From contig JAFDYI010000012.1 of assembly GCA_018267475.1 (NCBI GenBank), positions 1 through 64,000 on the forward strand: 64,000 bases of DNA. The letters run 5' to 3'. Shown here in pieces: positions 1 to 64,000 of this stretch; position 1 is the first letter of the stretch; each line of letters starts with the position of its first letter. The DNA is from Bacteroidota bacterium. Lineage in GTDB: Bacteria > Bacteroidota > Bacteroidia > B-17B0 > Aurantibacillaceae. The translations under genes and the position numbers were made by a program. The notes beneath the pieces are model-generated. The model worked only from the letters and a program-made list of their open reading frames with translations. It was not told the DNA's origin and made no database searches.

Positions 1-254
1 TCGTCTTTTAAGCTGCCGCATAACTTGCTTATACCCGAAGTATTCTTTCGCTTATACAACGTTTACTTGTTGGCTTGGCGAAGGCTTTGTTCGGCTATTT
101 ATAAATGCAAGTATATACATTTTTCTTACAAAAAACAAATTTTTAAAAAAAATTTAAAAAATAACAACCCCTTGTGGTTTAACAATTTCATAACATAGGC
201 TTAACCCACCAGCAACAACACGTCCGTTTCTTTGCACAAAAATAATAAATACAA
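1..254. other. Non-coding left edge
   Basis: I find no gene here on either strand. The first 60 bases carry two direct copies of GCTTATAC (27-34 and 50-57) close to a CATAAC motif, in a relatively GC-rich stretch that may be the tail of a structured intergenic element cut by the window edge. The rest is very AT-rich and leads into the promoter region of the porin gene. Confidence 0.5.
227..234 (+). promoter_or_regulatory. Possible -7 promoter box of the porin gene
   Basis: TTTCTTTG differs from the Bacteroidetes -7 consensus TAnnTTTG at one position and lies 20 bp before the porin start codon. The same variant is seen before lysC. I see no clear TTTG at -33. Confidence 0.35.
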
Positions 255-1700
255 ATGAAAAACAAAACAGCTACCAAAAAACAACCACACAGCACCAAAG
301 TAATAAGCTGGGCTTTACTGCTGCTTATTAGCAACACCTCCTTCTCTCAAATAGGAGATAAACTAAAAGACGGACTAAAAATGTATATAGATAGCAAGGA
401 CAGTTCGCGATACATAAAACTAAACTGTGTGAGCCAAGTATGGCTGCGCTATACGCAAAACAACGCCCTTACCACGGTAAACAACCACGCGCAAACCCAA
501 ACCCTAGATGCTGCCATTAGGCGAATACGCTTGGTGTTAAGCGGGCAGCTAAGCGACCGTATCTCCTTTTACGTACAATTTGGGCAAAACAGCTTTACCT
601 ACCTTTCTGCTCGCAAAGCGGGTAGTTTTTTTCATGATGTAACAGCCGATTATGCCGTAATAAAAAAACATCTTTCTCTGGGTTTAGGTCTTAACGGCTG
701 GAATGGCCCCTCGCGGTTTTCAAACATCTCTACCTCCAGCATCATGGTTTTAGATCCCCCCGGCTTTCAAGAAGTAAACAACGATGTGTACGACCAGTTT
801 ATTCGTCGTATGGGCTTGTACGCCAAAGGAAAATTAGGCAAACTGGATTACCGCCTATCGGCAGCTAAACCCTTTATTTCGCAAAACGGCTCGGGTATTA
901 GTCCGCTAAACCCCAGCGGGGGCAACACCGCCACCACCAGCTACGCCACTACATCTTCCTTGCCCCCTAATTGGGTATATCAAGGGTATTTTATGTACCA
1001 GTTTTTTGACCAAGAAAGTAATTTTGGTCCGGCTACAGCAGGCACCTATTTAGGTAAAAAGAAAATTTTTAACATAGGCGCCGGGTTTTATTATCACAAA
1101 AATGCCATGATGCTAAACAGTCAGTCGGTAGTAGGCAAGCCTGCCGATACCGTTTATCAAAGCATTATGCTGTTTGCCGCTGATATTTTTTACGATGCGC
1201 CCCTTAACAAAGAGAAAGGAAACGCACTGAGTGTTTATGCCTCGTACTCTAACTACAACTACGGCAAAAATTACATTCGCTTGCAAGGCGTTGCCAACCC
1301 CGCCAACGGCGCCAATGCCAATAGCAATACCCTACCCAACAGCACGAACTTAGTAGGAGGCCCCTCCTCATACGATAAGCAAAACTACGGAAACGCCATT
1401 CCGTATTTGGGCACCGGCAACGTGTTTTACGCACAGGTAGGCTATAAAATGAAAGATAGTTTACTAAAAAAACAGGGCACCTTACAGTTTTTTGCTAATG
1501 GTCAATGCGCTCTTTACCAGGCGCTTGCAAGCCCTATGGTGGTGTTTGATGCCGGTGTTAACTGGTTAATAAAAGGCCAAAACTCCAAGCTAACCCTTGA
1601 TTACCAAAACCGCCCTTATTTTACCGAAAACGCACAAGGCCAACTAACCCAAACCAATCGCTATGGGCAGGTGGTATTGCAATATCAAATTTCTTTTTAA
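255..1700 (+). CDS. Outer-membrane porin, phosphate-selective porin O/P-like
   Basis: The 481-residue product starts with a signal peptide (basic segment, hydrophobic stretch about residues 18-28, Ser-Gln cleavage region near 31-32). The mature part looks like an outer-membrane beta-barrel: alternating aromatic strands, an early RRIRLVLSGQLSDRISFYVQ strand typical of the porin O/P family, and a C-terminal strand ending in Phe. Such porins let small anions through the outer membrane. The next gene, 71 bp downstream on the same strand, encodes a PiT phosphate permease, so the pair probably forms an outer plus inner membrane phosphate route. The substrate is inferred from that neighbour and from weak family resemblance. 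Another porin specificity is possible. Confidence 0.75.
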   Translation: MKNKTATKKQPHSTKVISWALLLLISNTSFSQIGDKLKDGLKMYIDSKDSSRYIKLNCVSQVWLRYTQNNALTTVNNHAQTQTLDAAIRRIRLVLSGQLSDRISFYVQFGQNSFTYLSARKAGSFFHDVTADYAVIKKHLSLGLGLNGWNGPSRFSNISTSSIMVLDPPGFQEVNNDVYDQFIRRMGLYAKGKLGKLDYRLSAAKPFISQNGSGISPLNPSGGNTATTSYATTSSLPPNWVYQGYFMYQFFDQESNFGPATAGTYLGKKKIFNIGAGFYYHKNAMMLNSQSVVGKPADTVYQSIMLFAADIFYDAPLNKEKGNALSVYASYSNYNYGKNYIRLQGVANPANGANANSNTLPNSTNLVGGPSSYDKQNYGNAIPYLGTGNVFYAQVGYKMKDSLLKKQGTLQFFANGQCALYQALASPMVVFDAGVNWLIKGQNSKLTLDYQNRPYFTENAQGQLTQTNRYGQVVLQYQISF

Positions 1701-1771
1701 CAAAAAACTTAATCATTACATAACATTAGCTATAAAAATAACCGCCACTTTTGGCCTATAAAAAATAAAAC

Positions 1772-3157
1772 ATGACAACAGGAATTTTAATCTTACTTAT
1801 ACTTTGCTTGGCCTTAGCTTGCTTTTTTGAATTTGCCAACGGCTTTCATGATACCGCCAACGCAGTAGCTACCGTAATTTATACCAACACATTAAAACCC
1901 ACGCAGGCTGTTGTGTGGAGCGGCTTTATGAATTTTGTAGGCGTGCTTACCGGCGGCATAGGTGTAGCCATGGGCATTGTAAACTTACTGCCCGTAGAGG
2001 CCCTTACCGATAGCAGCACCGCACACGGCATGGCTATGGTGTTTGCCTTGTTGCTAAGCGCTATTGTTTGGAATGTGGGCACCTGGTATTTTGGCATACC
2101 TTCTTCTTCTTCTCATGCGCTTATAGGCTCTATCTTAGGTATTGGCCTGGCGTTTTATTTCATTAACGGAAAAGACGGTGTAAACTGGCATAAAACACAA
2201 GAGATAGGCTTGTCTCTTTTGCTTTCTCCGCTCATTGGTTTTGGTTTGGCTATCATCATCATGTTTGTTTTTAAACGACTAATAAAAAACGATATTATCT
2301 ACAAAGAGCCTTTGCCTGGCGTGCAACCTCCTATGTGGATTAGAGCCATACTTACTGCTACCTGTACGTTGGTTAGTTTTTTTCATGGGCAAAATGACGG
2401 CCAAAAAGGAGTAGGCCTGGTTATGCTTATTTTAATTGGTTTAATGCCCGGATACTTTGCTATAAAACCGCATCAAGATATGAGCCATACATACGAACAC
2501 GTGCAGCATATAAATAAACTGATGTATAAAATGGATACCGCTATTTTATCTAAAAAAGAATACGTAGCCCTTACTAAAGCAAAAAACGATTGCGCCGATT
2601 TAATGGGTTTAATACAAAATCAAAAAAACTCATCGGGTTTAGATTCGGCACACCGCTTTTTAATGCGCGTAAACATCATCTCGGTTGCTAAAACAGTAGA
2701 AAAAGTAGCGCTGGGCGAAAACTCTTCTTTAAGCGAGCACGAAAAGAAAGATATTAAAGCCTCGGTGAAAGAAATAAAACAATTAACCGACTACGCTCCG
2801 CAATGGGTTATTATTATGATTTCTCTTTCGTTAGGCTTAGGCACTATGGTGGGCTGGAAGCGTATTGTAAAAACCATAGGTGAAAAAATTGGGAAGCAAC
2901 ACATGAGTTATGCGCAGGGTGCCTCGGCAGAACTGGTAGCCTCAGCCACCATAGGTATGGCTTCGGCGTGGAGCCTTCCGGTAAGCACTACACACGTACT
3001 GTCTTCGGGTGTGGCCGGCGCCATGGTGGCAAAAAAGGGGTTAAAAAATTTGCAGTCGGGCACCATAAAAACTATTTTCTTAGCTTGGGTGCTTACCTTA
3101 CCCGTTACGATGTTTTTGTCGGGCGGTTTGTTTTTGTTATTTCGTTTTATTTTTTAA
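1772..3157 (+). CDS. pit: Inorganic phosphate transporter, PiT family
   Basis: This 461-residue inner-membrane protein carries both inverted halves of the PiT family. The first signature is FANGFHDTANA (residues 21-31) and the second is FFHGQNDGQKGVG (about 203-215). Both halves are strongly hydrophobic. A hydrophilic insert of roughly 100 residues (about 235-335, charged and helical) separates them, as is usual in Bacteroidetes PiT proteins. Family members import phosphate, often as a metal-phosphate complex, using the proton or sodium gradient. It follows a porin gene by 71 bp. Its stop overlaps the stop of the convergent MoeB-like gene by 4 bp, leaving no room for a separate terminator. 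Confidence 0.92.
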   Translation: MTTGILILLILCLALACFFEFANGFHDTANAVATVIYTNTLKPTQAVVWSGFMNFVGVLTGGIGVAMGIVNLLPVEALTDSSTAHGMAMVFALLLSAIVWNVGTWYFGIPSSSSHALIGSILGIGLAFYFINGKDGVNWHKTQEIGLSLLLSPLIGFGLAIIIMFVFKRLIKNDIIYKEPLPGVQPPMWIRAILTATCTLVSFFHGQNDGQKGVGLVMLILIGLMPGYFAIKPHQDMSHTYEHVQHINKLMYKMDTAILSKKEYVALTKAKNDCADLMGLIQNQKNSSGLDSAHRFLMRVNIISVAKTVEKVALGENSSLSEHEKKDIKASVKEIKQLTDYAPQWVIIMISLSLGLGTMVGWKRIVKTIGEKIGKQHMSYAQGASAELVASATIGMASAWSLPVSTTHVLSSGVAGAMVAKKGLKNLQSGTIKTIFLAWVLTLPVTMFLSGGLFLLFRFIF

Positions 3158-4209
3158 AAATCCAACAAACCGTTTTTTAAATTAGATACATTTTTAAAAC
3201 CCAATTTCAATAATATAGCGGCTGCTTTTTTACCACGGGCACCGCTGGCGCAGTGCACTATTGTTTCTATGTTTTTATTTAGGTTGGGCGCCTGTTTTTG
3301 CAAAACGCCAAGAGGGATTAAAAGCCCCCCTATATTTTTGGTGCGGTATTCGTGTTCTTCGCGTACATCTATCAACTGAAACGGTTCTTTGTTTTTTATT
3401 TTTTGTTTTAACCGGGTGGCGGTCATTTCTTGTATTGTTTCACAAAAAACGGTGTAATCAGATAGTTGTTGTATTTTTTTGCGAGAGGGGCTGGGGCTTA
3501 TCTCAAAAGAGTGAAACTGCATAGTAAGCACATTAAATACAAGTAGTTTTCCGCTTAGCACTTCGCCTATTTGCGCGCTTATTTTTAAAGCTTCGTTGGC
3601 CATAAGCAAGCCACACAATCCGGCTAAAGCACCCAGCACACCGGCTTCGGCGCAAGAGGGCATTTCGCCCGCTGCGGGGGGTTCGGGGTATAAACAACGA
3701 TACGTGGGGCCTTCTTTGTAATGAAATACGCTGAGCTGCCCTTCAAACTTAAAAATAGAACCAAACACAAAAGGTTTGTTTAGCATCACGCAAGCATCGT
3801 TTACTAAATAGCGTGTGGCAAAATTATCAGAACCATCTATCACGAGGTCGTAATGGCTTATAATGTCTATTGCATTAGCAGGAGAAAGAGATAATACGTA
3901 AGAATGAACTTGAATGTATGGGTTTAGTTTTTGTATTTTTTCTTTTGCTACATCAGCCTTGTATTTTCCAACATCATCAACCGAAAACAAAATTTGCCGT
4001 TGCAGGTTGCTTTGTTCTATCACATCAAAATCAACAACACCCAACATTCCTACGCCGGCGGCGGCTAAGTATTGTAATATAGGGCAGCCTAAACCCCCCG
4101 CGCCTATTACTACTATTTTAGTTTGTTTTAATTTCCGTTGTCCGCCCTCGCCTATTTCAGGCAGAATAAGGTGCCGCGCATATTGTTTTTTTTCTGCTTC
4201 AGAAAACAT
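3154..4209 (-). CDS. MoeB/ThiF-like adenylyltransferase fused to a rhodanese domain
   Basis: Residues 1-250 form an E1-like adenylating domain with the nucleotide loop GAGGLG (36-41), the DGSDN motif and a conserved PSCAEAG segment. Residues 262-351 are a rhodanese domain with DVREEHEY and an active-site Cys in HCASGARG. Proteins of this build (MoeZ, MOCS3/Uba4) adenylate the C-terminus of a small ubiquitin-like carrier and pass sulfur to it for molybdopterin, thiamine or thio-tRNA synthesis. The segment TYRCLYP has only the second Cys of MoeB's first CxxC zinc pair, as I recall for MoeZ-type proteins. No carrier-protein, moa or thi gene is nearby, so the acceptor is unknown. It ends a minus-strand run, 10 bp after gpsA. 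Confidence 0.85.
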   Translation of the reverse strand: MFSEAEKKQYARHLILPEIGEGGQRKLKQTKIVVIGAGGLGCPILQYLAAAGVGMLGVVDFDVIEQSNLQRQILFSVDDVGKYKADVAKEKIQKLNPYIQVHSYVLSLSPANAIDIISHYDLVIDGSDNFATRYLVNDACVMLNKPFVFGSIFKFEGQLSVFHYKEGPTYRCLYPEPPAAGEMPSCAEAGVLGALAGLCGLLMANEALKISAQIGEVLSGKLLVFNVLTMQFHSFEISPSPSRKKIQQLSDYTVFCETIQEMTATRLKQKIKNKEPFQLIDVREEHEYRTKNIGGLLIPLGVLQKQAPNLNKNIETIVHCASGARGKKAAAILLKLGFKNVSNLKNGLLDF

Positions 4210-4219
4210 ATTGAACCTG

Positions 4220-5224
4220 TTACGAAAGTTTATCGGACAATAATCTCATCTCAATAGCAGGGGCTATTTTTTCATAACAAATATGATACACCGCTTGGGT
4301 AATAGGCATATCTACCCCATATTTTTTATTGATTTCGTGTACGCATTTTACCGCAAAGTATCCTTCGGCAATCATATTCATTTCCAACTGTGCCATTTGC
4401 ACCGAATAGCCTTTTCCCAACATAGCGCCAAACATACGGTTGCGACTAAACTGCGAGTATGCTGTAACCAATAAATCGCCTAAATAAACAGAGGACTTAA
4501 TATCTCTATCAATAGGGTGTACCGCCTTTACAAAACGCTCTATCTCTTGAATGGCATTGCTTACCAACACCGACAAAAAATTATCGCCATAACCCAAACC
4601 ATGGCAAATACCGCCCGCAATAGCTACTACATTTTTTAATACGGCCGCATACTCGGTACCATAAATATCGTCGCTGCTGGCGGCTTTCATATAGCGGCAA
4701 CGCAGCAAGCTAGCTACGTGTTCTGCCTGCGTAGTGTTGGTGCAGGCAAGGGTAAGGTACGAAAGTTTTTCAAGAGCTACTTCTTCGGCATGACAGGGGC
4801 CGGCAATAACACCAATTTGAGGAAGCGGGACACGGAACACCGTATTTAGATATTCGCCCACAATTAAATTATACTGAGGAATAATGCCTTTGATAGCCGA
4901 AAAAACCATTTTGTTTTGCAAAGCCTGCTGCGGTAATTCTTTTAGTGTATCATGACAAAAAGCTGAAGGTACAGCTAAAATAATATAATCAGATCGCTCC
5001 ACACATTCTTGTAAATTAGAAAAAAGGTGTAATTTGTTTTTTTCAAACTGTACCGAGCTTAGGTATTTGGGGTTGTGCCAATTTTGTTGAATGTACGAGG
5101 CATCGTCTGCACGGCGCACAAACCAATGCACCCGATGCACATGGTTGCAAAATAGTTTTACTAAAGCGGTAGCCCAACTTCCGCTACCTATAACTGCTAC
5201 GCGCGTTGAAGGGGTTGTTTGCAT
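4220..5224 (-). CDS. gpsA: Glycerol-3-phosphate dehydrogenase [NAD(P)+]
   Basis: The 334-residue product has the Rossmann nucleotide loop GSGSWA (13-18), the catalytic lysine in AVLKNVVAIAGG and the substrate-side motif GLGYGDN, all diagnostic of GpsA. The enzyme reduces dihydroxyacetone phosphate to sn-glycerol 3-phosphate in the cytoplasm for phospholipid synthesis. Length is normal. It lies 6 bp after the exonuclease gene and 10 bp before the MoeB-rhodanese gene, so all three are probably co-transcribed. No functional link between them is evident. Confidence 0.95.
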   Translation of the reverse strand: MQTTPSTRVAVIGSGSWATALVKLFCNHVHRVHWFVRRADDASYIQQNWHNPKYLSSVQFEKNKLHLFSNLQECVERSDYIILAVPSAFCHDTLKELPQQALQNKMVFSAIKGIIPQYNLIVGEYLNTVFRVPLPQIGVIAGPCHAEEVALEKLSYLTLACTNTTQAEHVASLLRCRYMKAASSDDIYGTEYAAVLKNVVAIAGGICHGLGYGDNFLSVLVSNAIQEIERFVKAVHPIDRDIKSSVYLGDLLVTAYSQFSRNRMFGAMLGKGYSVQMAQLEMNMIAEGYFAVKCVHEINKKYGVDMPITQAVYHICYEKIAPAIEMRLLSDKLS

Positions 5225-5230
5225 CTTAAT

Positions 5231-5914
5231 TTAGTTTGTAAGTACCACTTGTTCGTCTTTTAGGGCGTTGTGCCCTTGCATTTTTTGCAACAAGCGAGCT
5301 ACCGTTACGACATCTTTAGCACAATATGTTTTAATGCGCTCTATATTTTTTTCTTCGTAATACACTTTTGCCACCTGGCTGCCATCTATATCGTCTTTTG
5401 GGGTGGGTATATTAAAAACCTCGGCCAAAAGTTGCAATGAGGTGTAGTTTTTGTAATCACCAAACTTCCACAGCTCCATAGTGTCTAAATGCGGTATCTC
5501 CCAGGGCTTTTTACCTTGTATTTGCAGTATTTCGGGAAGCGAAAGGGCGTTAATCAACATTCTGCGACACAAAAACGGAAAATCAAATTCTTTACCGTTA
5601 TGGGCACACAGGGCGTATTCTGAAAAATGTTTTTCTAAGGTGCTTTTAAATTCTTGAAGCAACTTTTTTTCATCATCACCATAAAAAGATTTTATTCGAA
5701 ATTCTTTCCCATTAAAATAGCCTATACAAATGCAAATAACTTTTGCAAACTCGGCATACACGCCGGCTTTTGTATATTGCTGTTGGGGGTTAAGCCCTTG
5801 GGTGTGCTTCCATTTCAAATCCCATAATTTTTTACGCGAATCGTTTAATTCATCGTAGTGATATACCTCGGGCACGGTTTCAATATCTAAAAAAAGTATT
5901 TGATTTAAGTCCAT
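5231..5914 (-). CDS. Predicted 3'-5' exonuclease, RNase H-like DEDD fold
   Basis: The 227-residue product shows all three exonuclease motifs of the DnaQ/PolB superfamily: LDIETVPE (Asp10, Glu12), AHNGKEFDFPFL in the middle, and YCAKDVVTVARLL near the C-terminus (Yx3D). It matches the stand-alone PolB-type 3'-5' exonuclease family (PF10108) common in Bacteroidetes. It probably trims single-stranded DNA or RNA with two metal ions, but I cannot tell the substrate. It starts 5 bp after the small upstream gene and ends 6 bp before gpsA, so it belongs to the lipB-to-MoeB minus-strand run. Confidence 0.82.
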   Translation of the reverse strand: MDLNQILFLDIETVPEVYHYDELNDSRKKLWDLKWKHTQGLNPQQQYTKAGVYAEFAKVICICIGYFNGKEFRIKSFYGDDEKKLLQEFKSTLEKHFSEYALCAHNGKEFDFPFLCRRMLINALSLPEILQIQGKKPWEIPHLDTMELWKFGDYKNYTSLQLLAEVFNIPTPKDDIDGSQVAKVYYEEKNIERIKTYCAKDVVTVARLLQKMQGHNALKDEQVVLTN

Positions 5915-5919
5915 GGTTT

Positions 5920-6321
5920 TTATTTTATCATAACCCCTTTTTTATTTAAAAAGGGAATGGTTATAAAATTAGTTTCCTGAATGCTTTCGGGCAGAAAGAC
6001 AAATTTTTTGTCATAAATAGTTTTGTTTATATAAAAACTAACCCAATATTCGTTAGCTAAGCCAAATACATCTTCCATAATGGGTTCTATTTTTGAGTAG
6101 GTGTGTGGTTCTACTTTTTCAATAAAATGGCGCAGCGTAGATGTTTTAAGATTTCTATTGTCAATTTCGCCATATCCTTTAGAACTTACCAGCACGTTTT
6201 CTAAAGAATTGTTTTTTAAATTAACTAAATATACCATCCAAGCGTTTTGATTTTCTACTTGTTCGGGCACTACGGCTACCGCTACATCTTCGGCTTGTTG
6301 AATTAACTCTTCGGCTCTCAT
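5920..6321 (-). CDS. Conserved hypothetical protein, 133 aa
   Basis: I cannot assign a function. The protein is acidic, soluble-looking, and has no signal peptide or membrane segment. It resembles a small family that I recall as widespread in Bacteroidetes and sometimes wrongly labelled as a phenylalanyl-tRNA synthetase fragment; no synthetase motif is visible. The start is supported by a perfect -7 box (TATCTTTG on the minus strand, 6326-6333) that ends only 4 bases before the ATG, so transcription should begin at or next to the start codon. The next in-frame Met is residue 29. The exonuclease gene follows after 5 bp. Confidence 0.7.
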   Translation of the reverse strand: MRAEELIQQAEDVAVAVVPEQVENQNAWMVYLVNLKNNSLENVLVSSKGYGEIDNRNLKTSTLRHFIEKVEPHTYSKIEPIMEDVFGLANEYWVSFYINKTIYDKKFVFLPESIQETNFITIPFLNKKGVMIK

Positions 6322-6325
6322 TGTA

Positions 6326-6333
6326 CAAAGATA
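6326..6333 (-). promoter_or_regulatory. -7 promoter box, apparently leaderless start
   Basis: On the minus strand this reads TATCTTTG, a full match to TAnnTTTG. Only four bases separate it from the ATG at 6321, so the mRNA is expected to be leaderless. The box would serve the 133-aa protein, exonuclease, gpsA and MoeB-like genes independently of lipB. Confidence 0.6.
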
Positions 6334-6359
6334 AAAGAAATGTTAGATAGCAAGGAGGT

Positions 6360-7088
6360 TTATTTGTTTTTAACGGCTGGTGCTTTTAGTATTTCGCATT
6401 CAAATACTTCAGAAAAATAGTGTAGCACTTTTTGTTTTACCTCGTTTATACTTACCTCTACGCCCAGCTCTTTTTGCAAAGATGTAACGGCTTTATCGCT
6501 AATGCCGCAAGGCACAATATGATTGAAATAGGTTAAATCGGTATTAACATTAAGCGCCAAGCCGTGCTTAGTAACCCACCTGCTACAATGCACCCCCATA
6601 GCACAAATTTTGCGTGCTTGTTTTGTTTCAGCACTTATCCATACCCCTGTTTCTCCTGGATTTCTTCCGGCTATTATGTTGAAGTCGGCCAGTGTTTTTA
6701 TAATAACCTCTTCTAATAAACGCAAGTATTTATGAATGTCGGTAAAAAAATTTTCTAAATCTAAAATGGGATATACTACTAATTGACCGGGGCCGTGATA
6801 GGTAATATCCCCCCCACGATTTATTTTGTAATACGTAGCTTTTATGGTTTTTAAAAAAGCATCGTTTACCAAAAGGTGGTTTTCGTTGCCGCTTTTACCC
6901 ATAGTATAAACGTGTGGGTGTGTTACCAAAAGCAAGTGGTTAGAGGTAGGGGCGGGCTCCGGCGCGTTTCTGTTATCTGTTTTTTGTTGAACCGTTTTTT
7001 GCTGCAAAAGTTCTTGATAGTCCCAGCAGGTTTTGTAGTCTATCTCGCCTAAATCTTCAAAAAAAATATGTTTGTTTTTAGCGAACAT
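6360..7088 (-). CDS. lipB: Octanoyl-[acyl carrier protein]:protein octanoyltransferase
   Basis: The 242-residue product has the LipB signature RGGDITYHGPGQLVVYP, the catalytic lysine in RWVTKHGLALNV and the catalytic cysteine in HIVPCGI. LipB moves octanoate from acyl carrier protein to the lipoyl domains of 2-oxoacid dehydrogenases and GcvH, the first step of de novo lipoate attachment in the cytoplasm. A short hydrophilic, low-conservation segment near residues 33-48 precedes the core. lipA is not in this window. The gene heads the minus-strand run, with a candidate promoter at 7150-7157, and lies 38 bp before the 133-aa gene. Confidence 0.94.
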   Translation of the reverse strand: MFAKNKHIFFEDLGEIDYKTCWDYQELLQQKTVQQKTDNRNAPEPAPTSNHLLLVTHPHVYTMGKSGNENHLLVNDAFLKTIKATYYKINRGGDITYHGPGQLVVYPILDLENFFTDIHKYLRLLEEVIIKTLADFNIIAGRNPGETGVWISAETKQARKICAMGVHCSRWVTKHGLALNVNTDLTYFNHIVPCGISDKAVTSLQKELGVEVSINEVKQKVLHYFSEVFECEILKAPAVKNK

Positions 7089-7149
7089 AAAGTGTACGGA
7101 ACGGCCTTTTTTTAGCGGCTTTTGGTGTTACTAATTACTTATTGAGGCT

Positions 7150-7157
7150 CAAAAGTA
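7150..7157 (-). promoter_or_regulatory. -7 promoter box of lipB
   Basis: On the minus strand this reads TACTTTTG, a full match to TAnnTTTG, 61 bp before the lipB start in the 243-bp gap after miaE. I see no clear -33 element. Confidence 0.5.
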
Positions 7158-7331
7158 GCTAAATTATTTATTAGTAGCTTTGTTATTTAGTACTACCAAA
7201 TTCTTTCATCTGACTTGGCTGCTTTTATTTTCCTATGAGCTGTAAGAGATACAAGGAGATGTTCTGTCGGTTTTTGTTGCCCGTATTTTAAACAAGTTTT
7301 TAGTTGATGGAATAAGGTAGGGCGGGTATTA

Positions 7332-7916
7332 TTACCCGTGCATGGTTTCGTTTTTTCCGTATTTTGAAATAATTTGAGCTTCATACTCAAGCCATTCGTT
7401 CCACCGCTTTTCTACATCTTGCTGACCGGCATACTTACGGGCAAAACCTAAAAAAGTAGTGTAGTGGTTGGCCTCGCTTATCATCAATTCTCTATAAAAA
7501 ATTTTTAAATCGGCATCGGCAATTTGTTCGCTTAAAATTTTAAAGCGTTCGCAGCTTCGTGCTTCTACTAAGGCGGCAAACAGCAGGCGGTCTATTAAGG
7601 CAACTTCTCTTTTATACCCTTTGCGCATAAATTGATAGAGCTCGTTTACATATTCATCTTTACGTTCTCTGCCTAACACCCAGCCTCTTTGTTTTATTTT
7701 TTCATGCACCATTTCAAAGTGCATCAGTTCTTCTTTAGCTATGGATAGCATTTCGTCCACCAAATCGGTATATTCGGGGTAGGAGATAACTAGTGCTATG
7801 GAGTTGCTTATGGCTTTTTGCTCGCACCAGGCATGGTCGGTTAATATCTCTTGTAAGTTTTGTTCTACAAGGTGTACCCAGCGAGGGTCGGTTGGTAGTT
7901 TTAGTCCTAACATCAT
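7332..7916 (-). CDS. miaE: tRNA-(ms2io6A)-hydroxylase-like di-iron protein
   Basis: The 194-residue, mostly helical product has the paired carboxylate motifs of the ferritin-like MiaE family: EELMHFEMVHEKI around residues 68-80 and ISEANHYTTFLGFARKY near 148-164, with further Glu residues (EQKAISN, EARSCERF) to complete a di-iron site. MiaE uses O2 to hydroxylate the isopentenyl group of ms2i6A37 in tRNA. It is last in the apparent operon purE / methyltransferase / ZIP transporter / miaE, with a 1-bp gap to the ZIP gene. The tRNA substrate is inferred from the family. Confidence 0.85.
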   Translation of the reverse strand: MMLGLKLPTDPRWVHLVEQNLQEILTDHAWCEQKAISNSIALVISYPEYTDLVDEMLSIAKEELMHFEMVHEKIKQRGWVLGRERKDEYVNELYQFMRKGYKREVALIDRLLFAALVEARSCERFKILSEQIADADLKIFYRELMISEANHYTTFLGFARKYAGQQDVEKRWNEWLEYEAQIISKYGKNETMHG

Positions 7917-7917
7917 A

Positions 7918-8628
7918 CTACAAGGTAAAAAAATAAGCTAAAGCAATACCCAGCAAAATGCTAATAAGTTTGGATATATGATAGCGGTGGTTTTTTTCGC
8001 TGCTTTCAAAAATAATGGTCGTAGCAATATGCAGGAAAATACCGACTACAAGCGCTGTAAAAATTTCGGGGTTGGGCACATAAGCACCGGTAGAATACGC
8101 TAACAAAGCCCCTAAGGGAGCCATAAGGGCAAAAAGCAACAAATAAAAAAACACCTTGCTTTGTTTTATTTGCTGTTGTAAAAGCAGTCCGGTAAAAGCC
8201 ATAGAAATAGGAAGATTATGCAGTGTAATACCCATAATAAAAGAGAGGGTGTTGGTGTTGCCGCTAAAAATGGCGGAGAGAGGTAAGCCTTCTATAAAAG
8301 AGTGTACATACAGGCCTAAAAGTAAAACCAAAGGAATGCTTTTTTTTTCTGCATGAATGTGGGCATGGCCATGCTCTATGCCGCTTGAAAAAAACTCCAA
8401 CAATACTTGCATAAAAAAACCTATCAGCACCCATATACCGGCATTGCGATATGAAAGCGATTGATATACTTCGGGTATTAAATGCAGAAACGATAGCGCT
8501 AGCAGATACGCGGCACTAAAAGCCAATAATAATTTTAATCGGTTTTCGCTAAGAGGCACAAAAAACACCAAAGAGCCTGCCGCTAAAACAGGAACGCACA
8601 AAAGAGAAATAAGAAGTAAGGTTGCCAT
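7918..8628 (-). CDS. ZIP family divalent metal transporter
   Basis: This 236-residue integral membrane protein has about seven hydrophobic helices and the two ZIP metal-binding helices: HSFIEGLPLSAIF in helix 4 and HNLPISMAFTGLLL in helix 5. A His-rich loop (EHGHAHIHAEKK, about residues 85-96) lies before them, as is common in this family. ZIP proteins bring zinc, iron or other divalent metals into the cytoplasm. It is 1 bp before miaE and 5 bp after the methyltransferase gene. The iron enzyme next to it makes iron import thinkable, but the sequence does not set the metal. Confidence 0.88.
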   Translation of the reverse strand: MATLLLISLLCVPVLAAGSLVFFVPLSENRLKLLLAFSAAYLLALSFLHLIPEVYQSLSYRNAGIWVLIGFFMQVLLEFFSSGIEHGHAHIHAEKKSIPLVLLLGLYVHSFIEGLPLSAIFSGNTNTLSFIMGITLHNLPISMAFTGLLLQQQIKQSKVFFYLLLFALMAPLGALLAYSTGAYVPNPEIFTALVVGIFLHIATTIIFESSEKNHRYHISKLISILLGIALAYFFTL

Positions 8629-8633
8629 AAAAA

Positions 8634-9356
8634 TTATTTTTCAAAAATAAGGATTAGTCGTTCGGAGGTGTTTTCGTCAAAATTTTGTAACTTGTAATTA
8701 CCGAAGCAATGCTTTATTTTTAATCCGGCCTGCTGGGCTAAAGCGCTAAAATCGTTCTTGGTAAGCAGATGCACTTCTTCTTTAAAACAAGAGGTATGTT
8801 GCCCGTCTTGCACGGCAATTTCTTTTATTACAAAGTTATGTTCTGTTTTTTTTTTGATGCTAAAGCGAATGCCTTGACACTCTTTTTCCTCTGCCGGTAT
8901 CATGTTTTTTTTCACGTAAGTTGCGTTTAAAAAGTCCAGAACAAACAACCCGTTTTTTTTTAAAGATTGAGCCACTACTTTAAAAACGCGCTTATCATCA
9001 TGTTGGTTTTTGAAATAACCAAAGCTGGTAAATAAATTAAAAACAACATCAAAATACTGGGTGTAGAATAAGTTGCGCATATCGTGTCGGTAAAAATGAA
9101 GCGTATTATTTTCCTGTTTTTTAGCAGCTTGTATGCTTTCCTCCGATAAATCGGTAGCAATAACTTGCATGTTTTTTTTGTTTAAATAAACAGCGTGTCG
9201 CCCTTTGCCGCAATTCAAATCCCAAGCACGCACTTGCTCGGGCAGTTGTAATTTTTGGAGCAGATTGTCTATAAAAAATTCCGCTTCTTCATTGTTTCTA
9301 TTACCATATAAGATGTGGTAGTAGGGGGTGTTAAACCAATTTTGATACCAGTGCAT
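8634..9356 (-). CDS. Class I SAM-dependent methyltransferase
   Basis: The 240-residue product has the class I methyltransferase order: motif I VRAWDLNCGKGRHAVYLNKK (about residues 39-58), an acidic residue after the second strand in VIATDLSEESI, the HDMRNL segment and the FDVVFNLFTSFGYF motif. It is a small cytoplasmic enzyme of unknown substrate, with C-terminal strands typical of the ubiE/Methyltransf_25 group. Its ATG shares one base with the end of purE at 9356, which suggests coupled translation in the purE operon. Confidence 0.82.
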   Translation of the reverse strand: MHWYQNWFNTPYYHILYGNRNNEEAEFFIDNLLQKLQLPEQVRAWDLNCGKGRHAVYLNKKNMQVIATDLSEESIQAAKKQENNTLHFYRHDMRNLFYTQYFDVVFNLFTSFGYFKNQHDDKRVFKVVAQSLKKNGLFVLDFLNATYVKKNMIPAEEKECQGIRFSIKKKTEHNFVIKEIAVQDGQHTSCFKEEVHLLTKNDFSALAQQAGLKIKHCFGNYKLQNFDENTSERLILIFEK

Positions 9357-9859
9357 TATTTGCGTTTTTTTATTTCTTCGGAAGAGGCATACACTTTTGC
9401 TTTTAGCTCTTGCTTAAAAATACTAATTCGCTCTAGCAAGTTTTTATCGGAGGTGGCTAAAATTTGTGCCGCTAAAATACCGGCGTTTTGTGCCGCATTT
9501 ATGGCTACAGTAGCTACCGGCACACCATTGGGCATTTGCACGATAGATAGAAGCGAATCCCAACCATCAATAGAGTTGCTGGATTTTACAGGCACACCAA
9601 TAACAGGCAAGGAGGTAATAGCGGCTACCATGCCCGGCAGGTGGGCGGCCCCTCCGGCCCCGGCAATAATTACTTTCAATCCGTTTTTTGAAGCCTCTTG
9701 CGCATACATAAACATTTTATTAGGAGTTCGGTGAGCCGATACAATATCTATTTCATAAGGTATGTGCATTTTTTTTAAAATATCGGCGGCATCTTGCATA
9801 ATGGGCATATCACTGGCGCTGCCCATAATAATACCTACTAACGGTTTTTTGCTTGGCAT
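9356..9859 (-). CDS. purE: N5-carboxyaminoimidazole ribonucleotide mutase
   Basis: The 167-residue product is a full-length class I PurE, with GSASDMP at residues 13-19, SAHRTPNKM and the GAGGAAHLPGMVA loop. It rearranges N5-CAIR to CAIR in de novo purine synthesis. purK, its usual partner, is not in this window. purE is first in an apparent four-gene operon (purE / methyltransferase / ZIP / miaE). The upstream sequence holds TACCTTAG (minus strand, 9895-9902), a one-mismatch -7 box. Confidence 0.95.
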   Translation of the reverse strand: MPSKKPLVGIIMGSASDMPIMQDAADILKKMHIPYEIDIVSAHRTPNKMFMYAQEASKNGLKVIIAGAGGAAHLPGMVAAITSLPVIGVPVKSSNSIDGWDSLLSIVQMPNGVPVATVAINAAQNAGILAAQILATSDKNLLERISIFKQELKAKVYASSEEIKKRK

Positions 9860-9894
9860 AAAATGTGTTTTTTAACAGTTTTTATTTACGCAAG

Positions 9895-9902
9895 CTAAGG
9901 TA
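9895..9902 (-). promoter_or_regulatory. Possible -7 box of the purE operon
   Basis: On the minus strand this reads TACCTTAG, one mismatch from TAnnTTTG, 35 bp before the purE start. It sits in the 12-mer TTGTACCTTAGC, which recurs exactly before icmF (37977-37988). Confidence 0.35.
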
Positions 9903-9964
9903 CAATGTTTTTTTGTATCAGAGGTAAGAAGATATAAGAATCTATTTTTTTACAAAAATAGAGG

Positions 9965-9995
9965 CTTGCATAAGCAAAAATAATGGATACTTTTG
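9965..9995 (+). promoter_or_regulatory. Promoter of the M16 peptidase gene (-33 and -7)
   Basis: TACTTTTG at 9988-9995 matches TAnnTTTG exactly, with CTTG (TTG at 9966-9968) 19 bp upstream as a -33 element. Transcription would start near 9999, downstream of the ATG at 9983, so translation should begin at the ATG at 10028. Confidence 0.6.
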
Positions 9996-10027
9996 TACAA
10001 CAAACAACACAACCTATCAAAACAAAA

Positions 10028-12907
10028 ATGAAAGCCATAAAAAATACCCTTGTTCTTTGTGTTTTAAATCATTGCTTTTTTGCGCAAACACAAAACATTA
10101 AACTGAACATAAAAGAGTACAAGTTGGATAACGGCTTTACCGTTATTCTAAACGAGGATAAAACACAACCAAAAGTTTTTGGCGGCGTAAGTGTAAGAGC
10201 CGGAAGCAAAAACGACCCCGCCGATGCTACCGGACTGGCGCACTACATGGAGCACCTGCTGTTTAAAGGCACCGAAACGCTTGGCACAAAAGATTATGCA
10301 AAAGAAAAACCCTTTTTAGATTCCATTTACTATTACTACGATAAAATGGCGGGCACCACCGATGAGAAAGAGCGCGCCGCTATTCGCCAACGCATCAACG
10401 CCAACTCTATAGAGGCCGGCAAATACGGTATGCCCAACGAGTTTGATAAAATGCTTCGGTCTATCGGCTCGGAGGGGGTAAACGCCTTCACAAGCAACGA
10501 CATTACGTTTTATCACAACACTTTTCCGCCGGCACAAATAGAACGTTGGTTAGATGTTTACGCACATCGTTTTCAAAAACCGGTATTTAGGTCGTTTCAA
10601 AGTGAACTGGAAGTGGTGTATGAAGAAAAAAACAGAGGCATGGATATGTTTTTTGTACCCTTGATAGAAAAAGTAAATTCTTTGATATACAAACACCACC
10701 CCTACGGCACACAAACTACCATTGGCACGGTAGCGCACTTAAAAAACCCTTCGCTTACCAAAATGTATCAGTTTTTTAACACCTACTATGTAGCCAACAA
10801 CATGGCTTTGGTGCTAAGCGGCAATTTTGATACCGATGAAATAATGCCCATCATAAAAGAAAAGTTTGGCAAACTAAGAACCGGCACCGTACCCGAATTT
10901 CCACAATACAAAGAAGACGATTTTAAAGAAAGAGAATTTTATCAGGTGCGCATGAGCCCCATTAAACTGGGAGTATTGGCTTACCGCACCGTTCCTGCGG
11001 GCCATGCCGACGAAGTTACACTAAACGTGGTGAACGCGCTGCTAAGCAACAGTTCGCAAACAGGCCTAATAGACGAGCTTTCGGCAGAGGGCAAGCTTAT
11101 GGCGGCCGGCTTGTTTCCCTCTACAAACAAAGATTATGGAGCCACCGTTCTTTTCTTTGTTCCAAAAATTATTGGGCAACCTCTTGAAAACGCAGAAGGG
11201 CTGGTTTTGACCTGTATAGACCAAATAAAAAAAGGGGCTTTTGACGAAACCCTGCTAACCGCCATAAAAAACAGCCTGCTGATAGAAAATCAAAAAGAAT
11301 TAGAAAACATTTCTACCAGAGCCGTACTGCTTGGACAACTATTTGCTAACGGCCAAACGAGCGATGTGATTTTAAAACAAATAACCCAGTTGCAAAACAT
11401 AACAAAACAAATGGTGGTAGATGCGGCCAACAAATACTACAACAAAAATGTATTAACCCTATACTCTAAAACGGGATTTCCTAAAAAAGAAAAATTGAAA
11501 AAACCGGGGTTCAAACCGGTACTCGCCAATCAATCGGCAGAGTCGGAATACGCAGCCTATTTCAAAACCATTCCGGAGAAAAAAATAACGCCTCATTTCC
11601 TTGATTTTAAAGCCGATGTAAGCGACCAAAAAATATACGAAAAACACCGCCTGATCGCCGCCAAAAACCCGGAAAACAATCTTTTTAGCTTGGATATTTC
11701 GTATCAAACCAATTGGTTTGATGATGCGGCCATAGAAACTGCCGTTAAAGCCATGAATTATGTAGAAACCCCTAGCCTAAAAAACATTGAAATAAAAAAG
11801 AAACTACAGCAACTTGGTGTTACCGTTGGTTATGAAACTACGGATGAAGAAGTTACTATTTCTTTAAGCGGTTTAGAAAACAATTTGGAGCCGGCCCTTC
11901 AGATGCTTGAAACTATTTTTAAAGAGGGGCGTTTTAACGATAAAACCATTCTAAAAATAGTAGAAGACGAAAAAGGAGAAAAAAAATTAAATATGAATTC
12001 GCCCGAATACAAAGGACAACTGTTATACAACTACGTGCTTTTTGGGGCAAACTCTCCTTTTTTAAACAAGATAAGCGGTAAAGAATTAAAAAATAAAAAA
12101 CCACAAGAACTGTTTGAGGTGTTTAAAAAAAGCACTCAATATAATGCTGAAATAAAATTTGTGGGTAATACCGCCCCTGAACAACTAAAATCATGGATAG
12201 AAGCGCGCGGCCTTGTTGCAAAAGAACCCTTGCAACAGAAAAAAGACCCGATTGACGAGCGACACGAAGTGAAAGAGAACGCGGTATATGTGCTGCCCGA
12301 CAGCAAATCGCTACAATGCCAAATCCATTCGCTCATTACATCGGCTGCCGTTGATAATACCGAAAAGTATAAAATGGATGCCTTTAACGATTACTTCGGT
12401 AACTCGTTTTCCGGATTGGTGTTGCAAGAAATACGAGAATACCGTTCTTTAGCATACAGCGCAGGAGCAAAATATAAAAGGGCAGACAAGCCCAACGCTT
12501 TTAGTTTTTTACGAGGATATATGGGAGTACAAGCCGATAAAACCAACGAAGCCATTGGGGTGTACGATAGCTTAGTGAAATTTATACCCAGCAAACCCGA
12601 ACGTTTGGAATCGATTAAAAGCAATTTAATAAATTTAGCCAGCTCCTCATATCCGGAATTTAGAAAAATACCGGAAACTTATTTAGCCGAAACCAAATTA
12701 GGCTATACGCAATCACCCTGGATAGACGACCTGCCAAAATACAAAAACCTAGCGTTTGAAGATATCATGCGTTTTTACAAAGACCACATTCAGGGCCGCA
12801 CGCAAGCCCTTATTATAGTGGGAAACACGTCGCGCTTTTCGTTAAAAGCATTAGAAAAATATGGAAAAATAATCAAAGTAACCAAAAAAATGATTTTGAA
12901 AGATTAA
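10028..12907 (+). CDS. M16 family zinc metallopeptidase (two-domain, secreted)
   Basis: The product (959 residues from this start) belongs to the insulinase/pitrilysin family. The zinc motif HYMEH lies at residues 72-76 and the distal ligand in ELEVVYEEKNRGMDM about 77 residues later. A second, inactive M16 half follows (about 480 onward), ending in an M16_C-like segment with EIREYRSLAYSAGA. The open frame extends to an ATG at 9983, but that codon lies inside the promoter; from 10028 the protein begins with a normal signal peptide ending near FFAQTQN. It is expected in the periplasm or on the outer membrane, degrading peptides. It stands alone as a transcript. Confidence 0.9.
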   Translation: MKAIKNTLVLCVLNHCFFAQTQNIKLNIKEYKLDNGFTVILNEDKTQPKVFGGVSVRAGSKNDPADATGLAHYMEHLLFKGTETLGTKDYAKEKPFLDSIYYYYDKMAGTTDEKERAAIRQRINANSIEAGKYGMPNEFDKMLRSIGSEGVNAFTSNDITFYHNTFPPAQIERWLDVYAHRFQKPVFRSFQSELEVVYEEKNRGMDMFFVPLIEKVNSLIYKHHPYGTQTTIGTVAHLKNPSLTKMYQFFNTYYVANNMALVLSGNFDTDEIMPIIKEKFGKLRTGTVPEFPQYKEDDFKEREFYQVRMSPIKLGVLAYRTVPAGHADEVTLNVVNALLSNSSQTGLIDELSAEGKLMAAGLFPSTNKDYGATVLFFVPKIIGQPLENAEGLVLTCIDQIKKGAFDETLLTAIKNSLLIENQKELENISTRAVLLGQLFANGQTSDVILKQITQLQNITKQMVVDAANKYYNKNVLTLYSKTGFPKKEKLKKPGFKPVLANQSAESEYAAYFKTIPEKKITPHFLDFKADVSDQKIYEKHRLIAAKNPENNLFSLDISYQTNWFDDAAIETAVKAMNYVETPSLKNIEIKKKLQQLGVTVGYETTDEEVTISLSGLENNLEPALQMLETIFKEGRFNDKTILKIVEDEKGEKKLNMNSPEYKGQLLYNYVLFGANSPFLNKISGKELKNKKPQELFEVFKKSTQYNAEIKFVGNTAPEQLKSWIEARGLVAKEPLQQKKDPIDERHEVKENAVYVLPDSKSLQCQIHSLITSAAVDNTEKYKMDAFNDYFGNSFSGLVLQEIREYRSLAYSAGAKYKRADKPNAFSFLRGYMGVQADKTNEAIGVYDSLVKFIPSKPERLESIKSNLINLASSSYPEFRKIPETYLAETKLGYTQSPWIDDLPKYKNLAFEDIMRFYKDHIQGRTQALIIVGNTSRFSLKALEKYGKIIKVTKKMILKD

Positions 12908-12994
12908 AAAACAGATTCTGGTTTTTTCATGAATTTTTGTTCAAAATTAAAGCAAATACCCAAACCCATCTAACCCTCATTTCTCTAATTTTAT

Positions 12995-13002
12995 TATTTT
13001 TG
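12995..13002 (+). promoter_or_regulatory. -7 promoter box of parE
   Basis: TATTTTTG matches TAnnTTTG exactly and lies 84 bp before the parE start, giving an unusually long 5' leader of about 80 bases for this window. I see no clear riboswitch in the leader. Confidence 0.5.
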
Positions 13003-13086
13003 CCATCGCAAAGAGATTGAAATTATTTGTGCTATTCTTAGCACTGAAAAACACAAACTATAAATAAACCGATTTTTTAAACCCCT

Positions 13087-14946
13087 ATGGCCAAAGAAAC
13101 AAACTATAACGAAGACAGTATTAAGTCCTTAGACTGGAAAGAGCATATACGCATGCGCCCCGGTATGTATATTGGGAAGTTGGGCGACGGCTCTGCTTTT
13201 GATGACGGTATTTATGTGTTGATAAAAGAGGTGATGGATAACTCTATTGACGAGTTTATGATGGGTGCCGGAAAAAAAATAGAAATTAGCGTGAAAGAAG
13301 GAGTGGTTTCCGTACGCGATTACGGGCGCGGTATTCCCTTAGGAAAAGTAATTGACGTAGTATCAAAAATAAACACCGGAGGCAAGTACGATAGCGATGC
13401 CTTTAAAAAATCTATAGGTCTAAACGGAGTAGGTACTAAGGCGGTAAACGCTTTGTCAAATAATTTTGTTGTTGTTTCCTTTCGCGATGGGCAACGAAAA
13501 ACGGCTGAATTTAACAGGGGCGAGTTGGTAAAAGAAAGCAAATTAGAAAAAACCAACGAAGCAAACGGTACCTATGTAGAATTTAAGCCTGATGATAGTA
13601 TTTTTAAAAAATACCATTTTGTGCACGAATATATAGACCGCATGCTGTGGAACTACGCCTTTTTAAACACCGGCTTGACGCTTCATTTCAATGGCAACAC
13701 GTATAAGTCAGAAAACGGATTAAAAGATTTGCTAGAGAAAAACATCACCGGTGAAATTTTATACCCCATCATTCATTTAAAAGGCGAAGATATTGAGTTG
13801 GCTATGACACATAGCAACGAGCATTTTTCGGAAGAATACTACAGCTATGTAAACGGCCAATATACCACACAGGGCGGCACACACCAGGGCGCCTTTCGTG
13901 AAGCAGTAGTAAAAACGGTACGCGAATTTTTTAAAAAAGATTTCGATCCTACCGATGTACGCAAATCGATTATTGCAGCCGTTTCGGTAAAAATACAAGA
14001 ACCCGTTTTTGAATCGCAAACCAAAACCAAATTAGGCTCGCAAGAGATAGCGCCCGGCGGACAAAGCATTCGCTCGTTTATAGGCGATTTTATTAAACAA
14101 CAATTAGATAATTATCTACACAAAAACCCCGAAACAGCAAAAGCCATTGAGGCTAAAATTATAGCCAACGAGCGCGAGCGAAAAGAACTTTCGGGCATAC
14201 AAAAATTAGCCCGCGAACGAGCTAAAAAAGCATCGCTGCACAACAAAAAATTACGCGACTGCCGCATTCATTTGGACGACAATAAAGATAACCGCCGATT
14301 AGAGACCACTTTGTTTATTTGCGAGGGCGACTCGGCCAGCGGCTCTATCACAAAAACCCGAGACGTAAACACACAGGCCGTTTTTAGCCTAAAAGGAAAG
14401 CCGCTAAATTGTTTTGGTTTGGGAAAAAAGGTGGTTTACGAAAACGAAGAGTTTAATTTACTTCAGGCTGCCCTTAAGATAGAAGAAAGCTTGGAAGAGC
14501 TGCGTTACAACAACGTGGTAATTGCTACTGATGCCGATGTGGACGGCATGCACATTCGTTTGTTGTTGCTCACCTTCTTTTTGCAATTTTTTCCGGATTT
14601 GGTAAAAAACAACCACGTATTTATTTTACAAACCCCTTTATTTAGGGTACGTAATAAAAAAGAAACTATTTATTGCTATAACGACGAAGAACGAAAAGCA
14701 GCTATCGCTAAATTGTCGCCTAAACCCGAGATTACCCGCTTTAAAGGTTTGGGTGAAATATCCCCCGAAGAGTTCAAACATTTTATAGGAAAAGATATCC
14801 GCTTGGAGCCGGTATTGATAGACCAACAGGCCTCCATACAAAACATGCTAAGTTACTACATGGGCAAAAACACGCAAGAGCGACAAGAGTTTATTATTGA
14901 CAGTTTGCGCGTAGAAAAAGACACCGAAGTTGAGCTTGCGGGATAG
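13087..14946 (+). CDS. parE: DNA topoisomerase IV subunit B
   Basis: The 619-residue product has the GHKL ATPase motifs [20 protein letters not shown] and [13 protein letters not shown]. It then has the transducer domain with QTKTKLGS and the TOPRIM domain with [10 protein letters not shown] and [14 protein letters not shown]. Length and the start [17 protein letters not shown] fit Bacteroidetes ParE rather than GyrB. With ParC it decatenates daughter chromosomes. In many Bacteroidetes parC follows directly; here the next gene is a convergent AsmA gene after 5 bp, so parC must lie elsewhere. Confidence 0.9.
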
Positions 14947-14951
14947 AAAAA

Positions 14952-17753
14952 TTATTTCAGCTTATCGGCTTGCGCCTGCGCATCGGCTATAATTTTATCG
15001 GCTTTTGAGGCTGCCTCATCGTTTATTTTTTTCGCTTTTATATCAGCCTCTTGTTTTAATTTTTCGGCTGCTTTTTTGGCTGCTATTTTGGCTAAGGGGT
15101 TAGATACGGCGCTTACTAAGGAGTCGGCTGCGCGATACCCAGCCTCTCGTGCCTGTTGTGATAGACGGGCCGCCTCTGCCTTCAATGCATCGGCTTGCTT
15201 TTGTGCTGCGGCTAACAGTTCTTCTGCTTTTTGAGAAGCTACTTGTTTTACTTCGTTTACCACCGCTTCTTTTACTTGTTGGGCCACGCTTATGTTTCCG
15301 GTTCCTTTTCCGGGTACCACTTTTACAGTAGGCTTAGTAATAGTGCCACCAATAAGGGCGGTAACATCTATGTTTTCGGGTAATGAGAAATTAGTACCTA
15401 CAACGGAGCCGGCTTTGCTTAATAAACCTTGTACCGCTTGCTGGGCTTGCGCACCTATTATTTTTGTTGGTACCTGCATCAACCATTTGTAATCTATTGT
15501 TTGGTCAAAACCGGTAGAGCCGCTCACCTCAGCCGGAACGCCCGCCACGTTTATTTTAAACGGCTTTGTGGTAACGCGCCCCTCTTTAAACTCATAAAAA
15601 ACATTGATGTCGTTTAGATTTATTGTTTTTAGTTTATTTAAACGCAAGGCGTCATCTAATTTTACCAAGGGTTCAAAATCTTTAATGGCCAATGCTTTTG
15701 CTTTAATAGCGCCATCGCCCGAAAGTGTATTTAGGTCGGGGCTCATATCTTGTTTTAGGGTGCCGTTTAAGTTATTAAGCGTAGCTGAAAATTTGCCCTG
15801 CACCGATTTAGCAACGGGAGCTAACTTTTCCACCGTATTAAAAGCAGAAACTGTTTTTTGCACATCAATATCGCTCATGTTTAAATTAAAATAAATGGTT
15901 GGCTTTTCTGTATTTTTAGTGTCATAAAAACCATCCATAAGCATAGAGCCATCTAATAGATTCATTTTTACTTTGCTCATAGAGGCGCGCGCGTTGCGTA
16001 CTGTGATAGCGCCCGCAACATGGGTAATTTCTATTTTGTCGTACTGTATTTTTTTTATGTCGGAGTTGAGTTCAAAATCAATGTTTTTGGGCACAAGCGC
16101 CACCGATTGTGTAGTGGAGGAGGGGGCAGTATTGGTAGTGGCTGCGCTTGGCGTAGGTGCGGTTTTGGTGCCGGTATTTGAAGAAGAAGACATCAGCTCA
16201 TTTAAATCAAGCAGATTGGAGTTAAGTGTAAAAGCGCCTTTTATTAAGCTATCTTGAAAAAGATACTGCATAAAGTTTTCTATTTTTCCCTTCATGTTTA
16301 TATCCGATTTTCCTAAGCGGCTATCAAAAGAAGTAAGGTTTACCGTTTGAGGGGTAAAGCCTAATTTCATTTCGTTAATAAACACGCTGTATGGAAGCGA
16401 ACTTGTTTTGTAATTCATTTTTGCTATTTCTAAACTTCCTTCAGCTTTAAATTCATCGTATTTTTTTTTGGTAATGGCCGACATTTTTCCTTTCATCTTT
16501 ACATCGGCTGTTATGATGCCGCTCATGTTATCCCCTTTTTCTAAAGGCATGACATCTTTTATGGAATTCAAATCTATTTTTCCTTTTATTTCGCCGTGCA
16601 GGTTGGGATCTGATACAGGCGTTTTTATGTGCATGACCATATCGATGGGGTTGTCGGCAACGGCTATATGAAATTTATTAATATCTACATTGGTGGCGTC
16701 GGGCTTGCCGTTTGGATTTTCAATATCACACAATATATTTATGTTTGTAACCGATTTGGGTAAAGAGGGGTACTTAAACATAGCGTTTGCTATTTCTATA
16801 TGCGCCCCAAAAGCAGGGATGGTTTTGGCATTATAGGTTCCTTTTGCAAAGCCGGTGAGTGCCAATTTTCCGGCAGTGGTAACGTTTGCAAAATCTTTGT
16901 TATACACAGCGGGAACTAGAGAGAGAATGTTTTTAAACTCGGTTTGCTTGCAAAGAAATTTTAAATCCATATTTATATTGGTGTCGGGCATAGCTACAAA
17001 ACCTTCTATACCCAAGGCCAGCTCATTGATGTTTATTTCATTTTCTTTAAAAGTAAATTTCATGTTGGGCATATCCGCATCAAACCCGGTTTTAAATTTA
17101 ATGCGCATGTTTTTTGCATAATGGACGCCCCCCATAGAAAAATCTAATTTTTGTATTTCAGAAAAAAGATTCATTAAAAAATGGTCTTGGGTAAAATCGC
17201 CGGACAACTTAAAATCAAAATCGTAAATAGCGGCGCTTCTGTCGGCTTGTTTGTCGTTATACTTGATTTGCGCTTTAGTAATTTCAAACAACGAAAGCCC
17301 CAGCTTGAATTTTGTCTTTTCGCCCGAAGCTGTGGTTTCTTTTTTTGTGTCGGTGGCGGGTTTGGTGATGTCCCAGTTAGCTTTTCCGTTTTGTAAAACC
17401 AGTGCGTTTATCTTGGGTTCTTGAATGCTAATTTCTTTTATTTTTATTTCATCTCCTTTTATAACGCTCATTATGTTTATATCCAACGATAGCTTTTTTA
17501 TATAAGCCAGCGTATCGTTAGAAAAATCGCTTACGCCCACTACGTTTAGGTCGTTAATAAAAAAACGAAGGTTTGGAAATGAGGATATGATAGACACATC
17601 AAAAGCGCCAAAATCAACTTTTGCATTTAGGTTTTTGTTTGCCTCCTCTTTAGCTAATTGTATCAGTTTATCTTTAAACAAAAACGGAAGCGTAATAAGA
17701 GCCGCAAGCAACACGATTATCGTAATACCGGTAATTTTCAAAAGTTTTTTCAC
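14952..17753 (-). CDS. AsmA family envelope protein
   Basis: This 933-residue protein starts with one membrane helix (about 5-25), followed by a long, mainly beta region typical of the AsmA superfamily, with the N-terminal AsmA domain and an AsmA C-terminal region around 570-800. The last 80 residues are an Ala/Lys/Glu-rich coiled coil (KAEAARLSQQAREAG and similar), a tail often seen in Bacteroidetes members. A low-complexity Thr/Ser/Pro linker lies near 527-552. AsmA-like proteins are thought to carry phospholipids between the inner and outer membrane; the role here is inferred. It has its own -7 box at 17795-17802. Confidence 0.85.
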   Translation of the reverse strand: MKKLLKITGITIIVLLAALITLPFLFKDKLIQLAKEEANKNLNAKVDFGAFDVSIISSFPNLRFFINDLNVVGVSDFSNDTLAYIKKLSLDINIMSVIKGDEIKIKEISIQEPKINALVLQNGKANWDITKPATDTKKETTASGEKTKFKLGLSLFEITKAQIKYNDKQADRSAAIYDFDFKLSGDFTQDHFLMNLFSEIQKLDFSMGGVHYAKNMRIKFKTGFDADMPNMKFTFKENEININELALGIEGFVAMPDTNINMDLKFLCKQTEFKNILSLVPAVYNKDFANVTTAGKLALTGFAKGTYNAKTIPAFGAHIEIANAMFKYPSLPKSVTNINILCDIENPNGKPDATNVDINKFHIAVADNPIDMVMHIKTPVSDPNLHGEIKGKIDLNSIKDVMPLEKGDNMSGIITADVKMKGKMSAITKKKYDEFKAEGSLEIAKMNYKTSSLPYSVFINEMKLGFTPQTVNLTSFDSRLGKSDINMKGKIENFMQYLFQDSLIKGAFTLNSNLLDLNELMSSSSNTGTKTAPTPSAATTNTAPSSTTQSVALVPKNIDFELNSDIKKIQYDKIEITHVAGAITVRNARASMSKVKMNLLDGSMLMDGFYDTKNTEKPTIYFNLNMSDIDVQKTVSAFNTVEKLAPVAKSVQGKFSATLNNLNGTLKQDMSPDLNTLSGDGAIKAKALAIKDFEPLVKLDDALRLNKLKTINLNDINVFYEFKEGRVTTKPFKINVAGVPAEVSGSTGFDQTIDYKWLMQVPTKIIGAQAQQAVQGLLSKAGSVVGTNFSLPENIDVTALIGGTITKPTVKVVPGKGTGNISVAQQVKEAVVNEVKQVASQKAEELLAAAQKQADALKAEAARLSQQAREAGYRAADSLVSAVSNPLAKIAAKKAAEKLKQEADIKAKKINDEAASKADKIIADAQAQADKLK

Positions 17754-17794
17754 GAGCTGGTGTTTTAAAATTATTCTTAAAAAAAGTTAAAACA

Positions 17795-17802
17795 CAAAAG
17801 TA
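17795..17802 (-). promoter_or_regulatory. -7 promoter box of the AsmA gene
   Basis: On the minus strand this reads TACTTTTG, an exact TAnnTTTG match, 41 bp before the AsmA start. Confidence 0.5.
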
Positions 17803-17870
17803 AAACAAAAACTTGGAATGACTGTATCTCTTCTTTTATTTTAACAAAAAAAGAGGTCGCGCGGGCTTAA

Positions 17871-17916
17871 CTTGGTTGTTACTTAGCTATAACCAGCGGT
17901 TGACTTAGCCGTTGGT
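17871..17916. repeat. Paired hairpins in intergenic DNA
   Basis: Two adjacent stem-loops share the loop sequence ACTTAGC (17881-17887 and 17903-17909). The second is strong: CCAGCGG (17893-17899) pairs with CCGTTGG (17909-17915) with one G-T pair. The first pairs GTTA (17878-17881) with TAAC (17890-17893). No T-run follows on either strand, so these are not ordinary terminators. They precede the antitoxin-like remnant. Confidence 0.5.
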
Positions 17917-17960
17917 ATAAAAATAAATGGGTAGTATATGCTTTTACTAAAATAGATATA

Positions 17961-18104
17961 ATGAAAATACTATCCTTAAAATTAGACGACGCCATTTTTG
18001 AAGAAACAGAAAAACTAAAAACAAATTTAAAAATGGTGTTGGACTTGCGAGTTGCCAACCGTTTCCGAAACGTACAGAGTACATCCGGACAAATCCTTTT
18101 GTAG
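17961..18104 (+). pseudogene. Ribbon-helix-helix antitoxin-like remnant, 47 codons
   Basis: A short open frame begins MKILSLKLDDAIFEETEKLK, which closely resembles the start of ribbon-helix-helix antitoxins and CopG-like repressors (a beta strand followed by helix 1). After about residue 24 the frame no longer looks like the expected second helix, and it stops after 47 residues. No toxin gene follows: the next feature is the convergent alpha-oxoamine synthase gene 13 bp away. I read it as a decayed antitoxin gene; a real small DNA-binding protein is less likely. The remaining bases of 17754-18117 hold only the paired hairpins and the AsmA promoter. Confidence 0.45.
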
Positions 18105-18117
18105 CGTAGTAAAAAGG

Positions 18118-19365
18118 TTAATTAACCTTAGCAAAGCCCCCTTGGGCAAATTCGCCGCTGGTTAGTTTGTTTCTAACGGCGTTAAAGGCATCTATAGTGT
18201 ATTTTACATCGTCTAAAGTATGAACGGCTGTGGGTATAAGTCGTAAAATAATTTGCCCTTTAGGTATTACCGGATATACTACAATAGAGCAAAACACATT
18301 GTATTTTTCGCGTAATTCAAAAGTCAGATTGGTGGCTTCATCAACGGTTCCATTCAAATATACGGGGGTAACGGGGGTGTTGGTTTTTCCTATATTAAAG
18401 CCGGCTTCTTTTAAGCCGCTTTGAAGAGCGCGTGTTATATTCCAAAGGTTTTGACGCAGCTCGGGTTTTGTGCGAATTAAATCTAATCTTTTTAAAAGGC
18501 CTTCTACTAAAGCCAAGGGCAGCGCTTTGGCAAAAATTTGAGAGCGCATATTGTAACGCAAAAAATTTACTACCGCTTCATCGGCCGCAATAAAGCCCCC
18601 GATAAGAGCAAAACTTTTTGCGAAAGTACCAAAGTAAATATCAATTTTATCCTGGCAGCCCTGCTCCTCTCCGGTGCCGCCTCCATGAGCCCCCATAGTT
18701 CCTACCCCGTGGGCATCATCTACAAACAAGCGAAATTGATATTTCTTTTTTAAATCTATAATTTCTTTTAGTTTCCCTTGGTCGCCACTCATACCAAACA
18801 CTCCTTCGGTAATAACCAAAATAGCTCCACCGGTTTCTTGCACCAGTTTAGTAGCACGTTGCAATTGTTTTTCGCAGCTTTCTATATCGTTATGAGGAAA
18901 CACAAAACGTTTACCCATGTGCAGGCGCACCCCGTCTAAAATACAAGCATGGCTTTCCGAATCATATACAATAACGTCGTGCCTATCAACCAAACAATCA
19001 ATAGCGCTTGCCATAGCTTGGTACCCATAATTTACTAAAATGGCATCTTGCTTTTGTACAAAAGCGGCTAATTCTTTTTCTAATTGCTCGTGTAAGTTTG
19101 TATTTCCGCTCATCATACGGGCACCCATAGGCATCGCGTACCCATATTTTACGGCCGCATCGGTATCTGCTTTACGTACTTCGGGGTGGTTGGCTAAACC
19201 TAAGTAATTATTTAAACTCCAATTTAAACGCTCTTTACCGCGAAAAACCATACGAGGCGCTATATCTCCTTCTAATTTCGGAAAGGTAAAGTATCCATGG
19301 CTTTCTTTAGAATACTTACCTATGTTTCCCATATTATTTTTTATTTTATCAAACAAATCTTGCAT
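18118..19365 (-). CDS. PLP-dependent alpha-oxoamine synthase (KBL / SPT / CFAT-like)
   Basis: The product (415 residues from this start) is a fold-type I PLP enzyme of the 2-amino-3-ketobutyrate CoA ligase / serine palmitoyltransferase family. It shows NNYLGLANHPEV, the DSESHACILDG loop, the PLP motif VDDAHGVGTMG and the PLP lysine in GTFAKSFALIGG. It condenses an amino acid with an acyl thioester. In Bacteroidetes, close relatives make sphingoid bases from serine, sulfonolipid precursors from cysteate, or act on glycine, and I cannot choose. The open frame reaches a Met at 19419, but the -7 box at 19392-19399 lies inside that extension, so the Met at 19365 (MQDLFDKIKNNMGNI) is the likely start. 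Confidence 0.85.
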   Translation of the reverse strand: MQDLFDKIKNNMGNIGKYSKESHGYFTFPKLEGDIAPRMVFRGKERLNWSLNNYLGLANHPEVRKADTDAAVKYGYAMPMGARMMSGNTNLHEQLEKELAAFVQKQDAILVNYGYQAMASAIDCLVDRHDVIVYDSESHACILDGVRLHMGKRFVFPHNDIESCEKQLQRATKLVQETGGAILVITEGVFGMSGDQGKLKEIIDLKKKYQFRLFVDDAHGVGTMGAHGGGTGEEQGCQDKIDIYFGTFAKSFALIGGFIAADEAVVNFLRYNMRSQIFAKALPLALVEGLLKRLDLIRTKPELRQNLWNITRALQSGLKEAGFNIGKTNTPVTPVYLNGTVDEATNLTFELREKYNVFCSIVVYPVIPKGQIILRLIPTAVHTLDDVKYTIDAFNAVRNKLTSGEFAQGGFAKVN

Positions 19366-19391
19366 AAAAAAGAAAATTAAAATTAATGAGG

Positions 19392-19399
19392 CAAAGGTA
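19392..19399 (-). promoter_or_regulatory. -7 promoter box of the alpha-oxoamine synthase gene
   Basis: On the minus strand this reads TACCTTTG, an exact TAnnTTTG match, 26 bp before the start at 19365. It rules out the longer 19419 start. Confidence 0.55.
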
Positions 19400-19548
19400 A
19401 TAAAGCCCCTTAAAAACACACTAATTTTATATGAACTATTTTTAGAGCCTGCTTACATGTTATTCCATAATAATTTTAACAGCAGCAAGCTTCTGCATTT
19501 ATATGGGTTGGTTTTAAAAGACTCTTACCATTTCACCAACTAATTCGT

Positions 19549-19556
19549 TACTTTTG
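19549..19556 (+). promoter_or_regulatory. -7 promoter box of lhgO
   Basis: TACTTTTG matches TAnnTTTG exactly. Only seven bases separate it from the lhgO ATG, so the 5' leader should be about 0-5 bases. Confidence 0.6.
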
Positions 19557-19563
19557 TCAGCGT

Positions 19564-20781
19564 ATGACAGAAAACACTTTTGATATTGTAATAGTAGGCG
19601 GCGGTATTGTAGGACTTGCCACCGCGTACAAACTCAATCTTCGCTATCCCGATAAAAAAATAGCCGTTTTAGAAAAAGAAAGCCACGTGGCAGCACACCA
19701 AACGGGGCACAACTCGGGGGTGATACATTCCGGCATTTATTACAAGCCCGGCTCGTACAAGGCTATTAACTGCGTAAAAGGCCGCCGTGAGTTGGTTCAA
19801 TTTGCTAAAGAACACCACATTGCACACGATATTTGCGGCAAAATAATTGTAGCTACCGAAGAGAGTGAGCTGGCACACATGCAAAAAGTATTCCATAACG
19901 GAAAAGCAAACGAAGTAGAAGGGATTGAGCTTATTGATGCTAAAAAAATAAAAGAAATAGAGCCTCACTGCACCGGCATCGCCGGCATTTGGGTGCCCTG
20001 CACCGGTATTATTGACTATGCTGATGTAAGTCAAAAATACGTAGAACTGATACATCAATCGTTTTCGGGAAGTAAAGTGCTGCTCAATCAACGGGTAACC
20101 GGCTTTGTAAATAAAGAAGAGGGTATTGAAATAATAACCTCAAACAACCGCTACCAAGCGCGCTATGTTATTACCTGCGGTGGCCTGCAAGCCGATAGAT
20201 TAGCTAAAGCGCAAGGCAAGCCCAGCAGCGCTAGTATTGTAGGTTTTAGAGGCGATTATTACGACCTGACCGAACAAGGATTAAGTAAAGTAAAAAATTT
20301 GATTTACCCGGTGCCTAACCCTAAATTCCCATTTTTAGGAGTGCATTTTACCCGCATGATAAAAGGCGGTACCGAGTGTGGACCTAATGCTGTTTTTGTT
20401 TTTGATAGAGAAGGATACAGCAAAACCGCTTTTTCGGCAAAAGACACCGGCGATGCGCTTGTAAATAAAGGTACTTGGCGTTTCTTTAAAAAACATTGGC
20501 GCTTTGGTTTAGATGAATATAGAGGGGCTTTTTCAAAAGCATATTTTTTAAAACGCCTGCAAAAATTAATTCCTGATTTGCAAAACGAGGATATTGTAGC
20601 CAGTCGCTGTGGCATACGAGCGATGGCGCTTGCCCCCGAAGGAGAAATGATTGATGATTTTAAGGTAGAATATGGACACCGCTCGCTACACGTTATCAAT
20701 TCGCCTTCGCCCGCTGCTACCGCCTCTTTAGCTTATGGCAATGAAATAGCCACCATGGCCGCTACCTACTTTAAGTTTTAA
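19564..20781 (+). CDS. lhgO: L-2-hydroxyglutarate oxidase/dehydrogenase
   Basis: The 405-residue FAD enzyme has the dinucleotide loop VGGGIVGLATAYKL (11-24), the LhgO-type segment HNSGVIHSGIYYKPGS and a C-terminal FAD motif NSPSPAATASLAYG. LhgO oxidises L-2-hydroxyglutarate, a side product of malate dehydrogenase, back to 2-oxoglutarate and passes electrons to the quinone pool. It is first in a two-gene unit: the omega-amidase ATG lies 1 bp after its stop. The family assignment is secure; a related D-amino-acid oxidase activity is much less likely given the conserved LhgO segments. Confidence 0.9.
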   Translation: MTENTFDIVIVGGGIVGLATAYKLNLRYPDKKIAVLEKESHVAAHQTGHNSGVIHSGIYYKPGSYKAINCVKGRRELVQFAKEHHIAHDICGKIIVATEESELAHMQKVFHNGKANEVEGIELIDAKKIKEIEPHCTGIAGIWVPCTGIIDYADVSQKYVELIHQSFSGSKVLLNQRVTGFVNKEEGIEIITSNNRYQARYVITCGGLQADRLAKAQGKPSSASIVGFRGDYYDLTEQGLSKVKNLIYPVPNPKFPFLGVHFTRMIKGGTECGPNAVFVFDREGYSKTAFSAKDTGDALVNKGTWRFFKKHWRFGLDEYRGAFSKAYFLKRLQKLIPDLQNEDIVASRCGIRAMALAPEGEMIDDFKVEYGHRSLHVINSPSPAATASLAYGNEIATMAATYFKF

Positions 20782-20782
20782 C

Positions 20783-21577
20783 ATGCTTGCTGTTACCCTT
20801 ATACAAACCTCTTTAGTCTGGGAAAACCCTGAGGCAAACATAAATAACCTAAGCAAGCTAATTGCACCTATACAACAAAGCGATGTGTTGGTGCTACCCG
20901 AAATGTTTACTACCGGATTTACCATGAAACCCCAACAGTTGGCAGAGCCCGCTAATGGCATGGGTTTGCAATGGATGAGGCAGCAGGCCTTAGAAAAAAA
21001 TGCCGCCTTAGTAGGAAGCCTTTGTGTAAGCGAACAAAAAAAGTATTACAACCGATTATACTGGGTAGAGCCTCATACTGTTTTTCAATACGAAAAACGC
21101 CACTTGTTTAGAATGGGTGAAGAACATCAACATTACACCGCTGGAACAAAAAAAATAATAATACAAAAAAAAGGGTGGAACATCTTACCCTTAGTATGCT
21201 ACGATTTGCGTTTTCCGGCATGGAGTCGCAACCAGTGGCACATACAAAACGATACGCTGCAAGCGCAATATGATGTGCTGCTGTATGTAGCCAACTGGCC
21301 CGAGGTGCGCAGCTACGCTTTTAAACAACTGCTGATAGCCAGAGCCATAGAAAACCAATGTTATGTGGTGGCCGTAAACCGCATAGGCATGGATGGGAAT
21401 GGTATTAGCCACAGCGGAGATAGTATGATTATCAACCCCTTGGGGAGCCTTATCAGCAATACTAAAGCGCACGAAGAAAAAACAGAAACCGTAATGTTGG
21501 ATATGGAGTTTTTAACCGATTGCAGAAAAAAATTTCCGGTAGGTTTAGATGCCGATGAGATACAGATAAAAGAATAA
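20783..21577 (+). CDS. Omega-amidase / carbon-nitrogen hydrolase (YafV, Nit2-like)
   Basis: The 264-residue product is a nitrilase-superfamily amidase with the catalytic triad in place: Glu40 (VLPEMFTTGF), Lys105 (YEKRHLF) and Cys139 (LVCYDLRFPAWSR). The FPAWSR and NWPEVRS segments are typical of YafV/omega-amidase. These enzymes hydrolyse 2-oxoglutaramate to 2-oxoglutarate and ammonia, and in some organisms deaminated glutathione. The gene lies 1 bp after lhgO and is surely co-transcribed with it. It converges on the DUF805 gene with a 3-bp gap. Confidence 0.88.
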   Translation: MLAVTLIQTSLVWENPEANINNLSKLIAPIQQSDVLVLPEMFTTGFTMKPQQLAEPANGMGLQWMRQQALEKNAALVGSLCVSEQKKYYNRLYWVEPHTVFQYEKRHLFRMGEEHQHYTAGTKKIIIQKKGWNILPLVCYDLRFPAWSRNQWHIQNDTLQAQYDVLLYVANWPEVRSYAFKQLLIARAIENQCYVVAVNRIGMDGNGISHSGDSMIINPLGSLISNTKAHEEKTETVMLDMEFLTDCRKKFPVGLDADEIQIKE

Positions 21578-21580
21578 TTT

Positions 21581-21901
21581 TTATAAAACCTCTTTAGGGT
21601 CGGCCCCGTATTCATTACTTCCTGCATCGCCCGGCGTGCAATACAAAATGATATTGTAAATAGGAATTAAGATAAACCAACCGCTTTTATTTACATCGTG
21701 CATTCTTCTGATACCTACTGCAATGCTGGGTACTAAAGTAGCTACTGCATACACTCTGTCTAAGGTAGGGCTTATAATTTCTAGTATAATGGATATGATC
21801 AAAGAAAATAAAGCATAATACCAAAACTCACTACGACGCGCGCGACCATCAAACTGCGCGTAATTTTTTAAAACATGAAGGTAATATTGAAAAGGAGCCA
21901 T
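21581..21901 (-). CDS. DUF805 membrane protein
   Basis: This 106-residue protein begins with the DUF805 hallmark (FDGRARRSEFWYYALF), then has two or three membrane helices and the VGIRRMHDVNKSGW motif, ending in a short acidic tail. The family is widespread and its function unknown. It has its own -7 box at 21926-21933 and converges on the omega-amidase gene. Confidence 0.85.
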   Translation of the reverse strand: MAPFQYYLHVLKNYAQFDGRARRSEFWYYALFSLIISIILEIISPTLDRVYAVATLVPSIAVGIRRMHDVNKSGWFILIPIYNIILYCTPGDAGSNEYGADPKEVL

Positions 21902-21925
21902 TTGTTTTTATTTTTAAGGATATAG

Positions 21926-21933
21926 CAAATATA
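21926..21933 (-). promoter_or_regulatory. -7 promoter box of the DUF805 gene
   Basis: On the minus strand this reads TATATTTG, an exact TAnnTTTG match, 24 bp before the start codon. Confidence 0.5.
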
Positions 21934-21974
21934 TAAAATTATTTTCCATTTTGAAAAAAAGAGTGTTTCTCTAA

Positions 21975-22658
21975 TCAAAAATCAAATTTATAACCCACTC
22001 CTTTTATTGTTTTAATATACTCTTCGCCTAATTTTTCACGAAGCTTTCGTATGTGTACATCAATGGTGCGGTCGCCCACCACCACATCGTTGCCCCATAC
22101 ATGCTGCAAAATATATTCTCTGCTAAATACCTTTCCGGGTTTGCTGGCCAGCAGAAAAAACAATTTGAATTCTTTTTTAGGTAAAAAAAGTTCTATTCCA
22201 TTTTGGCTGATTATATGCCGGTCTTTTTCTATACGTATGCTGCCTAGCTCTATTACTTGATTTTGTTCTTGCTGAGGGTTGTTGGTTCTGCGCAACAATG
22301 CTTTTATTCTACTGATGAGCACGCGTGGTTTTATAGGTTTGGTAATATAATCATCGGCTCCTACATCAAATCCGGATATTTGCGAGTAGTCTTCGCTGCG
22401 GGCGGTAAGAAAAGCAATTATTACATTTTTTAAAGAGTCTATTTTTCGTATTTCCTGACAGGTTTCCATGCCGTCTATTCCGGGCATCATCACATCTAGT
22501 AAAATAAGGTCGGGTAGCCATCGTGCGGCTTCTTTTATCGCGTCTTTTCCGTTTGTTGAGGTGCGTACGCTAAAGCCTTCTTTTTCTAAATTATAGCTTA
22601 AAAAATCAAGAATATCTTGTTCATCGTCAACCAATAAAATTTTTTGTAGGTGTTCCAT
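21975..22658 (-). CDS. Two-component response regulator, OmpR/PhoB family
   Basis: The 227-residue protein has a receiver domain with acidic pocket Asp11/Asp12, phospho-acceptor Asp55 (LLDVMMPG) and Lys107 (ITKPIKP). A winged-helix domain follows (about 130-225) with KEFKLFFLLASKPGKVFSR and the DVHIRKLREKLG recognition helix. It should bind DNA when phosphorylated. No histidine kinase gene is next to it: the downstream gene encodes a DUF805 protein and the upstream one RNase Y. The partner kinase is therefore elsewhere. Its own -7 box is at 22673-22680. Confidence 0.92.
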   Translation of the reverse strand: MEHLQKILLVDDEQDILDFLSYNLEKEGFSVRTSTNGKDAIKEAARWLPDLILLDVMMPGIDGMETCQEIRKIDSLKNVIIAFLTARSEDYSQISGFDVGADDYITKPIKPRVLISRIKALLRRTNNPQQEQNQVIELGSIRIEKDRHIISQNGIELFLPKKEFKLFFLLASKPGKVFSREYILQHVWGNDVVVGDRTIDVHIRKLREKLGEEYIKTIKGVGYKFDF

Positions 22659-22672
22659 GAAATTGTTTCGGA

Positions 22673-22680
22673 CAAAGATA
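22673..22680 (-). promoter_or_regulatory. -7 promoter box of the response regulator gene
   Basis: On the minus strand this reads TATCTTTG, an exact TAnnTTTG match, 14 bp before the ATG, predicting a leader of about 10 bases. Confidence 0.55.
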
Positions 22681-22720
22681 CCTCGTATTTTTTATTGGCT
22701 GTTTTAAGTTATTGTTAAGA

Positions 22721-24274
22721 TTACTTAGCGTAGCTGGTAGCTCTTGTTTCGCGTATTACGGTAACTTTTACTTGCCCTGGGTAGGTCATTTCGGTTTGTA
22801 TTTTTTGCGAAATCTCGAACGATAATTTCTCGGCGGCTTGGTCGCTTACTTTATCTGAAGATACCAATACGCGCAGCTCTCTTCCCGCTTGTATGGCATA
22901 GGTTTTTTCTACGCCGGGGTAAGATAAGGCTACGTTTTCTAAATCTTTTAATCGTTTTATGTATTGTTCGGCTACTTCTCTTCGGGCACCCGGGCGCGCT
23001 CCGCTAATAGCATCGCATATTTGTACAATTGGAGAAAGCATGCCGGTCATTTCTATTTCATCGTGGTGAGCACCTATGGCGTTGCACACTTCGGGTTTTT
23101 CTTTAAATTTTTCTGCCAGCTTCATTCCGTAAATGGCGTGTGGCAGTTCCAGCTCTTCGTCCGATACTTTACCTATATCGTGCAGCAGGCCGGCGCGTTT
23201 GGCTAGTTTTACATCTAAACCCATTTCGGCGGCCATTACGGCGCATAGGTTAGCCACTTCGCGGCTGTGCTGTAATAAATTTTGTCCGTACGAGGAACGG
23301 TATTTCATTTTTCCTACGTGGCGCAGCAGCTCTCCGTGCAGGTTATGAATGCCCAAATCGATACAGGTGCGTTTGCCGGTTTCAATAATTTCTTCGTCAA
23401 TTTGTTTTTTTACTTTTTCCACCACTTCTTCTATACGCGCCGGGTGAATGCGTCCGTCTAAAGCCAGTTGGTGCATGGCTAAGCGGGCTATTTCGCGGCG
23501 CACGGGGTCAAAGCAGCTAAAGATAATGGCTTCGGGGGTGTCGTCAATAATTACTTCTACGCCCGTAGCAGCTTCGAAAGCACGCACGTTGCGTCCTTCG
23601 CGCCCAATGATGCGCCCTTTCATCTCATCGCCTTCTATATGAAATACGGTTACGGAGTTTTCTACGGCTTGTTCGGCGCCTACGCGCTGTATTGCTTGTA
23701 TCACAATTTTTTTAGCCTCTTTGTTGGCGTTTAGTTTCGCTTCGTCCACAATATCTTTTACATAGCTCATAGCTTCTGTGCGGGCTTCTCCTTTTATGGT
23801 TTCTATGAGTTGTTCTTTGGCCTCAGATGCTTTTAAGCCCGATAGCGTTTCTAGTTGTTGCACTTGACGGGTATGCGCTTTTTCTATTTCTTCTTGTTTT
23901 TTAGTAACCGCCTCCAGGTGTTGGTTTATCTGTGCTTTTAGTTTATCCGCCTCTTGGTTTTTTCGGTTTAGGTCTTCTTGTTTTTTATGAATGTCGGTTT
24001 CTTTTTGCTTAATGGCATTTTCTTTCCGCGCTATTTCGTTGTTTCGGTCGGCTACCTGTTTATCGTGTTGGGTTTTTAGCTGATGAAATTTTTCTTTTGC
24101 CTGCATGATTTTTTCTTGCTTAACGGCTTCGTTTTTCAGCTCTGCTTCTTTGGTTAGGTTTTCTTTTTCTTGTTGGGCACTTTTGTTTAGGCGCGAATTG
24201 GCTAACAAAAACCCGATTATCAGTCCGCCTATTAAGGCTGCTGATATGGCGATGATGGCTATTATTGTACTCAT
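22721..24274 (-). CDS. rny: Ribonuclease Y
   Basis: The 517-residue product has the full RNase Y layout: one N-terminal membrane helix (about 5-25), a long coiled coil (about 30-165), a KH RNA-binding domain with [15 protein letters not shown], and an HD domain with QHSREVANL and [12 protein letters not shown]. RNase Y is a membrane-bound endonuclease that starts mRNA decay. The gene follows zapA by 53 bp and is probably transcribed with it and the coiled-coil gene upstream. Confidence 0.95.
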
Positions 24275-24327
24275 AATTTATTTAGTTTAGGGCTTAAACC
24301 AAATAATACAAGAAGGAGATGTTATGT

Positions 24328-24627
24328 TTATAACTGAACGCTTTTGCTATGGTTTTCAACCATGTTATTTAGTTCGTTCAGTAGCGTTTTTAAGCGATGT
24401 ATTTCTGTGTTTTGCTGCTCTTGTTTTTTCAGTAATTCGGTAATCATTTCGAGGCTTGCCATAGCAAGAAGGTCTCGTTTTTCTTTTACGGGATACTTTT
24501 TTTCAAATTCAGAAATATGGTCATTGATAAACGATGCCGCCTGCTCCACTGCCGGTAGGCTGTTCTCGTCCAGTTTTAGCGTATAGCTTTGTCCGGCTAT
24601 GCTTATGTTGGTGCTTGTGAGGTTCAT
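24328..24627 (-). CDS. zapA: Cell division protein ZapA
   Basis: The 99-residue protein has the ZapA fold: a short N-terminal beta region (ISIAGQSYTLKLDE), the helix EQAASFINDHISEFEKKYP, the conserved DLLAMASLEMITELL segment and a C-terminal coiled coil. ZapA bundles FtsZ filaments at the division ring. It sits 12 bp after the coiled-coil protein gene and before rny, an order I recall from several Bacteroidetes. Confidence 0.88.
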   Translation of the reverse strand: MNLTSTNISIAGQSYTLKLDENSLPAVEQAASFINDHISEFEKKYPVKEKRDLLAMASLEMITELLKKQEQQNTEIHRLKTLLNELNNMVENHSKSVQL

Positions 24628-24639
24628 CGTTTTTCTTTT

Positions 24640-25887
24640 TTATTCACTTAACAACGCTATACATGCATCTATTTCACGTATCATTTCATTTATAGCTTGT
24701 TTGGCTGCCGTTTTATCCTTTAACTGCAGTACCAATGTTTGCGCTAATTTAATGTTTTTATTACTATGCTCCAAATCATAAATTTTACTTTTCTGATTTT
24801 CAACTACTTGCGTTAGGCTGGTGAGCGATTCGGAGGCTTCGTGCAATTGACTTTCGGTGCTTTGAAACAGGGTTTCGAAGGTATGTTTTTGCTCGTTTAG
24901 TAAGTTTATCTGACTAAGTAATTTATCAATAAAAAGGTCTTCGTCTGTATTTTGAATGTTGTTTATACGTGCTTCTTTTTCCGAAACCAATAAGGTAAGT
25001 TTTTGTATTTGTGCCTGTAGTTGTTGTTTTTCTTCTGTTTCGTTTTGTATGCTGTTTTGCAAAAGTTGTGTTTCGTTTTTTAGCTCGCTTATTTCGGTTT
25101 GTAGCAGCATTACTTTTTCATCGCGCTGCTGCATGATGATGTTCAACTCGTGTTTTACGGCATTAAGCTCCGATAGCAAATGTTCTTTTTCTACCTCTAA
25201 CTCCGATTTTGTTTCAAGGGCAGCATCTATGTTTGCTACGGGCTCTGCTTCTATTTTAGCTAAGTCGGCCAATAAAGAGGCGTTATCTATCAACAGTTGT
25301 TCGTGTTGTTGTTGCCAACCCAAAGAGAGTGCTTCGGCCTCTTTTTTTAGGTTGCTTATTTCTGTTTGGCGCTGTTCTGTTTCTATGTTTTGCGCCGCTA
25401 CTAATTGTTTTAAGGCATGCTCCGAGCTGCTTATTAGCTGATTTTTTTCGGAAAGAAGGGTTAATTCTTGTTCTTTTTCAGATAGCAAACGGTCTTTTTC
25501 GGCAAGGGTTCGTTTGATGTTTTCCAGCGCTGTATTTTGGCTATCTATATGATAAATCAGTTCTCGAATCTTGGCGCTGTACTCTTCGTTTTGTATGCTT
25601 ATCCGGCTTAGCTCTTCAGTGTCGACCTGCTTTTGTTGCACTTCTTGCAGCTTGTTTTTTAATTGCTCTATTTCGTCGTCTTTTTGTTGTACAATAGACT
25701 TCTTTTTTTCTACCAGCAGGTTTAAGCTTACTATTTCATGCTCTTTGTCTGAAACTAATTGCTTTTGCACCTTAGTGCCTTCGGCGCTTAAAAACAAATT
25801 GCGACGAGTATCTTGTAAGGAATGACGATTAGATAAATCCTCGGTAAGAAGTTTTTCTAATTTTTCTTTTAAGTCGATATACTCCAT
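24640..25887 (-). CDS. Long coiled-coil protein, zapA neighbour
   Basis: The 415-residue protein is almost entirely predicted coiled coil: Leu-, Glu-, Gln- and Lys-rich heptads from about residue 1 to 395, no signal peptide, no membrane helix and few aromatic residues. I do not recognise a named family. It is the first gene of the minus-strand unit with zapA (12-bp gap) and rny. ZapA works with the coiled-coil protein ZapB in Gammaproteobacteria, so a division-ring partner is a reasonable guess, but it rests only on position and coiled-coil character. Confidence 0.75.
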   Translation of the reverse strand: MEYIDLKEKLEKLLTEDLSNRHSLQDTRRNLFLSAEGTKVQKQLVSDKEHEIVSLNLLVEKKKSIVQQKDDEIEQLKNKLQEVQQKQVDTEELSRISIQNEEYSAKIRELIYHIDSQNTALENIKRTLAEKDRLLSEKEQELTLLSEKNQLISSSEHALKQLVAAQNIETEQRQTEISNLKKEAEALSLGWQQQHEQLLIDNASLLADLAKIEAEPVANIDAALETKSELEVEKEHLLSELNAVKHELNIIMQQRDEKVMLLQTEISELKNETQLLQNSIQNETEEKQQLQAQIQKLTLLVSEKEARINNIQNTDEDLFIDKLLSQINLLNEQKHTFETLFQSTESQLHEASESLTSLTQVVENQKSKIYDLEHSNKNIKLAQTLVLQLKDKTAAKQAINEMIREIDACIALLSE

Positions 25888-26048
25888 GTTTAAACAAATA
25901 ATTTCAGCTAAAATATAACATAGCGGTTGTTCTTGAACCTCTTTTTATTTTTTGTTTTTAACAAGTATAAGTTAATACCCAACTACACACGACCATTTTT
26001 ATTTTTCTTGCGTACGGGTATATAGGCTAAAACATGATTGCTTTTGCG

Positions 26049-26056
26049 TACCTTTG
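26049..26056 (+). promoter_or_regulatory. -7 promoter box of the MBL-fold gene
   Basis: TACCTTTG matches TAnnTTTG exactly and lies 18 bp before the ATG at 26075. Confidence 0.5.
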
Positions 26057-26074
26057 CTCCCCTAAAAAAAGAAA

Positions 26075-26719
26075 ATGCTTACCGTTAAATTTTTTACTTT
26101 CAACCCGGTTGCCGAAAACACCTATGTGCTGCATGATGAAACAAAAGAGTGTGTACTGATAGATGTGGGCTGCCATAGCGAACAAGAAAAAGCCATTTTG
26201 CGCGATTATATTGCCGAAAAAAAATTAAAGCCGGTCATGTTGCTGTGTACTCATACTCACTTTGACCATATTATGGGTAATCAATTTGTGTTAGATACCT
26301 ATGGCTTAAAGCCCATTGTGCACAAAGAAGAACTTTTTATTTTGCAATCGCAAGAGGCCGTAGCTCAAAAATACGGCATTGCCTTTGAGCACTCGCCCAT
26401 GCCCGAACAGTTTATTGCCGAAGGCGATGTGTTAAAATTTGGCAACACCAGCTTGCATGTATTGCATACACCCGGCCACTCGCCCGGCCACGTAGCTTTT
26501 TACAACGCCGAGAATCACCTTCTCATCAACGGTGATGTTCTTTTTAAAGGAACCATTGGCAGAACCGATATTCCACTAGGTAATTTTGCCGACTTAGAGC
26601 GCAGTATTAAAACCAAACTGTACACCTTGCCCGAACAAACTACCGTATATTGCGGGCATGGCCCCGTTACAAACATCGGGTACGAAAAAACACACAATAT
26701 GTTTGTAAACGCCGATTAG
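26075..26719 (+). CDS. MBL-fold metallo-hydrolase (glyoxalase II-like)
   Basis: The 214-residue cytoplasmic protein has the metallo-beta-lactamase motif THTHFDH (His60, His62, Asp64, His65), a further His in HTPGHSPGH, an Asp in NGDVLFKGTIGRTD, and a final His in YCGHGP. This is the glyoxalase II-like YcbL group, which hydrolyses thioesters such as S-lactoylglutathione or related bacillithiol conjugates with two metal ions. The true substrate is unknown. It is followed 4 bp later by the TIGR02757 gene, likely in the same transcript. Confidence 0.87.
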   Translation: MLTVKFFTFNPVAENTYVLHDETKECVLIDVGCHSEQEKAILRDYIAEKKLKPVMLLCTHTHFDHIMGNQFVLDTYGLKPIVHKEELFILQSQEAVAQKYGIAFEHSPMPEQFIAEGDVLKFGNTSLHVLHTPGHSPGHVAFYNAENHLLINGDVLFKGTIGRTDIPLGNFADLERSIKTKLYTLPEQTTVYCGHGPVTNIGYEKTHNMFVNAD

Positions 26720-26723
26720 TTTT

Positions 26724-27497
26724 TTGCTTGTGAACAACAACTTGCTTTTAATAAAAGATTTTTTAGACGACAAAGTAAGGCAATACAACACTACTTCCTT
26801 TATTGAAAACGACCCCATAAGCGTACCCCACCGTTACACAAAAAAAGAAGATATAGAAATTGCCGGCTTTTTGGCGGCTACCATAGCTTGGGGAAACAGA
26901 AAAATAATTGTGCGCAACGCACATAAAATGCTCGATTTTTTTGGCGAAAGTCCTTTTGATTTTGTGATGCAGCACAAACAAAAGCACCTGAGGCCTATGG
27001 AACATTTTGTGCACCGTACTTTTAACGGTACCGACTTGCTCTATTTTGTAAGCGCACTGCAACATATATACAAACACAAAGGAGGTATAGAAGCTATTTT
27101 CAATAAATACAGCACTGCACACAGCACACAAGAGGCCATACATCAATTAAAAAACATATTTTTTGAAATAAAGCACCCCTCGCGCAGCACCAAGCATCTA
27201 TCAGACCCGATGCGGGGCTCGGCAGCAAAAAAAATAAATATGTACCTGCGGTGGATGGTGCGACACGATAAGCAAGGAGTTGATTTTGGTATTTGGAAAC
27301 AAGTAAAACCCCATCAGCTAAGCTGCCCCTTAGATGTGCACTCCGGCAATATAGCGCGAGAATTAGGATTGCTTGTACGCACCCAAAACGATGCTAAAGC
27401 CGTACAAGAATTAGATAAAAACCTACGCTTATTAGACGCTAAAGATCCTGTAAAATATGATTTTGCCCTTTTCGGGTTGGGAGCTATGCCCGGTTAA
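26724..27497 (+). CDS. TIGR02757 family protein
   Basis: The 257-residue product matches a family conserved across Bacteroidetes (TIGR02757/DUF2400), with EIAGFLAATIAWGNRK, DPMRGSAAKKINMYLRWMVR and the C-terminal PVKYDFALFGLGA. Its function is not known; the overall look is like helix-hairpin-helix DNA glycosylase folds, which is only a suggestion. The listed start is TTG at 26724; GTG at 26730, two codons later, is an equal or better choice, since both lie just after the MBL gene. It probably shares the MBL promoter. Confidence 0.82.
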   Translation: MLVNNNLLLIKDFLDDKVRQYNTTSFIENDPISVPHRYTKKEDIEIAGFLAATIAWGNRKIIVRNAHKMLDFFGESPFDFVMQHKQKHLRPMEHFVHRTFNGTDLLYFVSALQHIYKHKGGIEAIFNKYSTAHSTQEAIHQLKNIFFEIKHPSRSTKHLSDPMRGSAAKKINMYLRWMVRHDKQGVDFGIWKQVKPHQLSCPLDVHSGNIARELGLLVRTQNDAKAVQELDKNLRLLDAKDPVKYDFALFGLGAMPG

Positions 27498-27605
27498 ATA
27501 GTTGTACAACGAAACTATGAAGCGTGCTTTGGTTTTATATTAAAATTAATTCGTAAAGAAATAAATTTCGTCGTTTAAAAAAATACGTACATTCGTAGAT
27601 GCTGT

Positions 27606-29843
27606 ATGAATAAAAAAACATCTATATTTTTTTCAGTACTGTTTTTTGCTCAGGTGCTTGGTGTAGCGCAGGGCAAAAAAATAGATTCGCTTTTTAATGC
27701 GCTTGCGGCATCTACACACGACACCACGCGCTTTAATGCGTACATAGAAATAGGAAACTTTTTTCAAAACAACAACCCGGATACGGCTATTTATTTCCAT
27801 ACCCAAGCTCAAAAAATAGCAGAGAAACTAGCGGGCGACGACGGAGAAATAAAAAAAAGCAAAGCCTACAAACAGATAGGAATTGATTTTTATATAAAAA
27901 GTGAATTTAGCCGCGCTATAGAGTCGCATCAAAAATCATTGGCCTTAGCTGAAAAACATGTAAACAACAAAAATCAAAACATACAGTATAAAGCCAAAAA
28001 AATACAAGCCGAAAATTTCGGGCACATTGGCTATGTATATTACGCACAAGATAATTATATAAAAATTTTAGACTATTATTTCAAAGCATTAAAGATTAAT
28101 GAAGAAATAGGAAATAAAAAGGGACAAAGCGAAAACTTAAATAATATAGGGCTTGTTTACTACGACCAAAACGAATATACAAAAGCCATAGCGTACTATC
28201 AAAAAGCCTTGGCTATTGATAAGGCAAATCAAGATAAGGGAGGACAAGCGGTAGATTTAAGCAATATAGGAACTACCTATTACGACCAAAAAAAATACCC
28301 CGAAGCACTATCCTATTACTTTCAGGCCTTAGGGCTAAATAAAGAAATATCGTTAATACAAAATCAAGTAATTAATTTTATAAATATCGGTAATGTGTAT
28401 GCCGCTCTAGGTCATTATGAAAAAGCAATGCGCTACAGCGACACCGCCCTGTTGATGAATGCGGCCCTTGAAAACAAATCGATGCAAGCGGCTAATTTTG
28501 ATAACATAGGAACTATTTTTTTTACACAAAGTCAATTATCTAAAGCATTGCAATACTATTTTGAAGCCTTGAAAATAAATAAAGAAACCAACGACAAACA
28601 AAACCAAGCCGTTAACTTAGGGCATATTGGCGCCGCTTATTTAGCGCAAAAAAAATACCCCGAAGCAGAAAACTATACCCAACAAGCGATACAAATAGGA
28701 GAAGCCTTAAACACCGTGTATTTTTTAAAAGATTTTTATACCAACTTAAAAAACACCTACATAAAAACCAATCGCTTTAAAGAGGCTTTAAACGCATACT
28801 CAAAAGAAATGGCATACAAAGACAGCCTTACCAATAAAGAAAATCAAAAAGCCGACGTGCAACAAGAAATGAATTATCAATTTGATAAAGAAAAAATACG
28901 AAAAGAAGCGGAATACCAAAAAAAATTATTGATAGAAAAAGAATCGGAAAAGAAGCAAAAAATTATTTTAGGAGCGATCACCATTGGTTTTATTTTAGTT
29001 ACCTTATTCTTGTTTTTTGTGTTTAGCCGCCTGCGTGTTATCAGAAAGCAAAAAGGCATTATAGAAAAACAAAAATCATTAGTGGAAGAAAAAAACAAAG
29101 ACATTACCGATAGCATCAATTATGCTAAAAATTTACAAGAAAGTATTTTGCCCGATGTAAACGAAATAAGCAAATACGTTGCCCACTTTATGTGCTATAT
29201 ACCTAAAGATATTGTGTCGGGCGATTTTTATTTTTTTAGACCTATAAACCAACACGAGTGCTTGCTTGCTGCTGCCGACTGCACCGGGCACGGCGTGCCG
29301 GGCGCGCTTACCTCGGTAGTATGTTCACAAAAACTGAACGAGGCCGTGGATAAAGGCATTACCCAGCCTGCTCAAATTCTTACCGAAGTAAATAAAGAAG
29401 TAAAAAAAGTATTTAGAAAAAAACTAAACGACGGCATGGATATTGCCTTAGTAAAAATAAATACCCAGAATAACACACTTCTTTTTTCCGGGGCTAACCG
29501 CCCCCTTGTGGCGGTATGCAACAACCAATCGACCGAATACAGGGGATCTAAATCGGCCATAGGACACAGTTCATTAAGCGACGAAGCCTTTACACAACAA
29601 GAAGTAGCTATTGAAAAAGACACCACCTTTTATATTTATTCCGATGGCTATTCAGACCAGTTTGGCGGAACCCGAAACAAAAAATTAAGCGCCAAAAAAT
29701 TAAAAGAATTGCTACAAGAATTTTCTCACAAATCCCTTAGCGAACAGCAAGACTCTTTAGCCTCTTATTTTGCTACATACAAAGGCAGCAACGAGCAGAT
29801 AGACGATGTGTGCATTATAGGCTTTAAAATACCTACTTTGTAA
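27606..29843 (+). CDS. TPR sensor with PP2C-type (SpoIIE) phosphatase domain
   Basis: The 745-residue protein starts with a signal sequence (about 1-22). A large extracytoplasmic array of tetratricopeptide repeats follows (about 30-400), with repeated NIGxxYYDQxxYxxALxYYxxAL patterns. One membrane helix (about 452-475), a short coiled coil and a C-terminal PP2C/SpoIIE domain (about 515-742) with SGDFYFF, AAADCTGHGVPGAL and YSDGYSDQFGG complete it. It should dephosphorylate a Ser/Thr-phosphorylated protein, such as an anti-sigma antagonist, when the outer TPRs sense a signal. No partner kinase or STAS protein gene is nearby. A weak -7 box, TACATTCG, lies at 27588-27595. Confidence 0.88.
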   Translation: MNKKTSIFFSVLFFAQVLGVAQGKKIDSLFNALAASTHDTTRFNAYIEIGNFFQNNNPDTAIYFHTQAQKIAEKLAGDDGEIKKSKAYKQIGIDFYIKSEFSRAIESHQKSLALAEKHVNNKNQNIQYKAKKIQAENFGHIGYVYYAQDNYIKILDYYFKALKINEEIGNKKGQSENLNNIGLVYYDQNEYTKAIAYYQKALAIDKANQDKGGQAVDLSNIGTTYYDQKKYPEALSYYFQALGLNKEISLIQNQVINFINIGNVYAALGHYEKAMRYSDTALLMNAALENKSMQAANFDNIGTIFFTQSQLSKALQYYFEALKINKETNDKQNQAVNLGHIGAAYLAQKKYPEAENYTQQAIQIGEALNTVYFLKDFYTNLKNTYIKTNRFKEALNAYSKEMAYKDSLTNKENQKADVQQEMNYQFDKEKIRKEAEYQKKLLIEKESEKKQKIILGAITIGFILVTLFLFFVFSRLRVIRKQKGIIEKQKSLVEEKNKDITDSINYAKNLQESILPDVNEISKYVAHFMCYIPKDIVSGDFYFFRPINQHECLLAAADCTGHGVPGALTSVVCSQKLNEAVDKGITQPAQILTEVNKEVKKVFRKKLNDGMDIALVKINTQNNTLLFSGANRPLVAVCNNQSTEYRGSKSAIGHSSLSDEAFTQQEVAIEKDTTFYIYSDGYSDQFGGTRNKKLSAKKLKELLQEFSHKSLSEQQDSLASYFATYKGSNEQIDDVCIIGFKIPTL

Positions 29844-29851
29844 AAAAACGA

Positions 29852-30874
29852 CTAGTGCTGTACTATTATTTTTTTTGTGCTACTACCTATCTGCAGCCAA
29901 TACATTCCGTTGGGTAAAGAAGATATATCAATAGTGTGGCTGTAGCCTTTCCATATTTCGTTGCCCAGCGTGTTACGCAGTATTATTTCGCAAGGCGTAC
30001 TAATACCCATAAGCTGTATAAAATGGGCAGTAGGGTTGGGGTACAAAGTCCATTCTGCGGGTTTTTCACCTAACGGCTGTATGCCGGTGGTGCTTCGGTA
30101 CACATCGCGGTAGCGAGCCTGCGTGGGTACAAACGTATTGTTGTTGTAGGTACCGTCTAATTCTAATACCGGTATTTTTTCAGACGTGGTTACCCATTTA
30201 TAGCTGCGTTGTATGTCGGGGTAGTTAAAGCCAAAGCCGCTGTAATTAATGCTATCTTTACCGTAGGTAGTAGATACCAAGCGCAAACAAGGCACGCTGT
30301 CGTAAGGTGTTTTAATATAACCCCAGCCATCTACGTCTGTAATGCGATACCCTAATTGGCTATAATAAATAGTGGTACTTAGCTGTACTGTAAATTTATA
30401 AGTAGTGCTATCGTGGTTTAAATAATGAAGCGGCAACACATAAATCTCATCGGGGTTGCTGTAAGTGGCGGCTAAAGGAATACCGCTATACTGAAAGCCA
30501 ATGCCTTCGGTTTCAAAAACCGAGGTGTTTTTTTTATAGAAATTATACACGTTTTTAAATGTATAGGTGCCCGTGCCTATAGAGTCGGCTATTTTTAATC
30601 CATATTTTCCGGGGCCTAAAAAGTAAAAAGCATAAGGCGTAGCCGAAGCCGGCACGTATTTATAAAGTCCTTGGCTGGTCATGGAAAGGGTGCTAAAATC
30701 CCAATAGGTATTGGCGCCTGTAACGCTGTATGTAACGGAAGACGGGCTGCAATTAGAGTACCGAATGGTATCGTTAGCACTAGGCAAATTAGCCGATGTT
30801 ACTGTTATTTGCGCTTTACCTGGTAAGGCTAATACACCACTAAGTGCGCCGGCAATAAGTATGTTTTTTATCAT
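29852..30874 (-). CDS. Secreted protein with type IX sorting tail
   Basis: The 340-residue protein has a signal peptide (about 1-21). Its last 75 residues (about 265-340) form a type A sorting domain of the type IX secretion system: WTLYPNPTAHFIQL, a middle IILRNTLGNEIW strand and LPNGMYWLQIGSSTKKIIVQ. It should cross the outer membrane by T9SS and be released or attached to the surface. The body (about 22-260) is beta-rich and unknown to me; I see no enzyme motif. It follows the 103-aa gene by 18 bp and converges on the phosphatase gene with an 8-bp gap. Confidence 0.85.
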   Translation of the reverse strand: MIKNILIAGALSGVLALPGKAQITVTSANLPSANDTIRYSNCSPSSVTYSVTGANTYWDFSTLSMTSQGLYKYVPASATPYAFYFLGPGKYGLKIADSIGTGTYTFKNVYNFYKKNTSVFETEGIGFQYSGIPLAATYSNPDEIYVLPLHYLNHDSTTYKFTVQLSTTIYYSQLGYRITDVDGWGYIKTPYDSVPCLRLVSTTYGKDSINYSGFGFNYPDIQRSYKWVTTSEKIPVLELDGTYNNNTFVPTQARYRDVYRSTTGIQPLGEKPAEWTLYPNPTAHFIQLMGISTPCEIILRNTLGNEIWKGYSHTIDISSLPNGMYWLQIGSSTKKIIVQH

Positions 30875-30892
30875 GTGTTGTTTGTTTTTAGT

Positions 30893-31204
30893 TTAATCTT
30901 TTCTAATATCCCAATCCGGCTCATATATTTCATATACCTCCTCTGCCGATTTATATTTTTTTTCAAACTTCTTTCTTTCTTGCGCGGTTTCAAATGTTAA
31001 AATAAATTTAGGACCTGTTTTATAAAAATAGATACGCCCCCTGCTAGAGTCCATTCCTTCTCTAAACTTCACTTTGGTTTTTGTTAAAAAAGCTTCGGCC
31101 TCTTTCAGTTCCACTTCTTTTTTAAAAACAACAATCAATTCTATTTTTTCGTGTACATCACTTGTAACGTACTCAATCTGATGCGGAAACGTAGTGGCTA
31201 TCAT
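30893..31204 (-). CDS. Hypothetical protein, 103 aa
   Basis: I do not recognise this small soluble protein. It is rich in Lys and Glu (ERKKFEKKYKSAEEVYEIYE) and has a beta-alpha-beta look, with no signal peptide, membrane helix or metal motif. It has an exact -7 box (minus strand, 31239-31246) and is followed 18 bp later by the sorting-tail protein gene, so the two are probably co-transcribed. It is divergent from the peroxiredoxin gene across 91 bp. Confidence 0.65.
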   Translation of the reverse strand: MIATTFPHQIEYVTSDVHEKIELIVVFKKEVELKEAEAFLTKTKVKFREGMDSSRGRIYFYKTGPKFILTFETAQERKKFEKKYKSAEEVYEIYEPDWDIRKD

Positions 31205-31238
31205 ACAATATAATTTAAGTTCATAAAAAAACGATATT

Positions 31239-31246
31239 CAAAAGTA
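31239..31246 (-). promoter_or_regulatory. -7 promoter box of the 103-aa protein gene
   Basis: On the minus strand this reads TACTTTTG, an exact TAnnTTTG match, 34 bp before the start. It lies only 20 bp from the oppositely directed peroxiredoxin box. Confidence 0.55.
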
Positions 31247-31265
31247 ACATTATTTTTTTAATACG

Positions 31266-31273
31266 TACCTTTG
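31266..31273 (+). promoter_or_regulatory. -7 promoter box of the peroxiredoxin gene
   Basis: TACCTTTG matches TAnnTTTG exactly, 22 bp before the ATG at 31296. Confidence 0.55.
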
Positions 31274-31295
31274 TAGCCATAAAAAAAATAAAATC

Positions 31296-31928
31296 ATGGT
31301 AACATTAATAGGAAAAAAAGCCCCCTCGTTTAAGGCGGCTGCCGTTGTAAACGGAGGAGAAATAGTAAACAACTATTCATTAGACCAATTTGTAGGAAAA
31401 AAATACGTAGTGTTTTTCTTTTATCCAAAAGATTTCACTTTTGTATGCCCTACCGAATTGCATGCGTTTCAAGAGCAATTAGCCGAATTTCACAGCAGAA
31501 ATTGCGAAGTAGTGGCCTGCAGCACCGATACCGAACAAAGCCACTGGGGCTGGTTGCAGGTAGATAAAAACAAAGGAGGCATTAAAGGCGTTACCTATCC
31601 TATTGTAGCCGATACTACTAAAATTATATCGCTTAACTACGGCACCCTAAAAGGCGACTACGATGTAGATGATAACGGAAACCTTATGGCCACCGACGAG
31701 ATGATTGCTTTTAGAGGTTTGTACCTAATTGACAAAGCCGGCTTGGTACGCCATATTCTAATAAACGACTTACCTCTAGGTCGTAATGTAGATGAAGCTT
31801 TGCGTATGCTTGATGCCTTACAGTATTTTGAAGAAAACGGCGAAGTATGCCCCGCCAACTGGGCAAAAGGAAAAGCGGCTATGAAAGCCAGTCACTCTGG
31901 TACCGCCGAATATTTAGCAAAGCACTAA
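31296..31928 (+). CDS. 2-Cys peroxiredoxin (AhpC/TSA family)
   Basis: The 210-residue product has the peroxidatic motif FTFVCPTE (Cys51) and the resolving cysteine in EVCPANW (Cys185), typical of the Prx1/AhpC subfamily. It reduces hydrogen peroxide and organic peroxides in the cytoplasm with thioredoxin or AhpF as donor. No ahpF gene is next to it. It has its own -7 promoter (31266-31273) and a clear terminator (31956-31989), so it is transcribed alone. Confidence 0.94.
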   Translation: MVTLIGKKAPSFKAAAVVNGGEIVNNYSLDQFVGKKYVVFFFYPKDFTFVCPTELHAFQEQLAEFHSRNCEVVACSTDTEQSHWGWLQVDKNKGGIKGVTYPIVADTTKIISLNYGTLKGDYDVDDNGNLMATDEMIAFRGLYLIDKAGLVRHILINDLPLGRNVDEALRMLDALQYFEENGEVCPANWAKGKAAMKASHSGTAEYLAKH

Positions 31929-31955
31929 AATAAAAAAGAACACTAACAAGAAAAG

Positions 31956-31989
31956 GCTGCTTTATAAAAAAGGCAGCTTTTTTATTTTA
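31956..31989 (+). terminator. Rho-independent terminator of the peroxiredoxin gene
   Basis: GCTGC (31956-31960) pairs with GCAGC (31973-31977), extended by three further pairs, and is followed by a run of T from 31978. Confidence 0.8.
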
Positions 31990-32029
31990 AGAGGTTACAC
32001 GGGCTGCTCGTTTATCCGCTTGCTTTTGC

Positions 32030-32037
32030 TACTTTTG
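32030..32037 (+). promoter_or_regulatory. -7 promoter box of the di-haem peroxidase gene
   Basis: TACTTTTG matches TAnnTTTG exactly, 22 bp before the ATG at 32060. Confidence 0.5.
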
Positions 32038-32059
32038 TCTAAGTAATGCCAAACAAGAA

Positions 32060-33541
32060 ATGAAAAATATCCTTTTTTATGTTTTTTTTGTTTTGCTCTT
32101 GCTCGTTTTTTCTTTTAAAGCAATAGAAGATTTTTCTATCACCGAAAAAGAAGTAGAAATAAAAATACCTCAAAGTTTCCCAAAGCCCGTATATGAAATA
32201 GAGAAAAATAAACCCACACCCCGTATTTTTTATTTAGGCAGAAAGCTTTTTTACGACCCCATTCTTTCCTTAAACAATACCATAAGCTGCGGCAGTTGCC
32301 ACCAACAGTTTGCTGCTTTTGCCCAATCAGATCACGCTTTAAGCCATGGCATAGATGGCTTGTTTGGCCTACGCAACGCGCCCGCCTTGCAAAACCTTAT
32401 TTGGAACAAAACTTTTATGTGGGACGGAGGGGTAACGCATCTAGACCTGCAACCCATTACCCCTATTACAAGCAATGTAGAAATGGGAGAAACATTAGAG
32501 GGTGTATTGAAAAAATTAAGAGCAAACAAAGAATATACCTCCCTTTTTAAAGCCGCTTATGGAGATACCGCCATCACCTCCGAACGTTTTTTAAAATCAA
32601 TATCACAATTTTTAATGCTGTTAATTTCAAGTAATTCGCGCTATGATAAATACATCCAACACAAAGATACGTTCTCTTTATCCGAAAAAAGAGGCTTAAA
32701 ACTATTTCGTAAAAATTGCGCTTCGTGCCATAAAGAACCTTTATTTACCGATAACCTGTATCACAACAATGGATTGAGTATAGATAGTGTGCTGCGCGAT
32801 AGCGCTCGCTATCGAATAAGCGGGAAGAAAGAAGACATACTTAAGTTTAAAGTGCCCAGCTTGCGCAACGTAGCCGTAAGCGCCCCTTATATGCACGATG
32901 GGCGTTTTTACAGTTTGACCCAAGTGCTCAATCATTACACCCAAAATTTCGTAACGAAAGAAGCCGATGCTCTTTTAAAAAAAGGAATAGAGCTAAACAC
33001 CCAAGATAAAAAAGACATCATCGCGTTTTTGAAAACGCTTACCGATGCTTCCTTCTTACGCAACCCGTTATTTGCCAACCCTAACTACGGATATACGCCG
33101 GTTACAAAAAAAGAACGAAACGAAGAAGAATGGTTTACCTACTACACCCGCCAATGGAGCGAAACCCAGTTACAATACGCCGATAGCATTCCACAATACG
33201 AATCGTATGTGGATTCGTTAGAACGTATTTTAAATTCATTAAAAAACAAACGACTAAAAAAATTAGAAACCTTACGCAACACCCTTGCTCAGAGCACAAA
33301 ACATAAAGAAGCCATAGAAAAATACATAAAGTACGGGCAGCCTACGCGCAAGCAGTTACTAGAGCCTTGCATAGCCAAACTACAAAACGATAACATTGTA
33401 AAAAGTACCATAAAAGGAGTAGGAAAAAAAGGTTGGCTGGTATGCCTTCTGTACACACAAAAGGGAGTCGCACACGAAAAAACACTGGAAGTACAGTACA
33501 AACCTTTAGAAAAAATTTATTTTATTACCAATAATGAATAA
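32060..33541 (+). CDS. Di-haem cytochrome c peroxidase (CcpA/MauG family) with C-terminal extension
   Basis: The 493-residue protein has an N-terminal hydrophobic segment (about 4-18; membrane anchor or signal) and two haem c sites, CGSCH (77-81) and CASCH (220-224), with the later Met/His region APYMHDGRFYSL. This is the bacterial di-haem peroxidase layout, acting in the periplasm to reduce hydrogen peroxide with cytochrome c electrons. The usual domain ends near residue 340. Some 150 further residues (345-493) are charged and helical, with a coiled-coil-like stretch and two cysteines, and match nothing I know. A small Cys-rich gene follows after 15 bp. Confidence 0.88.
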   Translation: MKNILFYVFFVLLLLVFSFKAIEDFSITEKEVEIKIPQSFPKPVYEIEKNKPTPRIFYLGRKLFYDPILSLNNTISCGSCHQQFAAFAQSDHALSHGIDGLFGLRNAPALQNLIWNKTFMWDGGVTHLDLQPITPITSNVEMGETLEGVLKKLRANKEYTSLFKAAYGDTAITSERFLKSISQFLMLLISSNSRYDKYIQHKDTFSLSEKRGLKLFRKNCASCHKEPLFTDNLYHNNGLSIDSVLRDSARYRISGKKEDILKFKVPSLRNVAVSAPYMHDGRFYSLTQVLNHYTQNFVTKEADALLKKGIELNTQDKKDIIAFLKTLTDASFLRNPLFANPNYGYTPVTKKERNEEEWFTYYTRQWSETQLQYADSIPQYESYVDSLERILNSLKNKRLKKLETLRNTLAQSTKHKEAIEKYIKYGQPTRKQLLEPCIAKLQNDNIVKSTIKGVGKKGWLVCLLYTQKGVAHEKTLEVQYKPLEKIYFITNNE

Positions 33542-33556
33542 TTTTGTCATCGTATT

Positions 33557-33943
33557 ATGAACTTTAAACAACGATTAAAATTTTATCTTTTTGGCTTTTT
33601 GCTGGGCATGATGGTGTTGGCTACTGTTTTAAATAAAAAAGGATGTAAAGGAGTAAACACCCTAAAAACAGAAGAACTATCGTATCAAACATGGAATATA
33701 ACCGAGCCTATGCGCTGTAAAATACGATGTATGGGTTTTGCCGCCGATAGTTTATTTATTCAAGATATAAGAAACGCTACCGTTAATTATTCCGAAAGCG
33801 ATATACACGCTACACCTTGCGGAAAGTATGTAATAGAATCTTCGGCTAAAAGTGCAGCCTCTTACACTTTGTTGGTAGCAGACTGCGGCACGGCTGCTAA
33901 TTTATTAGACATTAAAACCAATACCCCTTGCGATTGCAAGTAG
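33557..33943 (+). CDS. Small membrane-anchored cysteine-rich protein
   Basis: The 128-residue protein has a single N-terminal membrane segment (about 8-26). A short outer domain has cysteines at KKGCKG, MRCKIRCMG, ATPCGKY, ADCG and PCDCK. The pattern resembles DUF4258-like small proteins that I recall from Bacteroidetes, but I am not sure of the family. It lies 15 bp after the di-haem peroxidase gene and should be co-transcribed and co-exported with it. A role in redox or haem protein folding is only a guess from the cysteines and the neighbour. Confidence 0.72.
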   Translation: MNFKQRLKFYLFGFLLGMMVLATVLNKKGCKGVNTLKTEELSYQTWNITEPMRCKIRCMGFAADSLFIQDIRNATVNYSESDIHATPCGKYVIESSAKSAASYTLLVADCGTAANLLDIKTNTPCDCK

Positions 33944-33945
33944 TT

Positions 33946-36759
33946 TTATGCCCATTTCATTTTTTTACTTAGGTACGCTCCGGTGTACGACTTTTTATTT
34001 TTTATCATTTCTTCCGGAGGGCCTTCAAACACAAGTGTTCCTCCTTTTTCGCCCCCTTCAGGCCCCATATCAATAATCCAGTCGGCACATTTTATAACAT
34101 CTAAGTTATGCTCTATCACTAATACTGAGTTTCCTTTATTGATAAGCAGTTGCAGCGATTTTAATAATTTTTCTATATCATTAAAATGCAACCCGGTGGT
34201 AGGCTCATCAAAAACAAACAAGATGTTTTTATTGCTTTGACCGGCTCCTAAAAAAGAAGCTAATTTTACGCGCTGTGCTTCCCCTCCACTTAATGTGCTT
34301 GACGATTGCCCTAGCTGAACGTAGCCCAAACCCACATCTTGCAATAATTTTAATCGGGCTACAATTTTATCAGCTGTTTTATTGTTTTTATCGGTAAAAA
34401 AAACCACGGCATCATCAACGGTCATATTTAAAATATCGGCTATGTTTTTTTCGTAAAAAGTTATTTCTAATGTTTCTGCGTTAAAACGCTTGCCACCGCA
34501 ATCTTCGCAAAGCAATTTTACATCAGCCATAAACTGCATTTCTACGGTAATTTCGCCTTCGCCTTGACAATGTTCGCAGCGCCCCCCTTCTACATTATAC
34601 GAAAAATAAAAGGGCTGGTAGCCTCTTTGTTTCGAAAGCGGTTGCTCGGCAAACAAAGTTCGTATTTCATCGTATGCTTTGATATAGGTGGCAGGGTTAG
34701 AGCGAGATGATTTTCCTATTGGGTTTTGATCAACAAACTCTATCCCTGAAATTTTTTCTAAATTACCGATTATGGTTTTATCTATAGATACGCCGTAATT
34801 TTCAAACCTATGCTGTAAAGCAGGCACTAAGATGTTTTTTACAAGAGTGGATTTTCCTGAGCCTGAAACGCCGGTTACTACACAAAAAATTTCTAATGGA
34901 ATTTTTACATCTATGTTTTTTAAGTTGTGTAACCCCGCCTCTTTTATTTCTAAAAAGTACTTCCAGCGGCGGCGAGTTTTAGGGATTTCAATTTGTTTTT
35001 TTCCTGTCAGATACTGTGTAGTAAGGCTGTTTTCTTCTTTTAATAACGCAGCATGATTGCCTTCAAACACTACTTCGCCGCCCAAAGAACCGGCAAAAGG
35101 CCCCATATCAATAAGCCAATGGGCGGCTTGCATAATTTCTTCATCGTGCTCTACCACAATAAGAGTATTGCCTTGTTGTTGCAGCATTTTTAGCACCTGT
35201 ATCAAGCGCTCGGTATCGCGTGGGTGCAAACCAATGCTGGGTTCATCTAAAATGTATAAACTACCCACCAAAGTACTTCCTAAAGAGGTAGCTAAATTAA
35301 TGCGCTGCGATTCGCCGCCACTTAACGTATTGGCCCCCCTATTAAGAGTAAGGTAGCCCAAGCCCACATCGCAGATGTATTGCAATCGGTTGGTGATTTC
35401 TATCAATAAACGCTGCGCAATTTTTTTATCCTGTTCGTTTAAACGAATGCCTTTAAAAAACAAAAGTAAATCTTCAATAGGCGTTAACAACAATTGAGAG
35501 ATGTGTGCATCTGCCACGCGCACGTATTGCGCATCTTTACGAATGCGCGTTCCTTTACAGTCGGGACAAATAGTTTTTCCTTTGTAGCGAGATAGCAGTA
35601 CGCGGTATTGTATCTTGTAGGCTTCTTTTTCTATTCTTTCAAAAAAGGAATGGATTCCTTCAAAATGCTCGTTTCCTGTCCATAACAATTCGTATTGTTC
35701 TTTGCTTAAATCTGAAATGGGTTTGTGTACCGGAAATTGAAACAGATGCGCTTTTTGTATCAATTTTTTTTTGTACGCACTCATGCTGTCCCCGTTCCAG
35801 CAGGCAATAGCATTATCATATACCGATTTGCTTTTGTTGGGTATCACCAGGGCGGGGTCAATGCCTATAACGCTGCCAAAACCTTCGCACTTTTTACAGG
35901 CGCCTACCGGGTTGTTGTATGAAAAAAAGTTTACATCCGGTTGGCTAAACTCCATTCCATCTGCTTCAAAGCGATTAGAAAAAACATGCTGTTTTTGAGT
36001 ATTTGTATCATGCACCAAGCAAGTGCCATGCCCTTCGTAAAAAGCTACCTGAGCCGAGTCGGCTATTCGCTGCGCCAACTCTTCTTTATCCAAAAAGGTT
36101 TCAGGTATGATGCGGTCTATTACTAAAAATATAGAGGTATTTGATGTTATGCTTTCCGGTAGTTCTTCTATTTTTTTTATTTCGTTTTCTATTAAAACCC
36201 TAGAGAAGCCCTGTTGATGCAAAATTTCTAAATGTGCTTTTGTTTCGCGCCCATTAGGAATATGTAATTTTGATAAAATTAAAAAGGATTTATTTTCTTT
36301 TTGGTGTAAAATAAAATCAACCACATCCGTTACCCGATGTTTTTTTACTTCTTTTCCTGAAATAGGCGAGTATGTTTTTCCAATTCGCGCAAAAAGCAGT
36401 TTTAGATAATCATAAATTTCGGTTACGGTACCTACGGTAGAGCGTGGGTTTTTAGAAATAACTTTTTGTTCGATAGCAATAGCCGGTGAAATGCCTTTTA
36501 TATATTCTACTTGCGGCTTTTCTAAGCGGCCTAAAAATTGGCGCGCATAGGCCGATAAACTTTCTACATAGCGGCGCTGTCCCTCGGCATACAAGGTGTC
36601 AAAAGCTAAAGAAGATTTACCAGAACCGGAAACGCCTGTAATAACCACAAATCTATTCCGCGGAATAGCTAACTCTATGTTTTTTAAATTATGCTGCTTG
36701 GCCCCTTTTATAAGGATAAAATCTTTAGGGTTTTTTTCGGGTGCGGCTTTTTCTTTCAT
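33946..36759 (-). CDS. uvrA: Excinuclease ABC subunit A
   Basis: The 937-residue product is full-length UvrA: two ABC ATPase modules with Walker A GVSGSGKSS and GVSGSGKST, signatures LSGGESQR and LSGGEAQR, and the zinc-binding CxxC modules (CKKCEGFG, CPDCKGTR, CEHCQGEG, CEDCGGKRF). UvrA2 scans DNA for bulky lesions and loads UvrB in nucleotide excision repair. uvrB is not nearby. A -7 box (TAAATTTG, minus strand, 36779-36786) lies 19 bp before the start. Its stop is 2 bp from the convergent small gene. Confidence 0.97.
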   Translation of the reverse strand: MKEKAAPEKNPKDFILIKGAKQHNLKNIELAIPRNRFVVITGVSGSGKSSLAFDTLYAEGQRRYVESLSAYARQFLGRLEKPQVEYIKGISPAIAIEQKVISKNPRSTVGTVTEIYDYLKLLFARIGKTYSPISGKEVKKHRVTDVVDFILHQKENKSFLILSKLHIPNGRETKAHLEILHQQGFSRVLIENEIKKIEELPESITSNTSIFLVIDRIIPETFLDKEELAQRIADSAQVAFYEGHGTCLVHDTNTQKQHVFSNRFEADGMEFSQPDVNFFSYNNPVGACKKCEGFGSVIGIDPALVIPNKSKSVYDNAIACWNGDSMSAYKKKLIQKAHLFQFPVHKPISDLSKEQYELLWTGNEHFEGIHSFFERIEKEAYKIQYRVLLSRYKGKTICPDCKGTRIRKDAQYVRVADAHISQLLLTPIEDLLLFFKGIRLNEQDKKIAQRLLIEITNRLQYICDVGLGYLTLNRGANTLSGGESQRINLATSLGSTLVGSLYILDEPSIGLHPRDTERLIQVLKMLQQQGNTLIVVEHDEEIMQAAHWLIDMGPFAGSLGGEVVFEGNHAALLKEENSLTTQYLTGKKQIEIPKTRRRWKYFLEIKEAGLHNLKNIDVKIPLEIFCVVTGVSGSGKSTLVKNILVPALQHRFENYGVSIDKTIIGNLEKISGIEFVDQNPIGKSSRSNPATYIKAYDEIRTLFAEQPLSKQRGYQPFYFSYNVEGGRCEHCQGEGEITVEMQFMADVKLLCEDCGGKRFNAETLEITFYEKNIADILNMTVDDAVVFFTDKNNKTADKIVARLKLLQDVGLGYVQLGQSSSTLSGGEAQRVKLASFLGAGQSNKNILFVFDEPTTGLHFNDIEKLLKSLQLLINKGNSVLVIEHNLDVIKCADWIIDMGPEGGEKGGTLVFEGPPEEMIKNKKSYTGAYLSKKMKWA

Positions 36760-36778
36760 GTATCAAACTATCGGTTGG

Positions 36779-36786
36779 CAAATTTA
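36779..36786 (-). promoter_or_regulatory. -7 promoter box of uvrA
   Basis: On the minus strand this reads TAAATTTG, an exact TAnnTTTG match, 19 bp before the ATG. I see no LexA-like operator. Confidence 0.45.
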
Positions 36787-36941
36787 CGCAACAAATATCA
36801 TTTTTGCTGCAGAGAAGCCTTTATGAAAATAGTGGGTAGCGGTGCGTGTTTTTTTACACGTTATTTATTGGATTTTGCGCGCCACGCACAGTGCCTGCAT
36901 CGTACGAGGAAAACCCGTTCGCTACATAAAATAAAAATACA

Positions 36942-36949
36942 TACTTTAG
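36942..36949 (+). promoter_or_regulatory. Possible -7 box of the EamA transporter gene
   Basis: TACTTTAG has one mismatch to TAnnTTTG and ends 4 bases before the GTG start. Confidence 0.3.
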
Positions 36950-36953
36950 CTGC

Positions 36954-37847
36954 GTGAATTTAAAATCGTTGAACAAGCACCATTTGTTGCTTCATTTTAT
37001 TGTGTTTATTTGGGGTTGGAGCCCTATTTTAGGAAAACTCATATCGGTAGAGGCGTTTCGCTTGGTTTGGTTTCGTATTTTTTTTACCGTAATAGCGCTA
37101 AGCATTTATTTTTTTAGCACCCACGTATCCTTGCGTTTAGATAAAAAAACCCTGCTAAAATTGCTGGGCATAGGTGCCGTTATTGCTGTGCATTGGTGTT
37201 GCTTTTATAGCGCTATAAAAATATCCAACGTGTCGGTTACTTTAGTGGCTTTTTCTACGGCTTCTTTTTTTACGTCTATTGTAGAGCCTATTTTTTATAA
37301 AAGAAAAATAATTGTATATGAAGTTTTATTTGGCCTGCTTATTATCGGGGCTATTGCCCTTATTTTTTCTATTGAAGCGCATTATTGGTGGGGCTTTTTG
37401 TTAGGAGCCATAGCGGCGCTTACTTCCTCTTTATTTACGGTATGGAACGGGCTTTTAGTACGTCGTACGCCTTCTGAACTTATAACATTTTATGAGTTAA
37501 GCGGCGGGCTTTTTTTTCTTTCGTTATACTTATTAAGCACCGGCGCTTTTAGCGCTTCTTTTTTTATTATTTCTGCTTCCGATTTTTTTTATTTAGGCAT
37601 TTTATCTATTGTGGGTACTGCTTTTACTTTTATAGCCAGCACGCGCCTGCTTAAAAATTTAAGTCCGTTTACGATTACCCTTGCGGTAAATTTAGAAACC
37701 GTATATGGCATTATTTTCGCGTTTTGTATATGGCCCAACTCCGAAAAAATGACTTTTTCTTTTTATGTAGGTACCCTGCTTATTTTAGGAGTCATTATAT
37801 TAAACGCCGTAGTAAAAACAAGATTAAAGAAAGAAGAAGGTTTATAG
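36954..37847 (+). CDS. EamA/DMT family transporter
   Basis: The 297-residue integral membrane protein has about ten hydrophobic helices in two EamA repeats, with helix-end motifs such as IGAVIAVHWCCFYSAIKIS and IASTRLLKNLSPFTITLAVN. Drug/metabolite transporters of this family export amino acids or other small metabolites; the substrate is unknown. Translation starts at GTG (36954). A near-consensus -7 box TACTTTAG (36942-36949) ends only 4 bases before it, so the mRNA may be leaderless. A hairpin at 37867-37891 follows the gene. Confidence 0.88.
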   Translation: MNLKSLNKHHLLLHFIVFIWGWSPILGKLISVEAFRLVWFRIFFTVIALSIYFFSTHVSLRLDKKTLLKLLGIGAVIAVHWCCFYSAIKISNVSVTLVAFSTASFFTSIVEPIFYKRKIIVYEVLFGLLIIGAIALIFSIEAHYWWGFLLGAIAALTSSLFTVWNGLLVRRTPSELITFYELSGGLFFLSLYLLSTGAFSASFFIISASDFFYLGILSIVGTAFTFIASTRLLKNLSPFTITLAVNLETVYGIIFAFCIWPNSEKMTFSFYVGTLLILGVIILNAVVKTRLKKEEGL

Positions 37848-37866
37848 CTTGTTTTGATATAAAGCC

Positions 37867-37891
37867 CTTTTACTTTTATTTTTAGTAAAAG
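37867..37891. other. Hairpin after the EamA transporter gene
   Basis: CTTTTACT (37867-37874) and AGTAAAAG (37884-37891) form a perfect 8-bp stem with a 9-base loop, 19 bp after the stop codon. No T-run follows, so it may be an mRNA end-protecting hairpin or a weak terminator. Confidence 0.4.
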
Positions 37892-37971
37892 AAGCGTCGC
37901 CTTTATCCGTGCAAGATAAAATCATTTTGTGTCTGTATTTTTTCTTTCACATTTTAATGATACAAACCCCA

Positions 37972-37979
37972 TAATTTTG
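37972..37979 (+). promoter_or_regulatory. -7 promoter box of icmF
   Basis: TAATTTTG matches TAnnTTTG exactly, 34 bp before the icmF ATG. The overlapping TTGTACCTTAGC (37977-37988) is shared with the purE promoter. Confidence 0.5.
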
Positions 37980-38013
37980 TACCTTAGCGGCTTACTCTTT
38001 TTGATATAAAGTT

Positions 38014-41000
38014 ATGACAGAACAAGCCCCTTATCAATCAAAACATAAAATACGTATTGTTACTGCAGCCGCCCTTTTTGATGGGCACGATGCTGCCATT
38101 AACATTATGCGCCGCATTATGCAAAGCACCGGTGCCGAAGTAATACATCTTGGGCACGACCGCTCGGTACAAGATGTGGTAAATTGCGCCATACAAGAAG
38201 ACGCGAATGCCATAGCCATTACCAGCTATCAAGGAGGGCACGTAGAGTATTTTAAATACATGTACGATTTACTGAAAGAACGCGGCTGTGGACACATAAA
38301 AATTTTTGGCGGCGGCGGCGGCGTTATCCTTCCTGCCGAAATAGAATACTTGCACAAGCACGGTATCACCCGTATATACAGTCCTGATGATGGGCGTTCT
38401 TTAGGTTTGCAGGGCATGATAAACGATGTGTTAAAGCAATCGGATTACGACCCTTCGGTAAAACTAAATGGCGAGGTAGCCCATATCAAGCAAAAAGATT
38501 TTAAATCGATTGCCCGCCTTATTTCTGCTGCCGAAAATCATGGCGAAGAAAACGAAACCATGCTCAAAAAAATACGCGAGCAGGCCCAACAATCTAAAAC
38601 ACCGGTACTCGGTATTACCGGCACGGGCGGTGCCGGAAAATCAAGCTTAGTAGATGAACTGGTGCGCCGCTTTTTAATCGACTTTCCTGAAAAACAAATA
38701 GGCATCATATCGGTGGATCCCAGTAAACGAAAAACCGGAGGCGCCCTTTTAGGAGATAGAATACGCATGAATGCCATTCGTAATGAACGTGTGTTTATGC
38801 GCAGCATGGCCACACGGCAAAGCAACCTAGCCCTTTCTAAATACGTAAAAGACGCCGTAGATATTTTAAAAGCCTCTGATTTTGATTTAGTTGTTTTAGA
38901 AACCGCCGGTATTGGGCAAAGTGATACCGAAATTACCGAGCACAGTAACATGAGCCTGTATGTAATGACACCCGAATACGGCGCCGCTACCCAGCTCGAA
39001 AAAATTGATATGCTGGAGTTTGCCGATATTATTGCCCTTAATAAATTTGATAAACGAGGCGCCTTAGACGCTCTTCGTGATGTAAAAAAACAATACAAAC
39101 GCGCACACAACGCCTTTGATACCCCCGATGAAAAACTACCGGTATATGGCACCATAGCTTCGCAGTTTAACGACCCCGGCATGAACCGCTTATACAAAGC
39201 CGTAATGGATAAAGTAGCAGAAAAAACAGGAGCTAACCTAAAATCGGCCTTTACCATCACCAACGAAATGAGTGAAAAAATATACATCATTCCCCCCGCA
39301 CGCACACGATATCTAAGCGAAATATCAGAAAACAACAGAGGCTATGATAAAAAAGCACAACAACAAGCCGAGGTAGCTGAAAAATTATATGGAATACAAA
39401 AAACCATCAGCACTCTTAAACAAAGCAAAATAGCCGATAAAGACCGCCTGATAAAAACATTGGAAGAAGAATATCATACGGTATTACTTGACTTAGATCC
39501 GCACAATAAAAAGATTTTAGATACCTGGGAAGAACGAAAAAAACAATACACCAACGAGCACTTTATTTTTAAAGTACGCGATAAAGAATTAAAAATAAAA
39601 ACCCATTACGAAAGTTTATCGCATACACAAATACCCAAAATCGCGGTGCCTCGTTTCCGTTCTTGGGGCGATGTGCTGCAATGGAATTTAAGCGAAAATT
39701 TTCCGGGCGAGTTTCCTTACGCGGCCGGCATCTATCCGTTTAAACGCGAAGGCGAAGATCCCACCCGCATGTTTGCCGGCGAAGGCGGCCCCGAACGCAC
39801 CAATAAGCGCTTTCACTACGTAAGCAAAGGCCTGCCGGCCGCCCGACTCAGCACCGCTTTTGATAGCGTTACCCTATACGGGCAAGACCCCGACCACCGC
39901 CCCGATATATACGGAAAGGTAGGAAATAGCGGCGTAAGCGTATGCTGCTTAGACGATGCCAAAAAACTATACAGCGGCTTTAACTTAGCCGACCCTACAA
40001 CATCGGTATCTATGACTATTAACGGGCCGGCCGCTATCATTGCCGCTTTTTTTATGAATGCCGCCATAGACCAACAATGCGAACTATACATTAAACAACA
40101 CAAACTAGAGGCAGCAGTAGAAAAAAAGTTAAAAGAACAATACGACGATAAAAAATTATCACGTCCAAAATATAATGGCGATTTGCCCGAAGGCAACAAC
40201 GGTTTAGGGCTCTTGTTATTAGGGATTACCGGCGATCAAGTATTGCCTCAAGAAATATATCAAAAAATAAAAGCCGATACTTTGGCGCAGGTTCGTGGTA
40301 CGGTGCAGGCCGATATATTAAAAGAAGACCAGGCGCAAAATACCTGCATTTTCTCCACCGAATTTTCGTTACGCGTAATGGGCGATGTGCAGCAGTATTT
40401 TATTGACAACAAAGTGCGTAATTTCTATTCAGTATCCATCAGCGGCTACCACATTGCCGAAGCGGGAGCCAACCCTATATCGCAGCTTGCCTTTACCTTA
40501 GCAAACGGCTTTACTTTTGTAGAGTATTATTTAAGCAGGGGCATGCACATTGATGAGTTCGCCCCTAATTTGTCGTTTTTCTTTAGCAACGGCATCGATC
40601 CTGAATATAGTGTGATAGGACGTGTGGCACGCCGTATATGGGCCAAGGCCATGAAATTAAAATACCAAGGCAACGAACGCAGCCAAATGCTAAAATATCA
40701 CATACAAACATCAGGGCGCTCGCTGCATGCGCAAGAAATTGATTTTAATGATATTCGCACTACGTTACAAGCATTATACGCTATTTACGACAATTGCAAC
40801 TCGTTGCACACCAACGCCTATGACGAAGCTATTACCACCCCTACGGAAGAAAGTGTGCGCCGTGCTATGGCTATACAACTGATCATAAACCGCGAATTGG
40901 GATTGGCTAAAAACGAAAATCCCTTACAAGGCTCTTTTATTATAGAAGAACTAACCGATTTGGTGGAAGAGGCTGTGCTAAGCGAGTTTGACCGCATCAG

Positions 41001-41394
41001 CGAACGAGGTGGCGTATTAGGCGCTATGGAGACGATGTATCAACGTGGGAAAATACAAGAAGAAAGCCTGTACTATGAAACGCTAAAGCATACGGGCGCC
41101 TATCCTATTATAGGAGTAAATACGTTTTTATCCAGTAAAGGAAGCCCTACTATTATTCCGCAAGAAGTAATACGCAGCACCCAAGAAGAAAAAGAATTTC
41201 AAATAAATACGGTGCAAAACCTATGGAGGGCAGCCGGCGAAACAGGAAAGCAGCAAATAAAAGAGTTGCAACATAAGGCCGTACAAAACAAAAATTTGTT
41301 TCACTCGCTGATGGAAGTAGTAAAATACTGTTCGTTAGGGCAAATCACACAATCTTTGTTTGAAGTAGGCGGGCAATACAGAAGAAATATGTAA
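38014..41394 (+). CDS. icmF: Fused acyl-CoA mutase with G-protein chaperone (IcmF)
   Basis: The 1126-residue protein fuses three parts. An N-terminal B12-binding domain has [10 protein letters not shown] with His25 as lower axial ligand. A MeaB-like GTPase follows with Walker [10 protein letters not shown] near 203-213 and the NKFDKRG motif. The large mutase TIM barrel starts near 545, with [19 protein letters not shown]. This is IcmF, which isomerises isobutyryl-CoA and n-butyryl-CoA (or pivalyl/isovaleryl-CoA) using adenosylcobalamin. Phe587, in MFAGEGG, is Tyr in methylmalonyl-CoA mutase, which favours the IcmF substrates. No cobalamin riboswitch is visible upstream. Confidence 0.93.
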
Positions 41395-41404
41395 CGCATT
41401 TTTT

Positions 41405-41568
41405 TATTTTTGTACCGATTGTAAAAACAAAAAGGGTGTTAAAAAAGAGAAAGACAGTGTGAAAAAAGCCGCGGTTAAAGTCCTTTCGTCTTGTAAAAAT
41501 AGGTTTGGTCTAAAAAATTGTTTTGGTAATAAAAAAACAGCTACTTTAAGCCCTCTTTTAAAACACGA
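41405..41568 (+). other. Intergenic leader before the ABC permease
   Basis: This stretch holds TATTTTTG (41405-41412, an exact but AT-rich -7 match) and TACTTTAA (41541-41548) nearer the permease. A 38-codon frame from GTG at 41459 to 41575 overlaps the permease start (two Cys, several Lys) but resembles nothing known to me and is probably chance. Confidence 0.3.
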
Positions 41569-42648
41569 GTGCTAAAATTTATTATAAAAAAAATAGTGTA
41601 CGGCTTTGTAGTGCTGCTGGGTGTGGTTACGGCCGTGTTTTTTTTATTTAATGTATTACCCGGCGATCCGGCCGCTATCTTGCTGGGGCAACGCGCCAAT
41701 AAAGATGCTATTGAGGCCATCAACAAAGATTTGGGGCGTAACCGCCCTTTAACAGTACAGTATGTGATGTATCTTAATGATTTATCGTTTATTTCGTTTC
41801 ACAACAAAAACAACAAGCAGAGCGCTTTCTATTTAGATAAAGATAAGTACTCGTACAAATATGCGGTATCTCTTAGCGATAACGACTGTATGGTACTAAA
41901 AATGCCGTATTTCAGGCGCTCCTATATCAGTAAAAGAAAAGTATCCGAAATCATTTCAGATACCCTGCCCGAAACAGCCGTATTAGCCATTAGCTCTATT
42001 ATATTAGCCACTATTGTAGGTATTTTTTTAGGCATTATTGCTGCTATAAAAAAAGATACTTTTTTTGATCGATTTTCTTTAGTGCTTTCAGCGCTTGGTA
42101 TGTCGGCCCCTTCTTTTTTTGTGGGCGTTATTATTGCTTGGCTCTTTGGCTATGTGCTATCGGAATACACAGGCCTTCGTACTATCGGCAGTTTATATGA
42201 ATACGATGATTATACCGGGGAGAAATACTTGAGTTTAAAAAACCTTATTTTGCCTACCATTACACTAGGCATGCGTCCTTTGGCCATTGTGGTGCAGCTT
42301 ATGCGAAGCTCGTTGCTAGATGTCCTTTCGCAAGATTATATACGCACAGCCAAGGCCAAAGGACTTAGCTTTTACGCGGTTATTACCAAGCACGCATTAA
42401 AAAACGCATTAAATCCTGTAGTTACCGCTATATCGGGTTGGTTTGCGGGTTTAATGGCGGGGGCTGTTTTTGTAGAAATTATTTTTAGCTGGAAGGGTAT
42501 TGGCTACGAAGTATTTGATGCTCTTACTAAAAACGATTTGCCGGTAGTGATGGGTACCACCCTTGTGTTTGCTACTTTTTTTGTAGTAACTAATATCCTT
42601 GTAGATATTATATATGGAGTATTAGACCCCCGAATTAGAATAAAGTAA
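41569..42648 (+). CDS. ABC transporter permease, DppB/OppB type, unpaired
   Basis: The 359-residue protein is a peptide/nickel-type permease: an N-terminal helix followed by the GDPAAILLGQRA segment, an extracytoplasmic insert (about 55-130), and five C-terminal helices with the coupling loop DYIRTAKAKGLSFYAVITKHALKNAL. Such proteins work as heterodimers with DppC and need two ATPases and a binding protein. None of these genes is next to it in the window. The start is GTG (41569). It is followed by 325 bp without genes, so it may pair with subunits encoded elsewhere. Confidence 0.86.
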   Translation: MLKFIIKKIVYGFVVLLGVVTAVFFLFNVLPGDPAAILLGQRANKDAIEAINKDLGRNRPLTVQYVMYLNDLSFISFHNKNNKQSAFYLDKDKYSYKYAVSLSDNDCMVLKMPYFRRSYISKRKVSEIISDTLPETAVLAISSIILATIVGIFLGIIAAIKKDTFFDRFSLVLSALGMSAPSFFVGVIIAWLFGYVLSEYTGLRTIGSLYEYDDYTGEKYLSLKNLILPTITLGMRPLAIVVQLMRSSLLDVLSQDYIRTAKAKGLSFYAVITKHALKNALNPVVTAISGWFAGLMAGAVFVEIIFSWKGIGYEVFDALTKNDLPVVMGTTLVFATFFVVTNILVDIIYGVLDPRIRIK

Positions 42649-42973
42649 GGTAAATGAAGTAATTTTTATCAACCTTAATGATTCACTCTCAAAATGGGTA
42701 ATTAGAAAACGGCGGCACTAAAAGCACAAAATTTTGAACTTGAATTTTTTATCTCGCTATGAGAAAACACGGTTGAATTTGAAAAAACATAAAAAAGGCG
42801 TAAGATAATATGGTTAAACAAAATTAGACTTCTTTAACACATAGGGAGCTTCATTTCTGAATGATAACGCAATGCCATAAAATCAACCCTTGATAGCAAT
42901 TTAGCCTTTATTTTATAACTTTGCCAGACAACAAGGCTTAAAAATTTAAAATAAAACATGTACTTTTACCGTT
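42649..42973. other. Gene-free stretch before the ferredoxin
   Basis: I find no gene on either strand of this AT-rich 325-bp region, apart from the ferredoxin -7 box near its right end. There is no clear hairpin or repeat. Confidence 0.6.
42916..42923 (+). promoter_or_regulatory. -7 promoter box of the ferredoxin gene
   Basis: TAACTTTG matches TAnnTTTG exactly, 50 bp before the ATG. TTG at 42890-42892 could be a -33 element with a long 23-bp spacer. A near-match TACTTTTA lies at 42961-42968. Confidence 0.45.
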
Positions 42974-43303
42974 ATGCAAAATAATATTACTATTTTCGTA
43001 GAACAGGAAGATGGAAGCGTTACCCCATTAGAAGCCCCTACCGATATGGGTTTTAGTTTAATGGAGTTTTTGAAAGGGAGCGATTATGATATTTTAGCTA
43101 CCTGTGGTGGAATGGCTTTATGTGCTACCTGCCACGTATCTATCACTAAAGGTTTAGAAACCTTAGGTTCTATAAGCGATGATGAGTATGCTATGTTAGA
43201 CACCTTGCCTAACATTACAGAGGGCTCTCGTTTATCTTGCCAAATAAAATTAAAAAACGAACTAAACGGATTAACCTTAAAAATAATGGGAGATGGAAAT
43301 TAA
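42974..43303 (+). CDS. [2Fe-2S] ferredoxin, adrenodoxin type
   Basis: The 109-residue protein has the plant/vertebrate-type cluster spacing C-x5-C-x2-C-xn-C: Cys44, Cys50 and Cys53 in ATCGGMALCATCHVS, and Cys89 in RLSCQIKL. It is cytoplasmic and acidic and passes single electrons; the spacing (x5, x2) fits the adrenodoxin/Isc-ferredoxin group. No isc or P450 gene is nearby. Its 3' end overlaps the start of the next gene by 11 bp, so the two are co-translated. Confidence 0.92.
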   Translation: MQNNITIFVEQEDGSVTPLEAPTDMGFSLMEFLKGSDYDILATCGGMALCATCHVSITKGLETLGSISDDEYAMLDTLPNITEGSRLSCQIKLKNELNGLTLKIMGDGN

Positions 43304-44258
43304 CAAAATAAAAAAAATAATTTTTGTATGCTTAGCTCTTATGCTTTTAGCTTCTTGCGCCTATCAAAAAAGATTGTATAACAAAGGGTTTTATGTAAGC
43401 AAATCGCGCGGTATAGAAAACAAAAAAGGAAGTAACGACAGCTTGTTTTTAGTAAAAAAACCAATAGAAAAAACCATAACGGCTTCTTCTAAAAAAGGAG
43501 CGTACCCTTTTTTCAACCCGTATAAAAATTTGTTTAATGGGTGTGATACTATTTATTTAAGAAGCGGTGGGCGTGTGTATGCAAAAGTTACCGAAGTAAA
43601 CCTTTCTAAAATTCTTTTCAAAAAATGTGGAGAAGAAAACGAAGACAAGGTATTGTTTCTAAAGAAAGAAGAAATTTCCCAAATTGTATATGCCAACGGA
43701 ATGAAAGAAAGCTATACCGGAGCCACTAATAATACCGTCGATAAAAACCAACCACAAAACTTACCCGGCCAACCACCACAAAACTATTACAACAACGCAC
43801 CTGATTTTTATGGCAACCAACCCCCTAACCCCAATCAAAATCAATATCAACCCCCGCGCCCTAACCAAAATCCGTACTACAACCCATATCAAGACCCATA
43901 CTCGCATAAATATAACCAACCCTATGTGGTCAAAGAAAGAGCCAATCCCCTCGCTAAAACAGGGTTTATTCTTAGCAGTATTGCGATGCTTATTTTTTTA
44001 ATGATATTGTATATAATAGGGCTTGTATCTTTTTACAGCCATCAAAGTTTTATACAAGCACTTACCATTTCTTCCACGGCGCTGCCTCTTTTAATAATCC
44101 CCATTTCCTATGTTATAGCAGCTATGATATTATGTATAATAGCCATTGTGCAGTTAAATCGCAAGGAAGTAGGAAACCGTAGGGGAATAAAATTGGCGTA
44201 CATAGGTTTGGCTTTTTGCTTGGCTATACTGCTGGCCCTAATTCTTTTAATGTTTTAA
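43293..44258 (+). CDS. DUF4190-type lipoprotein with Pro/Asn/Gln-rich linker
   Basis: The 321-residue protein begins with a lipoprotein signal (LMLLASC, Cys22). Next come a 110-residue polar domain, a Pro-, Asn- and Gln-rich linker (about 150-208), and two or three hydrophobic helices (about 225-320) in the DUF4190 pattern (NPLAKTGFILSSIAMLIF and KLAYIGLAFCLAILLALILL). A lipid anchor plus membrane helices at the other end is unusual; the early Cys may instead be fortuitous. Function is unknown. It overlaps the ferredoxin gene by 11 bp and precedes mazG by 47 bp. Confidence 0.7.
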   Translation: MEINKIKKIIFVCLALMLLASCAYQKRLYNKGFYVSKSRGIENKKGSNDSLFLVKKPIEKTITASSKKGAYPFFNPYKNLFNGCDTIYLRSGGRVYAKVTEVNLSKILFKKCGEENEDKVLFLKKEEISQIVYANGMKESYTGATNNTVDKNQPQNLPGQPPQNYYNNAPDFYGNQPPNPNQNQYQPPRPNQNPYYNPYQDPYSHKYNQPYVVKERANPLAKTGFILSSIAMLIFLMILYIIGLVSFYSHQSFIQALTISSTALPLLIIPISYVIAAMILCIIAIVQLNRKEVGNRRGIKLAYIGLAFCLAILLALILLMF

Positions 44259-44305
44259 AAGCAGCTTTTTATCAGTCCGCTTTCTCTTAGCATACGATAT
44301 TAAAA

Positions 44306-45088
44306 ATGAAAACACCCGAAGAGATAGCCTTTTCAAGGCTTTTGAAGATAATGGACGAGCTGCGCGAGCAATGTCCCTGGGATAAAAAACAAACACTCGA
44401 AAGTTTGCGGCATCTTACCATAGAAGAAACCTATGAGCTGAGCGAAGCTATTATAGAAAATAATATGCTGGATTTAAAAAAAGAGTTGGGCGATATATTG
44501 TTGCACCTTGTTTTTTATGCCAAAATTGCGTCTGAAAAAAAAGAGTTTACCATTACCGATGTTATCCATACCTTATGCGATAAAATGATTACACGCCACC
44601 CTCATATATACGGCGATGTAAAAGTAAAAAACGAAGAGGAGGTAAAACAAAACTGGGAGAAAATAAAATTAAATAAAGAAGGGAATAAAACCGTATTAGG
44701 AGGCGTACCTAAAGGGCTTCCCGCCATGATAAAGGCACAACGCATACAAGAAAAAGCACGCGGTGTAGGTTTTGATTGGGAGCACGCTTCGCACGTGTGG
44801 CAAAAAGTACAAGAAGAGTTGCAAGAATTGGAAGTAGAGATAGCGTCAAAAAAATCAAAAGAAAAAATAGAAGAAGAATTTGGCGACGTGCTTTTTGCGC
44901 TCATTAATTATGCCCGCTTTATAGATATTAACCCCGAAACGGCTTTAGAGCGTACCAATAAAAAATTCATTACTCGTTTTGATTATATAGAGCAAAAGCT
45001 AAACGAACAAGGTAAGCGCATTACCGAAAGCACATTGCCTGAAATGGATATCCTTTGGAACGAAGCAAAAGAAAAAGGCATACAGTAA
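44306..45088 (+). CDS. mazG: Nucleoside triphosphate pyrophosphohydrolase
   Basis: The 260-residue product is a two-domain MazG. The first half has CPWDKKQTLESLRHLTIEE and the ExxE(x)nExxD metal site in ETYELSEAI / KKELGDILLHLVFYA; the second half has EEFGDVLFALINYARF. MazG hydrolyses (d)NTPs to monophosphates and pyrophosphate and lowers faulty nucleotides and (p)ppGpp under stress. It is probably transcribed with the ferredoxin and DUF4190 genes, and converges on the repeat-protein gene with an 11-bp gap. Confidence 0.93.
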   Translation: MKTPEEIAFSRLLKIMDELREQCPWDKKQTLESLRHLTIEETYELSEAIIENNMLDLKKELGDILLHLVFYAKIASEKKEFTITDVIHTLCDKMITRHPHIYGDVKVKNEEEVKQNWEKIKLNKEGNKTVLGGVPKGLPAMIKAQRIQEKARGVGFDWEHASHVWQKVQEELQELEVEIASKKSKEKIEEEFGDVLFALINYARFIDINPETALERTNKKFITRFDYIEQKLNEQGKRITESTLPEMDILWNEAKEKGIQ

Positions 45089-45099
45089 CCTTAAGAAAG

Positions 45100-46833
45100 T
45101 TAGTTTAAGCGCTTTCCATTTTTATACTGCATGCGGTTTATTTCCGAGCCGTTTTTATCATAAAAAATCCAAGTACCATTAGGCACACTTTGTTCGTGTC
45201 CTTTACGTTTGTCTTTTACAATTTTATAACTCATTTTGCTTTGTAATTTTTGATTGGGTTGAAAGCTCAAGCTGGTTCCGGATAATCGCCCATTTTTAAA
45301 ATGTTGTTCTCTTTGTAGCCCCCCTGTTTCGTAATAGTATTGCCAGGTGCCGGTTTGTTTGCCTTTTCGGTATTTTCCTTTGCTGTCTATAAAACCATTT
45401 TCAGTGTATTGTATAAATTTTCCGTGTTTAAAGCCTAATACATAGGTTGTGGTTTCTCTGGGTTTTCCGTTTTTTTCGAACCAATATTGCCACTCGCCAT
45501 TCTTTTTACCCTGCTTGTACGAGCCTAAGTAATTGGGTTTAGCACTCATAAAAAAGCCCTGCCAAAGCCCTGTTTGTTCTCCGTTAAAAAAAGAGCCCTT
45601 ATCTTTTAGTTGCCCGTTTTTCCACCACGCTTGCCATTCGCCCTCTTCTTTATCATTTGTGTAGCGCCCCTCTTGTAGTTTTTTTCCGTTTTCAAAATAA
45701 GTAGTCCATAAACCATCTTTTTTATTGCTGCTAAAACCGCCCCGTTTCCACAACTCTCCTGTTTTATACCAATAGTTCCATTCGCCATTTTGTTTGTCGC
45801 TTACAAAATCACCTTCGCTGTCTTTTTTTCCATTCTCAAAAAAATAAGTCCAATGTCCTTCGCGTATGTTATTTTTAAAAAAACCTTGCATCTCGGTTTC
45901 CCCATTGGCTCTAAAAAAACTCCACAAGCTGTCTTTTTTTCCTTCCCAATAAGTGCCGCTTGATTTCAGCGTTCCATCTTGAAAATAGGCTCTGTATGCG
46001 CCGTTTATTTTTCCTTTATCGTAAGTGGTGGTATATTCAAGCGCTCCGTTTTCGTAATAAAATTTCCACAAGCCGCTGCGTAAACCCTCTTTGTACATGC
46101 CTTGTCCCATTAAAATACCTTTGTTAGACAATAGTTGCAGGGTGCCGTTTCCGTTTGTAATTACTAAAGCGCCTTTTTCATTCCATAAATTAATGAGGTA
46201 TTCTACACTGTCTTTATATTCTTTTTCCGTTTTGGGTTTTCCGTTTTCGTAAAATTCTGCCCATTTACCACAAGGTATGTTGTTACAATAATTTTCTTGC
46301 GATTGTGTGTTGCCATTGGCATAGTAGTTAAGCAGTTGCCCGCTTTTTTTATCATTTTCAAAAAAACCATCGCTCTGCGGTTTTCCATTTTCATAAAAGT
46401 ACTTCCACACTCCTTGCCGTTTTGCATAATTAAAACTTTCTATACCTCGTATCGTTCCGTTTTCGTAGTAAGAAGTCCAAATGCTATCGGGGCGGTCGTT
46501 TTTAAAAACAGTTTCTTGTGCTAATTTTCCGTTATTGTAAAAATACACATTGTGTCCATTTTTCACGCCAAAGCGATAGTGCTCTATGGCTTTTATTTTT
46601 TTATCTTCATAGAAAAAAGTCCACACGCTATCTTGTTTTCCGTATTTATACCAGCCTAATTTGGCTATGGCACCATTTTGATAATAGCTAACGGTGCGGC
46701 CGTGCGCCATTCCTTTTTTATAATTATCTTCTGATTTTATTTGTTTTTTATCGGCATCCCAATATTCCGTGCGAGGCTGTGCTGATAGTGCTGTTTGCAA
46801 TAAGTAAAAAAGAATAAAAAGGCACTTTTTCAT
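45100..46833 (-). CDS. YwqK/MORN-like repeat protein, exported
   Basis: The 577-residue protein has a signal peptide (about 1-18) and then about twenty tandem units of some 23 residues with the core GxWxxYYENGxxxxxGxYxxGxKxG. This is the YwqK pattern related to MORN repeats, expected to form an elongated beta sheet at the cell surface or in the periplasm. Databases often call this family a toxin-antitoxin component, but nothing here supports that: it is exported and no toxin gene is adjacent. It has no visible type IX sorting tail, and I see no consensus promoter upstream. Confidence 0.8.
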   Translation of the reverse strand: MKKCLFILFYLLQTALSAQPRTEYWDADKKQIKSEDNYKKGMAHGRTVSYYQNGAIAKLGWYKYGKQDSVWTFFYEDKKIKAIEHYRFGVKNGHNVYFYNNGKLAQETVFKNDRPDSIWTSYYENGTIRGIESFNYAKRQGVWKYFYENGKPQSDGFFENDKKSGQLLNYYANGNTQSQENYCNNIPCGKWAEFYENGKPKTEKEYKDSVEYLINLWNEKGALVITNGNGTLQLLSNKGILMGQGMYKEGLRSGLWKFYYENGALEYTTTYDKGKINGAYRAYFQDGTLKSSGTYWEGKKDSLWSFFRANGETEMQGFFKNNIREGHWTYFFENGKKDSEGDFVSDKQNGEWNYWYKTGELWKRGGFSSNKKDGLWTTYFENGKKLQEGRYTNDKEEGEWQAWWKNGQLKDKGSFFNGEQTGLWQGFFMSAKPNYLGSYKQGKKNGEWQYWFEKNGKPRETTTYVLGFKHGKFIQYTENGFIDSKGKYRKGKQTGTWQYYYETGGLQREQHFKNGRLSGTSLSFQPNQKLQSKMSYKIVKDKRKGHEQSVPNGTWIFYDKNGSEINRMQYKNGKRLN

Positions 46834-46884
46834 ATAGTTTGGTTCTTGTTTTTATTTTTTTGACTGACATTTTATTTTTGCACC

Positions 46885-46949
46885 TCACATAACGGGATTT
46901 TACACAGGGCTATAATAGTCTTTTGTACGTTTTAATCGCTTGTTATATG
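46885..46949. repeat. Imperfect inverted repeat, attC-like in outline
   Basis: CACATAACGGGATT at the left matches, in inverted form, AATCGCTTGTTATATG at the right, with an internal spacer containing GGCTATAATAGTC. The ends resemble a GTTRRRY/RYYYAAC pair of an integron attC site, with mismatches. No integrase gene is in the window. Confidence 0.35.
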
Positions 46950-47162
46950 GGGCACATTTTGGCTATAAGGACAACTTTTCTGTTATTATTACTTGACGGC
47001 AAATATACTGGATTTGGGTTTAAAAAATCCGAATCTTTTTCTTGCTTCGTTTTTGAATTTGTTTTCTATACAACCGACCATTCAAAATAAAACAAAAGAC
47101 AGCCATCACTTTGATACGAACCGCACAATATGAAAGCACTGTTTAATGTGCCGATAAATTAG

Positions 47163-47170
47163 TATCTTTG
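47163..47170 (+). promoter_or_regulatory. -7 promoter box of lepA
   Basis: TATCTTTG matches TAnnTTTG exactly, 18 bp before the ATG. Confidence 0.5.
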
Positions 47171-47188
47171 CGCCTTTTGTAAAGATAG

Positions 47189-48979
47189 ATGAAAAACATC
47201 CGTAACTTTTGTATTATTGCCCATATAGACCACGGCAAATCTACCCTTGCCGACAGGTTGCTAGAATATACCAACACCATTTCTAAACGCGAGATGCAAG
47301 CCCAAGTGCTTGATGATATGGATTTAGAAAAAGAGCGCGGCATTACCATAAAAAGCCATGCCATTAAAATGGATTATGAATATAAGGGGCAAAAGTACGC
47401 TCTTAACCTAATAGATACGCCGGGTCACGTTGATTTTAGCTACGAGGTATCGCGTTCTATTGCTGCTTGCGAAGGTGCTTTGCTTATTGTAGATGCCGCC
47501 CAGGGCATACAAGCGCAAACCATCTCTAATTTATATTTAGCTCTTGAGCACGACCTTACCATCATTCCCATTCTTAATAAAATAGATTTACCCAGTGCCG
47601 AGCCCGAAGTAGTAAAAGACCAAATTGTAGATTTGTTAGGCTGTAAGCGCGATGAAATTTTATCCGCTTCAGGAAAAACAGGCATGGGCGTGCACGATAT
47701 TTTGGCGGCTATTGTAGAGCGCATTCCCGCTCCAAAAGGAGAAGAACATGCGCCCCTGCAAGCCCTCATTTTCGATTCTGTATTTAATTCGTTTCGCGGC
47801 ATTATTGCCTATTTCCGTATTTACAACGGCTCTATAAAAAAAGGAGATAAAGTAAAGTTTGTAAACACCGGCGCCGAATATTTTGCAGAAGAAATAGGCG
47901 CGCTTCGCCTTAAACAAGAGCCGCGAGATGCCGTGATGGCGGGCGATGTAGGTTATATTATTTCAGGCATTAAGCAAGCTAAAGAGGTAAAAGTAGGCGA
48001 TACCATTACCACTGTAGCCAACCCATGCATCGAAGCCATTAAAGGGTTTGAAGACGTGAAACCCATGGTGTTTGCAGGTATTTACCCTGTAGATACGGAC
48101 GATTTTGAAGAGCTGCGCTACAGCATGGAGAAACTGCAACTAAACGATGCTTCCTTAACGTGGGAACCAGAGAGCAGTGTTGCCCTGGGCTTCGGCTTTA
48201 GGTGTGGCTTTTTGGGTATGTTGCACATGGAAATTATCCAAGAACGGCTGGAGCGCGAGTTTAACATGACCGTTATTACCACCGTGCCTAACGTGTCGTA
48301 CATAGCGCACAAAACCAATGGAGAGGTAGTAACCGTAAACAACCCAAGCGATTTGCCCAACCCTGCACATATTGATTTTATAGAAGAACCCTACATAAAA
48401 GCCAGCATCATTACTAAGTCGGAATTTGTAGGCCCCGTGATGAGCTTGTGCATTGAAAAGCGCGGACAAATAGCAAACCAAAGTTACCTTACTACCGACC
48501 GCGTAGAGCTTATTTTTGAAATGCCATTAGGCGAAATCGTATTTGACTTTTACGACCGGCTAAAATCCATCTCTAAAGGATATGCCTCTTTTGACTACCA
48601 CCCCATAGGCATGAAGCAAAGCGATTTGGTAAAATTGGATATTTTATTAAACAGCGAACAGGTAGATGCGCTATCGGCCTTAATACACCGAAGCAATGCG
48701 TATGAGTTTGGAAAAAAAATATGCGAGAAACTAAAAGAACTGATTCCGCGTCAACAATTTGAAATTCCGATACAAGCAGCTATTGGAGCTAAAATTGTTG
48801 CCCGAGAAAATATTAAAGCCATTCGTAAAGATGTAACAGCAAAGTGCTACGGAGGCGATATTTCGCGTAAACGCAAATTATTAGAAAAACAAAAAGAGGG
48901 AAAAAAACGCATGCGCCAAGTAGGTAGTGTAGAAATTCCACAAAGCGCCTTTATGGCTGTTTTAAAGCTAAATGATTAG
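47189..48979 (+). CDS. lepA: Elongation factor 4 (back-translocase)
   Basis: The 596-residue GTPase has G1 [15 protein letters not shown]3 DTPGHVDF and G4 NKIDLP, then the EF-G-like domains and the LepA-specific C-terminal domain with [25 protein letters not shown]. LepA acts on ribosomes during initiation and under ionic stress. Length and motifs are complete. Its end overlaps the next gene by 8 bp. Confidence 0.97.
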
Positions 48980-49589
48980 CGATATACATACGCTAAGAAA
49001 AATAAAACATTTTATTGTATGTATAGCCCTTGCCCATTTTGTAACAGCTCAATCTCCCTGCGATTGCAATACAAAAGAGTTGATTTTTTCAGAAAAGTAT
49101 GTGCGCAGCCAGCCGCTTATTTTTAGAGGGAAAACGCTTGCCGTACATGCCGGCACCGATTATGATAAAACCGTATTTTTAATTACGCAACTTTTTAAAG
49201 GCAGCAGCTCGCAGCAGTGCGAAATTTATTTTGAAAAAAACAGTGAGTGCCCGATGCTGTTTTCTACCGGCGAAGATTGGCTTATATATGCACAATACGA
49301 AAAAGGAAAAGCGTTGGTGCGCTATTGTTCGCGCTGTAGAAAAAACCTGATTAATCTAAACTCCAACACGAATTTAAGTTATATAAAAACGGATATTAGT
49401 TTTGATGAAGAGATAGAAAGGCTACAAGAAATGTTGGGCAATCAAAAAGTGTTGCAAAATGCAGCCAGTACACCGCAAAACCACAGCAACATCATTCCCA
49501 ATGGGCAACAACGGGTATGGCTTATTCTTTTTTCGGCATTGGGCTTGATAGCGGCCTATTTTCTTATCAATAAGATATTGAAAAAATAG
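48972..49589 (+). CDS. Exported protein with NTR/TIMP-like domain and C-terminal anchor
   Basis: The 205-residue protein has a signal segment (about 10-26) followed by PCDCNT and a domain with [37 protein letters not shown] and RYCSRCRKN. This layout (Cys near the mature start, a KG turn, GExWLIYA, late Cys pair) recalls the netrin/TIMP-like domain of Bacteroidetes exported proteins. A membrane helix lies at 182-200, with a basic tail after it. Function is unknown. Its ATG lies inside the last codons of lepA (8-bp overlap). Confidence 0.68.
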
Positions 49590-49673
49590 CGAGGAAGCGT
49601 TGTTGTTTTTCTTAATAAATCATAAAATACGTTAAATAATGAGTGAGAACACTTATGGCATATTTTTTGTTTC

Positions 49674-49692
49674 GTATTTTGTAACAAAATAC
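49674..49692. promoter_or_regulatory. Perfect 19-bp palindrome before the prohibitin-like gene
   Basis: GTATTTTGT-A-ACAAAATAC is a perfect inverted repeat with a one-base centre, ending 7 bases before the ATG at 49700. It could be an operator, or an mRNA hairpin over the start region. It also contains TATTTTG, one base short of a -7 box, on both strands. Confidence 0.6.
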
Positions 49693-49699
49693 AGTTCTT

Positions 49700-50509
49700 A
49701 TGAAAAAAATAATGTTTGCAGTCGGTGTGGCTGCCTTGCTCAGTACCACTTCGTGCCGCGTAATACGCCCCGGCGAAATAGGCATTAGACAAACCCTTGG
49801 AAAAATGCACGGGGGCCCCTTGCAACCCGGCTCGGCCGGTTTTTTCCCATTTACTACCCGTATCATAAAAATAAATACTCGTACGGTAGAGTGCTACCAA
49901 AACTTGCCCCTACCCACCAAAGAGGGCTTGAGTGTAAACGCTGAAATAAGTTTGCTGTACCACATTCGCCCGGAGGAAGCAGCTAACGTGTATCAAAAAT
50001 TTGGAACCAACTATCAAGAAGTAATGGTGCTTAGTAATTTTAGAGCGACCGCGCGCGAAATAAGCGCTCGTTATTATGCTAAAGAGTTATATGCCATTGC
50101 ACGCCAAGATGTAGAAAAAGTAATTTTAAACGAATTAAAAAACCATATAGAAAAACACGGTTTTGTGATAGACGCCGTGCTTTTAAAAGATGTGGTACTC
50201 CCTTCTCAAATCATGCAGTCTATAGAGAGTAAAGTACAGGCCGAACAAGATGCTTTAAAAATGGATTTTATTATCGAAAAACAAAAAAAAGAAGCTGAGC
50301 GCATGCGCATAGAAGCCGAAGGAATCAAAGCAGCGCAGGACATTTTATCTAAATCATTAAACGGAAAGATATTAGAGTATAATCGCATAAAAATGTACGA
50401 AGGGCTTATGAAATCAAGCAATTCAAAAGTAATTGTTACGAATGGAACAGCCCCTTTAAACATGCTTGATTTATCAGACAAAGAAGAACATGAAAAAACA
50501 CAAAAATAA
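49700..50509 (+). CDS. SPFH/prohibitin-like lipoprotein
   Basis: The 269-residue protein has a lipoprotein-type start, with Cys19 in LLSTTSCRV. An SPFH (band 7) domain follows: RPGEIGIRQTLGK, TRTVECYQNLPLPTKEGLSVNAEISLLY across its early part, and a helical KQKKEAERMRIEAEGIKAAQDIL segment near 193-218. SPFH proteins form large membrane-bound rings. Most use an N-terminal helix as anchor; a lipid-anchored form would put the domain outside the cytoplasm. A 19-bp palindrome lies just upstream. A glycosyltransferase gene follows after 68 bp. Confidence 0.83.
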   Translation: MKKIMFAVGVAALLSTTSCRVIRPGEIGIRQTLGKMHGGPLQPGSAGFFPFTTRIIKINTRTVECYQNLPLPTKEGLSVNAEISLLYHIRPEEAANVYQKFGTNYQEVMVLSNFRATAREISARYYAKELYAIARQDVEKVILNELKNHIEKHGFVIDAVLLKDVVLPSQIMQSIESKVQAEQDALKMDFIIEKQKKEAERMRIEAEGIKAAQDILSKSLNGKILEYNRIKMYEGLMKSSNSKVIVTNGTAPLNMLDLSDKEEHEKTQK

Positions 50510-50577
50510 ATTTGGTTTTTTTAGCTAAATAATTTCACGTTCTTTGCGTACGCTTTTTTCAAGTAGTTTACGAGCGT

Positions 50578-51801
50578 ATGTGTAATAAAATTATTTTCAT
50601 ATCTATTGATGGCATGTGCGACCAACTAGGGCAATCGCAGGTGTTGCCCTATTTGGTTGGCCTTTCAAAAAAAGGGTTTCGTGTTTCTATTATCAGTGCT
50701 GAAAAAAAAAGTAATTTTTTTAAAAATAAAAACAACATACAGGCCATTGTTTTAGAGGCCAAAATATCTTGGCATTATTTTTTTTACGAAAGCACCGTTC
50801 CTGTTTTTTCCCCATACAAAAATGTGCGCAAGCTATACGCGCTTACAAAAAAACATATTTTACAAATCAATGAACCTGTTATTTTACACGCACGCAGTTA
50901 CTTGCCAGCACTAGTTGCCGGTTTGTTAAAGAAAAAGTTTAACTCCTTTTTTCTTTTTGATATGCGTGGTTTTTGGGCAGATGAGCGCCTTGATGGGAGC
51001 ATCTGGAAAGCATCAAGCCCGATACATAAAATACTGTATCGTTATTTTAAAAAGAAAGAAAAAGAGTGGATTCAGCAGGCCGACGGCATTATTACCCTTA
51101 CCCAAAACGCAAAAAACGAAATACACGGGTGGAACCTGTCGGCACCACCTATAGAAGTAATACCTTGCTGCGCTGACACGAATCATTTTTCTATAAAAAC
51201 AGATACAGAAAAAAGAGCCAATAGAAAAAAAATAGGCATACCCGAAGATGCGTATGTGCTGGGTTACTTAGGCTCTTTAGGCACTTGGTATATGCTGGAA
51301 GAGATGTTGGATTTTTTTATAGAAACGCAAAAAATAAAACCCAACAGCATTTTCTTTTTTGTGAGCAACGACGATAAAGAACTTATTTTAAAAAAAGCGA
51401 AAGAAAAAAACATAGCGTTATCTTGTTTTATGATACAGGCTGCATCCAGAACGGAGGTTCCCGAATTTATTTCTTGTTTTGATGCCAGCATTTTTTTTAT
51501 TAAACCTTTATACTCAAAAAAAGCATCGTCGCCCACTAAAATGGCAGAGGTATTGGCCTGCGGCATACCGGTTATTACAAATACTCAGGTAGGTGATGTG
51601 GATTTTATTTTGAACAAATATAAGGGAGGTGTTTTAGTGTCTGATTTTTGCACCGAAGCATATAAAAAAGCCCTTGCAGCATTAAACACAAATCAATATC
51701 AGCCTGAGGCGTGCAGGGATATAGCCCTGCAAGAGTTTTCTTTGCAAAAGGGAATTGATTTGTATCAAAAAACATACAAAGAGATTACAGGCAAAAAATA
51801 A
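50578..51801 (+). CDS. Glycosyltransferase, GT4 family
   Basis: The 407-residue protein has two Rossmann halves of a GT-B fold: an N-terminal acceptor domain starting IIFISIDGMCDQLGQSQVLP, and a donor domain with LGYLGSLGTWYMLEEML and the donor-binding SPTKMAEVLACGIPVITN motif (E-x7-E-like). It should move a sugar from a nucleotide donor to a lipid or polysaccharide acceptor in the cytoplasm. No other polysaccharide gene is near it, which is unusual. A weak -7 box (GTTCTTTG) lies at 50539-50546. Confidence 0.87.
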   Translation: MCNKIIFISIDGMCDQLGQSQVLPYLVGLSKKGFRVSIISAEKKSNFFKNKNNIQAIVLEAKISWHYFFYESTVPVFSPYKNVRKLYALTKKHILQINEPVILHARSYLPALVAGLLKKKFNSFFLFDMRGFWADERLDGSIWKASSPIHKILYRYFKKKEKEWIQQADGIITLTQNAKNEIHGWNLSAPPIEVIPCCADTNHFSIKTDTEKRANRKKIGIPEDAYVLGYLGSLGTWYMLEEMLDFFIETQKIKPNSIFFFVSNDDKELILKKAKEKNIALSCFMIQAASRTEVPEFISCFDASIFFIKPLYSKKASSPTKMAEVLACGIPVITNTQVGDVDFILNKYKGGVLVSDFCTEAYKKALAALNTNQYQPEACRDIALQEFSLQKGIDLYQKTYKEITGKK

Positions 51802-51836
51802 TAAAACGCAAAAAGGTATTTTAAGGCTAAAGATAT

Positions 51837-51867
51837 TTTGCTTGTATGTAAAAAAATAGTTTCTTTG
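51837..51867 (+). promoter_or_regulatory. Promoter of the lysC-lysA operon (-33 and -7)
   Basis: TTTG (51837-51840) and TTTCTTTG (51860-51867) lie 19 bp apart, as expected for -33 and -7 elements; the -7 box has one mismatch. Transcription should start near 51871, 136 bp before the lysC start. Confidence 0.5.
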
Positions 51868-51877
51868 CCTCCGCAAC

Positions 51878-51931
51878 ATGACGGTTTTCTTATCTATAAA
51901 GCATAAGTATAAATGGCTTCCAAGCCAGTAA
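51878..51931 (+). CDS. Possible leader peptide of lysC, 17 aa
   Basis: A 17-codon frame, MTVFLSIKHKYKWLPSQ, starts about 7 bases after the predicted transcription start and ends inside the first of two hairpins. Three of five codons from 8 to 12 are Lys (IKHKYK). This is the usual geometry of an attenuator leader peptide for an amino-acid operon, and the operon downstream makes lysine. The Lys count alone is not strong evidence in an AT-rich genome. No family is expected at this length. Confidence 0.4.
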   Translation: MTVFLSIKHKYKWLPSQ

Positions 51932-51964
51932 CCTTTTTATATAGAGCTACGGGCTCTATCTGTT
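51914..51964 (+). promoter_or_regulatory. Two hairpins in the lysC leader, possible attenuator
   Basis: Hairpin 1 pairs TGGCTT (51914-51919) with AAGCCA (51922-51927). Hairpin 2 pairs ATAGAGC (51941-51947) with GCTCTAT (51953-51959), followed by a weak T-run (TCTGTTTTC). AGCC of hairpin 1 (51923-51926) can instead pair with GGCT of hairpin 2 (51952-51955), so the two structures can exclude one another. I see no lysine riboswitch. Confidence 0.45.
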
Positions 51965-52006
51965 TTCAAAAAAATAATTCCAATCATCACAAAAAACAAA
52001 ACATAT

Positions 52007-53326
52007 ATGTTTTTAATTTTAAAATTTGGGGGCACCAGTGTAGGCTCGCCTCAGCGCATCAAAGATTTAGTTAGTCTAACCGTAAGCGATGCGCCCAAAA
52101 TAGTAGTGCTTAGCGCCATGAGTGGCACCACCAATGCTTTAGTAGCCATATCTCAAGCGTTGTATGAAAAAAACACCCAATCAGCAAGCGCACAAATACA
52201 GCAACTAAAAGAGAACTATCAGAAAGTAGTACAAGAGCTTTTTAGTAAAAAAGAAAGTGTGCAAAAAGCAACACAACTACTAACGCATCACTTTGATTAT
52301 ATACAAAATTTTACGCTCGATGTGTTTACCCCTAACGAAGAAAAAGCCATATTAGCACAGGGGGAGTTACTAAGTACCGCTTTATTTCACTATTATTTAG
52401 AAGAGCAGGGGGTAGCCTCGGTGTTGCTGCCGGCGCTTAACTTTATGCGCATAGACGAGCACGAAGAGCCTGATTTGCTTTTTATAGAAAAAAACCTAAA
52501 AGCAGAGTTAGCTCAACACCCAAGCACAAAATTGTTTATTACGCAGGGGTACATTTGCCGAAATTCTTTTGGAGAAATAGATAATTTAAAACGAGGCGGC
52601 AGCGATTATACAGCGTCTTTAATAGGGGCTGCTATTCAAAGTCCTGAAATACAAATATGGACCGATATTGATGGCATGCACAACAACGACCCGCGTGTTG
52701 TAGAAAAAACGCATTCTATTAGTGAGTTAAGTTTTGAAGAGGCAGCCGAGTTGGCTTATTTTGGGGCTAAAATTCTGCATCCTACCTGTATTTTACCGGC
52801 GCAAAAAAGAAACGTACCGGTGCGGTTAAAAAACACGTTGCAACCTCAAGCCGAGGGCACCATTATTGCCAATATCCCTGCGCAAGAGGGCATTAAAGCG
52901 GTAGCTGCTAAAGACGGCATTACGGTACTTAATATAAAAAGCGAACGAATGCTTTTAGCTTATGGTTTTTTGCGCGCTGTATTTGAAATTTTTGAACGCT
53001 ACAAAACACCTATTGATATGATTACTACGAGCGAGGTAGCCGTTTCTATTACTATTGATAACGATAAACAACTACCCGACGTTTTAAAAGAATTAAAAGA
53101 AATTGCGCAGGTAGAGGTAGAAAAAAATCAAACTATTATTTGCGTGGTAGGGCTGTTACCAAAAGATAAAGCAGGGTATGGGTTTAGGGTGCTGGAAGCC
53201 TTAAAAAATATCCCCATACGCATGGTTTCTTATGGAGGTAGCACGCACAATATATCGGTGTTGATTGATGGCGCGTATAAAAAAGAAGCCTTAATAGCCT
53301 TAAATAAACACGTGTTTCACTACTAA
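52007..53326 (+). CDS. lysC: Aspartate kinase, monofunctional
   Basis: The 439-residue enzyme begins with the kinase motif KFGGTSVGS (6-14), and has GGSDYTASLIGAAI and the WTDIDGMHNNDPR aspartate-binding segment. The C-terminal region (about 285-439) forms two ACT domains that bind the feedback amino acid. It phosphorylates aspartate, the first step to lysine, diaminopimelate, threonine and methionine. It lies 10 bp before lysA, so this isoenzyme is probably the lysine-responsive one; in other Bacteroidetes a second kinase is fused to homoserine dehydrogenase. Confidence 0.93.
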   Translation: MFLILKFGGTSVGSPQRIKDLVSLTVSDAPKIVVLSAMSGTTNALVAISQALYEKNTQSASAQIQQLKENYQKVVQELFSKKESVQKATQLLTHHFDYIQNFTLDVFTPNEEKAILAQGELLSTALFHYYLEEQGVASVLLPALNFMRIDEHEEPDLLFIEKNLKAELAQHPSTKLFITQGYICRNSFGEIDNLKRGGSDYTASLIGAAIQSPEIQIWTDIDGMHNNDPRVVEKTHSISELSFEEAAELAYFGAKILHPTCILPAQKRNVPVRLKNTLQPQAEGTIIANIPAQEGIKAVAAKDGITVLNIKSERMLLAYGFLRAVFEIFERYKTPIDMITTSEVAVSITIDNDKQLPDVLKELKEIAQVEVEKNQTIICVVGLLPKDKAGYGFRVLEALKNIPIRMVSYGGSTHNISVLIDGAYKKEALIALNKHVFHY

Positions 53327-53336
53327 TTATAACCTT

Positions 53337-54488
53337 ATGTCTTTACGTACCCATCTTCCGCTTTTTAATAAAACAGAAACCCCTTTTTATTTTTACGACT
53401 TAGCCTTGCTAAAAGAAACCTTGCACGCTATAAAAAAAGCAGCACCAAAAGAATATCACATCCATTATGCTTTAAAAGCCAACGCAAATCCTACTCTGCT
53501 ATCATACATACAACAGGCACGCTTTGGAGCCGACTGCGTAAGTGGTAATGAAATAAAACAAGCTATATCCAGCGGGTTTTCACCCGAAAAAATAGTGTTT
53601 GCCGGAGTAGGAAAAAGCGATAAGGAAATAGAATATGCGCTTGCTCAACCTATCTTTTGTTTTAATGTAGAAAGCATACACGAATTACAAATTATAAATG
53701 AGCTGGCCGCAAAACAACAGGTAACAGCATCGGTTGCGCTTAGAATAAACCCGAATGTAGATGCCTATACCCACAAGTACATCACCACCGGGTTAGAAGA
53801 AAATAAATTTGGAATAAACCCTTATGAGTTTGATGCTATTGTGCAAGAGATACCAAGTTTAAAACACATACAAGTAATAGGTTTGCATTTTCATATAGGT
53901 TCGCAAATAACGGAGTTAGCCCCTTTTAAAAAATTATGCTTAAAAATAAACGAGCTTAATAAGTGGTTTACTCAAAAAGGTTTGGATATAAGGCACATTA
54001 ACGTAGGCGGGGGCTTAGGCATCAACTACCAAGAGCCCGATAAAGAAGCTCTAGTAAATTTTGAATCTTATTTCTCTGTCTTTAAACAATTTCTAACTCT
54101 TGCTCCCAACCAAGAAGTGCATTTTGAGCTGGGCCGCTCGGTGGTAGGCCCTTGTGGCAGCTTAATAAGCCGCGTGTTGTATATTAAAAAAGGCCTGAAT
54201 ACTAATTTCGCTATTTTAGATGCGGGCATGACGGATTTAATACGCCCTGCCTTATATCAAGCCTATCATAAAATAGAAAACGTGTCGGCTGTTTTGTCAG
54301 AACCTTTAGTGCGTTACGATGTAGTAGGTCCTATTTGCGAAAGCAGCGATTGTTTTGGCAAGGCCGTTATGTTGCCTCAAACCCAAAGGGGAGATATGAT
54401 TGCTATTAGAAGCGCCGGTGCCTACGGCGAGGTGATGAGCAGCAATTATAACCTGCGCGAAAAAACAAAATCTGTTTTTGTTGAATAA
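53337..54488 (+). CDS. lysA: Diaminopimelate decarboxylase
   Basis: The 383-residue PLP enzyme has the PLP lysine in HYALKANANP (Lys47), the LHFHIGSQI motif, the glycine-rich NVGGGLGINY loop and the C-terminal GPICESSDCFG with the catalytic Cys. It decarboxylates meso-diaminopimelate to lysine, the last step of the pathway. Together with lysC it forms a two-gene lysine operon. It converges on porU2 with a 17-bp gap. Confidence 0.95.
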   Translation: MSLRTHLPLFNKTETPFYFYDLALLKETLHAIKKAAPKEYHIHYALKANANPTLLSYIQQARFGADCVSGNEIKQAISSGFSPEKIVFAGVGKSDKEIEYALAQPIFCFNVESIHELQIINELAAKQQVTASVALRINPNVDAYTHKYITTGLEENKFGINPYEFDAIVQEIPSLKHIQVIGLHFHIGSQITELAPFKKLCLKINELNKWFTQKGLDIRHINVGGGLGINYQEPDKEALVNFESYFSVFKQFLTLAPNQEVHFELGRSVVGPCGSLISRVLYIKKGLNTNFAILDAGMTDLIRPALYQAYHKIENVSAVLSEPLVRYDVVGPICESSDCFGKAVMLPQTQRGDMIAIRSAGAYGEVMSSNYNLREKTKSVFVE

Positions 54489-54505
54489 ACACGCGGCACG
54501 TACGA

Positions 54506-57500
54506 CTATCTCATAATAACCATTTTGCCTATTCCTTTTTTAAAGTACTCGTCGGCAGAGGTGTTCATGTGGTCTAGGGCATTGCCATTAAGGCGGGTGG
54601 TAACACGATAAAAATAAACGCCGTTGGCTAATTTGCCTCCGTATTCGTCTTTACCGTCCCAGGCGTATTCGGTAATGTTGCGCCCTATGTGCAAGTAGCC
54701 CAGTTCTTCGCGTGTAATTTCTTTTACTACTTTTCCGGTAATCGTCATAATTTGTATAAGCAGGCCGTCGGGTACTTCGGTGCCGGTAAGGGTAAACACA
54801 AATTTAGTAGAAGTGCTAAAGGGGTTGGGGTAGTTAAGCACTTCGGTAATCATGGGTTTGTTTATAATTTCAAATTGTATTTTGTAGCTAAACTGCCCGC
54901 TAAAATTTCCACTGCGGTCGGTGGCTTGTACGTTTAGGGTATATACCCCGTCTTGCACAAAGTTGGGTTTGTAATTTATTTTGCAGGAGTTGTTGGGCAA
55001 TACAGCCGGTGTAAACTGCACCTGTGGGTTATTAAAATAAATACGCTGCTGGGTAGAAGAGTTAGCCGATGTTACATACAGCATAAAATCGCTGGTATCG
55101 TTTAGGGCTAAAAATTTGTTTTCGTCTTTTAATGAAATTAAAATATCGGGTTTGGCCGAAACAATATCTCCGTTTAAAATATGAGTGCCATCAAAGGTAA
55201 CATCTAGTATGGGGTTGATGTTGTCTTTTACAACGGTAAAAGGTATTTGTGCTATGTTATTAAAATGGTATTGTTCTAGTTGATACTTTGGTTTGCCGGG
55301 CGGGTTTACGTCAATACCAAAATAATTGGCTCCGGCATAGCCCATGGTGCTTACGGTAATGGTATCTATAATAGTAGAGTCGGGTAAAAAGGGGCGGCGT
55401 TTCATTTTATAAGGTAGGGGGTGTGTATTGCGGTTGGCATCTACTATATAATAAGTAACCAGTAAGCTGTCTTTAAAAGGGAAGTCGCTAATGTTTTTAA
55501 TGGGCATGCGCAGCAGTAGGTTGTTTCCTTCGTTTAAGTTGTTGCTTACTACACTATATCCTGCTGCCGGGTACAGGGCACACTCGGGCACCGGGTCAAA
55601 AATAACTTGCCAGCGTGTAAGTTGAGGTGGGGTGTGGTAGGTGTTATCGGCTTCGTAGGCGATGAGTTGCAGGTAGGGGTATTTTTTTCCGCTGGCATAA
55701 TGTCCTAAATCCAGCACATCAAGCGAATCGTGTGTAAAGTTAGCTAAGGTGGTTTTTATGCCATTGCTATCCACACCTATAAGTTGAATTACAATACTGT
55801 CTTTAGTGGGGTCTGCATCTAAGCTGTGATAATGCCAGTGTAGCGATTTCCATGCGGTATCGGTTTTTTGTGCAGGGCCAATAAGCGGCGAAGCAATATA
55901 ACCCGTATTAAAATGAGTAACTAGGGTATCCGTTAATATAATTTGTTGTGCTTTTGTAGTGGATATAACTTCATGAGCTTGTCCGGGACTCATTCCTTTT
56001 TTTCCAAAAACAATAAGTGAGGTGCTGTCTTGTAAATTATCAATTTGTGTAGATCCAATAGAGTGAAAAGCACTTGCTAAAATAGGGTTAACGGGGTAAG
56101 TTTGGTACATAGTACTATAACTTGCTTTTACGGTATAAGCAATAACGGGAGTACCTGGCTTTAAAGTATCTAGCAAATTAGCCAAATTAGGGCGCCAATC
56201 AGGAGCAGCGGGGCCTCCCCAAGAGTATTGGCATTGATTCATAGTTCCAAAGTCATATACATTGCGACTGTTATAATTATCACAAATACAATTTCCATTA
56301 GTTCCTAACCATAAGTTAGTCCCAACCGAGTGAGAACTATCGCCATAAACTAAATCCCCACTAACTGGGTTAAAAATACCAATAGTCCAGCCATCTACCC
56401 CGCAAGACCATACATGCTCTTGAATATTATTTAAAAAAAATTGTGTTTCATACCAACTATGCCAGCCTGGTGGCACAGGATCCCCCGGGTAAATGGCTGT
56501 TTTTACTTGTATCGTGTTTACATCATTCACAAAATTATATTTTCTATGCAACGAGTCTCTTTGTACGTATTGGTAGCCGTCGTGGTCAAACTGAAAAAAA
56601 TGAGCCTGCCCCCAGCCGTATTTTCCTGTGAGCACCTGAAAAGAGCTTTGTTTCCAGTTGAGGTTGGTACTGGTATCTTTAGCTACACGCCAGTAATACA
56701 CCACGCTGTCTTTATTTAATAGGTTAAGGTTAGCTGCTGTTACCAAGCCGCCGACTGATGATACCAAGGTGGTAGTAAGTACCGAACTGTTAAACTGCGC
56801 ACTGGTATCCATCTGAAATACGTAAGTAGTAAGCGGCGCAAAGGCATCGGCGGTAGAGGCTTTTAGTGTTACTTTTTGTATGTTGGGTACTATCTCAAAT
56901 TGATAAGGATAAACAGGCTCTATATCAGAGCCGCGAATAAACAACGATATAGGGCCAATACTGTTGTTGGCGTAGTTGTTGTTTAGTTCGGTTAGTACGG
57001 TGGGCATGTAATTTATGGTAACAAAAAAATTGTTGATGCCTACGGCTTTGGTATAGTTTTCGTACATAAAAAAGTGAAGGGTATCTTTGTAATAAGGCGC
57101 CGGTACTATTTTATATACTATAGTAGTATCGCCGTTAGGAAACACACGCATTACTTTTACATTATATACCCCTGTTACGGCTTTTGCCAAATTGGTCATT
57201 ACAATGCTTAGTCCAATGGAGTCGGTAGGATAGGTTTTGGTGTCAAAAATCAATCCGGCGTTGTTGATGGCATAATCGGGTTTAGGAGCGGTATTGGCTT
57301 TGGTGGCAGGGTCTCCATGCAAAGTCATTTCCATACAAATATCTACTTGCAAGGTGGAATCAATAATACCGCCCATCACATTTTTTATAGCTTGTTGCAT
57401 GCAGTAGCCATAAGGCATTCCGTAGTTTTTGTAGGTAAATTGTTTGTACAATTCGCTGGTATAAACAAACAGTTGCATGGCTACTCCTTCGGCGGTGGTG

Positions 57501-59704
57501 GCTATGTATCCTATAGAGCCTTTATCGTTGGCGGCCAGCACCCACTCTTCGCTGTTGGTTAGTTGATCCACACTAAAAATATCGCCGGTAAAACAGGAGT
57601 TGGCAATAATAAAAGGAATGCGCGGCGGGTTGTTGTAAGCGGTAGGCGCATCAATATTTTGGTCGAAACCGGTAGGCGAGCCGTGCCCAAAAAAAGTCAT
57701 GAGCGATACTCCTTGATTGATGAGCATTTTTACCGAATCGTCGGTGTTGGTACTTATGGGAGCCGATGATGTTTTATAGAAGCTATATACGTTGCCGCCA
57801 ATGGCCGGTTGCTGGTAAATATATTTGAGGTTGCTCATGTAAGAAGCAAAAGTACTTTGGTCGGCTGGGTTGGCGCCTCCTATAAAATGTATGGCTTGTT
57901 TTCTCCATAACGAGTCGTTTGGTTGTGCTGCATACACTTGTGCTTTACTAAGGTAGTTTAGCACATCTTGATCGCTTTGTGCAGCCAAGCGCCCGGTAGG
58001 TATGGCCGGCATAGGAAAAATAAGAGAGCCCGGCAAGCCTACGGTAAATAAGGCATCGTTAGAGGGGTTGCCCCAGGAGGGCACCATACATTTAGCAAAT
58101 ACTTTTGGAGGAGGCACCACAAAACCGGTTACGTGAGGCATGGCTTCTATGGCGTGCACCCCTTTACCCATTAAAAATAAATTGGAAGGGGGGCGTATGG
58201 AGGTAGATAAAGCATTATTGATTAAATAGCCGCAGAAATTTTTTATGGCAATGGGGTTTAGCTCTACACCATAGGCAAATTGGTCGTACAAATCCATAAT
58301 GCTGGCGGTAAGCACGTTGTAGTTGCCTCCGTTCATACCACTTTTGCGCCACAAAGCATATTGCGAAACGCCTACCGAGGGGGCATTGATAAGGGTAGGA
58401 TGCGAGATGATAACAAAAGCCGAATCTAAATTGCCTTGGGTAAGATAATCTACAAACAAGCCCGTACCGTTTACGGCACTAAGAGGCAATAAGGTGCTGG
58501 TAGGCACTTGAGCCAACGAACTTAAATAACAAAAATTAGTGCTGCCGCTGTTGGCTACTAGGATATTAAAAGAAGATCCGTTTACAAAAGAGATGCGGTG
58601 ATTGTTGTTATCAATAAAGACAGAGCTTGTGCTTTGATTATTAAAATTGTTGATAGTTAATTTAGAATGACTTTGCGTGAGGTCATCGGGCAGATATAGT
58701 TTTTCGCTGGTTTGCCCCAGCATGTTAAAGGTTTGCGGGTAGTCCACTTTTATGTAATTTACATTTACATAGTCGGGGGTTGAGGTAAGTGAGTTCGGAA
58801 GCAGGTTTACGCTAATGGTAGAGTTGCCCCCGGAATTGAAGCTGCTTGCATTTAGCGGGAAATGATACAGTGCGTTGTTGTATGCATCTAAAGAATAACT
58901 GCCTAAGGTTTGCATGCTGCTGTTGCCTTGGTAACCAATGCTTAGGGTATGGTCGGGCGAAACGCCCGCTATGTCGTTGGCGCCGGATAAACAGATGGTA
59001 GCGTTGGGAGTGTAAGCGCCGCCCGGGTAAGCCCATTGCGTATTAAAATTAAATAGAAACGAATTGCTGAAACCCGATGGGTTTCCGGGTTGCGAAAGGT
59101 AAGCGCTAAGCCAGCCTTCGCCGGTTAGGTAGCGCGGGTCGTTTTGGTTTACTACGTTGTAAGGTCCGGTTACAAAATCGTAGTAGGGCGAAAAAACTTC
59201 TTTTATATAATAGGGAGAGGGGTTATAGGCAGTATAGTTTGTGTCGGGGTTTAGGCTAAGGCGTTTGTTTACTGCAAGGGTGCTATCGTAGGTAAAAAAC
59301 ACGACCGAGGTATCGTTTGTAATGCTGTAAAAAGGATTGGTAATGAAAGGAGCGTTTGGGGTAAGGTAATACAGTGAGGAATCATCTTCTCCGTTGTTTT
59401 TGGTAGCATAAAACAAAACAAAATCATTGGTGTTAAGCACTCCGTCGGCTTCGCCTTGTATGTAAGGGTATAACTCTTTCCCTTTTTGAAACATACGAAT
59501 ATACATAGGGTTTAGCAGCGGTATGCCTGCTTTAGCTAAAGCGTTAGAGTCTAGCTTATATATGCCATCGTTGGCAATTTTTACTTTATAGTATTTTAGG
59601 TTGTAATTTATCCAGGTGTTATTATAGTTGCTTGTCTGCGAAAAACTACCCAGACACAGCAGGAAGAAAAACGATAAAAAATAAATACGTTTAATGACTT
59701 GCAT
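54506..59704 (-). CDS. porU2: Type IX secretion system sortase-like protein, PorU2
   Basis: This 1732-residue protein has a signal peptide (1-22) and a beta-rich N-terminal region. Its gingipain (peptidase C25) domain around residues 430-800 keeps the catalytic His674 (FFGHGSPTGFD) and Cys704 (IANSCFTGDIF). Long Ig-like regions follow, and a C-terminal FlgD-like or sorting-type domain (NYPNPFSTSTKFVFTLTG ... LANGVYFYRV). Length and layout fit the PorU2 group, larger than PorU, which cuts sorting tails from type IX cargo at the outer membrane. It starts 14 bp inside the end of porV, so the two are coupled. Confidence 0.85.
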   Translation of the reverse strand: MQVIKRIYFLSFFFLLCLGSFSQTSNYNNTWINYNLKYYKVKIANDGIYKLDSNALAKAGIPLLNPMYIRMFQKGKELYPYIQGEADGVLNTNDFVLFYATKNNGEDDSSLYYLTPNAPFITNPFYSITNDTSVVFFTYDSTLAVNKRLSLNPDTNYTAYNPSPYYIKEVFSPYYDFVTGPYNVVNQNDPRYLTGEGWLSAYLSQPGNPSGFSNSFLFNFNTQWAYPGGAYTPNATICLSGANDIAGVSPDHTLSIGYQGNSSMQTLGSYSLDAYNNALYHFPLNASSFNSGGNSTISVNLLPNSLTSTPDYVNVNYIKVDYPQTFNMLGQTSEKLYLPDDLTQSHSKLTINNFNNQSTSSVFIDNNNHRISFVNGSSFNILVANSGSTNFCYLSSLAQVPTSTLLPLSAVNGTGLFVDYLTQGNLDSAFVIISHPTLINAPSVGVSQYALWRKSGMNGGNYNVLTASIMDLYDQFAYGVELNPIAIKNFCGYLINNALSTSIRPPSNLFLMGKGVHAIEAMPHVTGFVVPPPKVFAKCMVPSWGNPSNDALFTVGLPGSLIFPMPAIPTGRLAAQSDQDVLNYLSKAQVYAAQPNDSLWRKQAIHFIGGANPADQSTFASYMSNLKYIYQQPAIGGNVYSFYKTSSAPISTNTDDSVKMLINQGVSLMTFFGHGSPTGFDQNIDAPTAYNNPPRIPFIIANSCFTGDIFSVDQLTNSEEWVLAANDKGSIGYIATTAEGVAMQLFVYTSELYKQFTYKNYGMPYGYCMQQAIKNVMGGIIDSTLQVDICMEMTLHGDPATKANTAPKPDYAINNAGLIFDTKTYPTDSIGLSIVMTNLAKAVTGVYNVKVMRVFPNGDTTIVYKIVPAPYYKDTLHFFMYENYTKAVGINNFFVTINYMPTVLTELNNNYANNSIGPISLFIRGSDIEPVYPYQFEIVPNIQKVTLKASTADAFAPLTTYVFQMDTSAQFNSSVLTTTLVSSVGGLVTAANLNLLNKDSVVYYWRVAKDTSTNLNWKQSSFQVLTGKYGWGQAHFFQFDHDGYQYVQRDSLHRKYNFVNDVNTIQVKTAIYPGDPVPPGWHSWYETQFFLNNIQEHVWSCGVDGWTIGIFNPVSGDLVYGDSSHSVGTNLWLGTNGNCICDNYNSRNVYDFGTMNQCQYSWGGPAAPDWRPNLANLLDTLKPGTPVIAYTVKASYSTMYQTYPVNPILASAFHSIGSTQIDNLQDSTSLIVFGKKGMSPGQAHEVISTTKAQQIILTDTLVTHFNTGYIASPLIGPAQKTDTAWKSLHWHYHSLDADPTKDSIVIQLIGVDSNGIKTTLANFTHDSLDVLDLGHYASGKKYPYLQLIAYEADNTYHTPPQLTRWQVIFDPVPECALYPAAGYSVVSNNLNEGNNLLLRMPIKNISDFPFKDSLLVTYYIVDANRNTHPLPYKMKRRPFLPDSTIIDTITVSTMGYAGANYFGIDVNPPGKPKYQLEQYHFNNIAQIPFTVVKDNINPILDVTFDGTHILNGDIVSAKPDILISLKDENKFLALNDTSDFMLYVTSANSSTQQRIYFNNPQVQFTPAVLPNNSCKINYKPNFVQDGVYTLNVQATDRSGNFSGQFSYKIQFEIINKPMITEVLNYPNPFSTSTKFVFTLTGTEVPDGLLIQIMTITGKVVKEITREELGYLHIGRNITEYAWDGKDEYGGKLANGVYFYRVTTRLNGNALDHMNTSADEYFKKGIGKMVIMR

Positions 59705-60809
59705 TGGTATTTAGCTTAGGTAGTTTTAAGTGATTGATATCAATACTCAAAGAAAACACATTACTATACGTGCCTACAGCATTTTGTCCGCCGCCAAAAT
59801 TGGTAAAGGCATAATCAATCTGAATAATTTTATATCGAATGCCTACGCCAATACTGGGAGATACTACGGTGTGGTTGGCTCCGGTAATATCAACTACTTG
59901 TTGTATGTTGTTGAGGCCGGCGCGTATATATACAATACGTTGATAGCACACCTCTAATCCAAAAAGAGGGTCTATGCTAAAGGCATTGGTTTTTATAGCT
60001 ACGTTACGCTTTCCGTCAAAGGTGGTTACTAAGTTTATTTCGGGCATTACGTTTATGCGGTTTTTCCAAAAGCTAAAGGTGCGTGATACGCCCAGCACTA
60101 AGCGCGGCACCGTTATCTCGGTAGAGCTGGAGGGTATTTGGTTTCCGGTGGCGGCCAGTACGTTTTTTTGGTCGTCGGTAAGGGTGTAGGTGTAAGCATT
60201 AAAGGTTCCGGTAATGTCGCGTCCTACGGCTGCGAACTTCCATTTTTTGTACGAGTACGAAGCCCCTACATCAAAACCAAAACCCCAAGAGCCCCCAAAG
60301 GGGCCTAATTTATTACGAATAATTTTTGCGGTAAAGCCTAAATCAACGCCTTTTAGTTTAGGCATTTTGCGTGCGTAGGATAAAAGTGCGGCAAAGTTGG
60401 TAACGGCAAAGGTGCTTATTTGGTTGTAGTTTACGTTGCCGTTGGGGTCAATTAAGTTTAGCGTGTTGGCTATATTATCGGTGCCAAAGCGAATCACGCT
60501 GGCGGCCACTACGCTGTTGCTGTCTATACGGGCAGCTAAAGCGCCATAATCGTACTTAGAGATGCCGGCATAATATTCGGCGTGCATCAATCCTACTTGA
60601 AATTTAGATTGTATGCTTAATAAATTAGCGGGGTTAAAGTACCCTGCGGTAACGTTGTTGCTGCTTACTGCATTGGCACCTCCCATAGCTAATGCTCGGG
60701 CGCTTACGCCTATTCCTAAAAATTCGTTGCTGTATTTAGCTACTTGCGCAAAAGCGGCGGAGCTAAAAAACAAAGCGCCCCATAAAAAAATCTTCTTGTG
60801 AAAAAACAT
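59691..60809 (-). CDS. porV: PorV/PorQ family outer-membrane protein
   Basis: The 372-residue protein has a signal peptide (about 1-21) and a FadL-like 14-strand beta-barrel. Features include FLGIGVSARALAMGGANAVSS at the mature start and repeated aromatic strands to the C-terminus. In the type IX system PorV forms the outer-membrane shuttle that carries folded cargo to the PorU sortase. Here it is directly followed by porU2 with a 14-bp overlap, consistent with PorV. The family also includes PorQ-like paralogues, so the exact member is not certain. Confidence 0.86.
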   Translation of the reverse strand: MFFHKKIFLWGALFFSSAAFAQVAKYSNEFLGIGVSARALAMGGANAVSSNNVTAGYFNPANLLSIQSKFQVGLMHAEYYAGISKYDYGALAARIDSNSVVAASVIRFGTDNIANTLNLIDPNGNVNYNQISTFAVTNFAALLSYARKMPKLKGVDLGFTAKIIRNKLGPFGGSWGFGFDVGASYSYKKWKFAAVGRDITGTFNAYTYTLTDDQKNVLAATGNQIPSSSTEITVPRLVLGVSRTFSFWKNRINVMPEINLVTTFDGKRNVAIKTNAFSIDPLFGLEVCYQRIVYIRAGLNNIQQVVDITGANHTVVSPSIGVGIRYKIIQIDYAFTNFGGGQNAVGTYSNVFSLSIDINHLKLPKLNTNASH

Positions 60810-60858
60810 CAGGTAAAAATACTATTTTTTTAGTACGAAAAAAACTTGTTTTTATTGC

Positions 60859-60948
60859 GTATAGGCTGTTTAAAAACCGTAGATTCAGCGAAAAATGCGC
60901 AATATTTGTTTTTTTGTTGCTTATTGCTTTTTTTTGACGTGCCTATAC
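60859..60948. repeat. 8-bp inverted repeat between porV and the glycosidase gene
   Basis: GTATAGGC (60859-60866) and GCCTATAC (60941-60948) form an inverted repeat across the divergent intergenic region. The copies may be sites for one regulator acting on both genes, or chance. I see no clear -7 box on either side. Confidence 0.3.
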
Positions 60949-61002
60949 AAAAAGAAATAAAAAAGCTCTTATCGCTGTATCTATAGTAAAAGCAATATAG
61001 AA

Positions 61003-61737
61003 GTGAAACAAAAAATAAAAAAGATATTCTACTGCTTACTTACCGTAGGATTGCTTGCCTTTAACGCCGATCAAAATCCCGATAGGGAGCCCATTTTGTT
61101 TTATATGGTTGATACTAGAGTGCAAGACCTGCAATTGTATTGGAAAAACGATCAAGGCCTGCTTTTTAAAAGCATCAAAAATGTAAAAGAATATGTGGAG
61201 AGTAAAAACGAGATATTACTTTTTGCCATGAATGGCGGCATGTTTATGGAGGATAATCGTCCACTAGGACTTTTTATTGAAAAAGGAACTGTTTTAAAAC
61301 GCCTAAATAACTCGTCGGGCGGCGGAAATTTTTACCTAAAACCCAATGGCGTTTTTTATATAACCGCCGAAAACGCTCCTTTTGTTTGTAAAACAGCCGA
61401 TTTTAAAAATAACGGGAAAATTAAATACGCTACTCAGTCGGGGCCGATGCTTGTTACGGATGGGCACATTCATTCTGCGTTTAAAAAAGGATCCACAAAT
61501 TTAAACATCAGAAACGGTGTTGGTATTTTGCCCAATAATAAAGTAGTGTTTGCTATGTCAAAAACAGCCATTAATTTTTATGATTTTGCTTTGTATTTTC
61601 AGAATTTAGGCTGTAAAAACGCACTATATCTTGATGGCGCGATTTCAAAAATGTATTTGCCGGAGAAAGAATGGATACAAACCGATGGAGATTTTGGAGT
61701 ACTAATAGGTGTAACGGAAGAAAGAAAAAATAAATAG
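61003..61737 (+). CDS. Phosphodiester glycosidase (NAGPA) family protein, exported
   Basis: The 244-residue protein has a signal segment (about 8-20) and the phosphodiester glycosidase (NAGPA, PF09992) signatures AMNGGMF, GGGNFYLKPNG, ATQSGPMLV and NALYLDGAISKMY. Family members remove GlcNAc from phosphodiesters, such as capping groups. The substrate here is unknown, perhaps cell-envelope phosphoglycans. Translation starts at GTG (61003). It is divergent from porV and converges on the Crp/Fnr gene with a 54-bp gap. Confidence 0.85.
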   Translation: MKQKIKKIFYCLLTVGLLAFNADQNPDREPILFYMVDTRVQDLQLYWKNDQGLLFKSIKNVKEYVESKNEILLFAMNGGMFMEDNRPLGLFIEKGTVLKRLNNSSGGGNFYLKPNGVFYITAENAPFVCKTADFKNNGKIKYATQSGPMLVTDGHIHSAFKKGSTNLNIRNGVGILPNNKVVFAMSKTAINFYDFALYFQNLGCKNALYLDGAISKMYLPEKEWIQTDGDFGVLIGVTEERKNK

Positions 61738-61791
61738 TGTATTTTTTTGAAGACGTTACGCCAAACATTCATAAAACAAAGCACAAGAAAT

Positions 61792-62391
61792 TTAAGTATG
61801 GCTTGTTTTTTTACGAATACGGCTTAGCGTTTCGGCACTTAAACCCAAATATGATGCGATATAATGTTGAGGTACTCGTTGAAATAATTTGGGTTTTATA
61901 CGTAGCAGATCTAAATACCGCTCTTCTCCGGTTTTAGCTTGCATATCCACAATTTGCTGTTGCATTAAGGAAGCCCATTTTTGATACCCGTATAAATGCC
62001 CTTCGGCCCACCAAGGAAATTGAATAAATGCTTTTTCCCAATTATTTGCGTTAATAGTAAGCAATTCGCATTTTTCTATGGCTTGAAAAGTATAATTAGA
62101 AGCCGTTTTGTTTCTTATAGCCGGCAGGTCGCCAATAAAATGCCTTTCTTCAGCAAAATACACAATAGATTCTTTACCCTTTTTGTCTGTGCTATATTGT
62201 CGTAAACAACCTTTTAAAACGAAGATAGAAAATTTAGGGGTTTCACCCGCTCTTAAAATAAGTTCGTTTTTACTAAATGTTTTAAATTCCCACAATGCAA
62301 GAAATGGTTTAAACTGCCCTTCGGGTATAGTCGCCCTTTTTTGAAGTTCTTCCAAAAATAAAGCGCTATCATATTCGTTGATGTTTTCCAT
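61792..62391 (-). CDS. Crp/Fnr family transcription regulator
   Basis: The 199-residue protein has an N-terminal cyclic-nucleotide-binding-like beta-barrel (FKPFLALWEFKTFSKNELIL, SIFVLKGCLRQY) and a C-terminal helix-turn-helix with VPQHYIASYLGLSAETLSR, where the recognition helix is SAETLSRIRKK. It has no Fnr-type Cys cluster, so it senses something other than an iron-sulfur cluster. It has a -7 box at 62443-62450, overlapping a second CAAATG. The regulated genes are unknown. Confidence 0.88.
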   Translation of the reverse strand: MENINEYDSALFLEELQKRATIPEGQFKPFLALWEFKTFSKNELILRAGETPKFSIFVLKGCLRQYSTDKKGKESIVYFAEERHFIGDLPAIRNKTASNYTFQAIEKCELLTINANNWEKAFIQFPWWAEGHLYGYQKWASLMQQQIVDMQAKTGEERYLDLLRIKPKLFQRVPQHYIASYLGLSAETLSRIRKKTSHT

Positions 62392-62442
62392 TTATAGGTA
62401 TGGTATGTTGAGCTTCAACACTCGATAGTAAAAAGGCTATGT

Positions 62443-62450
62443 CAAATGTA
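62443..62450 (-). promoter_or_regulatory. -7 promoter box of the Crp/Fnr gene
   Basis: On the minus strand this reads TACATTTG, an exact TAnnTTTG match, 51 bp before the start. A small hairpin, ACCGG (62482-62486) with CCGGT (62494-62498), lies upstream and has no T-run. Confidence 0.45.
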
Positions 62451-62587
62451 CAAATGTTTTTTTAGAAAACAGATTCGCTTAACCGGTGCCAAGCCGGTGT
62501 TATAGAGCGCATTATAGTTATCTCATCTGGATGGTTAATGCCTTTTTGGGGACAATGCTCTTTAATAAATAAAAGTAACGGTGGGTA

Positions 62588-63118
62588 TTAAGATTCTTTT
62601 CCGGTAGTTATTTTTTCTTGTGCTTTTTTACAAGCGTCCAGCATTTTTTGGGTTGCCTGTTCAGAAAAAGGTTCGCCTTTAATATCTTCAAACACATACG
62701 TGCGGTTGCCTACGTGCATAATTTGGTAAAAATGAAACTCAGACATATCTGCAATACCCGACTGCCACATTAAGGTGGTGCTATCATTGGTAAAGTATTT
62801 TTTTAGTTTATTTACATCGTCTGCTTCAATATCGGCTTTGCGTTGTTTTATATCTCCGTTGCTTTCTATTACAGATACTTGAAAATCTTTTCCTACTTTA
62901 ATCAGGTATTCTCCGCTTGATTGCATAGCGGTATCTAGTACGCCTACGGTAGAGTCGGGTATAAGCGCATATATATTCATACCTGTTTTACTCATATCAA
63001 AGTAGTACATGCCTTGCGGCGCGGTAAGATCTTGTTCTTTTTTTTCTTTTTTTGTTCCGCACGACACAATGCTCGCGGCAATTACTAAGGATAATGTAGT
63101 TTTTAAAACCGTATTCAT
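62588..63118 (-). CDS. Small exported lipoprotein, unknown function
   Basis: From the Met at 63118 the 176-residue protein has a clean lipoprotein signal (Cys20 in ASIVSCGTKK). An upstream in-frame Met at 63130 would add only four residues. The mature protein is polar, with a mixed alpha/beta region and the segments MYYFDMSKTGM and QIMHVGNRTYVFED, and a C-terminal Lys/Gln-rich helix. I do not recognise the family. It has an exact -7 box at 63144-63151 and stands alone. Confidence 0.7.
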   Translation of the reverse strand: MNTVLKTTLSLVIAASIVSCGTKKEKKEQDLTAPQGMYYFDMSKTGMNIYALIPDSTVGVLDTAMQSSGEYLIKVGKDFQVSVIESNGDIKQRKADIEADDVNKLKKYFTNDSTTLMWQSGIADMSEFHFYQIMHVGNRTYVFEDIKGEPFSEQATQKMLDACKKAQEKITTGKES

Positions 63119-63143
63119 AATACAAATCATTAAGGTGATAGGG

Positions 63144-63151
63144 CAAATGTA
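63144..63151 (-). promoter_or_regulatory. -7 promoter box of the small lipoprotein gene
   Basis: On the minus strand this reads TACATTTG, an exact TAnnTTTG match, 25 bp before the start at 63118. Confidence 0.5.
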
Positions 63152-63211
63152 GGAAATATTGGGGATTAAAAAAGGGGTTTCGTCGAAAAAGTTACCGAAG
63201 GCGCGTAAATT

Positions 63212-63240
63212 AAAAAGCCCCGCTTGGCGGGGCTTTTTTT
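63212..63240. terminator. Strong bidirectional terminator
   Basis: GCCCCGC (63217-63223) pairs with GCGGGGC (63227-63233) around the loop TTG, flanked by an A-run on the left and a T-run on the right. It directly follows the stop codon of the 37-aa lysine-rich gene on the minus strand. Confidence 0.9.
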
Positions 63241-63354
63241 TTACTTCTTTTTAGAAGCTTTCTTTGCAGATTTTTTTGCTACTTTTTTAGTTGCTTTTTT
63301 AGCAACTTTTTTAGTGGCTTTTTTTACTGCTTTTTTTGCTGCTTTCTTTGCCAT
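63241..63354 (-). CDS. Lysine-rich histone H1-like small protein, 37 aa
   Basis: This frame encodes 37 residues, 19 of them Lys, in a regular four-residue pattern with KK in every unit (AAKK, AVKK, ATKK, VAKK, and so on) and only Ala, Val, Thr and Ser between. It ends at a strong terminator just after the stop. The composition matches the C-terminal tail of histone H1 and short bacterial H1-like proteins, which bind DNA through charge. It has no globular domain. Codons vary (AAA/AAG; GCA/GCT/GCC), as expected if the peptide and not the DNA is selected. Function is inferred from composition alone. Confidence 0.75.
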   Translation of the reverse strand: MAKKAAKKAVKKATKKVAKKATKKVAKKSAKKASKKK

Positions 63355-63765
63355 GGTTTTTGTTTTTTGAGATTTATAGTGCTAAGTAACTACTTTATTA
63401 TGGCTGAACAACATTTTCTTTTGTATTTTTTTCAACATATTTTTGTTGATATTGTTAATTACGTTTTTTATTCAAAAATAATTTCAACTGTTTTTTGTTA
63501 GTATAAAAAAATATAAATAGGCTGCACGTGCTTATTTTACAAGTGTTTCAAAGGTTTAAAAAAATAAATAAAAACAAAAATAACAGAACTGTTTTTTTGT
63601 AAATGATAATTTTAAAAACATAAAAATATTTTTTACGAAACTTATTTTTTTGAGCCGCATTGAAACAAAAGAGAATAAAAAACAACAAATCCCATTTTTT
63701 AGAACATACTCGAATCAAAAAAATAAAATGCTTTTGTGCCGCAACAAAAAAATAACTACTGAAAT
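63355..63765. other. AT-rich gene-free region
   Basis: I find no gene on either strand. The region is strongly AT-rich with A- and T-runs, and no exact -7 box is placed close to the lysine-rich gene. It contains the 8-bp palindrome GCACGTGC near 63524. Confidence 0.55.
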
Positions 63766-64000
63766 TTATGCCACACGATAGTATGGTTCAATCCCTGATG
63801 CGGAAAGATTTGTTGTGAGGTGGGTAATGAGTTTTGATGAAACAAATAAATCGTAACGAGATAAAAGTATTTCTGCCATTACGTTGCACTCATTGCCGTA
63901 ATACTTTAAATTATTTTCTGTGCTTAAATCATCAAAACAGTAATGTTTTGGTGTGTCTGCGCCGTTACTGCGATAAAAACTTTGCTTGCTGTAACGAGAA
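63766..64000 (-). CDS. DnaC-like AAA+ ATPase, 3' end only, possibly truncated
   Basis: A frame open from the window edge to a TAA at 63766-63768 encodes 77 residues. It contains FDDLSTENN (Walker B), NVMAEILLSRYDLFV and THLTTNLSAS (sensor 1), the order seen in DnaC/IstB-like helicase-loader ATPases. Family members then continue with a conserved EYYGxRVRSRMxE segment carrying the arginine sensor; here the protein stops just after PYYRVA. The gene is therefore truncated at its C-terminus, or is a pseudogene. The N-terminal part with Walker A lies beyond the window. Confidence 0.62.
   Translation of the reverse strand, partial: SRYSKQSFYRSNGADTPKHYCFDDLSTENNLKYYGNECNVMAEILLSRYDLFVSSKLITHLTTNLSASGIEPYYRVA

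Follow-up and report, generated by a model that had tools for sequence, protein, structure and literature searches.

Lysine genes are known to be under the control of the lysine riboswitch and of ArgP (PMC12925634). Among the cis-regulatory motifs listed for Bacteroidetes is Bacteroid-trp (PMC2864571), and for Flavobacterium psychrophilum hints have been reported that amino-acid operons are preceded by attenuators of the leader peptide type (PMC9723704). Leader peptides without a terminator precede mycobacterial cys operons, and Rho has been suggested to be involved (PMC1262725). Leaderless Cys-rich frames of mycobacteria have since been reported as regulators of the genes behind them (Canestrari 2020, as cited in PMC9031893). 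A search of open-access full texts revealed no previous account of a leader peptide or attenuator for lysine; the supplementary list of the F. psychrophilum study (PMC9723704) might include lysine genes. The original prediction, which proposed a peptide-based lysine attenuator before lysC-lysA, considered such control as not well described in Bacteroidetes. This is outdated in part, given the two reports on Bacteroidetes and a histidine leader in the very genome under study (see below).

The putative lysine leader is encoded on the plus strand of the window, i.e. the whole stretch of 64,000 nucleotides that was analysed, as are its predicted promoter, its hairpins and the two genes behind it. 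It precedes the genes for aspartate kinase (lysC, 52007..53326; TIGR00657, E 1e-86) and diaminopimelate decarboxylase (lysA, 53337..54488; TIGR01048, E 4e-124), both assigned above cut-off. The predicted promoter consists of a -33 box TTTG (51837..51840) and a -7 box TTTCTTTG (51860..51867), which is TAnnTTTG-like with one mismatch. There are 19 bases between the two boxes (pattern TTTG-N19-TnnnTTTG), a spacing shared by most leader-bearing relatives. The leader peptide frame MTVFLSIKHKYKWLPSQ has 17 codons (51878..51931), with the ATG at 51878 and the stop codon at 51929-51931. As judged by consensus match, 33 of 40 leaders have a TTTG 7-13 nt 5′ of the start codon of the mini-frame. The predicted promoter is directly upstream of the frame, and a 5′ UTR of merely a few bases is to be expected. 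The putative regulatory Lys codons 8, 10 and 12 (51899..51913) are AAG, AAG and AAA, positioned at 51899, 51905 and 51911. Hairpin 1 (TGGCT-TCCA-AGCCA, 51914..51927) follows directly 3′ of Lys codon 12 and is still within the frame. Hairpin 2 (51941..51959) has 8 pairs and a conserved UACG loop at 51948-51951; its tail is CTGTTTTC, and a short T-run is found 3′ of it (51963..51966). The promoter pair, frame, stop, Lys codons and hairpins had all been predicted, and each could be confirmed in the window sequence. A transcription start downstream of 51931, which had been named as speaking against the leader, is not indicated by the sequence, as the stretch from hairpin 2 to lysC in the window lacks a TTTG and hence a promoter of the Bacteroidetes type. 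The distance between the end of hairpin 2 and lysC is 47 nt; the hairpin leaves the lysC start untouched, and the region around this start is predicted to be open. An Rfam scan of the window revealed no family at threshold. The window alone would be no proof of an element, as the folding energy of its leader, taken as a single sequence, is unremarkable (z -1.4).

For comparison, we used 80 lysC upstream loci from the genus and family of the window, supplemented by loci from further families of its class; 69 of these represent distinct genomes from the family. Of the 69 family genomes, 42 have the leader before lysC (39 clear and 3 degenerate cases) and 27 lack it. The mini-frame is located about 100-190 bases before lysC (273 bases in L032) and mostly lies behind a Bacteroidetes-type promoter. 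In loci without leader there is often a promoter-like site immediately before lysC. Among 40 non-redundant leaders, codons 8, 10 and 12 specify Lys in 35, 34 and 35 cases, respectively, as had been predicted for the window. Lys is thus near-invariant at these positions while the third base is free, with AAA and AAG interchanged (18/17 at codon 8, 19/15 at codon 10, and 25/10 at codon 12). Codons 2-6 and 9 are variable. Such a pattern is expected if the encoded amino acid is under selection. Constraint is also seen at codon 7 (mostly ATA) and at codon 11 (TGT or TAT), due to either the peptide or the RNA.

The original prediction included the reservation that the Lys codons might have arisen by chance. 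This is answered by a comparison with dinucleotide shuffles: a mini-frame with three closely spaced Lys was found in 36 of the 80 upstream regions, as opposed to 1.9 in the shuffles. The strict rule of Lys at codons 8, 10 and 12 holds for 32 of the 80 loci in the family-centred set and for only one of 69 loci outside, taken from other Bacteroidota including Pontibacter, Sphingobacterium, Pedobacter, Bacteroides and Parabacteroides. The single outside locus (L121) has a GTG start and its leader context does not match, and we therefore treat it as a chance occurrence. Two deviating situations were encountered at the leader site. In L067, the leader is apparently decaying (MKNILYVKESCKLTAHSTHI) and hairpin 1 is broken while close relatives have it intact, representing a natural case of loss. 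L030 and L031, from the genus of the window, instead have the short frame MTRAF together with a GCC/GGC hairpin, which may be a remnant or a different element.

The element seems to be confined to lysC. A covariance model has one clear match in the own genome (E 2e-10); the next one has an E of 0.9, and no further copies were found below that value. Of 87 family genomes, 28 have a match, always a single one, and every clear match is before lysC, including one on a contig which ends inside this gene. The two weakest matches are from G090 (E 0.02), where lysC is on a different contig and the match is probably due to chance, and from a genus g7 leader (E 0.04). The predicted linkage to the lysC-lysA pair is borne out by the TIGR00657 and TIGR01048 assignments and by a lysA-like frame, which was found downstream of lysC in all 11 loci inspected. 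The upstream neighbour gene varies between loci. The lysine riboswitch (RF00168) had no match in the window or, with stricter filters, in the 87 family genomes, while four control genomes were positive.

Both hairpins are conserved and covary. Hairpin 1 starts within or just after Lys codon 12. Its mean z is -2.3 over 37 leaders, nearly all of them being below shuffles, and its stem differs by genus (TGGC/GCCA, TGCC/GGCA, GGCC/GGCC, GGCTC/GAGCC, GCGCTTC/GAAGCGC). The UACG loop of hairpin 2 is present in the closer relatives of the window. Its stem is variable in sequence but pairing is kept: 94% of the cells are paired, and changes on both sides occur in 4 of 5 pairs. Compensatory changes in both stems amount to 42 cells, compared to 16.6 +/- 2.9 in shuffles, and the covariation score is 0.358 compared to 0.175, the signal being lost when the partner is slid by one to three columns; these values come from a model-based alignment, which was fitted to the structure and is thus biased in its favour. 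Conservation of frame and stems in relatives had been set beforehand as the test, and both were found to be conserved. The original prediction also held that a ribosome stalled on the Lys codons could block hairpin 1, and this agrees with the position of the hairpin at codon 12, with its z values and with the covariation.

In all 18 leaders measured, the distance from leader start to UACG is 69-73 nt. The position of the stop codon floats among leaders, with frames of 14 to 18 codons. As the UACG distance is constant despite the floating stop, what is conserved is how far hairpin 2 lies from the Lys codons, and not the stop position. Genus g7 has its own version of the downstream part (L016, L018, L023, L064, L065, L066, L068, L070). 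Here, the place of hairpin 2 is taken by a longer stem, which has covarying arms and is interrupted by an internal loop, and an extra small hairpin occurs just before lysC. Neither of them is followed by a U-run.

For the switch itself, the original prediction has to be revised. It relied on pairing of AGCC from hairpin 1 with GGCT from hairpin 2. This complementarity exists in the window but is not conserved: over 32 leaders, hairpin 2 pairs no better with the 3′ arm of hairpin 1 than it does in shuffles (mean z -0.1). An anti-terminator formed by hairpins 1 and 2 was thus rejected as a conserved feature, and mutually exclusive switching between the hairpins finds no support in these leaders. 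Neither hairpin gave a signal of alternative pairing with the lysC start, the 5′ part of the frame or the stretch 3′ of hairpin 2. Blocking of hairpin 1 does not prevent the predicted formation of hairpin 2 in the window. The weak T-run after hairpin 2 is present in the window (T-score 2.6), but an ordinary U-tract terminator finds no support across the family. The tails of hairpin 2 have a mean T-score of 1.9 compared to a background of 1.6, determined from sequence further downstream, and most are not U-rich. True U-runs occur in a few members of genus g9 (TTTTTTT in L013, also L081 and L011), and in genus g7 there is no T-run after hairpin 2 at all.

The same clade possesses leaders with a textbook switch. 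In the own genome, hisG (on contig C20, outside the window) is preceded by the leader MYNQLHHTHHYHTCTQASRR (L197), a textbook histidine attenuator. It has a hairpin of -16.9 kcal/mol with TTTTTT and a nine-base anti-terminator match, and its terminator has a T-score of 5.0 compared to the 2.6 of the window leader. Two relatives (L194 and L195) have trp leaders (MKKQILNNSWWWFSTNVVNS and MKTQVVNKFWWWLSTTVVSS) with WWW, strong terminators of -17 to -19 kcal/mol and anti-terminator matches. The Rfam model misses them as their scores are just below the RF01692 cut-off. In the his and trp control leaders, anti-terminator pairing has z values of -3.1, -2.9 and -1.3, obtained with a simpler mononucleotide shuffle. 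In the window and in the own genome there is no match to Bacteroid-trp (RF01692) at gathering score, and LeuA was not found in the own genome. Compared to these textbook controls, the lack of an anti-terminator and the poor U-tracts suggest that the lysC leader either is a degenerate attenuator with weak termination or has another readout.

We thus consider it likely from the sequence comparisons that lysC has a lysine-sensing leader peptide, and assign a probability of about 0.78 to the reading that lysC-lysA is preceded by a lysine-responsive, ribosome-mediated leader. Comparative sequence support exists for the frame, the Lys codons, both hairpins, the fixed spacing and the lysC-lysA link; from these we infer that the codons sense Lys-tRNA, in which direction control acts, and what the readout is. 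The use of his and trp leader peptides in the own genome and family also counts in favour of this reading, as does the absence of the lysine riboswitch from the 87 family genomes. The transcript would begin near 51871 and almost immediately enter the 17-codon frame. When lysine is plentiful, the ribosome would pass Lys codons 8, 10 and 12, finish and depart, so that hairpin 1 can fold and most of the transcript would be lost before lysC. When charged Lys-tRNA is scarce, the ribosome would wait at codons 10 or 12 and hold hairpin 1 open, and lysC-lysA would be expressed. Several observations count against a lysine leader: no alternative pairing is conserved, most members have poor U-tracts, the Lys codons alternate with others while classical leaders have runs, and 27 of the 69 family genomes have no leader. 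Masking of the lysC start is less likely than control of transcription or RNA lifetime, because this start is 47 bases away from the end of hairpin 2 and predicted to be open. The readout probably acts on transcription, through weak termination or pausing at hairpin 2 or through Rho, rather than through a textbook terminator and anti-terminator.

A textbook attenuator, with hairpin 2 acting as intrinsic terminator and, upon stalling at the Lys codons, pairing with the 3′ arm of hairpin 1 to form an anti-terminator, is what the window by itself suggests, with the 8-pair hairpin 2 followed by GTTTT and a match of AGCC-A-GTA to TAC-G-GGCT. Real U-runs in several members of genus g9 (L013, L081) fit as well. 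We nevertheless regard it as unlikely in view of the alternative pairing at shuffle level (n=32), a hairpin 2 which in the window forms even with hairpin 1 blocked, a mean T-score near background, genus g7 without T-run, and the his and trp leaders of the clade, which do have strong terminators and anti-terminator matches. Somewhat better placed, though still tentative, is Rho-dependent or decay-based control, where a ribosome stalled close to the 5′ end protects the leader RNA against Rho or nucleases and the hairpins position ribosome or polymerase. This agrees with the absence of terminators, with the near-leaderless frame and with the fixed spacing of Lys codons, hairpin 1 and hairpin 2 despite the floating stop, and it has a precedent in the Rho model for terminator-less mycobacterial Cys leaders (PMC1262725). 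Against this, the present sequence analysis does not show Rho sites or nuclease targets. C exceeds G after hairpin 2, yet this is common in AU-rich UTRs.

Two further explanations dispense with a lysine sensor. The Lys-rich and partly conserved mini-frame may code for a small functional cationic peptide, with the hairpins being unrelated RNA stability elements. This is very improbable: the peptide has 14-20 aa, conservation concerns mainly the Lys positions and the residues overlapping the hairpins, no clear element exists away from lysC, and Lys matches the product of the operon. Hardly any weight can be given to the idea that hairpin 2 only terminates the upstream gene and that the mini-frame is fortuitous. 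In the window, a glycosyltransferase gene on the same strand indeed ends upstream of the leader, at 51801. However, the leader persists in L004, L006, L009 and L011, where the upstream gene is on the opposite strand, and the Lys codons are conserved; a function of hairpin 2 as upstream-gene terminator was thus rejected. For the lysine-responsive leader, the readout would be either non-classical or degenerate; Rho, pausing and decay, which look alike at the level of sequence, are candidates, as is weak intrinsic termination.

By its sensor part, the lysC leader comes close to the definition of a ribosome-mediated attenuator, but not by its switch part. As in the enterobacterial trp, his and thr attenuators, there is an own promoter (as predicted by consensus match), a short frame with codons for the pathway product, a hairpin overlapping the control codons and a second hairpin before the first gene. 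In contrast to these, the lysC leader is probably specific for lysine, has no conserved anti-terminator, mostly lacks a U-tract after hairpin 2, and has alternating Lys codons instead of runs. Bacteroid-trp (RF01692) is also a leader-type element before an amino-acid gene in Bacteroidetes, and its sub-threshold relatives in the family of the window carry frames such as MKKQILNNSWWWFSTNVVNS. It has Trp codons, a strong terminator and a clear anti-terminator, and the lysC leader differs from it in sequence and structure. With the lysine riboswitch (L box, RF00168), the lysC leader would share control of lysC in response to lysine, but the riboswitch binds lysine directly by a large aptamer and is absent from the window and the 87 family genomes. 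The mycobacterial leaderless Cys-rich frames (PMC1262725; Canestrari 2020, cited in PMC9031893) resemble the lysC leader in that they are short, lie at the 5′ end or close to it, contain codons for the amino acid of the pathway and have no obvious terminator. They differ in sensing cysteine, in having contiguous codons and in occurring in Actinobacteria, and no two-hairpin module of the lysC-leader kind is described for them in PMC1262725 or PMC9031893. Perhaps, though with less than even odds, the lysC leader is a new kind of switch in Bacteroidota, lysine-specific and without U-tract terminator or anti-terminator, in which a 5′-proximal ribosome acts together with two hairpins, one located at the Lys codons and the other, capped by UACG, at a fixed distance. 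Since the clade holds both leader types, textbook his and trp leaders and a lysC leader with the same type of sensor but without the textbook switch, gene control by a stalled ribosome without terminator and anti-terminator becomes directly testable. Compared to the known systems, the amino acid sensed, lysine, is probably new, and the switch is probably different too.
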